Part shown: in pieces, positions 1-35,082 of the stretch | Layout of the letters: each line of letters opens with the position of its first letter | How positions within the stretch are numbered: the stretch's first letter is position 1 | Assembly (NCBI GenBank): GCA_027306525.1 | Contig: DAHUZM010000065.1 | Span: 1-35,082 of the forward strand | Direction: 5' to 3' | DNA: 35,082 nt | Source: Acidimicrobiaceae bacterium | Lineage (GTDB): Bacteria; Actinomycetota; Acidimicrobiia; Acidimicrobiales; RAAP-2 | Position numbers and translations under genes: made by a program | Notes under the pieces: model-generated | Database searches by the model: none | What the model saw: the letters and a program-made list of their open reading frames with translations, nothing else | What the model was told of the DNA's origin: nothing

Positions 1-2
1 CC

Positions 3-251
3 AGAGACATCACCCAACGGCAGCTTCGGAACGACAGCGGCGAGATCATGCGGGGATTGGACCAGGGCGAAAGCTTCATCGTGACCCGAAACGGCGTACC
101 CGTGGGTGAGTTGACGCCGCTGCGGCGGCACCGGTTCGTGAACGCCGATGCCGCCATCGCCATGTTCCGTGGTGCGCCAAGCGTCGACCTGGCCCAGCTT
201 CGTGCCGATCTCGACAGCGTTGCATCCCAGGATCTCGAGCCTCGTGCCTGA
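3..251 (+). CDS. Phd/YefM-type antitoxin (5' end missing)
   Basis: Antitoxin partner of the PIN toxin that follows. The reading frame is open from the left edge of the window and reads RDITQRQLRNDSGEIMRGLD, then ESFIVTRNGVPVGELTPL, the usual N-terminal DNA-binding fold of Phd/YefM antitoxins; only the first few residues are outside the window. The C-terminal part (after about residue 45) is the toxin-binding tail. It ends TGA inside the toxin gene, so the two are translationally coupled with an 8-base overlap. Such antitoxins usually repress their own operon together with the toxin; the operator would lie to the left of the window. An internal ATG at 48 would cut off conserved residues and is not the likely start. 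Confidence 0.8.
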   Translation, partial: RDITQRQLRNDSGEIMRGLDQGESFIVTRNGVPVGELTPLRRHRFVNADAAIAMFRGAPSVDLAQLRADLDSVASQDLEPRA

Positions 252-657
252 TTCGCCACGCGACCAACGAGGGATCATCGATACTTCCGTCGTCATCGAC
301 CTCGAGCAGCTCAACACGCAACAACTTCCGATCGAGCTGGCAGTGAGCGCGATCACCATGGCCGAACTGGCCGCCGGTCCTCATGCGGCCAAGGAGCCCG
401 GAGAACGGGCGCGTCGCCAGGACCGTTTACAACGCGCAGAAGCCGTCTTCGATGCCCTCCCCTTCGACGGAGAAGCCGCTCGTGCCTACGGACGAATCTA
501 CGCCGCGGAGATCGGGAGAGGACGCAAAGCGCGCGGTTCTCGAGCGTTGGATCTCCTGATCGCAGCAACCGCATGCGCCGAAGACCTTCCGATCTATACG
601 CGCAACCCTGAAGACTTCGACGGGCTCCATGACCTCGTGCGGATCGTTGCGGTCTGA
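244..657 (+). CDS. VapC-like PIN-domain toxin 1
   Basis: Predicted Mg-dependent endoribonuclease toxin of a type II module, about 137 aa, the normal VapC length. The GTG at 244 is chosen because it overlaps the antitoxin's end and places the first PIN acidic residue (IIDTSVVID, Asp13) near the N-terminus. Other PIN residues visible are Glu41 (TMAELAAG) and Asp103 (SRALDLLIAATA), followed by a short LPIYTRNPEDF end. The frame is also open upstream of 244, but that stretch belongs to the antitoxin in another frame. VapC toxins typically cut tRNA or rRNA; the target here cannot be read from sequence. Confidence 0.85.
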   Translation: MPDSPRDQRGIIDTSVVIDLEQLNTQQLPIELAVSAITMAELAAGPHAAKEPGERARRQDRLQRAEAVFDALPFDGEAARAYGRIYAAEIGRGRKARGSRALDLLIAATACAEDLPIYTRNPEDFDGLHDLVRIVAV

Positions 658-678
658 GCCAGAGCCAAGCTGCCGGCG

Positions 679-1554
679 GTGAGCCCTCCAGCCGAGATTG
701 ACGCGCAGTCGGCAGCGTCAATCCTCTCTGAAGTCACGGGAAGCGAGTTCCGCCACGTCCGCGCGCTCGCAGGCGGTGAAACCGGCGCCCATCAGTTCCT
801 CGGGCCCGACGGCCGGCCGATCGTCGTCAAGTGGGACACGACCCCGCGCGGACGATCGCTGCGGGGCGAGGCTGTCATCCTCTCGGAGCGACTCCGTCTC
901 CAGGCGGGCTGGCCGGTGCCACCTGAATTAGTCATCGATGCCGACGACATTCGTTTCGTCATCCAAGCGTTCATGCCGGGCTCCCCGCCGACGAGGATCG
1001 ACCACGAGCTCGTCGACCAACTGCTGGCACTGCACGCGCGCCGATTGGGACTGGCCGAACCTCAGGACCCTGTTCGTTGGCCCACACACCTCATCACCAC
1101 GCTTACCACCGGTGGGAACGGATACTGCCTCCATGCGTCACTTCGTTCTTACGATGACCGCACCCGGTCCCTGATTGAGCGAGTCGAAGCATTTGGCAGA
1201 TCGCTCAGTGTCGATGACTTCGTAAGCCAGGATGTGGTCCACTGGGATCTTCATCCGGGGAACCTTCTGGTCGAGGGCAACCACCTCGAGGCGGTCATCG
1301 ACACCGACTTCGTACTCGTCGGCGACGCCAACTTCGATCTCGTGATGCTGGCCTTGACCTGTTTGCGCCTGGAGTGCTCACCAGGAGTGAGTTCCCGGCT
1401 CTTCGATGAGGCGTTCGAGCACCTCGACGAGGTGAGAGCAAAGGCATACCTGGCACATCTCTTCGTCCGGCTGGTCGACTGGCCGATCCGGAGGGACAGT
1501 CGAGTGGACGTCGACTTCTGGCTGGATCAGGCAGACCGACTGCTCACGATCTGA
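679..1554 (+). CDS. APH-family phosphotransferase
   Basis: Protein of 291 aa with the fold of aminoglycoside phosphotransferase/choline kinase proteins. The N-lobe carries FLGPDGRPIVVKWD with a candidate ATP-binding Lys. The catalytic loop reads VVHWDLHPGNLL (Asp190, His192, Asn195), and the metal-binding IDTDFV segment (Asp208) follows. This shows an ATP-dependent kinase of a small molecule; the substrate is not shown, and resistance should not be assumed because the family is broad. Start GTG 679 lies 21 bases after the vapC stop, so it may be read through from the toxin-antitoxin promoter. The C-terminal helices (residues 225-291) are family-like but not diagnostic. Confidence 0.75.
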   Translation: MSPPAEIDAQSAASILSEVTGSEFRHVRALAGGETGAHQFLGPDGRPIVVKWDTTPRGRSLRGEAVILSERLRLQAGWPVPPELVIDADDIRFVIQAFMPGSPPTRIDHELVDQLLALHARRLGLAEPQDPVRWPTHLITTLTTGGNGYCLHASLRSYDDRTRSLIERVEAFGRSLSVDDFVSQDVVHWDLHPGNLLVEGNHLEAVIDTDFVLVGDANFDLVMLALTCLRLECSPGVSSRLFDEAFEHLDEVRAKAYLAHLFVRLVDWPIRRDSRVDVDFWLDQADRLLTI

Positions 1555-1560
1555 TCGCGC

Positions 1561-1587
1561 GCAACGTCCGCTTGCGGCAATCGTTGC
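1561..1587 (+). terminator. Possible terminator after the phosphotransferase
   Basis: Seven bases after the TGA, GCAACG (1561-1566) pairs with CGTTGC (1582-1587), and an inner CCG/CGG can also pair. No T-run follows, so this is a weak terminator candidate. Between 1588 and 1889 there is no gene: the stretch holds a tRNA fragment (1665-1707) and one copy of a 25-bp repeat (1810-1834). Confidence 0.35.
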
Positions 1588-1664
1588 CAGATTCGGAGCG
1601 CATGTCGACTCCACCTGTCCGAACCATGCCTGGCGGGGTGGCGGTTCGAGTACGACGACGTGGC

Positions 1665-1707
1665 GGGCGCTGCGGGGACTTGACCCCCACGACCTCAGCC
1701 GTGTGAA
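1665..1707 (-). repeat. Displaced 3' half of a tRNA-Val gene (candidate att remnant)
   Basis: This stretch matches the 3' half of the intact tRNA-Val at 3515-3588, in the same orientation. The anticodon loop, 3' anticodon stem and variable region are identical over 18 bases (1690-1707 against 3539-3556). The 7-base acceptor 3' strand is also identical (1665-1671 against 3516-3522). The T-arm between them differs in sequence but can still fold (GGGG, TCAAGT, CCCC). No 5' half is present, so this is not a functional tRNA. A 3' tRNA duplicate is the classic scar left by site-specific integration into a tRNA gene. Confidence 0.75.
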
Positions 1708-1809
1708 TCGCTTCCAGCCACTTTCGGTGACCTGGGGATATCGAGGAATGACCAGTTAGATCCACAATTTGGCTTACCGCTCGATACCGCTGATCTCCCC
1801 TGTTTTGCG

Positions 1810-1834
1810 TTCCTTCGCGCACGAATCGCGCACG
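1810..1834 (+). repeat. 25-bp direct repeat, left copy
   Basis: Sequence TTCCTTCGCGCACG followed by AATCGCGCACG; it matches 3431-3455 in 23 of 25 bases. Each copy itself contains the 8-mer CGCGCACG twice, 11 bp apart (one helical turn), which suggests a protein-binding site such as an integrase arm site. Similarity continues weakly to a shared CTCACC/GTCACC. The two copies bracket two toxin-antitoxin modules. Confidence 0.65.
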
Positions 1835-1889
1835 AAACTGAGTCACCCCGACTCAACTCAGGGTCCCGTGCCGATTAGGGACGCACAAA

Positions 1890-1926
1890 TACACGCCTTA
1901 TACACGTTAGGTGTACCATAGGTGTA
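1890..1926 (+). promoter_or_regulatory. Operator/promoter of the second toxin-antitoxin module
   Basis: Four half-sites with regular spacing: TACAC at 1890 and 1901, then the inverted form GTGTA at 1911 and 1922, each pair 11 bp apart. The last half-site runs into the ATG at 1926. TTATAC at 1898-1903 could be a -10, 17 bp from TTAGGG at 1875-1880, which would put the promoter inside the operator and give a very short leader. The layout fits cooperative binding of ribbon-helix-helix antitoxin dimers on one face of the DNA and autorepression. Confidence 0.55.
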
Positions 1927-2135
1927 TGAGCAAGGTCCGCACCAACATCGAGATCGAGAACGACTACGTGCTCGCCATCATGGACCGCTACGGCCTGCAC
2001 ACCAAGACCGAAGCGGTCGACCTCGCATTACGGCACCTCGCCGGCCAACCGATGACGCGTGAGGAGGCCTTGAGTATGCGAGGGGCACGTGCCATCGCCA
2101 AGGTGCCCGCTGACACCGGCCCACCGGCTTCGTGA
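1926..2135 (+). CDS. VapB-like ribbon-helix-helix antitoxin
   Basis: Small antitoxin of about 69 aa. The N-terminus (MSKVRTNIEIENDYVLAIMD, then RYGLHTKTEAVDLALRHLAG) is the strand-helix-helix DNA-binding pattern of the VapB antitoxins that start RTNIEID. The C-terminal tail (EEALSMRGARAIAKV) is the expected toxin-binding region. ATG 1926 is preferred over the GTG at 1911 because it starts the conserved strand; no clear ribosome site precedes it. The stop overlaps the toxin start by four bases (GTGA). It probably represses its own promoter at 1890-1926. Confidence 0.85.
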   Translation: MSKVRTNIEIENDYVLAIMDRYGLHTKTEAVDLALRHLAGQPMTREEALSMRGARAIAKVPADTGPPAS

Positions 2136-2545
2136 TCCTCGCCGACACGTCGGCCTGGGTGGAATTCGACCGAGCCACCGGGAGCCCCGTGGAGCGTCGT
2201 ATGACGGAGCTGGTCGGTGAAGACCGCAGCCTCCTCGCCGTGACCGAGCCGGTCGTCATGGAGGTCGCCGCCGGCGCCCGCACAGCCGAACGCGAGGCCG
2301 ATCTTCGACGACTCCTCCTGCGGTTCGACCTCCTCGGCTTCGACGCGGGCGTCGACTTCGACGCTGCAGTCAGCATCTACCGGCACTGTCGACGAGGCGG
2401 TGTGACACCTCGAGGACTGATCGACTGCATGATCGCCTCGGTCGCCCGTCGTCATGACGCCACGCTGCTGGCTGCCGATGCCGATCTGGTTCGCGTTGCC
2501 GGCGTTGTCGGGATCGCCCTCGACGGCCTTTCAACGACGATCTGA
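2132..2545 (+). CDS. VapC-like PIN-domain toxin 2
   Basis: Predicted PIN ribonuclease toxin of 137 aa. PIN acidic residues: Asp5 (ILADTSAWVEF), Glu44 (VVMEVAAGAR), Asp98 (PRGLIDCMIASVA) and Asp116/118 (LLAADADL). The GTG start overlaps the antitoxin stop. Length and motifs are complete, so the toxin appears intact. It lies, with the third module, in the stretch bracketed by tRNA-Val sequence. Confidence 0.88.
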   Translation: MILADTSAWVEFDRATGSPVERRMTELVGEDRSLLAVTEPVVMEVAAGARTAEREADLRRLLLRFDLLGFDAGVDFDAAVSIYRHCRRGGVTPRGLIDCMIASVARRHDATLLAADADLVRVAGVVGIALDGLSTTI

Positions 2546-2558
2546 CCGACGCGAGCCG

Positions 2559-2591
2559 TGCGGGTGCGGGCCCTGTAACACAGCACCCGCA
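2559..2591 (+). terminator. Hairpin after vapC 2
   Basis: TGCGGGTGC (2559-2567) pairs perfectly with GCACCCGCA (2583-2591) around a 15-base loop, 13 bases after the toxin stop. There is no T-run on the plus strand, so termination is likely but not certain. Confidence 0.5.
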
Positions 2592-2677
2592 AAATACATA
2601 GGAAGTCTCCGAGTAGGGATTCTCTGTTCGACCTCCTGCCTCAGGGAAATTTGGGCATGTTGGGTTTCAGCCGCTAT

Positions 2678-2701
2678 CCTTACTTCGCGTAGCCAGTAAG
2701 G
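2678..2701 (+). promoter_or_regulatory. Inverted repeat over the AbrB-antitoxin ribosome site
   Basis: CCTTAC (2678-2683) and GTAAGG (2696-2701) form 6-bp arms 12 bases apart, and the right arm overlaps the AAGGAG ribosome site (2698-2703). A possible -10 (TATCCT, 2675-2680) overlaps the left arm, with TTGGGC at 2651-2656 as a weak -35. It is probably the self-operator of the third toxin-antitoxin module. Confidence 0.45.
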
Positions 2702-2710
2702 AGTACAGTG

Positions 2711-2959
2711 ATGGACGTAGCGGCCAAGGTCACCTCGAAGGGACAAGTGACCGTTCCGAAGGCTGTCCGTGATGCTTTGGGAATCGAGGAGGGCGACGCC
2801 GTCGTGTTCCGGGTCGAGGGGAACCGGGCCCTGATCGCCAAGACGGCGGACTTCTTGGAGCTGGCCGGCTCGGTGAACGTGCCCGCGGCCAAGCGCAACG
2901 CCGCCTGGGACGAGGTGATTCGCAGGACCAGGACGAAGCGAGCCACTGCGCGTCGATGA
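2711..2959 (+). CDS. AbrB/SpoVT-type antitoxin
   Basis: Antitoxin of 82 aa with a swapped-hairpin AbrB DNA-binding domain: AKVTSKGQVTVPKAVRDALG, then EGDAVVFRVEGNRALI. The tail (ADFLELAGSVNVPA onward) would bind the toxin. ATG 2711 is seven bases after AAGGAG (2698-2703), better placed than the GTG at 2708. The end overlaps the toxin start (ATGA), as is normal for vapBC operons. An inverted repeat just upstream suggests autoregulation. Confidence 0.88.
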   Translation: MDVAAKVTSKGQVTVPKAVRDALGIEEGDAVVFRVEGNRALIAKTADFLELAGSVNVPAAKRNAAWDEVIRRTRTKRATARR

Positions 2960-3348
2960 CGGCCTTCGTGGACACGAACGTCCTTGTTCGGCACCTCACC
3001 GGCGATCCGCCCGAGATGGCGGCTCGAGCAACTGCCGCGTTGCGCTCCGAATCAGAGCTGCTGTTGACCGACCTCGTGGCGGCTGAAACCGTCTACGTAC
3101 TCGAGTCTTTCTACGAGGTCCCTCGGAACCAAGTCGCCGAATCCGTGCGGTCGTTGATCGGGTTCGGATCGGTTGCCTGCGTCGACCCTGCCCTCCTGCT
3201 GCGAGCCGTCGAGGTCTACGAGACCGATCGGATTGACTTCGCCGAGGCCTACCTCGTCGCTTCCGCGGAAAGTACTGACGTCGGAAGGATCCTCTCATTC
3301 GACCGATCGCTCGATCGTGTTGAGACTGTCGAGCGGATAGAGCCGTAA
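2956..3348 (+). CDS. VapC-like PIN-domain toxin 3
   Basis: Predicted PIN ribonuclease toxin of 130 aa. Acidic residues: Asp6 (TAFVDTNVLVRHLTGD), Glu44 (TDLVAAETVYVLE), Asp94 (RIDFAEAYLVA) and Asp116 (LSFDRSLDR). This is the common VapC subtype paired with AbrB antitoxins. Start and stop are intact, and a strong hairpin follows the stop directly. It is unlike toxins 1 and 2 outside the PIN motifs, so the modules are not recent duplicates. Confidence 0.9.
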   Translation: MTAFVDTNVLVRHLTGDPPEMAARATAALRSESELLLTDLVAAETVYVLESFYEVPRNQVAESVRSLIGFGSVACVDPALLLRAVEVYETDRIDFAEAYLVASAESTDVGRILSFDRSLDRVETVERIEP

Positions 3349-3378
3349 GCGAGTCCTTGATCAGGTAGAGGGACTCGC
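3349..3378 (+). terminator. Hairpin at the vapC 3 stop codon
   Basis: GCGAGTCC (3349-3356), directly after TAA, pairs perfectly with GGACTCGC (3371-3378), loop 14 bases. It is a probable terminator for the third toxin-antitoxin operon. The stretch 3379-3514 holds no gene: it carries the right 25-bp repeat and a hairpin belonging to the tRNA. Confidence 0.55.
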
Positions 3379-3430
3379 CCCGCGATGGACGCGAGCTCCG
3401 AACGTGAACTCCGTGCGCGATCGGAGGCGA

Positions 3431-3455
3431 TTCCTTCGCGCACGTAGCGCGCACG
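3431..3455 (+). repeat. 25-bp direct repeat, right copy
   Basis: TTCCTTCGCGCACG followed by TAGCGCGCACG, 23 of 25 bases identical to 1810-1834, again with CGCGCACG twice 11 bp apart (3437-3444 and 3448-3455). It lies about 60 bp from the 3' end of the intact tRNA-Val. Confidence 0.65.
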
Positions 3456-3491
3456 CCGGAGAACTCACCAGAGGACATCGACAACGCGCAA

Positions 3492-3507
3492 CCCCCTGAC
3501 CAGGGGG
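3492..3507 (-). terminator. Hairpin downstream of tRNA-Val
   Basis: CCCCCT and AGGGGG form a 6-bp stem with a four-base loop, seven bases past the tRNA 3' end on the minus strand. It is a likely processing or termination structure; there is no clear T-run. Confidence 0.4.
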
Positions 3508-3514
3508 AACAGAG

Positions 3515-3588
3515 TGGGCGCTAGAGGACTCGAACCTCCGACCTCAGCCGTGTGAAGGCTGCGCTCTAACCAACTGAGCTAAGCGCCC
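3515..3588 (-). tRNA. tRNA-Val (anticodon CAC)
   Basis: The minus strand folds as a complete cloverleaf. The acceptor stem is GGGCGCT with AGCGCCC, the D-arm has AGCTCAGTTGGTTAGAGC, and the anticodon arm is CAGCC-TTCACAC-GGCTG with CAC at 3554-3552. The T-arm has GGTTCGAGTCC and the discriminator base is A. The CCA end is not encoded. The 3' half is duplicated at 1665-1707. Confidence 0.96.
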
Positions 3589-3727
3589 CCCTGGGGGTGT
3601 CTCGTACACCAAGGGGAAAAGCTAGTCGGCTCCGACCCGGACGCCCTCCACTGACCCAAGGGCGCCATCTGCGGAGCGTTGGCCGGCTTCGCTTCCGCTT
3701 CGAAAGGACCGGTAGCCTGGAGATGCC

Positions 3728-4468
3728 GTGGCCGACGAGACCGAGTCTGCCGAAGAAACGCCCGCTCCCGAGGGTCGGTTGTCCAAACTCGCCGCGCTCT
3801 TTCGCCCGAGCCCGAGACCTGCCCCAGCTTCGGCCAATCGACCACCGACGCGTGAGGCGGTGCTCAATCTCGACCACACCGAGCGTCGCATCGGGCTGTT
3901 CGGGGCTGGGCTGGCGGCCGTCCTCGCGCTTGCCGCAGCCATGCCCGGGGTGCTCAACCCCAAGACGACCAAAGTCACCCAAACCATCAGGCCCCTGAAG
4001 GATCACACATGCATCGCGGGCTTCACCTATCAGAAGTCTTCGGGACAGTGCACCGGCAAGGGCACCCTTTCGTTGGAGCACTGGGTCGTCGAACTCGCGC
4101 TCCTGCTCGCCTTCGCCGTGGCGATCTTCGTTGCGACACGCTTTGGGCGACGCGGCCCCGTCGGGTTCACCCTGCTCATGACGGGGTTGGCGTTCGAGGC
4201 CTACCTCGGGATTCTCGGGGTGGCCTTCATCGCTGGCGGAGGGTGGATCCTGATTCGGGCGTGGCGGGTACAGCGCTATGGCTCGCCGACGGCCACGAAA
4301 TCCAATCCAAGCGGCGAGCGGCGCCCCCAACCCACTCGCGCCGAGCGGGCCTCCAGGGCAAAGAAGGCGGCCGGACCCGAGCGCAAGACCCCCGAGGCCT
4401 CGAAGCGCTACACACCGAAGAAGGCCAAGAAGAAGCGACCGGCACCCACTACCCCTCCGGGGTCATGA
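3728..4468 (+). CDS. Uncharacterised membrane protein with basic tail
   Basis: Protein of 246 aa that I cannot assign to a family. Residues 1-45 are polar and proline-rich (cytosolic). A hydrophobic helix covers about 53-74 (RIGLFGAGLAAVLALAAAMP). A loop with two cysteines follows (HTCIAGFTYQKSSGQCTG, a possible disulfide). Then come hydrophobic stretches at about 117-136 and 143-172, and a very basic Lys/Arg/Pro tail (about 180-246). The GTG start lies five bases after CTGGAG. Its last 20 bases overlap the convergent tetR gene. Confidence 0.7.
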   Translation: MADETESAEETPAPEGRLSKLAALFRPSPRPAPASANRPPTREAVLNLDHTERRIGLFGAGLAAVLALAAAMPGVLNPKTTKVTQTIRPLKDHTCIAGFTYQKSSGQCTGKGTLSLEHWVVELALLLAFAVAIFVATRFGRRGPVGFTLLMTGLAFEAYLGILGVAFIAGGGWILIRAWRVQRYGSPTATKSNPSGERRPQPTRAERASRAKKAAGPERKTPEASKRYTPKKAKKKRPAPTTPPGS

Positions 4469-5048
4469 GGGCCGAGCGGAGGAGCGCGAGCACGTCCGCC
4501 CGTCGGCGGACCAGCGATTTCGCGCTCGGCTCCTCGCCGAGCGCGCGAAACACCTCGACCTCGGTCACCATCCCGATCACCGTCGAGTAGATCGAGAGCA
4601 GCAAGAGCCGGGGGTCATGACGCCGCATCCGCCCGGCGTCCATCTCGGCCTCCAAGAACGCGCTCGCTCGCTGCACCAGCGGGTCGAGTGCCGTGATCAT
4701 CTGGGTGGCGGCCGGGGGGCCGAGTCGCGCGGCCTCGCGAACCAGCCCGAGCAGCTCGGGCCGCCGGGCCGCCAGCCGGAACACCGCCCGCACGACGGCG
4801 GCGACCTTCTCCCAACCCTGGCCGGTGCCCTTCAGACCCTGCTCAAAGGCCTCCGTCAGCTCGGCAGCGCTCCGCTCGATGAGAGCGGCGAGCACGGCCT
4901 CCTTGTTGGCAAACCAATAGAGGATCGTCTGCTTGCGGATCTCGAGCATGCCTGCCAGGGCGTCGAGCGACGTCGCGTCGTAACCGCGGGTGCCAAAAGA
5001 GGCAAGGGCGGCATCCAAGATGCGGTCGGACGTCTGGGGCCCGCTCAC
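4449..5048 (-). CDS. TetR-family repressor of the divergent lipid operon
   Basis: Transcription regulator of 199 aa. The N-terminal helix-turn-helix is typical of TetR (ILDAALASFGTRGYDATSLD, then LAGMLEIRKQTILYWFANKE). The rest is the all-helical ligand-binding and dimer domain, with a C-terminal region like regulators of fatty-acid and lipid genes; that resemblance is only suggestive. GTG start at 5048. The 46-bp gap to the acyl-CoA reductase gene holds two copies of a near-palindrome, which suggests it represses both itself and that operon and is released by a lipid or acyl-CoA ligand (inference). Confidence 0.85.
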   Translation of the reverse strand: MSGPQTSDRILDAALASFGTRGYDATSLDALAGMLEIRKQTILYWFANKEAVLAALIERSAAELTEAFEQGLKGTGQGWEKVAAVVRAVFRLAARRPELLGLVREAARLGPPAATQMITALDPLVQRASAFLEAEMDAGRMRRHDPRLLLLSIYSTVIGMVTEVEVFRALGEEPSAKSLVRRRADVLALLRSALMTPEG

Positions 5049-5085
5049 CTACCAAATGGTAGACAGATTCCCTACCAAATGGTAG
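5049..5085. promoter_or_regulatory. Tandem TetR operator
   Basis: CTACCAAATGGTAG occurs at 5049-5062 and again at 5072-5085, each with 6-bp inverted arms around AA; the identity extends to ACA, giving a 17-bp direct repeat 23 bp apart. The pair fills the space between the tetR start (5048) and the reductase ATG (5095), so bound repressor would block both promoters. Confidence 0.75.
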
Positions 5086-5094
5086 ACAACCTGG

Positions 5095-7482
5095 ATGCTG
5101 ATCGCCGAGCGGCTGGCCGGCCGGCGCTTCTTCGTGACCGGGGGCACCGGGTTCCTCGGGACCGCCCTGATCGAGCGGATCCTGCGCAGCATCCCCGATT
5201 CCGAGGTCGTCGCACTCGTGCGTCCGGGACGCCGAAGCGACCCGGGCGAACGGATCGCACGAGACATCCTGCGCAACGACTGCTTCGCACGCCTGCGAAG
5301 CGAACTTGGCGAGGACTTCGAGCGGTCGGTCGCGTCCCGGCTTCACGCCGTCGCGGGGGACGTCTCGACCGACGGACTCGGCCTCGACGCGGCGGGCCGG
5401 GCATTGCTCGCGAGCTGCGATGTCGTGATCCACTCGGCGGCGACGGTCAGCTTCGACGCCCCCATCGACCATGCCGTCGAGGTGAACCTGCTCGGGCCGG
5501 CACGGGTCGCCGAGGCGGTGGCGCTCGCGCGCGCCGAGGGCGGTACGCCTTCGCACCTCATCTCGGTCTCGACCGCGTATGTGGCCGGTGCCCATCAGGG
5601 CGAGACCATCGAGCGACTCCTTTCAGAAGACCGGTTCAGCCTGAACGTGGACTGGGAGGCCGAGGTGCGAAGTGCCCGCCGCCTACGCGAGGACTTGGAG
5701 GATGCGTCGCGGCTCCCCGATCGCCTCCGCGAGTTTGCGAAGCGGGCGCACGATGAACAGGGTGCGTCGGGCACCCACCTCCTCGCCGCGCGCGCCGAGC
5801 GTCTCCGCGATGACTGGGTGCGCCGTCAGCTCATCGATGCAGGGTCCGCCAGGGCCCAGACGCTCGGATGGCCGGATGCATACGCCTTCACGAAGGCCCT
5901 CGGCGAGCGTGCACTCGTCGCCCGGCACGGCCCGGACAGCGCAGCGCCCGTGCCGATCAGCATCGTGCGCCCGTCGATCATCGAGTCGGCGCTGGCCGAG
6001 CCCCGGCCGGGTTGGATCCGCGGCTTTCGGATGGCCGAGCCGATCATCATCTCCTATGCACGCGGGCTGCTGCGCGAGTTCCCCGGCGTCCCCGAGGGCG
6101 TCATCGACGTCATCCCAGTGGACCTCGTCGTCGCCGCGATCGTCGCGGTGGCCGCCCGGGGCCCCAAGGGCCCCAAGGGCGCCGAGACGCCCGTCTATCA
6201 CGTCGCATCGGGCGTCCGAAACCCGCTTCTCTATGGCGACCTCGTCCAGTTGGTCCAGGAGTGGTTCGGGCGTCACCCCCTCTATGACGAGAAGGGCCAG
6301 CCAATCTCGGTCCCCGAGTGGTCGTTCCCCGGGCGCGGGCGCGTCCAACGTCAGCTGCGCCAGGCGACGCGACTCATGTCGAGCGCTGAACGAGGGCTCA
6401 AGTTCGTGCCGTTCCGCCATAGGCAGGCCGAGTGGGCGGCGAAGCTGGAGGACCGTCAGACCCTGGCCGAGCGGGCCCTCGGGTACGTCGAGCTCTACGG
6501 CGCCTACACAGAGACCGAGGCTCGGTACCGTATCGACCGGCTCCTCGAGCTCTGGGGGACGCTCGAGGATGCCGACCGGTCGGTGTTCTGCTTCGACCCG
6601 GCGGTCATTGACTGGCCCCATTACGTCTCCGAGGTGCACCTGCCCTCGGTCGTCGAGCGAGGCCGCGTGCGGACCTCCCCCACGAGGTCGGTCGGAACGG
6701 ACCGCGAGACCCGTCTTCGGCGCGCCGTGCTCTCGGCCGAACGCCACCTCGCAGTGTTCGACCTGGAGCACACCCTCATCGCCTCAACCGTCGTGGACTC
6801 CTATGCGTGGCTGGCCAGCCGGCATATGGGAGCCGACGCGCGCGTCGGGTTCGTCGCCGACCGCCTCGGCGCGGCGCCTCGGTGGCTCTCGCTCGACCGG
6901 CGCGACCGGGGTGACTTCCTTCGCTCCTTTTACCGCCGCTACGAGGGCGCGGCGGTGGAGGAGTTGGAACGGGACGCCTGGGACCTCTTCCACGAGTTTC
7001 TCCTGCCCCGGTCCTTCCCTGCCGGCATCGCACGGGTGCGCCACCATCGCCGGCTCGGGCATCGCACCCTGCTCATCACCGGCGCGCTCGACGTGGTCGT
7101 CGAGCCGCTCCGGCCGCTCTTCGACGACGTCGTCTGTGCCCGGATGACCCAACGCGAGGGCGTCTTCACCGGGCGCCTCGCCGAGCTCTCCCCCATCGGC
7201 GAGGCGAGGGCTCAGCTTCTCGACCGGTACGCCACCGAGCACGGGCTCTCGCTTGACGAGTCGATCGCTTACGCAGATTCGTCGAGCGACCTGGCCATGC
7301 TCGAGGCCGCCGGCTACCCGGTGGCCGTCAACCCCGACGCCCGGCTGGCCGCCATCGCACGAAGGCGAGGCTGGCTCGTCGAGCATTGGACCCGGGCGCA
7401 TGGCGGAACGAGCCGGCTGCTGCCGCTCGGGGGGCTCGAGGCGAGGTCGCTCGTCATCGACCGGCGCCGGGGGGACACGTGA
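5095..7482 (+). CDS. Fatty acyl-CoA reductase fused to HAD-IB phosphatase
   Basis: Two-domain protein of 795 aa. Residues 1 to about 400 are an extended SDR of the acyl-CoA reductase (NAD_binding_4) type: FFVTGGTGFLG (Rossmann loop, residues 15-22), SAATVSFDAPI, SVSTAYVAG and the YAFTK catalytic pair (Tyr263, Lys267). Such enzymes reduce acyl-CoA to aldehyde or alcohol. Residues about 550-770 are a HAD subfamily IB hydrolase: motif I is FDLEHT (Asp556), with Glu558 where Asp is usual; the LLITGALD segment and YADSSSD (726-732) follow. The phosphatase substrate is unknown. First gene of a four-gene operon; its stop overlaps the next start (GTGA). No clear ribosome site precedes the ATG, so a short or absent leader is possible. 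Confidence 0.85.
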   Translation: MLIAERLAGRRFFVTGGTGFLGTALIERILRSIPDSEVVALVRPGRRSDPGERIARDILRNDCFARLRSELGEDFERSVASRLHAVAGDVSTDGLGLDAAGRALLASCDVVIHSAATVSFDAPIDHAVEVNLLGPARVAEAVALARAEGGTPSHLISVSTAYVAGAHQGETIERLLSEDRFSLNVDWEAEVRSARRLREDLEDASRLPDRLREFAKRAHDEQGASGTHLLAARAERLRDDWVRRQLIDAGSARAQTLGWPDAYAFTKALGERALVARHGPDSAAPVPISIVRPSIIESALAEPRPGWIRGFRMAEPIIISYARGLLREFPGVPEGVIDVIPVDLVVAAIVAVAARGPKGPKGAETPVYHVASGVRNPLLYGDLVQLVQEWFGRHPLYDEKGQPISVPEWSFPGRGRVQRQLRQATRLMSSAERGLKFVPFRHRQAEWAAKLEDRQTLAERALGYVELYGAYTETEARYRIDRLLELWGTLEDADRSVFCFDPAVIDWPHYVSEVHLPSVVERGRVRTSPTRSVGTDRETRLRRAVLSAERHLAVFDLEHTLIASTVVDSYAWLASRHMGADARVGFVADRLGAAPRWLSLDRRDRGDFLRSFYRRYEGAAVEELERDAWDLFHEFLLPRSFPAGIARVRHHRRLGHRTLLITGALDVVVEPLRPLFDDVVCARMTQREGVFTGRLAELSPIGEARAQLLDRYATEHGLSLDESIAYADSSSDLAMLEAAGYPVAVNPDARLAAIARRRGWLVEHWTRAHGGTSRLLPLGGLEARSLVIDRRRGDT

Positions 7483-8732
7483 AGGCACTCGTCTTCGAGC
7501 GGAGCATGCCCCGGATGGCCGCGTCACGGCTCGCCTCCCAGCTCGGGTCCGGTCGCGGCACCAGGGTCGCGCCACTACGGCTCGTAGAGACCGATCCTCC
7601 GCCATGCCCGGGCGACGACTGGCACCTCGTGACGCCCTCGCTGTCTGGCATCTGCGGCTCGGACCTCGCCACGATCGACGGGCGCAGCTCGTGGTACTTC
7701 GAGCCCCTGGTCAGCTTCCCCTTCACGCCCGGACACGAGGTCGTCGGCGTCCTGGGCGCCGACGGGTCGGCGGCCGACGGCTCGGCCCTACGCGCCGGTG
7801 CGCGCGTGGTGATCCAACCGGTGCTCGGTTGTCGCGCCCGGCGCATCGACCCGCCGTGTCCGAGTTGCGCGACGGGTCGCACCGGTGACTGCGAGAACAC
7901 GGCCTTCGGCCACCTGTCGCCCGGCATCCAGACCGGGTTCTGTGCCGACACGGGGGGCGGCTGGTCCGCGGCGGGCCTGGTCGCGCACGAGAGCCAGCTG
8001 TACGCCGTTCCCGAGAAGCTGAGCGACGCCGACGCCGTGACGATCGAGCCCCTGGCGTGCGCACTCCATGGGGTCCTCGGTTCCCCGATCACCGAGGACG
8101 ACGTCGTTGCCGTCCTCGGCGCAGGCACCCTTGGTCTCGCGACCGTGGCCGCGATCACCCACCTCTCTGGGCGCGGCCTCATCGCTTCGCCCCGCGTCAC
8201 GCTCACCGGGGCCCGCTACGCCCATCAGCGTGCGCTTGCTCGCGAGTTCGGCGCGTCGGCCGCGCTCTCGCCCGAGCACCTGAGCGCGGCGGTGCGGCGC
8301 CACAGCCGCTCCATGGCCCTGCGGGGCCCGTCGGGAGCCCGGCTCACCGGTGGCGCAGACGTCGTGTTCGACTGCGTGGGGTCGTCCGAGTCGATCGAGG
8401 CGTCGCTCGAGATCGTGCGCCCCCGAGGCACGGTCGTCCTCATTGGCATGCCCGGTCGGGCGAACGTCGACCTCGCCCCGCTGTGGCACCGTGAGCTCCG
8501 CTTGGCCGGCGCGTATGCCTATGGCACCGAGTCGGTGCGCGGCACCGATCGCCCGACCTTCGAGCTTGCAATCGAGGCGGTGGCCGCGATGGGCACCGGT
8601 CGGCTCGTGTCGGCCACCTATCCCCTCGAGCGCTTCGAGGAGGCCGTCGCACACGCGGGCGCGGCCGGGCGCCGTGGGTCCGTCAAGATCGCCTTCGACC
8701 TGCGGGCGACGCACCGAGGAGGACGCCGATGA
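7479..8732 (+). CDS. Zinc-dependent alcohol dehydrogenase (MDR)
   Basis: Medium-chain dehydrogenase of 417 aa. Catalytic zinc site: CGSDLATIDG (Cys59) and GHEVVG (His86, Glu87). The structural-zinc lobe keeps four cysteines (GCRARR, PPCPSC, GDCENT). The nucleotide loop is VAVLGAGTLGLATVA. GTG 7479 is the start because it overlaps the reductase stop; the frame is open earlier but that is reductase-coding sequence. Expected reaction: NAD(P)-linked alcohol-aldehyde interconversion, perhaps on the reductase product or on a polyol or hydroxyacid partner of the next gene. The substrate is not readable. Confidence 0.85.
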   Translation: MKALVFERSMPRMAASRLASQLGSGRGTRVAPLRLVETDPPPCPGDDWHLVTPSLSGICGSDLATIDGRSSWYFEPLVSFPFTPGHEVVGVLGADGSAADGSALRAGARVVIQPVLGCRARRIDPPCPSCATGRTGDCENTAFGHLSPGIQTGFCADTGGGWSAAGLVAHESQLYAVPEKLSDADAVTIEPLACALHGVLGSPITEDDVVAVLGAGTLGLATVAAITHLSGRGLIASPRVTLTGARYAHQRALAREFGASAALSPEHLSAAVRRHSRSMALRGPSGARLTGGADVVFDCVGSSESIEASLEIVRPRGTVVLIGMPGRANVDLAPLWHRELRLAGAYAYGTESVRGTDRPTFELAIEAVAAMGTGRLVSATYPLERFEEAVAHAGAAGRRGSVKIAFDLRATHRGGRR

Positions 8733-10318
8733 GCCCGCGACCGGGTTTCGTGCTCGAGGTGGACGGCTCGACGCCGCCCACGCTGTTCTGGGACGGCGAG
8801 GGGTTCACGCTCGAGCGGCTGCCCGAGGGCAGCCGCATCATCTACGCGCCGGAGCCGCTCGACGCCCTGAAGGACCCGGTCGGGGCCATCCGCCATGCCC
8901 TCGCGCACCCGATCGGCGATTCCGAACCGCTCGCTGCCCTGCTGCGGCCGGGCATGCGGCTCACCATCTGCTTCGACGACGTCTCGCTCCCGCTGCCCCC
9001 GATGGAGCGACCCGACGTGCGCCAGATGGTGATCGAAGAGGTGCTCGACCTCGCAGCGGCGGCCGGTGTCGACGACGTCGTCCTCGTGGCGGCGCTTGCG
9101 CTGCACCGGCGGATGACCGAGGCCGAGCTGCGCCACGCTCTGGGCGACCGCATCTACGAAGCATTCGCCCCCCATGGGCTCCTCACCCAGCACGACGCCG
9201 AGGACCCCGAGAACCTGGTCCATCTCGGGCGCACGGCCGAGGGCGAGGACGTCGAGATCAATCGCAGAGCGGCCGAGAGTGACCTCATCGTCTACGTGAA
9301 CATCAGCCTGGTGGCGATGGACGGAGGGCACAAGAGCGTGGCAACCGGGCTCGCCAGCTACCGCAGCCTCCGGCACCACCACAACCCCCATACGATGCGC
9401 CACTCCCGCTCGTTCATGCACGCGCCCTCCTCGGAGTTGCATTCCTCCAACTGGCGGATGGGCCGGCTCATCAAGGAGAGCGGGGTCAAGGTCTTCCAGA
9501 TCGAGACCACGCTCAACACCGACACGTTCCCATCACAGTTCGCATTTCTCCAGCGCCGCGAGTGGGAGTGGACCCTCAAGGACCGCGTGACCTACGCCGC
9601 CACCGCCAAGGCACTGGACACGGTGCCGGCGAAGCTCTCCCGGCAGGTCTTCCACTCGATCCGAGCGCCGCATGCGATGACCTCTGTGCAGGCTGGCGAG
9701 GTGGAAGCGACCCACGAGCTCGCGCTCGCGAGCGTCTGGCGCCAGCAAGGGGTCGTCGTCGAGGGCCAGAGCGACATCTTGACGATGGGTCTCCCCTACA
9801 TCTGTCCCTACAACGTCAATTCGATCATGAACCCGATCCTCGTCGCGTGCCTCGGACTCGGGTACTTCTTCAACATGTACCGGGGCAAGCCCCTCGTGCG
9901 GCCCGGTGGGGTCCTCATCATGCAGCACCCGACCCGGCCCGACTTCAATCCCGCCTACCACCCGAGCTACATCGACTTCTACGAGCAGGTGCTGAGCGAG
10001 ACGACCGACCCCAACGAGATGCACAAGCTCTTCGAGGAGTCCTTCGCCACCGACCCCTGGTATGTGCACCTCTACCGCACGGGCCACGCGTACCACGGGG
10101 TTCACCCCTTCTACATGTGGTACTGGTGCGCGCACGCGCTCGAGCACCTGGGCCGGGTGATCGTCCTCGGCGGTGACCCCGGGGCCGTCCGGCGAATGGG
10201 CTTCTCGCCCGCCTCGACCATGGCCGATGCCCTCGAGATGGCCAAGGACGTCGTCGGGCCGTCGCCGAGCCTCACCCATCTGCACACGCCGCCCATCTTG
10301 ATGGCCGACGTCCAGTGA
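8729..10318 (+). CDS. Divergent LarA-family (DUF2088) protein
   Basis: Protein of 529 aa related to lactate racemase LarA, whose members isomerise 2-hydroxyacids with a nickel-pincer nucleotide. Family marks: FDDVSLPLPPMERPD, the loop ALALHRRMTEAEL (equivalent of LarA His108), and GGHKSVATG, whose Lys aligns with the cofactor-tethering Lys. The C-terminal part has RPGGVLIM and ends with the family-like GFSPASTMADALE. The usual EPH segment before the Lys reads NISLVAMDGG and is shorter, so one nickel-ligand His appears missing. It is also longer than typical LarA (about 425 aa). No larB, larC or larE is in the window. ATGA overlap with the dehydrogenase. Confidence 0.75.
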   Translation: MSPRPGFVLEVDGSTPPTLFWDGEGFTLERLPEGSRIIYAPEPLDALKDPVGAIRHALAHPIGDSEPLAALLRPGMRLTICFDDVSLPLPPMERPDVRQMVIEEVLDLAAAAGVDDVVLVAALALHRRMTEAELRHALGDRIYEAFAPHGLLTQHDAEDPENLVHLGRTAEGEDVEINRRAAESDLIVYVNISLVAMDGGHKSVATGLASYRSLRHHHNPHTMRHSRSFMHAPSSELHSSNWRMGRLIKESGVKVFQIETTLNTDTFPSQFAFLQRREWEWTLKDRVTYAATAKALDTVPAKLSRQVFHSIRAPHAMTSVQAGEVEATHELALASVWRQQGVVVEGQSDILTMGLPYICPYNVNSIMNPILVACLGLGYFFNMYRGKPLVRPGGVLIMQHPTRPDFNPAYHPSYIDFYEQVLSETTDPNEMHKLFEESFATDPWYVHLYRTGHAYHGVHPFYMWYWCAHALEHLGRVIVLGGDPGAVRRMGFSPASTMADALEMAKDVVGPSPSLTHLHTPPILMADVQ

Positions 10319-11301
10319 AGACGCCGAACCCCCTCGGGGCCATCGGCCGGGCGCGCTTCCCGCTCGGCGCGCCGGACTGGCCGAGCGGGGTGGACCGCCC
10401 GCCGCCGGAGCGCAAGGTCGGCCTCGACTACGACCACGAGTGGTCGCGCCGGTACCCGGCCCGCCTGTTGCGGGCCGTCATGCTCGACAACGTCACGCGC
10501 CCCCTGGCGCAGTTCGTCGCCCCGCGGACCGTCCGGGGTGACGAGTACCTCCGGCTGCTCGAGGCGCCGGTGATCTTCGCGGCCAATCACGCCAGCCATC
10601 TCGACACGCCACTCCTCTTGACCACCCTGCCAGCACGCTTTCGACACCGGACCGTCGTCGGCGCGGCGGCCGACTATTTCTTCGACCGGCGTTGGAAGGC
10701 CGCATTGTGGTCGCTCAGCCTCGCCGCCATCCCGATCGAGCGGGCGCGGGTCAACCGGCGCTCGGCCGAGATCGCAACCGATCTTCTCCGCGAAGGCTGG
10801 AACCTCGTGATCTTCCCCGAGGGCGGCCGCTCCCCCGATGGGTGGGCACAGGAGTTCCGGGGCGGGGCCGCCTACCTGTCCGTGCGGACCGGCGCACCGG
10901 TCGTCCCCGTGTACATCCATGGGACGAGACGGATCCTCCCCAAGCGCGACGAGGCCCACCCCGGGGGCTCGGGGACCGAGAACAGGGGCCGTCCGCTGCG
11001 AAGGGCCCCCGTCACGGTGGTGTTCGGGGCCCCGCTCGGTGCCGCAGACGGCGAGGACGCGCGGCGCTTCGGGGCTCGGATCGAGCGTGCCGTCGAGGTC
11101 CTGGCCCGGGAGGTCGCGACCGACTGGTGGGCCGCGCGCCGCTCGCCGCAGGACGCGCCCGGCGCCCTGCGCGGACCCGACGCCGTCGCCTGGCGGCGTG
11201 CGTGGGCTCTCGGCCCCCCGGCCGAGCTCGAGCGAGCGAACGCCTGGCCCGATGTCCGGCTCGCACGGGTGACCGCCCGGCGCCGGGCGCGCCGGGGATA
11301 G
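10315..11301 (+). CDS. PlsC-type glycerolipid acyltransferase
   Basis: Acyltransferase of 328 aa of the 1-acylglycerol-3-phosphate acyltransferase superfamily. Block I is NHASHLD (Asn91-His92 to Asp97), block III is the IPIERARV region and block II is VIFPEGGRSPDG (167-170). The C-terminal 80 residues are Arg/Ala-rich and less conserved. The enzyme would move an acyl chain from acyl-CoA or acyl-ACP to a glycerol-type or other alcohol acceptor at the membrane. The start overlaps the LarA-like stop (GTGA), so all four genes are translationally linked. It ends four bases from the convergent gatD stop. Confidence 0.88.
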   Translation: MKTPNPLGAIGRARFPLGAPDWPSGVDRPPPERKVGLDYDHEWSRRYPARLLRAVMLDNVTRPLAQFVAPRTVRGDEYLRLLEAPVIFAANHASHLDTPLLLTTLPARFRHRTVVGAAADYFFDRRWKAALWSLSLAAIPIERARVNRRSAEIATDLLREGWNLVIFPEGGRSPDGWAQEFRGGAAYLSVRTGAPVVPVYIHGTRRILPKRDEAHPGGSGTENRGRPLRRAPVTVVFGAPLGAADGEDARRFGARIERAVEVLAREVATDWWAARRSPQDAPGALRGPDAVAWRRAWALGPPAELERANAWPDVRLARVTARRRARRG

Positions 11302-11305
11302 GAAA

Positions 11306-12028
11306 TCAGCCCCGCCGGCGCCCCCGACGACCGAGCGACGCCTCGAGGCGCTCGCGGTGCAGATCGAGCTCCCGGTGATCGTCGAGCGGGGCCAGCGCCC
11401 TCCCGGTTGCCCACGACAAGAGCAGGTCGGCGAGGGCCGGGTTGCGGGCCAGCACCGGGCCGTGGAGATAGGTCCCGACGACCCGTCCGCTGCACGCGCC
11501 GTCGGTCCCGTCCCCGTTGCCGATCCCGATGCACACCCGCCCGAGCGGCGAAGCGCTCGGACCGAGCGTCGTGAGCCCGCCGTGGTTCTCGAACCCGGTC
11601 AGCATCCCCACGCCCTCGAGCTCGCTCTCCACGACGATCTCACCGACCGGTCGACGCCCCTGGCTCTTCTCCGTGATGGCATCAAGGAGGCCGAGACCGT
11701 CGACCGGTGCGCCGTCGGCTGCAGGAAACCGGGCGCCCACGATCTGATAACCGGCACACACTGCGAGCACCACTGCGCCGTTGGCGACGGCCTCGGCGAG
11801 CGTCCCCGCCTCGCCGAGGCGCTCGGTCGCGAGCACCTGGGGACCGTCCTCGCCTCCGCCAAGGGTGTAGAGGTCGACAGCCGGCAGCGCGGCGTCGCTC
11901 GTCGCCTGAATGAGCTCGACGGCGATGCCCCGACGCTCCGCCCGCCTGAAGAGGACGAGGCCGTTGCCTCCGTCCCCGTAGGTGCCGAGGAGGTCCGGGT
12001 AGACGACGGCGATCCGCAGCACGGTCAT
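11306..12028 (-). CDS. gatD: Lipid II isoglutaminyl synthase, glutaminase subunit GatD
   Basis: Class I glutamine amidotransferase of the CobB/CobQ type, 240 aa. Nucleophile Cys91 (LAVCAGYQIVG) and catalytic His189 (GTYLHGPVL) are present, as is YPDLLGTYGDGGN at the N-terminus. With MurT it amidates the D-Glu alpha-carboxyl of the lipid II stem peptide, giving D-isoglutamine. The ATG at 12028 overlaps the murT stop (ATGA); the longer open frame upstream is murT in another frame. The pairing with MurT makes the assignment firm. Confidence 0.93.
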   Translation of the reverse strand: MTVLRIAVVYPDLLGTYGDGGNGLVLFRRAERRGIAVELIQATSDAALPAVDLYTLGGGEDGPQVLATERLGEAGTLAEAVANGAVVLAVCAGYQIVGARFPAADGAPVDGLGLLDAITEKSQGRRPVGEIVVESELEGVGMLTGFENHGGLTTLGPSASPLGRVCIGIGNGDGTDGACSGRVVGTYLHGPVLARNPALADLLLSWATGRALAPLDDHRELDLHRERLEASLGRRGRRRG

Positions 12029-13272
12029 GCGAGCGGGCTCTTGGCCAACAGGTCGTGGAAGGCGGTGTAGTTCCCGATGAACTCGACCGACACCCCGGGC
12101 TGCGCAGACCTCGAGGCTGCGAGAACCGCCTCGAGAGGATCCTTGACCCGGCGGTGCTCGAGCCCTGCATAGTGCAGCCGCACCGAGAGATCCGCGCTGC
12201 GCTCCCCGCTGGCCACGATCGGACGCGACCCGAGGCGCTCGAAGGGGACGTCCCACAGCCACGACGGGTCGCGGCCGTCCGCGACGCGCGCGTTGATCGC
12301 GATCACGATCGGGCCCGTGTCACCGGCGACGAGCTCGAGCAGCTCGTCCCATCCCGCGGGATTCTTGGCGAGCAAGAGGCGAGTCGGGACGCCGCGCACC
12401 GAGTGCACGGAGAAGCGTCCTGCGACACCCTCGACCTTGCCCATCGCCTCGAGTGCCCGGTCGGCCGGGACGCCCAGGACCTCGGCGGCGGCGGCGGCCA
12501 TGACAGCGTTGCGTCGGTTGAACCCGCCGGGGATCGCGAGGTGGATCGTGAACCGTCGGCCGTCTGCGAACATCGCGGTCGTCTCCTCGCCGCGTTCTTC
12601 GAGCGCGACGTCGGGCACGGGCCGGGCGAACCCGCACGAACACGACCAGGTCCCCTGGGCGAAGCGGATCCGCCCGCCGCACGCCGGGCAGCCGCCGGCA
12701 TCGGCGCGCCAGTGAACGCCCGCGGCGACCCAGAGCACCGAAGGGGCCGATCGGGCGCCGAAGACCACGAGCGGGTCGTCTGCGTTTGCGACGACCGTGC
12801 ACGTCGAACCGGCCAGTGCGTCGCGCCAGCGCTTGGCGACCATGCGCACCTCGTTGCTCCGATCCAACTGATCGCGCGACAAGTTGAGCAACAGCGCGAG
12901 CCTCGGCGAGAGCTCCCGCAGCGTGGCTGGCAGATAGCCCTCGTCGGTCTCGAGCACGGCCGGGGCCTCTCGCGGCCCGGACGCCAGCGCCGAGAAGTGC
13001 CCGGCGGGCATGTTCGAGCCGGTCGCGTTGGTCACCACGGATGCGCCGCTCGTCTCGAGTGCGGCGGCCAAGAGCCGGGTGGTCGTCGTCTTGCCGTTGG
13101 TGCCCGAGACGACGGCGACCGTGCGCCCGCGCCCGAGGTCGGCCAGGGCCCCCGGCGCGATGGCGAGGCCGACACGGCCACCGGCGACGGTGCCACTTCC
13201 GGTGCCGATGTGCCGTGAGAGCTGATTGACGGCCGCCGTCGCTTCGACGGCGAGCCGTGTCCGCAGCCTCAT
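12025..13272 (-). CDS. murT: Lipid II isoglutaminyl synthase, Mur-ligase subunit MurT
   Basis: ATP-dependent amide ligase subunit of 415 aa. The P-loop is VSGTNGKTTTTRLL. The central domain holds the MurT-specific Cys4 zinc ribbon (CPACGG, then WSCSCGF), and the C-terminal domain is the MurT type (RLLLAKNPAGWDELL onward). It activates the stem-peptide Glu and uses ammonia from GatD. The ATG at 13272 overlaps the stop of the HAD-PlsC gene, and the stop overlaps gatD. Mycobacteria and other Gram-positives need this pair for efficient cross-linking; here it shows an amidated peptidoglycan. Confidence 0.93.
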   Translation of the reverse strand: MRLRTRLAVEATAAVNQLSRHIGTGSGTVAGGRVGLAIAPGALADLGRGRTVAVVSGTNGKTTTTRLLAAALETSGASVVTNATGSNMPAGHFSALASGPREAPAVLETDEGYLPATLRELSPRLALLLNLSRDQLDRSNEVRMVAKRWRDALAGSTCTVVANADDPLVVFGARSAPSVLWVAAGVHWRADAGGCPACGGRIRFAQGTWSCSCGFARPVPDVALEERGEETTAMFADGRRFTIHLAIPGGFNRRNAVMAAAAAEVLGVPADRALEAMGKVEGVAGRFSVHSVRGVPTRLLLAKNPAGWDELLELVAGDTGPIVIAINARVADGRDPSWLWDVPFERLGSRPIVASGERSADLSVRLHYAGLEHRRVKDPLEAVLAASRSAQPGVSVEFIGNYTAFHDLLAKSPLA

Positions 13273-14627
13273 GGCGAGCGCGTCTCGGTGGCGTGCTCGC
13301 ACCCATCGGCTGGCCGTGAGCGAGGCTCCTCCGTGAGGAGCTCGCCGATCGCCGCCATGAGCACTTCGGTGTTCGCACGGGCGTCTTCGGAGCGCAGCGC
13401 GACGGGAGGCCCGACGCGCACGAACACGTCGTGGAAGCCGACGAGCCTGGGGGCCTTCGCGTCGCGCGGCCAAACGCGCTCGGTACCCCACAGCCCGATG
13501 GGCACCACCGGTGCGCCCGTTGCGGCGGCGAGCCTGGCCGCTCCCGTGCGACCCCGCAGCACGGGAGCGAGCGCCGCCCCCCCACGAGGGATGGTGCCCT
13601 CGGGGAGGATCACCACCACCTCCCCGGCCCTGAGCGCCGCCTCTGCCGCCTGGAGGGGTGCATCGGACCCGCTCCCCCGGTCGACCGGGATCCCTCCGAT
13701 CGCCTTCAACAGCCACCCGAAGGGGGCGATGTCGAAGAGCTCCCGCTTGGCGAGAAAGCGGACCGGACGGTTGAGCTGCGCGGCGACGACGGCGAGCGCG
13801 CACGCGTCGAAGTAGCTCCGATGGTTCGCGGCGAGAATCACGCCGCCACGCCTCGGGATCTCCGAGACCCCCCGGATGTCGAAGCGCGCGTACGGGAAGG
13901 CCTGCGGCCGGACGAGGAGCCGGAGCAGGTGGTAGGGCTCGAGCCCGACGATCGAGGGCACGCCGGGTGGCCGGTCCCAGTGCTCGACGGGCCAGCGCCT
14001 GGCGAACGCGAGTGCGTGCAGGCGTGGATCGGGGTTGAGGGCGTGGGGATGGCCCACCGCCGACAGCAAGGGGAGGTCGTAGACGCTGTCGCTGTACGCG
14101 TGGCAGGCCGTGAGGTCCTCGCCCACGGCCGCCGCCCAGCGGCGAACCGCCCGGAGCTTTCCCGGGCCCCAGACGAAGCCCCCCTCCACCCGGCCCGTGT
14201 AGCGCCCCTCGCGCACCTGGTAGCGGGTGGCGATCACCGCGTCGAACCCGAGGGTGCGCGCGAGGGGGGCGATCATGTCGAGCGGCGTCGTGGTCGTGAG
14301 CACGAGGCGGCGCCCGGCCACGCGGTGCGCCTCGAGGGCGCCCGGCGCATACGGGCTGACCAGGGCGAGAAGGTCGGGGACGGCAGCCTCCGCGGCCGCG
14401 GTGACCTGCTGCTTCGACCACCCGCCGGCCAGGACCGCCGCCGCCCGGGCGAGGCCGATCGAGACCAGGTTCTCACCCAGTCGGCCGTAGAGGGCATAGA
14501 GGGCGCCTGCCCCCGGGAGCCGGCGGTCGTGGGGGACGACCCCGCAGCGCCTGAGCGCCAGATCGAGCGCCGGGCCACTCGGGCCCACGAGGAGGGTCCT
14601 GTCCAGGTCCACGAAGACGGCGCCCAC
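13269..14627 (-). CDS. HAD-IB hydrolase fused to PlsC acyltransferase
   Basis: Bifunctional protein of about 452 aa. Residues 1 to about 210 are a HAD-IB phosphatase: FVDLDRTLL (Asp7, Asp9), LTTTTPLD and AYSDSVYDLPLL, ending with the family-like HALNPDPRLHALA. Residues about 235-430 are a PlsC acyltransferase with NHRSYFD (Asn268-His269 to Asp274) and VILPEGTIPRGG. Such fusions are known in actinobacteria and are thought to act in phospholipid remodelling. The GTG at 14627 is the only reasonable start close to motif I; the frame is open far upstream, but that is antisense to other genes. First gene of the operon with murT and gatD. Confidence 0.85.
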   Translation of the reverse strand: MGAVFVDLDRTLLVGPSGPALDLALRRCGVVPHDRRLPGAGALYALYGRLGENLVSIGLARAAAVLAGGWSKQQVTAAAEAAVPDLLALVSPYAPGALEAHRVAGRRLVLTTTTPLDMIAPLARTLGFDAVIATRYQVREGRYTGRVEGGFVWGPGKLRAVRRWAAAVGEDLTACHAYSDSVYDLPLLSAVGHPHALNPDPRLHALAFARRWPVEHWDRPPGVPSIVGLEPYHLLRLLVRPQAFPYARFDIRGVSEIPRRGGVILAANHRSYFDACALAVVAAQLNRPVRFLAKRELFDIAPFGWLLKAIGGIPVDRGSGSDAPLQAAEAALRAGEVVVILPEGTIPRGGAALAPVLRGRTGAARLAAATGAPVVPIGLWGTERVWPRDAKAPRLVGFHDVFVRVGPPVALRSEDARANTEVLMAAIGELLTEEPRSRPADGCEHATETRSP

Positions 14628-14673
14628 GAGAGGCGAGGCTACCGGGGCACGGAGCGAATTCTCCCCTGAATGC

Positions 14674-14760
14674 AGTGAAGGGATCGCCGGGGGGGCTGGC
14701 GATCCCTTCACTAATGACCTGCTTGGGAACAGTGGGGGGGGTTCCTGGTCCCTGCGGTCT
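14674..14760 (-). ncRNA. 6C RNA
   Basis: On the minus strand two hairpins follow each other, both with runs of seven C in the loop. Hairpin 1: GGAAC, loop CCCCCCCACT, GTTCC (14745-14726). Hairpin 2: AGTGAAGGGATCGCC, loop AGCCCCCCC, perfect 15-bp complement (14712-14674). This is the defining shape of the actinobacterial 6C motif (two stems with at least six C in each loop). A consensus-like promoter at 14767-14794 would start the RNA near 14760, giving about 87 nt, close to the size I recall for mycobacterial 6C/B11. I also recall that B11 lies beside a HAD hydrolase gene (Rv3661), as here. The 3' end, and whether transcription runs on into the HAD-PlsC gene, are unknown. Confidence 0.85.
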
Positions 14761-14766
14761 TCCACC

Positions 14767-14794
14767 ATTGTAGGGAATTCGGGCGATCTGTCAA
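14767..14794 (-). promoter_or_regulatory. Consensus-like promoter of the 6C RNA
   Basis: On the minus strand TTGACA (14794-14789) and TACAAT (14772-14767) are separated by 16 bp, the best housekeeping-type promoter I found in the window. The predicted start is 14759-14761, just before the first 6C hairpin. It may also drive the HAD-PlsC/murT/gatD operon. Confidence 0.75.
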
Positions 14795-14805
14795 GCAGCT
14801 GGATC

Positions 14806-14820
14806 AGATACTTGGTATCT
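14806..14820 (+). promoter_or_regulatory. LysR-type palindrome
   Basis: AGATAC-TTG-GTATCT, a perfect 6-bp inverted repeat, ends nine bases before the lysR ATG. It overlaps a possible -10 (TATCTT, 14816-14821), and its edge is 11 bp from the -35 of the divergent 6C promoter. It resembles the ATAC/GTAT core of LysR boxes, so autorepression and an effect on the 6C promoter are both possible. Confidence 0.5.
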
Positions 14821-14829
14821 TCACAAAAG

Positions 14830-15753
14830 ATGGAGATTCGGCACCTGCAGGCACTGGTCGGCATCGCCGAGCACGGGAGCTTCTCGGCCGCCGCCGAGGC
14901 GCTCGGCACGGTCCAGTCCAACGTCTCGGCACACGTCGCCCGCCTGGAGAAGGAGCTCGGTGCTCCCCTCGTCGATCGGACCGCCGGCCGCCTCACCGAG
15001 GAGGGGGAGATCGTCGTGGCCCGGGCCCGCCGGATGCTCGTCGAGCTCTCGGCCCTGGTGGCCGACGTCGCAGCGATGCGCGAGGAGGTCATCGGCACGG
15101 TCCGCTGCGGAATGATCGGCACGACCGGCCGCTGGCTCGTCCCGCTGCTCTTCGCCCTGGTGCGCGACCGCCACCCCCGGGTGCAGATGACGGTCGCCGA
15201 CGGCACGAGCGCCAACCTCGAACCCCGGCTGTTGAACGGCCAGCTCGACCTCGCCGTGGTGTCGCTGCCGGTCGTCGGAGACGAGCTCGTCGCCGCGCCC
15301 CTCTTCGAGGAGGACCTGATGCTCGTCATTCCGACAGACCACCCCTTCGCGAGCGCCCAGCGCCCGCTCCCCCTCGCCGCCCTGACCGAGCTCGACCTGG
15401 TGCTCCCCCTGCCCAACACGGCGCTGCGAGACGAGATTGACGCGGCGCTCCGCCAGGCCGGCGTCTCCCTGCGCCCGGCGCTCGAGCTCGACGGAATCCG
15501 GATGATCGCCTCGCTCACCTTCGACGGCTTCGGCCCGGCCATCCTCCCGGCCACCGCAGTCCCGAGGCACATGCGCGAGCGCTTCGCGCTCGTGCCCCTC
15601 GAGGGGTTCCCCCGCCGGAGGGTCGGCGTCGCGCAGCGACGCCGCGGCCTGCCTTCGGCGCCGACGCGCGCCGTGATCGACCTGTTGCACGCGGTGGCCA
15701 ACGACCCCCAGCGCCCAGAGGGGCTGCACGCGGCGGCCTCGGCGGACAAATAG
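14830..15753 (+). CDS. LysR-family transcription regulator
   Basis: Regulator of 307 aa. Winged helix-turn-helix at residues 1-60 (MEIRHLQALVGIAEHGSFSA, then AEALGTVQSNVSAHVARLE), followed by the periplasmic-binding-like effector domain (about 85-290). ATG 14830 matches the family's usual MEIRxL start; an in-frame TTG at 14812 lies inside the palindrome. No ribosome site is seen, and a -10-like TATCTT ends nine bases before the ATG, so the message may be leaderless. It stops 35 bases before gadB in the same direction, so co-transcription and control of gadB are likely. The effector cannot be read. Confidence 0.88.
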   Translation: MEIRHLQALVGIAEHGSFSAAAEALGTVQSNVSAHVARLEKELGAPLVDRTAGRLTEEGEIVVARARRMLVELSALVADVAAMREEVIGTVRCGMIGTTGRWLVPLLFALVRDRHPRVQMTVADGTSANLEPRLLNGQLDLAVVSLPVVGDELVAAPLFEEDLMLVIPTDHPFASAQRPLPLAALTELDLVLPLPNTALRDEIDAALRQAGVSLRPALELDGIRMIASLTFDGFGPAILPATAVPRHMRERFALVPLEGFPRRRVGVAQRRRGLPSAPTRAVIDLLHAVANDPQRPEGLHAAASADK

Positions 15754-15765
15754 CCGCTACCGTCG

Positions 15766-15781
15766 CCTCCGAACCTGGAGG
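15766..15781 (+). promoter_or_regulatory. Hairpin covering the gadB ribosome site
   Basis: CCTCC (15766-15770) can pair with GGAGG (15777-15781), the core of the gadB ribosome site, around the loop GAACCT. The stem is short, so any control would be mild or temperature-dependent; it may be chance. Confidence 0.3.
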
Positions 15782-15788
15782 TGCCGCG

Positions 15789-17246
15789 ATGCTGAGCGCG
15801 AAGGTCCCGCTCGAGGAGCTGAACGACGACCGGATGGTCGTCCCGACCTATGCCAAGCGAGGGCTCTCCCAAGCGGTCCCCCGCTACGAGATACCCGAGG
15901 ACGCCATGCCTGCGGACGTCGCCTATCAGCTGATCCACGACGAGCTCAACCTGGACGGCAATCCGACTTTGAATCTGGCCACCTTCGTCACCACCTGGAT
16001 GGACGACGAGGCCGACCGCCTCATGGCCGAGACGATGACCAAGAACGCCATCGACTGGGACGAGTACCCCCAGAGCGTCGAGCTGCAGGACCGCTGCGTG
16101 AACATGCTGGCCCGCCTGTACGGGGCCCCCGAGCACCACCGAAGCGTCGGGTGTGCGACCGTCGGCTCCTCGGAGGCCATCCACCTCGGGGGCCTCGCCA
16201 TGAAGTGGCGCTGGCGAAAGGCCCGAGAGGCCGCCGGCAAGGACGCCACGAAGCCAAACCTGGTCATGGGCGCGAACGTCCAGGTGTGCTGGGAGAAGTT
16301 CGCCCGCTACTTCGACGTGGAGCCGCGATATGTACCGCTCAGCGACGAGCGCTTCGTCATCGGAGTCGACGAGGCGATGGCGCTCGTCGACGAGCACACC
16401 ATCGGCGTGGTTGGGATCCTCGGCAGCACCTACACCGGCGAGTACGAGCCGATCGCAGCGCTCTCGGCGGCTCTCGACCGACTGGAGCGCGACCTCGGCC
16501 TCGACGTCCCCATCCACGTGGACGCGGCGAGCGGCGGGTTCGTCGCGCCGTTCCTCGCGCCCGAGCTTGAGTGGGACTTCCGACTACCCCGCGTGCGCTC
16601 GATCAACGTCTCGGGTCACAAGTACGGCCTCGTCTACCCCGGTGTCGGTTGGGTGCTGTGGCAGGACGCGGCGGACCTGCCCGAGGAGCTCATCTTCGAG
16701 GTCGACTACCTCGGCGGAAGCCACGCCAACTTCAGCCTCAACTTCTCGCGGGGCGCCTCCCAGATCGTCGCGCAGTACTACAACCTGCTCCGCCTCGGGA
16801 AGTCCGGCTACAAGGCGGTCATGGAAGCGCTCTCGGACACCGCACGGTGGATCGCATCGGAGCTCGCCCGCCGCGACGACATCAAGCTGGTCGCGGCGGG
16901 CACCGACCTGCCGGTCGTCTGCCTCGCGCTGGTTGGCAGCCCGGGCTTCAGCGCCTTTGATCTCTCGGCGATTCTCAGGCAGCGGGGCTGGATCGTGCCG
17001 GCCTACAAGATGGCGCCCGATGCCGAGAACGTCGAGGTCCTGCGCATCGTGGTCCGCGAGGGTCTGAGCCGCGACCTCGCGTCCGAGCTCGTCTATGACA
17101 TCGGTGCCGCCATCGACCACCTGGCCGGTGGACGTTCGGTCGAACAGCCCGCCTCGCCGGCCGCATCGCCCGCGCCCGGGCACCGAGTCGGTACGAGCAG
17201 GGTCACGCGGGCCAAGGCGAGCCCGAAGACCCGGGCGGTGTGCTGA
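15789..17246 (+). CDS. gadB: Glutamate decarboxylase
   Basis: PLP-dependent enzyme of 485 aa that converts glutamate to GABA and CO2, using up a proton. Family marks: MTKNAIDWDEYPQSVELQ, GCATVGSSEAIHLGG, HVDAASGGFVAPF and the PLP lysine in SINVSGHKYGLVYPG (Lys278). A strong GGAGGTG (15777-15783) lies five bases before the ATG. The C-terminal 30 residues are a variable Pro/Ala/Arg tail beyond the usual core. No antiporter gene (gadC) is adjacent, so either acid resistance or GABA metabolism is possible. It ends 11 bases from the convergent hydrolase stop. Confidence 0.95.
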   Translation: MLSAKVPLEELNDDRMVVPTYAKRGLSQAVPRYEIPEDAMPADVAYQLIHDELNLDGNPTLNLATFVTTWMDDEADRLMAETMTKNAIDWDEYPQSVELQDRCVNMLARLYGAPEHHRSVGCATVGSSEAIHLGGLAMKWRWRKAREAAGKDATKPNLVMGANVQVCWEKFARYFDVEPRYVPLSDERFVIGVDEAMALVDEHTIGVVGILGSTYTGEYEPIAALSAALDRLERDLGLDVPIHVDAASGGFVAPFLAPELEWDFRLPRVRSINVSGHKYGLVYPGVGWVLWQDAADLPEELIFEVDYLGGSHANFSLNFSRGASQIVAQYYNLLRLGKSGYKAVMEALSDTARWIASELARRDDIKLVAAGTDLPVVCLALVGSPGFSAFDLSAILRQRGWIVPAYKMAPDAENVEVLRIVVREGLSRDLASELVYDIGAAIDHLAGGRSVEQPASPAASPAPGHRVGTSRVTRAKASPKTRAVC

Positions 17247-17257
17247 ATCCCCTCGCC

Positions 17258-18403
17258 TCAGTGCCGGTGGGCGACGTAGGCCCGTGACTGTGCGGCCACG
17301 ATCGACACCAGGTTGCCCAGCGCGATGTTCACGTCGTCGAGATGCAGGCCCCAGTTGGGCCCGAGCACCTGGGCGACCTTGGGCCGCGGGTCCCCTGCCC
17401 TCGGGGTGACCTGGAGCCAGGTGGCGCCGTTCCTCGTCACACAGCGACCCCGGTAGAGACCCGGATAGGTGACCCACGGCGTGGAGACCGCCGTCCCCCC
17501 GCTCAAGAAATAGGCCGAGAGCGGCGCCGACCCGCCGGCCAGGTTGGCCGGGTTCGTGCAGAGCACCTGGTCTCGCGCATTCTTGCCCTGTCCCGACAGC
17601 GCGCTCACCCCCTGGCCGACGATGCCGAAGAGGCTCGTCGAGGGGGGCGCCTGGAGGAAGCTCGAGTACGCGATCACACATTGGGTCTCGGATTTCGAGA
17701 TGCAGGCGGGAATGTGCTTGAAGTCACCCCCCACGCGCTTGGCCTTGGGCACGGTGACGTTGCCGCCCAGGATGATCGCCGAGACGAGGCGCTTGCGGAG
17801 GGTCGGGTCGTCGTCGACCTTGCGCATGAGCAGCTCGATCAGGATGGCCGCTCCCTGGGAGTGGCCGATGAAGACGATCCCGCGCCCGTGGTTGTAGCGC
17901 CGTAGGTAGGTCTCAAAGCCCGAGAGGGCCGAGTCGTAGGCGAGCGCGGCATCGGCCGCGCTCACGTGCACCTTGCCCGAGATCGCAGCCAGCGTCAGCT
18001 GGCGATACATCGGTGCGTACACCCTGCAGACCTGAGAGAAGCGAGAGGCCTGCACGATGGCGACGCCGCTCTCGGCCGGCTGGACCCTCAGATCCGCATT
18101 GGCGCCCGGCTCGGGGCTCACCGTCGGGTACACGTAGAAACAGTCGATTGGGGGGTCCTTGGCCGGGACGGCCCTCATGAGGGTCGAGGTCCCATTCGCC
18201 CCGACGGCGGTGGTGGCGAGCGACGAGAGACAGGGGTCGGGGCGTTGGCCCGGCCGGCACAGCCACACGGTCCGCGACGGGGGCGCCGCCGCGGCCGCCG
18301 CTCGGGTGGCGAGTGCGGGCGACCCGAGGGCTGCCATCGCGAGCAGCACAAGGACCATCGCCGCACGCTCCAATCGCACCGTGCCCCCTGCGCCTCGCTT
18401 CAT
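17258..18403 (-). CDS. Secreted DUF3089 alpha/beta hydrolase
   Basis: Protein of 381 aa. Residues 1-35 form a signal peptide (MKRGAGGTVRLER, then a hydrophobic VLVLLAMAALGSPALATRA). The mature part has the DUF3089 pattern IDCFYVYPTVSPEPG, the nucleophile elbow GIVFIGHSQGAA (Ser182) and a LHLDDVNIALGN end. Six or more cysteines in the mature part fit an exported, disulfide-containing protein. DUF3089 proteins are predicted lipases or esterases; the substrate is unknown. The ATG at 18403 is preferred over starts 14 codons upstream because it directly precedes the basic signal-peptide region. Confidence 0.85.
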   Translation of the reverse strand: MKRGAGGTVRLERAAMVLVLLAMAALGSPALATRAAAAAAPPSRTVWLCRPGQRPDPCLSSLATTAVGANGTSTLMRAVPAKDPPIDCFYVYPTVSPEPGANADLRVQPAESGVAIVQASRFSQVCRVYAPMYRQLTLAAISGKVHVSAADAALAYDSALSGFETYLRRYNHGRGIVFIGHSQGAAILIELLMRKVDDDPTLRKRLVSAIILGGNVTVPKAKRVGGDFKHIPACISKSETQCVIAYSSFLQAPPSTSLFGIVGQGVSALSGQGKNARDQVLCTNPANLAGGSAPLSAYFLSGGTAVSTPWVTYPGLYRGRCVTRNGATWLQVTPRAGDPRPKVAQVLGPNWGLHLDDVNIALGNLVSIVAAQSRAYVAHRH

Positions 18404-18449
18404 GGACTCTGCCCGCGCCGACCTCACGGGGACCATACAGTGCACCCCG

Positions 18450-19949
18450 GTGGCCCAGTCGCCGCGTACGCCCTTCGAGATGCCCGATGCGCTGGCATCT
18501 CACATCCTCGAGTCGGCCCGCGAGGCGGGCTGCGAGCACGCGGAGTTGCGGGTGGAGCGAATCCGCTCCCAAGCCGTTGCACTCCGCGACGGCGACCTCG
18601 AGACCGTCGCCGACGACACCGAGACCGGAGTGGGGTTGCGGGTCATCAGCGACGGGGCGATCGGGTTCGCGGCAAGCGTGGCCCTCGACGAACGCACCGG
18701 GCGGCGGTTGGTCGAAGAAGCGGTCGAGATCGCCCGGCTCGCGGCCAGGGCGTCCGGCCAGCGCGTCGAGCTCGCGTTCGAGCCGGGCCACGGCGAGGTC
18801 GAGTGGTCCTCATCACACCGCATCGACCCGACCGGCGTCCCGCTCGCGCGCAAGGTCGCCCTGCTCGCTCGCTGGAGCCGACGCGTGCTCGATGCGCCGG
18901 GCGTCGACCACGTGACCTCGTCGGTCCTCGCAGTCACCGAGGACAAGTTCCTGGCCGATCTGGCCGGGACGATCGCCCGACAACGCCGCGTCCGCATCCA
19001 CCCCCAGCTCGAGGCGGTGGCGCTCGGGGCGGGCGGCGATTTCGAGACCATGCGGACGCTCGCGCCACCGGCCGGGCGAGGGTGGGAGTACCTCGAGGGT
19101 GAAGGCTGGGACTTCGAAGCGGAGCTCGAGCGCTTGGGACCTCTCCTGGTCGAGAAGCTGGGCGCCCCGTCGGTCCGGCCCGGGCGCTACGACCTCGTCA
19201 TCGCGCCGACGAACCTCTGGCTCACCATCCACGAGTCGATCGGCCATGCCACCGAGCTCGACCGGGCCCTCGGCTATGAGGCGGCCTACGCCGGGACGTC
19301 GTTCGCGACGTTCGACAAGCTCGGGTCGCTCAGCTATGGATCGCCGCTCTTGCAGGTGACCGGCGACCGCACCGTCGAACACGGGCTGGCGAGCGTGGCG
19401 ATCGACGACGAGGGGGTCGAGGCACAGCGCTTCGAACTCGTGCGGGACGGGATCCTCGTCGGGTACCAGCTCGACCGGGCGATCGCCGCACGAAGCGGAC
19501 TCGGACGCTCCAATGGCTGTGCCTTCGCCGACTCGCCCATGCACATTCCGATCCAGCGGATGGCGAACGTGTCGCTCACCCCAACACCGGGGGGGCCGAG
19601 CACCGACGAGCTCGTCGCAGGGGTGAGCCACGGCATCCTGGTCGAGGGCGACAAGAGCTGGTCGATCGACATGCAGCGCTACAACTTCCAGTTCACGGGG
19701 CAGCGGTTCTTCGCGATCGAGAATGGCCAGCTAGCCGGGCAGCTGCGCGACGTCGCGTACCAGGCCACCACGACCGAGTTCTGGGGCTCGCTCGCCGCCA
19801 CGGGAGGCGAGGACACCTACCTGCTCGGAGGCGCATTCAACTGCGGCAAGGGCCAACCTGGGCAGGTCGCCCCGGTCAGCCACGGATGTCCGAGCGTGCT
19901 CGTCACCGACGTACGGATCCTGAACGCGAAGGAGGAGTCCGGCACATGA
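18450..19949 (+). CDS. tldD: TldD metalloprotease subunit
   Basis: Zinc protease of about 499 aa of the TldD/PmbA family. The metal motif is TIHESIGHATELD (His261-Glu262, His266), with further marks GCAFADSPMHIPIQRMANV and GEDTYLLGGAFNCGKGQPGQ near the end. With TldE it degrades or matures peptides that enter a narrow cavity. The start is uncertain: ATG 18402, GTG 18450 and ATG 18480 are all in frame without ribosome sites. GTG 18450 is chosen because ATG 18402 would share its CATG with the divergent gene's start, while TACAGT at 18436-18441 could serve a leaderless message at 18450. Confidence 0.9.
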   Translation: MAQSPRTPFEMPDALASHILESAREAGCEHAELRVERIRSQAVALRDGDLETVADDTETGVGLRVISDGAIGFAASVALDERTGRRLVEEAVEIARLAARASGQRVELAFEPGHGEVEWSSSHRIDPTGVPLARKVALLARWSRRVLDAPGVDHVTSSVLAVTEDKFLADLAGTIARQRRVRIHPQLEAVALGAGGDFETMRTLAPPAGRGWEYLEGEGWDFEAELERLGPLLVEKLGAPSVRPGRYDLVIAPTNLWLTIHESIGHATELDRALGYEAAYAGTSFATFDKLGSLSYGSPLLQVTGDRTVEHGLASVAIDDEGVEAQRFELVRDGILVGYQLDRAIAARSGLGRSNGCAFADSPMHIPIQRMANVSLTPTPGGPSTDELVAGVSHGILVEGDKSWSIDMQRYNFQFTGQRFFAIENGQLAGQLRDVAYQATTTEFWGSLAATGGEDTYLLGGAFNCGKGQPGQVAPVSHGCPSVLVTDVRILNAKEESGT

Positions 19950-21328
19950 CGCTGCCGGCGCCCCAAGAGGTCATCGATGCCGCGATCGCGGCGGCAGCGC
20001 ACGAGCCCTGCATCGTCATCGTCGAGGAGTCCCACGAGTCCGAGATCCGCTTCGCCAACAACACCACGACGACCAACGGCCGTCGGCGCGATCGAAGGGT
20101 GAGCGTCATCCGGTTCTGCGAGGTCGAGGGCGGCACGGCCGCCGGCGTCGCCACCCGCAGCGGTGAGGTCGACGTCGCCGAGATGGTCGCAGCGGCGGCC
20201 GGGGACGCCGCCAGCTCTCCGCCAAGCCCCGACGCCGCTCCACTCGTCGAGGGGGGCGAAGACCCCGGATTCGCCGCCGCGCCGACGGAGGAGGACCTGG
20301 GGGCGATGGCGCCGGTGCTCGACGGCCTCGCCCGGGCGTTCGATGCGGCGAGGTCGGCGGATCGGGTGCTCGCTGGGTTCCTCGAGCATCAGGCCGAGAC
20401 CGTCTACCTCGGCAGCTCGACCGGGCTGCGCAGGCACCATGCCCAGGCCACCGGTGCGCTGCACATGGTGGGCCGATCGATCGATGGCGCCCGATCGGCC
20501 TGGGTCGCTCGATCGACCGAAGATCTCTCGTCCCTCGACGTCGCCGCGATGGATGCCGAGCTCGCGACGAGGCTGGGTTGGGCACACCGGAGCGTGGCGT
20601 TACCCGAAGGCCGCTATGAGGTCGTCTTGCCGCCAGCGGCGGTGGCCGACCTCATGGTCGACGTCGTCTACTCGGCGAGCGGCCAGGACGCCGAGGAGGG
20701 CCGCACCGTGTACTCCTCACCAGGCGGGGGCACCCGCATCGGCGAGCGGTTCTTCGATCTGCCCTTCGCCCTCTACGGCGACCCGGCCGAACCGGGGCTC
20801 GAGTGTGCACCGTTCCTCGTCGTCGGCGCCTCCTCCAGCGAGGCATCGGTGTTCGACAACGGGATGGACCTCGAGAGGACCGAGTGGTTCGCCGAGGGAA
20901 CGCTGACCAACCTGCGCTACCACCGAGCCGGGGCGGCGCGCTCGGGTCGGCGATTCGTCGCGCCGGTCGACAATCTCGTCCTCGAGCTTCCCGGCGCGAC
21001 CGGGACGACCGAGGACCTCGTGGCGCGCACCGAGCGTGGGCTTCTCCTCACCTGCCTGTGGTACATCCGCGAGGTCGACCCCGCGAACCTGCTCCTCACC
21101 GGGCTCACCCGCGACGGCGTCTATCTGATCGAGCGGGGCGAGATCGTGGGCGCCGTCAACAATTTCCGGTTCAACGAGAGCCCGATCGACCTGCTCAGGC
21201 GGACGGTCGAGGTGGGTGCAAGCGTCACCACCCTGGGGCGCGAATTCGAGGAATGGGTGAAGCGAGTACGAACTCCACCACTGAGAGTGACCGACTTCAA
21301 CATGAGTTCGACCAGCGCAGCCAGCTAA
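19946..21328 (+). CDS. pmbA: TldE/PmbA protease partner
   Basis: Second subunit of the TldD/TldE complex, 460 aa, without a zinc motif, as expected for TldE. Family marks: [70 protein letters not shown] and the end segment [20 protein letters not shown]. The ATG at 19946 overlaps the tldD stop (ATGA) and follows GGAGG (19931-19935). Together the genes form a two-gene operon. The family is known for maturation of modified peptides and turnover of the CcdA antitoxin; whether it acts on any antitoxin here is open. Confidence 0.9.
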
Positions 21329-21421
21329 TTGGCAGTTCGATGGTTACTGGGAGGTCACCCATCCCCCAATTGTCGCTGTACGCGGTCGTAAATTTTCCCC
21401 ATCACGCACCACGCCCCACGA

Positions 21422-23908
21422 CTGTTCCGGTCCCCCGACGGTCGCGCGACGGAGGCCCCGGACGAGGGTGCCCGCGGCGCGCGCGCGACGGGTGGAACCG
21501 ATCCCATCGGGCCCTCGAGGCACGCCCGGCTCCTCGCCGGGCTGATCCTGACGGTCGGGCTCGCCGCGTCGGTCCTCGGGGCGCTGCAGTGGCAGAACTA
21601 CATCGGCGAACAACAACAACACCAGATCGCGACCACGACCGCGAATGTCCGGACCTCGATCGCGGGGTCCTTGCAGCGAGACGAGGATCTGGTGGAGACC
21701 CTGCGGGGTGTGGTGGCCAGCGGCACGCTGATCTCCAACCGCCAGCTCCAACAGCTCTACGAGAACGTGGGCGGCACCGAGACCGCAGGTCTCATCGGCC
21801 TCGGCTACATCGAGGCGGTGCCCTACCCGGACCTCGGCGCGTTCCAGGCACAGGTGCAGGCGGACCCCCCCTTTGGCGTGCCGGCGCGGGGCCCGACGGT
21901 GCTGGCGAAGGAGGGCGCCCAGACCCGCTACTGCCTGATCCGCCTGGCCGCCGGCAGCCCGAACGGCGTCCGTGACCTCTCGTCGAGCGGCATCGGTCAG
22001 CTCTACACGGACCTGTCGAGCAACTTCGACTACTGCACCAGCCGGTATGCGACGGCTCTCGACGCCTCCGCCGCCACCGCCGTGCCCGATGTCGCGCTCT
22101 TGCCCTCGGTGGTCCGCAAGGCGACCTCGAACGACACGATCTCACGGAGCGTCTTCGACCTCGTGTTGCCCATCTACCGCGCCGGAGCACCCATCGCCAA
22201 CATCGCGCAGCGCGAGTCGGCCCTCTTGGGCTGGGCGGTGGGGCTGTTCTCGCCCGAGCCCATCCTCGGGCCGCTCGTGGGAAGGGGCGCCAACCTCGCC
22301 GTCTCGATCGCTTACACCAACCCCGCCTACGCAGGAACGGTGCAGGTGGCAACGGGTGGCCACACGCCACCGGGGACCACCCGCAACGAGGTGCAGCTCC
22401 CGATCGACGGTCCGTGGTCGGCCGCGATCTCCGTGGTCCCCTCGAGCGCGTCGGCCACCGTCCAGGGCGTCGGGGTGCTCGCCGACCTGCTCGTCATCGT
22501 CCTCTTGATGGCCCTCATCGTCTCGCTGTTCCGCTCGCGCAAGCGGGCCCTCGAGTCGATCGCCCAGAAGAACCAGCAGCTCGAGCACCGTGCGCTGCAC
22601 GACGGCCTGACGGGCCTGCCCAACCGCGACCTCATCTTGGACCGGGCGGCTTCGATGCTCGAGCGGGCCGAGGCACGAGGGACGGCCGTGGCCGCCTACC
22701 TGATCGACCTCGACGGCTTCAACGCGATCAACGACATCTACGGGCACCGGATCGGCGATCAGGTGCTGCAGGGCGTCGCCGAGCGGATCCGGACCTCGAT
22801 CGGTGAGAGCGACACGCTTGGGCGTTTGACTGGGGACGAGTTCGTCGTGCTCGCCGAGGGAGCCTCGATCGGTGCGGGACCCGACAGGCTCGCCGATGCG
22901 GTCCTCGAGGCGCTGTCGCCGCCCTTCGACATCCTCGCCCCCGGCGGGGAGGCCATGGTCCGGCTCACCGCGTGCATCGGCGTCGCCGTCGGACCGGGGC
23001 GGAGCGCCGAGGACCTGCTGCGCGACGCCGACACCGCGCTCAACGAGGCGAAGGCAGCGGGCCGGCGCCATTACACCGTCTTCGAGCCCGAGATGCGCAC
23101 CGCTGCCCGCAGCCGACTGGCGCTCACGAGCGAGCTGCGCACCGCCATCGAGCAGCGCCAGTTCTTCCTCGCCTACCAGCCGATCTTCAACCTGTCCGAC
23201 GTCCGCCCGATCGGGGTCGAGGCGCTCTTGCGTTGGCGGCACCCGCTGCGCGGCGTCGTGCCGCCGCTCGACTTCATCCCGCTCTTGGAGGAGACCGGGA
23301 TGATCTGCGACGTCGGGCTCGAGGTGCTGCGCCTCGCCTGTGAGCAGGCCAAACGCTGGGAGCAGCGCGGCTTGCCCATCTTCGTGTCGGTCAACGCGTC
23401 GGCGATCCAGATCGAGTCCGACCGGTTTGCCGCCGACGTCGACCGGGTGCTCCAGGACACCGGGCTCGCCCCGAACCGGCTCACGCTCGAGATCACCGAG
23501 AGCGCCCTCATGCGCGACGCCCAGGGCACCGTCAAGCGGCTCGCCAACCTGAAGGGCCTCGGCATCCGGCTCGCGATCGACGACTTCGGGACGGGCTACT
23601 CGTCGCTCGCCTACCTGCGCCAGTTCCCCGTCGACGTGCTCAAGATCGACCGGTCCTTCGTGAGCTCGATGACCAACTCCCAGGGGGGCATGGCGCTCGT
23701 CCGCACGATGCTCGAGCTCGCCCGGGCCCTCAACCTCGAGACGGTGGCCGAGGGAATCGAGGACCGCGACCAGCTCAGCGCCCTCGAAACGGAGCACTGC
23801 CGCTCCGGACAGGGCTTCCTCCTCGCGAAGCCGCTCGACCCCGCCCAGATCGAGCTGTTCTTCGACAACGCCCGTCCGCGCCAGATGGCGACGATCAGCG
23901 CGCGCTGA
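21422..23908 (+). CDS. Membrane CHASE-like/GGDEF/EAL cyclic-di-GMP protein (start codon unusual)
   Basis: Coordinates assume a CTG start at 21422 (828 aa). Order: short polar N-terminus, membrane helix at about 35-57 (RLLAGLILTVGLAASVLGAL), extracytoplasmic CHASE-like sensor (60-345), second helix (350-373), GGDEF domain (385-550), EAL domain (565-820). The diguanylate cyclase signature is TGDEF (470-474) and its inhibitory RxxD site is absent. The phosphodiesterase motifs are intact: EALLRW (600-602), EITES, DDFGTGYSS, KIDRSF, AEGIE. It is therefore likely a c-di-GMP phosphodiesterase, perhaps bifunctional. The first in-frame ATG/GTG/TTG is TTG 21671, which would remove the first helix; the frame is open from 21392. 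Nothing is recognised between 21329 and 21391 except a -10-like TAAATT at 21389. Confidence 0.85.
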   Translation: MFRSPDGRATEAPDEGARGARATGGTDPIGPSRHARLLAGLILTVGLAASVLGALQWQNYIGEQQQHQIATTTANVRTSIAGSLQRDEDLVETLRGVVASGTLISNRQLQQLYENVGGTETAGLIGLGYIEAVPYPDLGAFQAQVQADPPFGVPARGPTVLAKEGAQTRYCLIRLAAGSPNGVRDLSSSGIGQLYTDLSSNFDYCTSRYATALDASAATAVPDVALLPSVVRKATSNDTISRSVFDLVLPIYRAGAPIANIAQRESALLGWAVGLFSPEPILGPLVGRGANLAVSIAYTNPAYAGTVQVATGGHTPPGTTRNEVQLPIDGPWSAAISVVPSSASATVQGVGVLADLLVIVLLMALIVSLFRSRKRALESIAQKNQQLEHRALHDGLTGLPNRDLILDRAASMLERAEARGTAVAAYLIDLDGFNAINDIYGHRIGDQVLQGVAERIRTSIGESDTLGRLTGDEFVVLAEGASIGAGPDRLADAVLEALSPPFDILAPGGEAMVRLTACIGVAVGPGRSAEDLLRDADTALNEAKAAGRRHYTVFEPEMRTAARSRLALTSELRTAIEQRQFFLAYQPIFNLSDVRPIGVEALLRWRHPLRGVVPPLDFIPLLEETGMICDVGLEVLRLACEQAKRWEQRGLPIFVSVNASAIQIESDRFAADVDRVLQDTGLAPNRLTLEITESALMRDAQGTVKRLANLKGLGIRLAIDDFGTGYSSLAYLRQFPVDVLKIDRSFVSSMTNSQGGMALVRTMLELARALNLETVAEGIEDRDQLSALETEHCRSGQGFLLAKPLDPAQIELFFDNARPRQMATISAR

Positions 23909-23937
23909 CGCCGCGCCGCTCGGCGCGACACTGGTCC

Positions 23938-24969
23938 GTGGCCACGACGCCCGTCTCGCTGCGTCCCGCCGCCCAGAGGACCGACCCCTACGGGGTCAGT
24001 CGCGAGGAGCTGGCGGCTCTGCTCGCCGGCGAGCCCCCGTACCGGGCCCGCCAGGTCTGGGAGGCGTTGCACCGCCGAGCGGCCTGGCCGCCCGAGATGA
24101 CAGAGCTCCCCCGCCCAATTCGCGAGCGTCTGGCCGAGATCCTCACCCCGGCGCTCAGCGTGTGCTCCCGGCGGGAGGCCGACGGCGGACAGACGCTCAA
24201 GTGGGTCTTCGAGGTCGAAGGCCCAGCGCGGGTCGAGACCGTCCTCATGGCCTATCCCGACCGGGTCACCGTGTGCGTCTCCACCCAGGCCGGTTGCGCC
24301 ATGGCCTGCCCGTTCTGCGCGACCGGCCAGGGCGGATTCGTGCGCCACCTGAGGAGCGCCGAGATCGTCGAGCAGGTGGCGTGGGCGATGCGCGAGCGCC
24401 CCGTGACCCACGTCGTGTTCATGGGCATGGGCGAGCCCCTCGCCAACTACGACCAGACGATTGGAGCGCTGCGGCGGCTGCACGACGAGATGGGGATTTC
24501 GTGGCGCCGCCTCACGCTCTCCACCGTCGGGATCGTGCCGGGCATCCGACGGCTCACGACCGAGGGGATCCCGGTCAACCTGGCCGTGTCCCTGCACGCG
24601 GCGAACGACACGCTGCGCGACGAGCTCGTGCCCATCAACCGCCGCTACCCGCTCGCCCGCCTGGCCGAGGCCTGCGCCGACTACGTGGGCGCCACCCGCC
24701 GCCGGCTCTCGCTCGAGTGGGCGGTCATCGGTGGCGTCAACGACCGGCCCGAGGACGCAGAGGAGCTGGCCCGCTTCGCGCGAGCGCTCGGCGCGCACGT
24801 CAACCTGATCCCGCTGAACGAGACCGCCGGCTACCGCGCCCCAGGACCGCCCCGGGCCGTCCACTTCCGGGCACGGCTACGCGCTCTCGGGGTCAATGCG
24901 ACGCTTCGGCGCACGCGGGGCCAAGAGATCGCGGCCGCCTGCGGGCAGCTGGCGGGCGGTGGCGGTTAG
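23938..24969 (+). CDS. rlmN: 23S rRNA (A2503-C2)/tRNA methyltransferase RlmN
   Basis: Radical SAM methyltransferase of 343 aa. The iron-sulfur cluster motif is CAMACPFC (Cys120, Cys124, Cys127). GMGEPLANYD and LSTVGIVPGIRRL are the SAM-binding segments, SLHAANDTLRDELVPINRRY follows, and the conserved C-terminal Cys is at 335 (EIAAACGQ). It methylates A2503 of 23S rRNA and often A37 of some tRNAs. It starts at GTG 23938, 29 bases after the c-di-GMP gene, and overlaps the convergent dehydrogenase by four bases. Confidence 0.95.
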   Translation: MATTPVSLRPAAQRTDPYGVSREELAALLAGEPPYRARQVWEALHRRAAWPPEMTELPRPIRERLAEILTPALSVCSRREADGGQTLKWVFEVEGPARVETVLMAYPDRVTVCVSTQAGCAMACPFCATGQGGFVRHLRSAEIVEQVAWAMRERPVTHVVFMGMGEPLANYDQTIGALRRLHDEMGISWRRLTLSTVGIVPGIRRLTTEGIPVNLAVSLHAANDTLRDELVPINRRYPLARLAEACADYVGATRRRLSLEWAVIGGVNDRPEDAEELARFARALGAHVNLIPLNETAGYRAPGPPRAVHFRARLRALGVNATLRRTRGQEIAAACGQLAGGGG

Positions 24970-26174
24970 CTCCGCGGGACGTCCTTCCAGGCGACGTCCT
25001 TGTCCGAGCGGACGTCGCCCGGCAGCCCGAGCACACGCTCGCCCAAGATGTTCTTCATCACCTCGGAGGTCCCACCCTCGATCGAGTTGGCCCGTGTCCG
25101 CAGGAACTGCTTGTGGACGTCGGGGCCGCCGAGGCTGACCCCGCTCGGGCGGATCTTCGGGTAGGTGCTCGAGTGCAGCATCCCCTCGGGACCGAGCAGG
25201 TCGACCGCGAATTCGGTGATCTGCTTGTTCTGCTCGGCAAAGGCGAGCTTGCCAACCGAGCCCTCGGGCCCTGGGGTGCCCCGACGGCGAAGGTCGGCGG
25301 CACGCTGGTTGGTGAGCCGGGTCGCCTCGCTCGCCACCCACAGCTGCATGAGGCGGTCCCGCAGGGCCATCGCGTGGGCCGAGGTGTCGCCGGCCCACCG
25401 GTCCTTGAACAGCTTGACCGCGACGTCGATTGGACCCGTGCCCCGGCGCGACACCCCGCCCCCGATCGAGACGCGCTCGTTCATGAGCGTCGTGATGGCC
25501 GTCCGCCATCCCTCGCCCTCACCGCCCAGGCGGTCCGCGTCGGCGACCCGCGCGTCGCTGAAGAAGACCTCGTTGAACTCGGCCTCGCCGGTGATCTGGT
25601 GGAGCGGGCGGACCTCGACGCCGGGCTGGTGGAGATCGATCAGGAAGCAGGTGATCCCCTGGTGCTTGGGGAGCTCGGGGTTGGTGCGTGCGAGGAGGAG
25701 ACCCTTGGAGGACAGGTGGGCGACGGTCGTCCAGACCTTCTGACCGTTCACGACCCACTCGTCGCCGTCACGCACGGCCCGGGTGGCGAGACTCGCGACG
25801 TCCGACCCCGACCCCGGCTCGCTGAAGAGCTGGCACCACACCTCCTCACCGGTGAAGAGCGGCCGGAGGTAGCGGCGCTTTTGCTCCTCGGTGCCGTGGA
25901 CCACGATGGTCGGGGCAACCATGCCGTAGCCGATGACGTTGCGCATGGCCGCCGAGGGTGCGCCGGCCTCGGTGAGCCGGGTGGTCACCCGGGCGTGGAG
26001 GGCCGGCGAGAGGCCGAGCCCACCCTCGCCGTCTGGGAAGTGGACCCACGCAAGCCCGCGGTCGAATTGTTCGCCCAGGAAGACGGCGGCGTCGGTGGAC
26101 TGCGGCGGATGGTCGGCCAACAGCTCGTCGACGAGGCTGTCCACGCGCTCGGTGTCGGATTGGACGATGGTCAC
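24966..26174 (-). CDS. Acyl-CoA dehydrogenase
   Basis: FAD enzyme of 402 aa with the usual order: helical N-terminal domain, beta domain (WCQLFSEPGSGSDVASLATR, WVVNGQKVWTT) and C-terminal helices ending SIEGGTSEVMKNILGERVLG. It introduces a double bond next to the thioester of an acyl-CoA; the exact substrate is not readable, and the catalytic base cannot be placed with confidence by eye. The GTG at 26174 is preceded by AAGGGGG. The frame is open much further upstream, but that is antisense to the membrane-protein gene. Confidence 0.9.
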   Translation of the reverse strand: MTIVQSDTERVDSLVDELLADHPPQSTDAAVFLGEQFDRGLAWVHFPDGEGGLGLSPALHARVTTRLTEAGAPSAAMRNVIGYGMVAPTIVVHGTEEQKRRYLRPLFTGEEVWCQLFSEPGSGSDVASLATRAVRDGDEWVVNGQKVWTTVAHLSSKGLLLARTNPELPKHQGITCFLIDLHQPGVEVRPLHQITGEAEFNEVFFSDARVADADRLGGEGEGWRTAITTLMNERVSIGGGVSRRGTGPIDVAVKLFKDRWAGDTSAHAMALRDRLMQLWVASEATRLTNQRAADLRRRGTPGPEGSVGKLAFAEQNKQITEFAVDLLGPEGMLHSSTYPKIRPSGVSLGGPDVHKQFLRTRANSIEGGTSEVMKNILGERVLGLPGDVRSDKDVAWKDVPRS

Positions 26175-26216
26175 GGCTGCCCCCTTGTCTCTTCGCCTAC
26201 ACCCTACCCTTGGCCC

Positions 26217-26651
26217 GTGAGCAGGTCGTTGGGGGTCGCAGCGCTCGCGGCGGCGGGTTTCGCGTGGTGGGAGGGAGGCCTGCGCCAGTCCTCGCTCGCC
26301 GCCCACTCGGGCATCCTCGTCGCGATCGGGCTCGCGTTCGCCGTCACCTTCGTGGCCGGCAGGGGACGCCAGCAGGTGCGCTCGCTCGCGTGGGCCAGCG
26401 GACCCTGGGCGCTGCGCCGGCACTGGGCCGAGGACCCGCCCGGCACCCTCGGCGCCACGCTGTGGGCCATCCTCACGCTCGCCGTCATCGGGTGGGATCT
26501 GAACAGCTTCGCCCACGAGAGCCGCGATCTGCCCACGTTGAGCAGGATCTTCGGTCACCTGACCTCGAGCCATGTCGGGCGGGCGGCGGCGGTCGCAGCG
26601 TGGCTGGCGCTTGGCGCAACCATCGCGCTCGGGTGGCGCAGGGACCGATGA
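26217..26651 (+). CDS. Small membrane protein, unknown
   Basis: Protein of 144 aa without a recognised family. Hydrophobic segments: about 4-20, 32-49 (ILVAIGLAFAVTFVAG), 78-96 (LGATLWAILTLAVIGWD) and 122-140 (AAVAAWLALGATIALGW). A loop reads HESRDLPTLSRIFGHLTSSH. GTG start 42 bases from the divergent dehydrogenase start. Its TGA overlaps the ATG of the next small membrane gene, so the two probably act together. Divergence from an acyl-CoA dehydrogenase is the only contextual hint. Confidence 0.6.
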   Translation: MSRSLGVAALAAAGFAWWEGGLRQSSLAAHSGILVAIGLAFAVTFVAGRGRQQVRSLAWASGPWALRRHWAEDPPGTLGATLWAILTLAVIGWDLNSFAHESRDLPTLSRIFGHLTSSHVGRAAAVAAWLALGATIALGWRRDR

Positions 26652-26842
26652 GCGCCGGCGCCATCGTCTGGTGGGTGCTCGCGGCGTGCCTCGCCCTCTG
26701 GAGCGCGATCAGCGCGCTGCGGCCCGACACGCCGGGGCCGGTCGCCATCCCCCGGTGGTTCGCCCGTTCATGGCTCGGCCGGGTGCTCGCGCTCTGTGCC
26801 TGGGGCGGCGCCGGGTGGCATCTGTTCTGCCAACGCCCCTAG
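26648..26842 (+). CDS. Very small membrane protein (DUF6186-like)
   Basis: Protein of 64 aa: one N-terminal helix (IVWWVLAACLALWSAISAL), a short polar stretch with PRWFARS, and a second helix ending in ALCAWGGAGWHLFCQRP. The WxGWHLF ending resembles small actinobacterial proteins listed as DUF6186 as I remember it; the function is unknown. The ATG overlaps the upstream stop. The last 75 bases overlap, tail to tail, the 3' end of the flavoprotein gene on the other strand. Confidence 0.6.
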   Translation: MSAGAIVWWVLAACLALWSAISALRPDTPGPVAIPRWFARSWLGRVLALCAWGGAGWHLFCQRP

Positions 26843-28186
26843 CGCGTCGAGCATCGAGCGGTGGAACGTCGGATACGCGTAGATCATCGAGCGCAGCGTG
26901 GCCACCGGCACCTCGGCGTGCACCGCAAGGGTGAGCATCGAGAGCACCTCGCCGCCCACCGGGCCGGCCGACGTCGCACCGACGAGGACCCCGCGATCGG
27001 CGTCGGCGACGAGCTTGATCAGCCCCGCGTTCCCGGCCTTGTGGATCCATCCCCTCGAGGAGCCGGCGACATCGCTCGTCGCGGTGGCGACCGAGATCCC
27101 CGCCTCGAGGGCCCTGTGCTCGGTCAGTCCGACCGAGCCCACCTCGGGATCGGTGAAGGTCACCCGGGGCAGCGCCCGGTAGTCCCCGGCGGGCCACGGC
27201 CGACCGAGGATGTCGGCCACCGCGATCTCCGCCTGGTACATCGAGACATGGGTGAACGCGCCGGCGCCGGTCACGTCGCCGATCGCCCATATGCCCGGAC
27301 GCACCCGTTGGTGCTCGTCGACGCCGATCGCGCGCGCCGTGTCGTCGAGCCCGATCGCGCCGACGTTGAGCCCGACCAGATCCGGACGCCGTCCGGTCGC
27401 GACGAGCAGGCGGTCGGCCACGACCGGCTCGGCACCGCCGAGCGCGACGCTGAAGCGCTCGCCGTTGTGGGCGACCGACTCGATGCGCACGCCGGTGTGG
27501 ATCGCCATGCCCTCCCCTCGAAGGGTGCGCTCGATCAGCTCCGAGGACTCGGGCTCTTCGAGCGCGAGCAGGCGGGGCGCCGTCTCGAGCGTCGTCACTC
27601 GGGCCCCGAAGCGTAGAAACACCTGGCCGAGCTCGAGTCCGATGGCACCGCCGCCGATGACGACGAGACTCGAGGGCACCGATTCTGTCTCGATTGCCTC
27701 GCGGTTGGTCCAATAGGGCGTGGCGGCCAGGCCCTCGATCGGGGGTGCCCAGGCCCGGGTGCCCGGGTTGAGCACGATCGCCCGGCGGGCCTCGAAGCGC
27801 TCGGCGCCCACCGAAACGCTCGTGGGTCCCTCGAGCCGACCCCACCCCCGCACGAAGCGGACTCCCTTGGACTCCAGGCGCTCGACGGCGACCGCGTCGT
27901 CCCAACCGTCGGTCGCCTCGTCGCGGATCCGGCGCGCGACCGGGGCGAAGTCGGGCGTGATCACCACGCGACCCGCCATGCCCTCGACCCGCCGGGCCTC
28001 GGCCACCAGATTGGCGGCGCGGATCATCATCTTGGAAGGCACGCAGCCCCAGTAGGGGCATTCGCCCCCGACGAGCTCGGCGTCGATCCCCACCACCTCG
28101 AGACCGGCCTCGGCGAGCCGTCCCGCCGCGTCCTCGCCCCCCGGGCCGAGCCCGACCACCACGACGTCGACGCTGCGCACGCTCAT
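26768..28186 (-). CDS. Pyridine nucleotide-disulfide oxidoreductase
   Basis: FAD/NAD(P) enzyme of 472 aa in the glutathione reductase/lipoamide dehydrogenase family. FAD loop VVVGLGPGGEDAAG, redox-active pair GGECPYWGCVPSK (CxxxxC), second Rossmann loop VVIGGGAIGLELG, and the FAD segment GIWAIGDVTG. In the dimerisation domain the usual catalytic HPTxxE reads YAYPTFHRS, so the His-Glu proton relay of lipoamide dehydrogenase is absent. That marks a distinct actinobacterial group of unknown substrate. ATG 28186 starts one base after the CHAD gene stop. Confidence 0.85.
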   Translation of the reverse strand: MSVRSVDVVVVGLGPGGEDAAGRLAEAGLEVVGIDAELVGGECPYWGCVPSKMMIRAANLVAEARRVEGMAGRVVITPDFAPVARRIRDEATDGWDDAVAVERLESKGVRFVRGWGRLEGPTSVSVGAERFEARRAIVLNPGTRAWAPPIEGLAATPYWTNREAIETESVPSSLVVIGGGAIGLELGQVFLRFGARVTTLETAPRLLALEEPESSELIERTLRGEGMAIHTGVRIESVAHNGERFSVALGGAEPVVADRLLVATGRRPDLVGLNVGAIGLDDTARAIGVDEHQRVRPGIWAIGDVTGAGAFTHVSMYQAEIAVADILGRPWPAGDYRALPRVTFTDPEVGSVGLTEHRALEAGISVATATSDVAGSSRGWIHKAGNAGLIKLVADADRGVLVGATSAGPVGGEVLSMLTLAVHAEVPVATLRSMIYAYPTFHRSMLDALGALAEQMPPGAAPGTEREHPAEP

Positions 28187-28187
28187 C

Positions 28188-28958
28188 TCAGGCCCGCAAC
28201 CACGAGCGCAGGTCCTTGCTCCGAGCGAGCTCCCACCGTTGGGCCCACTCGTCGCCCCACGTGCGCTCGGCACACCGCGCCCGCTCGATCAGCTGGCCGG
28301 CGAGAAGGCCCCAGCCCGAGCCCGGCGTGGAAGCAGAGTGCCGGAGCCAGCCCTGGGCGAGCGAGGCCTCCTGGAGCGCATCGAGGGCCTCGCGCACGTC
28401 GCCCAGAGCGTCGGCCCATTTGGCACCGTCCTTCGCGAGCTCGGCCCCGTGCCGGACCCGGTCCACCCGCGTCGCGAGGCGGTGGAGATCCTGGTCGCCG
28501 GGGGCGTCCCCGACCGCTGCCACCACCGACTTGAGCGAGCGCCACTCGCGGCGGACGACGCGGTGCAGCGAATCGGGCACCCGGTACGGGCGCGAGAGGT
28601 CGCGGACCATGCGCTGGTAGCGCGCCGAGTCGAGGAGGGCGACCAGGCGACGATGCGCCCTCGACCGCTCGCTCGAGAGCTCGTCGGCGAGCTCGGAGCG
28701 CGACTTCTCGTCGCGGTCGTCGACCTCCTGGCGCCCCAGCCACGACAGCAGCGCATCGGCGTCCACCACGTCGCCGATGGCCTGCTCCACCCAACGAAGC
28801 TCACGACGAAGCAGCCACACCCAGTCGGCATCGAAGCGATCCGTGGCGAGCGCGAGCTGGGAGCGAAGCCGGCGGATCGCCACGCGCGCCTCGCGCGCCT
28901 CGGGGGCGTCCTCGTCGCGCAGCGCCTCAACGTGGCGCGTGATCGTCTTGGACATCAT
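28188..28958 (-). CDS. CHAD-domain protein
   Basis: All-helical protein of 256 aa carrying a CHAD domain. Visible marks are the N-terminal EAREARVAIRRLRSQLALAT segment, a second repeat-like RVDRVRHGAELAKDGAKWADAL, and many conserved basic residues. CHAD domains bind polyphosphate and often locate to polyphosphate granules. No CYTH partner domain is fused. Two ATG codons (28958, 28955) are adjacent; either could start. It lies 43 bases after the SDR gene and one base before the flavoprotein gene. Confidence 0.85.
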   Translation of the reverse strand: MMSKTITRHVEALRDEDAPEAREARVAIRRLRSQLALATDRFDADWVWLLRRELRWVEQAIGDVVDADALLSWLGRQEVDDRDEKSRSELADELSSERSRAHRRLVALLDSARYQRMVRDLSRPYRVPDSLHRVVRREWRSLKSVVAAVGDAPGDQDLHRLATRVDRVRHGAELAKDGAKWADALGDVREALDALQEASLAQGWLRHSASTPGSGWGLLAGQLIERARCAERTWGDEWAQRWELARSKDLRSWLRA

Positions 28959-29001
28959 TGGAGGCGCTCGCGCACTCCGAAGCGGTCCGCGATCAACCGC
29001 A

Positions 29002-29769
29002 TCAGACGGTGGAGATCCCCCCGTCGACCGGGATGACGGTCCCGGTCAGATAGGCGCCCGCCCGGGAGGCCAGGAAGATCGCCGTGCCGGCCATGTCGTC
29101 GGGCCGGCCGATCCGCTTCATCGGGGCGCTCGCCGCGATCGAGTCGCCGAAGTTTCGCAACGTCTCGGCCATCATCTTGGACTCGAAGGGCCCCGGAGCG
29201 ATGGCGTTCACGGTGATCTCCGGTGCGAGCCTGCCTGCAAGGTGGCGCGTCAGCATGTGCACCGCTGCCTTGGACGCCGAGTAGGAGTAGGTCTCCATGC
29301 GGGGCGTCCGCAGCCCGTCGATGGACCCGATGTTGATCACACGCGCCGGCTCCTCCTGGGATCCGGCGGCACGCAGGAGCGGCAGCAGGAACTTCGTCAG
29401 ATGGAAGACGCCCTTCACGTTGACCGACAGCGTGCGCTCCCAGGCGGCCTCGTCGAACTCCTCGAGCGGGACCCCCCAGGTCGCACCGGCGTTGTTGACC
29501 AAGATGTCGAGCCGGTCCTCGCGCGAGATGATCTCGTCGGCCAGCGCCCGGCAGCCCGCCTCGCTGGACAGGTCGGCCTGGAGCGCGATGCACTCGCCGA
29601 GCTTGGACAGCTCCGCAGCTGTCTCTTCGCTTGCGGCATGTTTGCGCGCCGCGATGTAGACCTTGGCGCCGGCCTCCACGAAGCCGGTCGCGATCATCTT
29701 GCCAATGCCACGTGAGCCGCCCGTGACGAGGGCGGTCTTGGATTCGATGGAGAAGAGCACGGCGGACAT
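29002..29769 (-). CDS. SDR-family oxidoreductase
   Basis: Classical short-chain dehydrogenase of 255 aa. NAD(P) loop TGGSRGIGK, NNAGATWG, Ser in INIGSIDG, and the YSASK catalytic pair, with the usual PVDGGISTV end. The Arg in the cofactor loop and ARK after the second strand suggest NADPH. Similar proteins are annotated as glucose or 3-oxoacyl-ACP reductases; the substrate here is open. First gene of a minus-strand group with the CHAD and disulfide-flavoprotein genes. Confidence 0.88.
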   Translation of the reverse strand: MSAVLFSIESKTALVTGGSRGIGKMIATGFVEAGAKVYIAARKHAASEETAAELSKLGECIALQADLSSEAGCRALADEIISREDRLDILVNNAGATWGVPLEEFDEAAWERTLSVNVKGVFHLTKFLLPLLRAAGSQEEPARVINIGSIDGLRTPRMETYSYSASKAAVHMLTRHLAGRLAPEITVNAIAPGPFESKMMAETLRNFGDSIAASAPMKRIGRPDDMAGTAIFLASRAGAYLTGTVIPVDGGISTV

Positions 29770-29802
29770 TCTGTCAGGGACCGCCGAGGGCGTTGACCGA
29801 CC

Positions 29803-29834
29803 GGCCTCAGCACCCGCGTGGGCATGCTGAGGCC
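29803..29834. promoter_or_regulatory. Strong inverted repeat in the SDR-mscL divergent gap
   Basis: GGCCTCAGCA (29803-29812) and TGCTGAGGCC (29825-29834) are perfectly complementary, and the inner CCC/GGG can pair too. It lies in the 175-bp divergent region, so it could be an operator or a leader hairpin of either gene. The rest of this region shows no gene and no known riboswitch. Confidence 0.45.
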
Positions 29835-29944
29835 CCGGGAACCCTGGCAGATGCAGGTCAATCGCCTCGTTGGGCGTCGCACCTATGGAATGCTTCGCGC
29901 AGATCCGCGTGCTTCGACGCCGGGAACGAAGGGGGACACCTCAG

Positions 29945-30349
29945 ATGCTGAAGGGATTCAAGCAGTTCATCATGCGTGGGAACGTGATCGACCTCGCGGT
30001 CGCGGTGGTCATCGGCACTGCATTCAACGCTGTCGTCCAAGCGCTCGTCCACGACCTGCTCACGCCACTCATCTCGGCGATCGTCGGCAACCACAACTTC
30101 GCCAATTTGACCTTCGAGGTCCATCACAGCGTCTTCACTTACGGCGCCTTCATCAACGCCCTGATCGCGTTCGTCTCGATCGCTGCGGCCGTGTACTTCT
30201 TCGTGGTCGCCCCGATGAATTCCATCGCGGCTCGCAGGCGCCGCGGCCAGCCCGAGGAGCCCGACGAGGTCCCCGAGGACATCCAGCTCCTCACGGAGAT
30301 CCGCGACCTCCTGGCTCGCTCATCGAACGGCGGGGACGCCGCCCAGTAG
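29945..30349 (+). CDS. mscL: Large-conductance mechanosensitive channel
   Basis: Channel subunit of 134 aa, the usual MscL length. The N-terminal amphipathic MLKGFKQFIMRGNVIDLAVA leads into the pore helix (AVAVVIGTAFNAVVQALVHD), followed by a periplasmic loop (NHNFANLTFEVHHSVFTYG), a second helix (FINALIAFVSIAAAVYFFVV) and a charged C-terminal bundle (IQLLTEIRDLLA). It opens under membrane tension to release solutes in hypo-osmotic shock. ATG 29945 begins the conserved helix; an upstream in-frame GTG/ATG would add about 25 unrelated residues. AAGGGGG lies about ten bases before the start. Confidence 0.95.
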   Translation: MLKGFKQFIMRGNVIDLAVAVVIGTAFNAVVQALVHDLLTPLISAIVGNHNFANLTFEVHHSVFTYGAFINALIAFVSIAAAVYFFVVAPMNSIAARRRRGQPEEPDEVPEDIQLLTEIRDLLARSSNGGDAAQ

Positions 30350-30359
30350 AGCCGACGCG

Positions 30360-30391
30360 CTCGCGCCGGGGGCGTGAGCTCCCGGCGCGAG
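30360..30391 (+). terminator. Terminator hairpin after mscL
   Basis: CTCGCGCCGGG (30360-30370) pairs perfectly with CCCGGCGCGAG (30381-30391), loop ten bases, starting 11 bases after the mscL stop. It is GC-rich without a T-run, common in such genomes. It places the GTG at 30374 inside the loop and supports ATG 30401 as the next start. Confidence 0.6.
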
Positions 30392-30400
30392 AATGCGGAC

Positions 30401-31177
30401 ATGACCGACACTCCCGGCTCGGCTCGCCGCGCCAACGAAGCGCTTGCCGAGCGACTCGGGGTGCGTGCGCTCAGCCTCCGGGTCGAGCAAACCACCGCGC
30501 TCACCCCCTCATGCCGGCGGATCCGGCTTTCGGGAGAGGAGCTGAGCGAGCTCGATCCCCTCCCGGGTCAAGACGTGATGGTCTCGCTCGACGGGGAGGC
30601 CGAGCGCACCAGGCGTCGCCGGTACACGATCCGCCACCTGGACCGTGGGGCACGCCTCCTCGAACTGGACATCGCACTGCACGGCGACGGGCCCGGGATG
30701 CGCTGGGCCCTTGGGGCGCATCTTGGGGAAAGGGTCGAGGCCATCGGGCCGCGGGGGAAGATCACCCTCGATCCCGAATCTCGGTGGCATCTGTTCGTCG
30801 GCGACGACTCCTTCGCGCCGGCCGCACTCGCCATGGCGGAGGCCGTCGCACGGGACCAAACGGTCATCGTGGTACTCGAGATCGACGCAGCCGGCCACGA
30901 GCAACCACACGAGATCACCGCGCAGCTGCTCGGAGCGCACTGGGTTCCCCGCGACGGCACAGCGCCAGGGGACCCCGAGGCCCTGTGGGCAGCCCTGGCC
31001 ACCGTCGAGCTGCCGGCCGGTCCTGGCCACGCCTACGTCGGCGGGGAGCACGCCGTCGTGGCGCGGCTTCGCGAAGCACTCCTCGAAAGAGGCATGGAAC
31101 CCGACGCGGTGAGCTCCAAGTCCTACTGGCGGCTCGGGCGGCAGAACGCGGCCAACGGCGAGCCCGACCGCGGCTGA
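30401..31177 (+). CDS. Siderophore-interacting protein (FAD ferric reductase family)
   Basis: Flavoreductase-like protein of 258 aa. FAD-binding part with RRRRYTIRHLD and GPGMRWAL; NAD(P)-side domain with LFVGDDSFAPAALAMAEA; and the family's C-terminal HAYVGGEHAVVARLREALLE then SYWRLGRQN. Members release iron from ferric siderophores using NAD(P)H. No siderophore transport or biosynthesis gene is next to it. It ends 16 bases before the acyl-CoA synthetase in the same direction. Confidence 0.85.
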   Translation: MTDTPGSARRANEALAERLGVRALSLRVEQTTALTPSCRRIRLSGEELSELDPLPGQDVMVSLDGEAERTRRRRYTIRHLDRGARLLELDIALHGDGPGMRWALGAHLGERVEAIGPRGKITLDPESRWHLFVGDDSFAPAALAMAEAVARDQTVIVVLEIDAAGHEQPHEITAQLLGAHWVPRDGTAPGDPEALWAALATVELPAGPGHAYVGGEHAVVARLREALLERGMEPDAVSSKSYWRLGRQNAANGEPDRG

Positions 31178-31193
31178 CGGCGATGGCGCCACG

Positions 31194-32702
31194 GTGACGA
31201 GCCCGCGACCGCTCGATTGGACGGGTCATCTTCCGCCGGGCACGTCGTCTTGCTCGCTCGACCTCGGTGCCGGGGGCACCCTTCCGGCCGCATGGGCGGC
31301 ACGCTGGCGCGAGCTCGGGCGGACGCTGCTCCTGCGCGACACCGACGGAACCTGGCTCTCTGCAGCGGACCTCCTCGACGCCACTGCGGAGGCGGCGAGA
31401 CGGCTCACCTCGCGAGGGGCGCGACCCGGCGAGCGAGTGCTGGTGGCCGCCGCGCCCTCAGCCCGGCTCGTCGTCGCGCACTGCGGGGCCCTGCGGGCGG
31501 GCCTCGTCGTCGTGCCGGTCAACCCAGCGGCGTCGCGCCGCGAGCTCGAGGTGGCGATCAACGGTGCTCGACCCGCCGTGGCGATCTGCGGCACCGACGA
31601 GCTGGCCGCCTGGGCGCGCGACGCGGACCCGTCCCTCGTGGTCGTCTCCCCCGCGCTCGAGCTCGCGCCCGACGCAGCACGCGAGCTCGACGCGGCGGCG
31701 CCCAGTGACCCGGCGCTGATCGTCTTCACTTCGGGCACGACCGGGGAGCCCAAGGGCGTCGTGCTCACCCACGCCAACTTGTTGGCCGGAGCGGCATCGG
31801 TCCTCTGTGCCTGGGGATGGAGCGAACGGGATCGGCTCGTACTCGCCCTTCCCCTCTGCCACATTCACGGCCTCGGGATCGCTCTCCACGGTTCTCTCCT
31901 CGCTGGCTCGGCGACGCTCCTCTTCGAGCGATTCGATCCCGAGGCCGTCCTGGGTGAATCGGCTGCTGGGGCGACCATGTTCTTCGGGGTCCCGACCATG
32001 TACGAGCGCCTCGCCGTGGCCGAGGGCGCAGAGCGCCTGGGACGGCTGCGGTTGTGCGTCTCTGGCTCCGCTCCCCTCAGCGCCCTCACGCATCGGCACA
32101 TCGAGGAACGATGCGGACAGGTGGTGCTCGAGCGCTACGGGATGACCGAGACCCTGCTGCTGGTCTCGAACCCGCTTCACGGGGAGCGGCGTCCCGGCAC
32201 CGTCGGATTCCCACTCCCTGGTGTGGAGCTGCGTCTCGATGGCGGAACCAACGAGATCCTCGTGCGAGGACCGAACGTTTTCCACGGGTATCTCGATCTG
32301 CCCGAGGTGAATGCGACGGCCTTTGACGAGGGTTGGTTCCGCACGGGAGATATCGGCGCGATCGACGACGGCTACCTCCGCATCGTCGGCAGGGCGAAGG
32401 AGCTCATTATCACCGGGGGTTACAACGTCTATCCGCGCGAGGTTGAAGACGTCCTCCGCTCGTTTTCAGGCGTCGCCGACGCCGCAGTCGTCGGGACACC
32501 CTCCCAGGAGTGGGGCGAGACGGTCACCGCCTACGTCGAGGCCGCCGACACCTTGGACCTCGAGGCGCTCGAGGCTCACGCCAGACGCGAGCTCGCCCCC
32601 TACAAGCGCCCTTGGCGCTTCTACCGCATCGACTCGCTCCCTCGGAACCTTCTCGGGAAGGTGCTCAAGGAACGGCTCGTCGCGCCGCGCGAGGTCCCCT
32701 GA
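31194..32702 (+). CDS. Acyl-CoA synthetase, malonyl-CoA synthetase (MatB)-like
   Basis: AMP-forming ligase of 502 aa. P-loop VFTSGTTGEPKGVVLTHANL; LPLCHIHGLGIALHGSLL; aromatic motif ERYGMTETLLL followed by NPLHGERRPGTVGFPLPGVEL; hinge and lysine region GRAKELIITGGYNVYPREVED and LPRNLLGKVLKE, with the acyl-adenylating Lys. The segment after the aromatic motif closely resembles malonyl-CoA synthetases, so malonate or a small dicarboxylate is a reasonable substrate, not proven. GTG start. A strong hairpin follows the gene. Confidence 0.85.
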   Translation: MTSPRPLDWTGHLPPGTSSCSLDLGAGGTLPAAWAARWRELGRTLLLRDTDGTWLSAADLLDATAEAARRLTSRGARPGERVLVAAAPSARLVVAHCGALRAGLVVVPVNPAASRRELEVAINGARPAVAICGTDELAAWARDADPSLVVVSPALELAPDAARELDAAAPSDPALIVFTSGTTGEPKGVVLTHANLLAGAASVLCAWGWSERDRLVLALPLCHIHGLGIALHGSLLAGSATLLFERFDPEAVLGESAAGATMFFGVPTMYERLAVAEGAERLGRLRLCVSGSAPLSALTHRHIEERCGQVVLERYGMTETLLLVSNPLHGERRPGTVGFPLPGVELRLDGGTNEILVRGPNVFHGYLDLPEVNATAFDEGWFRTGDIGAIDDGYLRIVGRAKELIITGGYNVYPREVEDVLRSFSGVADAAVVGTPSQEWGETVTAYVEAADTLDLEALEAHARRELAPYKRPWRFYRIDSLPRNLLGKVLKERLVAPREVP

Positions 32703-32741
32703 GCCGCCACCCGACACGATCGAGCCGGACGCTGCAGGGGG

Positions 32742-32773
32742 ACCGAGGGATCGCGGGGTCACGATCCCTCGGT
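32742..32773 (+). terminator. Terminator hairpin after the acyl-CoA synthetase
   Basis: ACCGAGGGATCG (32742-32753) pairs perfectly with CGATCCCTCGGT (32762-32773), loop eight bases. It suggests that the amidase has its own promoter; TAGTGT at 32791-32796 is a possible -10. Confidence 0.6.
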
Positions 32774-32850
32774 GCGCGCGGCACCCCCCGTAGTGTGGCG
32801 GCCATGCGCGTCGCGCCCAGGTCCTCCCTCGCCGCAACACCCGCCTCGCG

Positions 32851-34269
32851 ATGCGCACCATGAGGGCTGACTCGCCGCCGACGGCGCATCCCACGGACCT
32901 GGACCTCGGTGCTGCAGCGGCGGCGCTGGCCGAGGGTGCGCTGTCCTCCGTCGAACTCGTCGAGTCCTGTCTCGATCGCATCGCGCGCTTCGATGGCTCT
33001 CCGAGTCACGAAGGAGAACCGGGGGCAATCAACGCGTGGGTCCGCGTGTATGCGGACGATGCCCGTGCCGCGGCGGTGCGGGCCGACGAGCGGCGGCGAC
33101 CCGAAACCGTGGAGCGTGTCGGGCCAGCTCCGACGCTCTGCGGCGTCCCGATCGGCCTCCAGGACCTCTTCGCGGTGAAGGGCAAGCCGCTCACCGCGTC
33201 GAGCCGCATCCCGACCGACGAGCCGGCTGGTGACAGCGCACTGTGGGCGCGATTGCGAGCATCGGGGATGGTCCTCCTCGGGCACCTCCACACCCACGAG
33301 TTCGGCGCCGGATTGACGACGGACCAGGTCGGCAACCCATGGGATCTCGACAGGACGGCCGGCGGTTCGGCTGGCGGACCGGCCGCCGCAGTGGCGGCTC
33401 GGATGGTGCCGAGCGCAGTCGGGACGGACACCTTCGGCTCCCTCAGGATCCCCGCTGCGCTGTGCGGGATCTCGGGGTTCAAACCCACCCGAGGTGCTCT
33501 TCCCATGGACGGCGTCATACCGCTGTGCCCGCAGCTCGATCACGCAGGACCGATGGCCCGCACGGTCGCCGATTGCGCGCTCTTGTACGAGGCGATGTCT
33601 GGAAGGCCAAGCGCATCGGGGTTCCGAGCGCTCCCGCTCGCAGGGCTCCGGATCGGACGATCACCCCGCTCCTCGATCGATCTCGACGCCGACGTGGCGG
33701 AGTCCTTCGAATCGACGCTCGAGCTCTGCGCCCGGCTCGGCGCCGAGGTGGTGCCCGTCCAGGCGCCGACCGCCCTCGAGGCGATCGACGATTACCTCAA
33801 CCTGTTCGGTCGCGACGTCCTGGACTATCACCGCAAGTTCAAGCAGTTCCGTGACCTCTATCGGCCCTCGGTGCGCTCCCTGCTCGAGCAGAGCGAGGGC
33901 AACCCGATCCGCGGCCGCGGCCTCGACGCAGCGCTCGCCCACCGAGCCGAAACCATCGGCGCGTGGATGGAGTGGTTTGCCACACGAGATGTCTTCGCCC
34001 TCGTCGAGCCGACGGTGGCGGTGGTCGCCCCGCCCCGGGGCGCGGGCTATCAGCAGTTCGGCACGCAGCTCCCGCTCGCGAGATTGGCCTACTACTGGAA
34101 CTGGGTCGGGTTCCCGGTCGTGTCGATCCCAGCCGGGATCGGTAATCGATCCGGGCTGCCCGTCAGCGTCTCTTTGGTCGGTCCGAGCGGCACCGACATC
34201 GATCTGCTACGTGCGGCGATGACGCTGCAAGCCGCGCTCGGGGTCCCCGTGCTGCGCGCGGACGACTGA
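32851..34269 (+). CDS. Amidase-signature protein with Lys-to-Gln change
   Basis: Protein of 472 aa with the amidase-signature fold. The Ser-rich core reads AGGSAGGPAAAVAARMVPSA, then GTDTFGSLRIPAALCG and ISGFKPTRG. The nucleophile Ser197 and the bridging Ser173 are kept, 24 residues apart as in known enzymes. The third catalytic residue, the Lys of the usual VPIAVKD, is Gln104 in VPIGLQDLFAVKG. The nucleophile loop has Phe where Gly is usual. Classical amidase activity is therefore doubtful. ATG codons at 32851 and 32860 are both possible. It follows a MatB-like gene, a pairing reminiscent of malonamidase/malonyl-CoA synthetase. Confidence 0.85.
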   Translation: MRTMRADSPPTAHPTDLDLGAAAAALAEGALSSVELVESCLDRIARFDGSPSHEGEPGAINAWVRVYADDARAAAVRADERRRPETVERVGPAPTLCGVPIGLQDLFAVKGKPLTASSRIPTDEPAGDSALWARLRASGMVLLGHLHTHEFGAGLTTDQVGNPWDLDRTAGGSAGGPAAAVAARMVPSAVGTDTFGSLRIPAALCGISGFKPTRGALPMDGVIPLCPQLDHAGPMARTVADCALLYEAMSGRPSASGFRALPLAGLRIGRSPRSSIDLDADVAESFESTLELCARLGAEVVPVQAPTALEAIDDYLNLFGRDVLDYHRKFKQFRDLYRPSVRSLLEQSEGNPIRGRGLDAALAHRAETIGAWMEWFATRDVFALVEPTVAVVAPPRGAGYQQFGTQLPLARLAYYWNWVGFPVVSIPAGIGNRSGLPVSVSLVGPSGTDIDLLRAAMTLQAALGVPVLRADD

Positions 34270-34306
34270 CGGCTCGGCCGCCCAGGCAGCGCCTCGAGCG
34301 CGCGGC

Positions 34307-34570
34307 TCACGTCGTCCAGGTGGATCCCCTCGTGGACGGTGTGCACCCCGACCAGCCGACGACGTCGACACTCGGTTCGGGATCGTTGTAGCGCAGCGTG
34401 CGCGACCATCCACCGGCTCCAACGCATTCATCGGTCAACGCGCAGAGCTCGGAGGCCATGGGCGGTTGCTCAGCGCCTTGGCCGCCTTTGAACGTCAACT
34501 CCACACCGATCGACACGTTCTGCGGCCGACATGGGCGCACGATTCGGCCATTCGCGAACCTGGTGCGCAT
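34307..34570 (-). CDS. Possible small ORF, unassigned
   Basis: An 87-codon frame whose ATG overlaps the TGA of the broken phosphatase gene (TGATG). It starts MRTRFANGRIVRP and has mostly G/C third positions, but I recognise no family. Because the upstream gene is frameshifted, this could also be decaying sequence. It is the only candidate between the amidase stop and the phosphatase; 34270-34306 shows nothing. Confidence 0.25.
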   Translation of the reverse strand: MRTRFANGRIVRPCRPQNVSIGVELTFKGGQGAEQPPMASELCALTDECVGAGGWSRTLRYNDPEPSVDVVGWSGCTPSTRGSTWTT

Positions 34571-35082
34571 CACGACGCAGCGAGCTTGAGCCGGGTGAAG
34601 GTCGCCCGGACCGGGTCCACTCGGTACACCACATCATGGGGTTGGTCCCATGCGAACGCCGTCGCCGGATCGGCACCGAGAAGCCGCCGGAGCAACATCC
34701 GCCCGATCATCTCGTGTGAGACGACGAGGGGTCGCCTCGACCCGAGCTCTGCGATCCGGCGCAGGGCGATCGCGCCACGGCGGTCGGCGTCGGCGTAGCT
34801 CTCCCCACCGGGAAACCGCCAGGCGTAGCGGTCGGCGGCACGCCGAGCGAGTCGCCCGGGAAAGCGCGCTTCGAGGTGAGCCCCGCCATCACGCCGTGGT
34901 GGACCTCGGCGAGTTCGTCGATCACGGCCAGCCGGACCCCGAGGTGTTCCGCGCACAACTGCGCGGTCGCGGCCGACCGGCCAAGTGGACTGGTGAAGAC
35001 GCCGTCTGGCTGCATCTCGGCCACCGAGATGGCGACCAGGCCGGCCTGTGCCCGGCCGCGTGCGGTGAGGGCCGAGTCGAGC
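34570..35082 (-). pseudogene. Histidine phosphatase (phosphoglycerate mutase-like), frameshifted, partial
   Basis: Two frames of one gene, running off the right edge where the RHG motif should lie. The first frame (to about 34876) reads SPLGRSAATAQLCAEHLGV, then AEVHHGVMAGLT; the second reads EARFPGRLARRAADRYAWRF, PGGESYADADRR and the second catalytic His in LVVSHEMIGRMLLRRL. Intact relatives have a few residues between GLT and EARFP; here only two bases remain at about 34873-34876, consistent with a loss of about ten bases. Either a true pseudogene or an assembly error. Confidence 0.7.

Follow-up and report, generated by a model that had tools for sequence, protein, structure and literature searches.

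What product do four overlapping genes specify when they join a fatty acyl-CoA reductase, an alcohol dehydrogenase, a LarA-like protein and a PlsC-type acyltransferase? The question is raised by one locus (Table 1) of the window, that is, the whole stretch of 35,082 nucleotides that was analysed. We infer both the product, a glycerolipid that is most likely a 1-O-alkyl (ether) glycerophospholipid, and the reaction of the LarA-like protein, a hydride transfer dependent on the nickel-pincer nucleotide (NPN); the probability of this reading is put at about 50%.

Table 1. Features of the operon and its control region, with positions in the window.
Feature	Position	Strand	Domain or basis
Reductase-HAD fusion: alcohol-forming-type fatty acyl-CoA reductase and HAD-IB phosphatase	5095-7482	+	NAD_binding_4, FAR_C/Sterile-like
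HAD-IB phosphatase domain inside the reductase gene	6751-7305	+	PF12710, residues 553-737
Zinc-dependent medium-chain alcohol dehydrogenase	7479-8732	+	ADH_N PF08240, ADH_zinc_N PF00107
LarA-like protein of the LarAH14/15/16 type with one catalytic histidine	8729-10318	+	Lar_N; NF052592
PlsC-type 1-acylglycerol-phosphate acyltransferase-like protein	10315-11301	+	PF01553
TetR-family regulator, divergent	4449-5048	-	TetR_N, TetR_C_24
Operator 1, CTACCAAATGGTAG, palindrome TACCA-N2-TGGTA	5049-5062	.	sequence
Operator 2, palindrome identical to operator 1, 23 bases away	5072-5085	.	sequence
Overlap reductase/dehydrogenase, 4 bases, GTGA	7479-7482	+	sequence
Overlap dehydrogenase/LarA, 4 bases, ATGA	8729-8732	+	sequence
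Overlap LarA/PlsC, 4 bases, GTGA	10315-10318	+	sequence

The original prediction described four genes whose three junctions each overlap by 4 bases, and tandem operators beside a TetR gene that points the other way; the open reading frames, junctions and domains confirm this layout. It also staked its case on the genes keeping company in other genomes, and they clearly do: among 296 actinobacterial genomes, 70 have both the reductase-HAD and LarA, 218 have neither, and 6 and 2 have a single gene of the pair (Fisher values for co-occurrence ignore shared ancestry and are descriptive only). Gene order is kept in essentially all loci whose contig extends far enough, and pairwise identities of LarA correlate with those of the reductase (r 0.91) and of PlsC (r 0.89); the four genes are inherited as a single block. 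The block is spread over several deep actinobacterial branches, from Acidimicrobiales to Rubrobacter (Rubrobacteraceae), and is retained even in genomes of 1.6-2 Mb. It is near-universal among the sampled Acidimicrobiales and in the Rubrobacter genomes examined, and is found in Acidimicrobium ferrooxidans and in two strains of R. xylanophilus (DSM 9941 and AA3-22). Neighbourhood clustering detected no further gene constantly adjoining the four. A glutamine-amidotransferase/Mur-ligase pair, a housekeeping neighbour, flanks only some of the loci. A plasmid search with LarA returned a single kind of match, a distant classical LarA.

Exact copies of CTACCANNTGGTAG occur at two sites genome-wide, both in front of the operon. 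Of 22 genomes, 15 have the operator, in every case upstream of the cluster and nowhere else, and tandem operators with a spacing of 23-24 also occur at loci L006, L008, L010, L012, L014, L018 and others. The divergent TetR gene and the operator are both present at 42 loci, both absent at 41 and discordant at 3; from this co-occurrence, TetR would be expected to repress the operon and its own gene through the intervening operators. The overlaps, the conserved synteny, the co-occurrence and the dedicated TetR/operator pair all back the earlier proposal of a single controlled pathway.

The reductase half combines an NAD_binding_4 Rossmann domain (183.8 bits), in which TGxxGFxG and YxxxK are conserved, with FAR_C, as alcohol-forming fatty acyl-CoA reductases (FAR) do; Sterile scores weakly, just under its cut-off. 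The profile matches the solved fatty acyl-CoA reductase 7eoz at positions 1-510 (3.6e-104), covering 7eoz over its full length, and positions 521-744 match HAD-IB/SerB phosphatases. The HAD domain is above the cut-offs of PF12710 and TIGR01488 and reaches 94.4 bits for TIGR01490 (cut-off 98.3). Residues D556, D728 and D732 are invariant in the aligned reductase-HAD sequences, while across 90 sequences HAD motif I, FDLEHT here, reads DxE 79 times and DxD 11 times. The dehydrogenase has conserved catalytic CGSD/GHE and structural Cys motifs. The HxSHxD (HX4D) and EGxR motifs, which identify PlsC/AGPAT proteins, are invariant in 132 PlsC sequences. In R. xylanophilus and other Rubrobacteraceae, PlsY (PF02660) lies directly upstream of the reductase and stands in for PlsC; that the acyltransferase changes between lineages, PlsC in one and PlsY in another, counts against the glycerolipid reading, and PlsY may be just a housekeeping gene.

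The initial view placed the third protein among relatives of hydroxyacid isomerases. Activity as such an isomerase is doubtful, since the second catalytic histidine is absent from every cluster-associated LarA homologue, and the protein is of the LarAH14/15/16 type (NF052592, 888.3 bits against a curated cut-off of 740) rather than a standard isomerase of this kind. It retains D84, H126, K202 and H218 and has no equivalent of H174; because the H108/H174 pair is required of a classical racemase, and only H126 is present here, it is not filed as one. LarAH groups 14 and 15 also lack H174 (PMC12611868). Misalignment of H174 was considered and rejected, as the close homologues have a common short MDGG(H/W)K loop. 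Literature searches found no assay supporting the name "NPN-dependent hydroxyacid isomerase" for LarAH14/15/16. The structure model (pLDDT 93.5) has both LarA-fold domains, and the best matches in a structure search were all LarA (Z 22.6-41.1), the top unrelated match having a Z of 6.4.

The NPN-tethering lysine K202 and the nickel-binding histidine H218 are each present in 166 of 167 sequences. The genes for making NPN go with LarA: among 61 relatives, larC is found in 46 and larB in 47 of the 51 LarA-positive genomes, and each in 0 of the 10 LarA-negative genomes. The cluster LarA is the sole Lar_N protein in 36 genomes, 30 of which keep larB, larC and larE. The three genes are all on one contig (C158) of the genome studied here, and at locus L141 larE, larB and larC follow directly past PlsC. 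Five LarA-positive genomes (G024, G048, G052, G053 and G055) are without larB and/or larC, and the LarA residues are intact there. The retained residues and larBCE co-occurrence led to rejection of a loss of NPN binding; residues and larB/larC co-occurrence support NPN use, and, as judged from sequence, the protein appears to employ this rare nickel cofactor.

In the proposed pathway, the reductase half would, by its family, convert acyl-CoA or acyl-ACP to a fatty alcohol or aldehyde, and the dehydrogenase might complete or buffer the aldehyde/alcohol step or else reduce the ketone of alkyl-DHAP. The LarA-like enzyme would transfer a hydride reversibly at a secondary hydroxyl adjoining the reacting carbon, without stereo-inversion, the behaviour expected when an NPN enzyme has a single catalytic histidine. 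An acyl chain would be added to glycerol phosphate by PlsC (by PlsY in Rubrobacter), as the family of each suggests, and the HAD domain would strip phosphate from some intermediate. That the LarA-like enzyme itself makes the ether bond through a concealed redox cycle, performing AGPS chemistry without AGPS, is improbable. NPN would then abstract the hydride at C2 of 1-acyl-glycerol 3-phosphate, leaving acyl-DHAP as a transient; fatty alcohol from the reductase would replace the acyl group, and the same hydride would return to the same face, so that one catalytic histidine would be sufficient. If true, this variant would mean that alkyl-ether membrane lipids can arise by a new nickel-based route that tolerates oxygen.

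A putative 1-O-alkylglycerol phosphate operon in Rubrobacter was reportedly described by Sinninghe Damste et al. in 2023, and is said to resemble that of other aerobic ether-lipid bacteria. It is probably, we assume, the PlsY-reductase-dehydrogenase-LarA operon found here, to which the present analysis adds the link to NPN and larBCE, the TetR operator, and the spread to Acidimicrobiales and other families. Rubrobacterales are reportedly dominated by mixed ether/ester lipids (Sinninghe Damste 2023, cited in PMC11150832). These lipids, PlsC here and PlsY in Rubrobacter support the expectation of an unusual glycerolipid, but its hydroxyacid variant is less supported than an ether. The DUF2229 domain of PlsA/Ger was found in 0 of 15 cluster-bearing genomes, with positive controls, and R. 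xylanophilus lacks a gene of the Ger/PlsA type, nor is an AGPS evident in it. The FAD-oxidase_C search matches in every genome and alone cannot exclude AGPS; the three such proteins of DSM 9941 resemble glycolate/lactate dehydrogenases (GlcD/DLD) far more than AGPS. This elimination spans known ether pathways only. Counting against an ether are the absence from the operon of any known ether-forming enzyme and the description of A. ferrooxidans only by iso-C16:0 acids (PMC3035218); literature searches turned up no mention of ether lipids for Acidimicrobiales.

If the LarA-like protein handled 2-hydroxyacyl-CoA, which the reductase and dehydrogenase would reduce and PlsC acylate, the product would be long-chain 1,2-diol or 2-hydroxy-chain lipids. 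Long-chain diols are known in Thermomicrobium and Thermoleophilum, and the set of reductase, dehydrogenase and PlsC would suit this product. LarA enzymes do take 2-hydroxy acids as substrates (PMC11770544, PMC7583248), but the missing second catalytic histidine means no ordinary racemisation, and Rubrobacter, in which the cluster is nearly universal, is reported for ether lipids, so that diols are unlikely. The closest solved structures are single-histidine LarAs in which a phosphorylated-aldose-like ligand was modelled (PMC12611868). They would fit another reading, in which a small phosphorylated sugar, or a hydroxyacid of the glycerate type, is isomerised to become the head group or backbone of an acylated glycolipid. 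The dehydrogenase, whose top matches are inosose, idonate and threonine dehydrogenases, each far under cut-off, would then be a polyol dehydrogenase. This is rather improbable, as the protein shares only about 25-28% of its sequence with those structures and the conserved block has no kinase, transferase or sugar gene.

The alcohol-forming-type reductase, with its full-length match to 7eoz, adjoins an acyltransferase, and were PlsC an ester synthase, the operon could supply fatty alcohol to wax-type esters or to a storage or surface lipid. PlsC has normal AGPAT motifs, however, PlsY of the Rubrobacter version takes glycerol 3-phosphate, and the LarA/NPN partner and HAD domain are left unexplained, all of which make such esters improbable. 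A role in catabolism or detoxification, such as the use of alcohol/aldehyde or hydroxyacid, with PlsC included by chance, is highly improbable. In other actinobacteria a related LarA without the reductase does adjoin a class III CoA-transferase, but the identity of these relatives is only 39-44% and the other genes of the block are missing there, and the near-perfect co-occurrence of reductase-HAD and LarA and the retention in genomes of 1.6-2 Mb favour an anabolic role.

The operon is the best candidate yet for ether-type membrane lipids in aerobic bacteria such as Rubrobacter, and it would provide named genes for mixed ether/ester membrane synthesis in aerobic actinobacteria of this kind. 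If a 1-O-alkyl glycerophospholipid is the product, then the single-histidine LarA branch gains a biological role and the NPN cofactor, instead of serving small hydroxyacids, is tied to membrane lipids, a link for which literature searches found no precedent. Since nearly all sampled Acidimicrobiales carry the module, whatever lipid it makes could be a widespread biomarker.

Among LarA proteins, the closest likeness is to the single-histidine LarA_Sp and LarA_Bw (9q2u/9q3k and 9q3j; PMC12611868), with near-full-length similarity in fold (Z 41.1 and 37.5), the NPN lysine, the nickel histidine and one catalytic histidine in common. Unlike in these, the His174 position here is a shortened loop without Asn, the Lys76/Arg equivalent is Ser/Leu, and the gene context is lipid genes rather than glycolysis genes. 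Group 16 was set aside in Desguin 2020 as not conserving NPN residues, whereas the proteins here keep most of them. No characterised pathway with the complete gene set was found in the open papers searched, as predicted, but its core of FAR, HAD and acyltransferase is already present in the myxobacterial elb operon (elbA-E), which has a FAR-type reductase, a HAD phosphohydrolase and an AGPAT-like acyltransferase, lacks AGPS, and makes alkyl-ether lipids aerobically (PMC9131029). The elb operon differs in having acyl-CoA synthetase, ACP and NAD-epimerase proteins, and no LarA or Zn-dehydrogenase is described for it; ElbD-type acyl-CoA synthetase/ACP domains were found neither in the reductase-HAD nor in conserved neighbours. 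The animal-type AGPS and anaerobic PlsA/Ger pathways likewise yield ether or vinyl-ether glycerolipids, and the animal route likewise begins with an alcohol-forming FAR.

The host of the window is a 2.9-Mb actinobacterial draft genome, in which the window lies on contig C54; the best matches to it come from Acidimicrobiaceae/Acidimicrobiales. The three junctions between the four open reading frames of the block are overlaps (GTGA, ATGA, and GTGA, in order). The second aspartate of HAD motif I is replaced by glutamate (DxE) in 79 of 90 homologues of the reductase-HAD protein, and the other 11, the Rubrobacter sequences among them, have DxD.

Features of the window in and around the four-gene block (gene products of the block assigned by domain and family profile searches)
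Feature	Position	Strand	Remark
Four-gene block	5095-11301	+	
Gene 1			Fatty acyl-CoA reductase fused to HAD-IB phosphatase
HAD domain of gene 1 product	6751-7305		Residue E558 in motif I
Gene 2			Zinc alcohol dehydrogenase
Gene 3			LarA-like protein
Gene 4			PlsC-type acyltransferase
TetR gene	4449-5048	-	Divergent from block
Membrane protein gene	3728-4468	+	Product without Pfam match; convergent with TetR gene
CobB/CobQ-type glutamine amidotransferase and Mur-ligase-like genes	11306-14421	-	MurT/GatD type; convergent with operon

Two CTACCAAATGGTAG palindromes, 23 bases apart, lie between the TetR gene and the reductase gene. Of the 86 loci in which the reductase start can be read, to which this count was confined, 42 combine a divergent TetR gene with a TACCANNTGGTA site, 41 have neither, and 3 are discordant; Acidithrix, Rubrobacter, and other lineages that lack the TetR gene do not show the operator site. 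In a scan of 22 whole genomes, CTACCANNTGGTAG was found in 15, with one or two copies each, and every site was at the block promoter, which lies some 3.5-4 kb before the larA-like gene. Given this pairing and the restriction of sites to one promoter, the regulator looks dedicated to the operon, which supports the original prediction of one controlled pathway. At the place that matches the membrane protein gene beside the TetR gene, 27 neighbouring loci encode members of one protein family, and in 8 loci and in L159 the gene just before the reductase codes for another small membrane protein; a membrane protein near the block is possibly a further partner of the operon. The CobB/CobQ-type and Mur-ligase-like pair adjoins the operon in about 20 loci as well.

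The LarA-like query retrieved 80 loci, and essentially all those on long enough contigs keep the order reductase-HAD, dehydrogenase, LarA, PlsC. The sample of 296 actinobacterial genomes represents one phylum only, with counts that share ancestry; 72 of them pass the cut-off for the LarA family NF052592 and 76 encode the reductase-HAD protein (70 with both, 6 with the reductase alone, 2 with LarA alone, 218 with neither), and the two occur together in 73 if LarA fragments are counted. The genes recur together in other genomes, as the original prediction requires. Identities between loci are correlated for LarA and reductase (r 0.91), PlsC (0.89), and dehydrogenase (0.78), and with the shared order and co-occurrence this indicates that the block behaves as one inherited unit. 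The genome G172 (4,830,181 bp) is presumably Ilumatobacter coccineus. Carriers of the block include Acidimicrobium ferrooxidans ICP (G139, 2,158,157 bp; PMC3035218) and Rubrobacter xylanophilus DSM 9941 (G100, 3,225,748 bp) and AA3-22 (G071, 3,022,875 bp; PMC6706694). The Rubrobacter family (f45) contributes about 24 genomes with the reductase-HAD protein. In Rubrobacter, the reductase, dehydrogenase, and LarA share about 40-57% identity with their counterparts in the window; this version of the block has no PlsC, and the gene immediately before the reductase codes for PlsY (PF02660, 176 bits). In R. xylanophilus the dehydrogenase and larA-like genes are separated by a protoglobin gene (L149:12167-12823; also locus L150).

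The LarA-like protein scores 888 bits against the LarAH14/15/16 family (cut-off 740). Its predicted structure (pLDDT 93.5) best matches 9q3k (Z 41.1, 2.2 A over 453 residues), followed by 9q3j (Z 37.5), both single-catalytic-histidine LarA enzymes, with lactate and malate racemases ranking after these (Z about 28-31). Asp84, His126 (H108 in classical LarA), Lys202 (K184, the NPN tether), and His218 (H200, nickel) are present in all homologues except one remote sequence, the loop that would hold the H174 equivalent is shortened, and Ser or Leu stands at the R75 position. LarA groups 14 and 15 are reported to be without H174 (PMC12611868), a description that the window protein and its homologues fit, and group 16 is reported as not conserving NPN residues (Desguin 2020). 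Two LarA relatives that are 42-44% identical (L163, L165) have no accompanying reductase and adjoin a class III CoA-transferase (Pfam match in L165), which may mean that this LarA branch also serves another purpose.

NPN use by the LarA-like protein is supported by the distribution of the synthesis genes. The LarA family NF052592 is present in 51 of 61 relatives, of which 46 have larC, 47 larB, and 47 larE; the ten LarA-negative relatives have no larB or larC, and three have larE. The block LarA is the sole Lar_N-domain protein in 36 genomes, and 30 of these keep all three synthesis genes, leaving no other obvious NPN user, and in L141 larE, larB, and larC are immediately beyond PlsC. In G005, from the genus of the window, neither LarA nor larB passes the cut-off, the sole larC-like match is weak and has two TAG stops (C30:72742-73023), and larE is kept, which looks like joint loss of the NPN system. 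Exceptions with LarA are G024, G053, and G055 (larB, larC, and larE all absent over cut-off), G048 (no larB or larC), and G052 (no larC), where the absences may be draft gaps or genuine. In the phylum sample larC is absent from 9 of 72 LarA-positive genomes. The larC-LarA link is weaker across the whole phylum, since NPN is required by other LarA types too.

The families, motifs, synteny, and regulator of the block are evident from sequence, and we infer that its product is a lipid. The original prediction of an unusual lipid gains from the acyltransferases: PlsC or, in a second group, PlsY, two families that act on glycerol phosphates and so point to glycerolipids. A putative operon for 1-O-alkylglycerol phosphate is reportedly present in all five species of a 2023 study on Rubrobacterales, R. 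xylanophilus included, and is said to resemble the one in other aerobic bacteria with ether lipids. Mixed ether/ester lipids are reported to dominate in Rubrobacterales, according to the title of Sinninghe Damste 2023 as cited in PMC11150832; no report of ether lipids in Acidimicrobiales was found in the literature searched. The bacterial ether routes on record are ElbD and Ger (PlsA-like). A domain search for DUF2229, a domain of PlsA/Ger, found it in none of 15 cluster-bearing genomes, with positive controls. Of the three FAD-oxidase_C proteins in R. xylanophilus DSM 9941, two carry Fe-S domains; among solved structures the third is closest to glycolate oxidase (275 bits) and to lactate dehydrogenases, and AGPS reaches only 84 bits. 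With DUF2229 missing from those genomes and the R. xylanophilus proteins looking unlike AGPS, the strongest remaining candidate for the ether step is this block.

That the reductase converts acyl-CoA to a fatty alcohol or aldehyde has good support from its family. The ether bond could then be made by a hidden-redox exchange on 1-acyl-G3P, in which C2 would be transiently oxidised, alkyl would replace acyl, and the hydride would return to the same face. This is an unlikely route, at roughly one chance in eight. It would explain why one histidine suffices, and a one-histidine LarA enzyme has been suggested in the literature to transfer hydride without inversion; it would also explain the grouping of PlsY or PlsC, reductase, and LarA in one block. 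The elb operon likewise combines a FAR-type domain, a HAD protein, and an acyltransferase without AGPS, but no LarA/NPN part or dehydrogenase is described for it (PMC9131029). As to the claim that no characterised pathway has this gene set, none was found in the literature searched, and the kind of system is already known from elb.

Follow-up and report, generated by a model that had tools for sequence, protein, structure and literature searches.

An active amidase of the amidase-signature (AS) family carries a Ser-cisSer-Lys triad. In a QM/MM study of UMG-SP2, Lys91 accepts the proton of the cis-serine, Ser166, and forms hydrogen bonds with Ser167 and Ser185 (PMC11708778). ClbL is an AS enzyme that forms an amide from thioesters instead of hydrolysing one, and it retains its lysine, Lys80 (PMC10478638). 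There are two precedents for an AS fold without the usual activity: in plants, AS proteins of the Toc64 type and of the mitochondrial outer membrane (At3g17970, At5g09420) are most probably without enzymatic activity (PMC8393822), and Tse8 of Pseudomonas aeruginosa has the AS fold, lacks GatA amidase activity and binds GatCAB (PMC12283126). In trypanosomatid deoxyhypusine synthase, a catalytically dead paralogue activates the live one (PMC3663545). Our literature search, of partial coverage, returned no description of a bacterial AS protein that lacks the lysine.

We found such a protein, P0001, in the window (the whole stretch of 35,082 nucleotides analysed here), encoded by an intact reading frame with a coding-like base composition (Table 1). 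Its place in the AS family is indicated by the match to the Pfam Amidase profile (PF01425; E 5.3e-76, 256.9 bits for a cut-off of 27, residues 59-453), by its predicted AS fold and by the presence of the cis-serine and the nucleophilic serine. The catalytic lysine that an active amidase would have in its triad is Gln104, in both species carrying the protein. The first-pass annotation had reported this replacement together with the conservation of both serines, and the codons, read directly, bear it out (CAG at 33160-33162 for Gln104; TCG and TCC for Ser173 and Ser197). More specific profiles scored below their cut-offs, namely indoleacetamide hydrolase, the top NCBIfam match (NF005688; 241.6 vs 532 bits, curated cut-off), GatA (TIGR00132; 160.9 vs 481.1 bits, curated cut-off) and biuret hydrolase/AtzE (TIGR02715, 179.8 vs 425.75 bits; NF006631, 197.4 vs 461). 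P0001 is a warning about automatic "amidase" annotation, as it lies far above the Pfam cut-off despite its broken triad. We also considered and rejected a tRNA amidotransferase identity, as the genome encodes its GatA separately (L024, 601.5 bits with TIGR00132).

Table 1. Position of the P0001 gene and of its active-site residues in the window.
Feature	Position	Strand	Basis or remark
Lys-less AS paralogue (P0001, 472 aa)	32851..34269	+	ORF, translation, Pfam, AlphaFold2
Gln104, catalytic-Lys position	33160..33162	+	codon CAG
Lys110, in both Gln-type proteins; Ala in 14/18 close Lys-type relatives	33178..33180	+	
Ser173, cis-Ser position, retained	33367..33369	+	codon TCG; role via homology to UMG-SP2 Ser166
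Ala174 (Ser in 18/18 close Lys-type relatives)	33370..33372	+	alignment
Pro177 (Ser in 18/18 close Lys-type relatives)	33379..33381	+	alignment, motif GGSAGGP
Phe195 in DTFGS	33433..33435	+	alignment; most relatives have Gly, Ala or Cys
Ser197, nucleophile position, retained	33439..33441	+	codon TCC

Apart from the Gln-type proteins, the AS catalytic lysine is invariant across our sample. Column 104 is occupied in 144 distinct AS reading frames, by Lys in 142 and by Gln in two, which are P0001 and its syntenic orthologue L001 (76% identical) from a second species of the genus. The census drew on the AS matches from 21 related genomes and on all the other loci found; it totals 148 distinct frames, four of them fragments without column 104, omits a few short, weak fragments and counts the frames of one broken gene separately. 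A scan of genome contigs gave 20 loci, and further searches went through 7 genomes of the genus, 172 of the family, 397 of the order, 395 of the class and 396 of the phylum. Likewise, Lys is found in all 42 relatives in a 45-row alignment apart from P0001 and the orthologue, which is one protein of one species present in two collections (L001 and L028). The matches on plasmids (1529 records) were every one below 60% identity and stand outside the residue-104 census, and a search of viral contigs found no relative of P0001. A Lys-type homologue from Nesterenkonia pannonica (L019, 6001-7389) has no single full-length open frame, owing to a broken gene or to a sequence error, and stands outside the 45-row alignment; its fragment has Lys.

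A search for homologues sharing the Gln, as the first-pass annotation had proposed, yielded this one orthologue. A sequence error at 33160-33162, which would have undone that annotation's claim, is rejected: the orthologue comes from another assembly and has the same Gln with three further active-site changes, an agreement that makes chance or sequencing error very unlikely. Within the genus, the Gln form occurs in two of the seven genomes and a Lys-bearing sister paralogue occurs in the same two, single gene absences being soft at a genome completeness of 87-95%.

The changes shared with Gln104 by the window protein and L001 are Ser174Ala, Ser177Pro and Phe195. The motif CGVPIGLKDLY of close relatives reads CGVPIGLQDLF in P0001, and the glycine loop reads GGSAGGP in place of GGSSGGS (Ser174Ala, Ser177Pro). 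The nucleophile motif is DTFGS, as against DTAGS, DTCGS or DxGGS in most relatives, and Phe is found at position 195 in none of the 142 Lys-bearing AS frames. Ser173 and Ser197, in turn, occupy invariant columns of alignment A1 (which excludes the copies L028, L029 and L030 plus L018, L025 and L026). By motif position, Lys91, Ser167 and Ser185 of UMG-SP2 are equivalent to Gln104, Ala174 and Thr192 of P0001, so that the base has disappeared along with one of the two residues that support it. Elsewhere in the order, a Lys-bearing group (L027, L033, L034, L036) has DTRASLRVP at the nucleophile, in which Arg and Ala replace residues of the usual DTGGS; given this Arg at position 195, a bulky residue there is by itself no proof of inactivity.

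Among the columns on which 14 or more of the 18 close Lys-type relatives agree, 20 have a different residue that both Gln proteins share. The segments around the active site, with 26 of the 192 conserved columns between them, contain seven of these 20 shared changes (P 0.009, for segments picked once the changes were known), while the whole signature region (96-211) is not enriched in them (9/20, P 0.46). With 16 outside relatives as the reference, the active-site segments are changed in 6/24 columns in the Gln pair vs 3/24 in the pair of Lys paralogues. The numerical contrast between the two pairs is therefore modest, and what sets them apart is the type of residue affected.

Nei-Gojobori estimates of dN/dS between the two species were 0.158 (Gln amidase), 0.163 (adjoining ligase) and 0.197 (Lys-paralogue pair), figures that are approximate given dS values of 0.87, 0.85 and 0.73, respectively. 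The Gln pair differs at the third position in 44% of codons vs 7% at the second. Both Gln-type proteins keep 61 of the 65 columns invariant in the 18 close Lys-type relatives; of the four lost, K104, S174 and S177 are missing from both and G191 only from the orthologue. Columns invariant in 16 other close relatives are identical within the Gln pair in 69/71 cases and within the Lys pair in 68/71, and columns conserved in 12-15 of these 16 are identical in 104/131 and 124/131, respectively. As far as sequences can tell, the Gln protein is kept by ordinary purifying selection, with its core pocket guarded and some second-tier constraint lifted.

The Lys-bearing sister paralogue lies at another locus than the Gln gene, on contig C24 in the window's genome (L022) and on contig C63 in the second species (L002/L029 in G402). 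It is 53-56% identical to P0001 over nearly the full length and shares with it the glycine loop, the cis-serine, the nucleophile and a C-terminal YWNW motif, but it has K104, S174, S177 and A195. A maximum-likelihood tree of 42 proteins, built without L028, L029 and L030 (copies of L001, L002 and L012), places the Gln pair as sister to the Lys paralogues of the same species, with a bootstrap of 91 and an SH-aLRT of 89, slightly short of the support that the program itself asks of a firm branch. The stem of the Gln pair measures 0.66 vs 0.34 for that of the Lys pair, with similar tips. Judging from the sequences, the Gln gene is a paralogue duplicated within the lineage from a Lys-bearing amidase. 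Neither this recent duplication and the Lys-bearing sister nor the changes S174A, S177P and F195 figure in the first-pass annotation.

Two congeners (L164, L165) have, in order, genes for an SDR, MscL, a siderophore-interacting protein, an acyl-CoA ligase, a DoxX-Rieske protein and DinB; an amidase gene is absent. The arrangement in L001 is identical except that the amidase is inserted between the DoxX-Rieske gene and DinB, while in the window the ligase is directly followed by the amidase, the DoxX-Rieske gene has no match and DinB is reduced to a remnant. In a third congener (L166), the genes from the SDR to the ligase are kept and the later ones are unmatched in the stretch examined. Since the congeners' locus is without the amidase, this comparison supports a putative arrival of the Gln gene at the locus within the genus. 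We further observed that the DoxX-Rieske gene of L001 (4608-5888) is a fusion, with no match in the window (32703-32850), and that at window 34307-35082 (minus strand) a gene for a histidine phosphatase carries a frameshift and one resembling DinB is a remnant, both having open frames in L001; these broken genes reflect either decay or assembly error.

Considering these results, we favour, as somewhat the better bet, the view that P0001 arose by duplication of an amidase, gave up its hydrolytic machinery and is maintained as a pseudo-amidase, serving as a ligand-binding protein or as a partner subunit. A Lys-bearing amidase would have duplicated within the lineage, the Lys copy persisting on contig C24. 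With Gln104, no lysine would be available to deprotonate the cis-serine, and Ser197 would not be activated toward amide cleavage. Judging from the AS mechanism, P0001 has probably lost amide hydrolysis, and a Ser197 left inactive without Lys makes a pseudo-amidase the most likely reading. The protein would still fold, retain its serine and glycine pocket and act without hydrolysis, either by binding an amide- or acid-type ligand or by pairing with the Lys-bearing paralogue; the actual partner or ligand is a matter of guesswork. P0001 shows one mark of a pseudoenzyme, with conserved catalytic residues lost (K104Q, S174A, S177P) in a gene that is maintained (dN/dS 0.158).

This view is favoured by the four shared changes, the near-universal lysine, the long stem, purifying selection and the co-occurrence with the Lys paralogue in 2/7 genomes. 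Against it, the Gln form is known from only two species, and the proposed pairing with the Lys paralogue is based on co-occurrence in just these two related genomes. In addition, both serines and 61/65 invariant columns are retained, while a purely structural protein could lose more, and the Lys-paralogue pair has changes of its own in the same active-site segments (3/24). Furthermore, the fully invariant columns are no looser in the Gln pair, so that the pocket is still guarded, as in an enzyme.

It is possible, although not what we expect, that P0001 has instead a working Lys-free Ser/cis-Ser dyad (for acyl transfer or for an ester or thioester), or that it is an obligate partner switching its Lys sister on or off. 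If true, either would be a bacterial AS arrangement not found described in the literature searched. The main rival to a pseudo-amidase, which we regard as unlikely, is an enzyme independent of the lysine, in which Ser197 and cis-Ser173 act on esters or thioesters or transfer an acyl group, chemistry that needs no strong base. A Lys-to-Ala mutant of FAAH reportedly retains more esterase than amidase activity, and P0001 retains and guards its two serines, its glycine loop and the majority of the invariant positions. Yet losing Ser174 and acquiring Phe195 reshapes the catalytic loops themselves. The thioester-to-amide chemistry of ClbL would also speak for such an enzyme, but ClbL still has its lysine (PMC10478638). 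The position of the amidase gene directly after an acyl-CoA-ligase-like gene points the same way, although two congeners have the ligase block and no amidase beside it.

The ligase itself, whose top NCBIfam match is malonyl-CoA synthase, below the cut-off (413.5 vs 558), has orthologues in other members of the genus. The first-pass annotation had proposed an assay on amides including malonamate, a hint for which the neighbouring ligase would be the only footing. As a clue to the substrate, a malonate/ligase operon proved weak, the same block being without the amidase in L164 and L165, and nothing observed here points to malonamate.

In WNK kinases the lysine is relocated, and P0001 could in this manner be an ordinary amidase in which Lys110 takes over for Lys104. 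This residue, which the first-pass annotation had placed at 109, five positions on, is six residues after Gln104. It is one of merely five lysines in the 472 residues (110, 112, 211, 329 and 331), of which Lys211 is universal in close relatives and Lys112 is found in several; only Lys110 is particular to the Gln pair, and 14/18 close Lys-type relatives have Ala there. However, position 110 in the 142 Lys104-bearing frames is Ala in 76, Glu in 25, Arg in 19, Lys in 2 and another residue in the others. Tolerance of both positive and negative charge suggests that the side chain is exposed there, and the supporting Ser174 is lost as well. We therefore consider a relocated base very unlikely. Hardly credible, finally, is a decaying gene without function and heading to loss: the frameshifted histidine phosphatase and the DinB remnant downstream, open in L001, would fit it, but the Gln gene is an open frame in both species, with a dN/dS of 0.158 at a dS of 0.87, the excess of third- over second-position differences (44% vs 7% of codons) and 69/71 invariant columns identical. 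Of the first-pass suggestion of a binding protein, a transferase or a relocated base, what stands is a departure from normal amidase chemistry, backed by the shared Gln, the loss of Ser174, two more changes nearby and purifying selection; the relocated base is poorly supported.

Ten neighbour proteins scanned around the Lys paralogue and around more distant Lys-type relatives showed no usable pathway, a search of an anti-phage library gave no match, and a promoter and terminator scan found neither. Elsewhere in the window (1911-2545 and 2708-3348, plus strand), two adjacent small-gene pairs resemble, by eye from their translations, a VapB/AbrB-type antitoxin with a PIN-domain toxin.

A natural Lys-to-Gln form, kept by selection and with a Lys-bearing sister in one genome, offers a clean pair for asking what the lysine does, and it is equally suited to asking how an amidase fold serves a non-hydrolytic use. 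We conclude that the Gln form is real, shared and selected, and that it is ordinary in kind, as a probable pseudoenzyme by duplication, while being clean and unusual within the AS family.

Compared with known systems, P0001 is likened to Toc64-type proteins and to Tse8 by their description; unlike P0001, the former belong to plant organelle import complexes and the latter is a secreted toxin. Deoxyhypusine synthase is of an unrelated protein family, and its likeness to P0001 is one of analogy only. By structure, the AlphaFold2 model (39 aligned sequences; pLDDT 93.6, pTM 0.94), which predicts an AS fold, is nearest to GatA 2df4 (Z 52.0, 442 residues, rmsd 2.1; Z 51 to GatA 4wj3), followed by malonamidase E2 (1obl and 1o9o; Z 51-52, best 51.9, 407 residues, rmsd 1.9) and biuret hydrolase 6c62 (Z 51.0, 426 residues, rmsd 1.8), Z values that are tied within the error of the method. 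GatA has a fold like that of P0001, but the genome has its own (L024). Malonamidase E2 likewise shares the fold and belongs to the Ser-cisSer-Lys family, but it is only 26% identical and its wild type has the lysine. Its K62A mutant, with a solved structure (1o9n, Z 51.2), is the nearest engineered analogue of the Gln-type protein.
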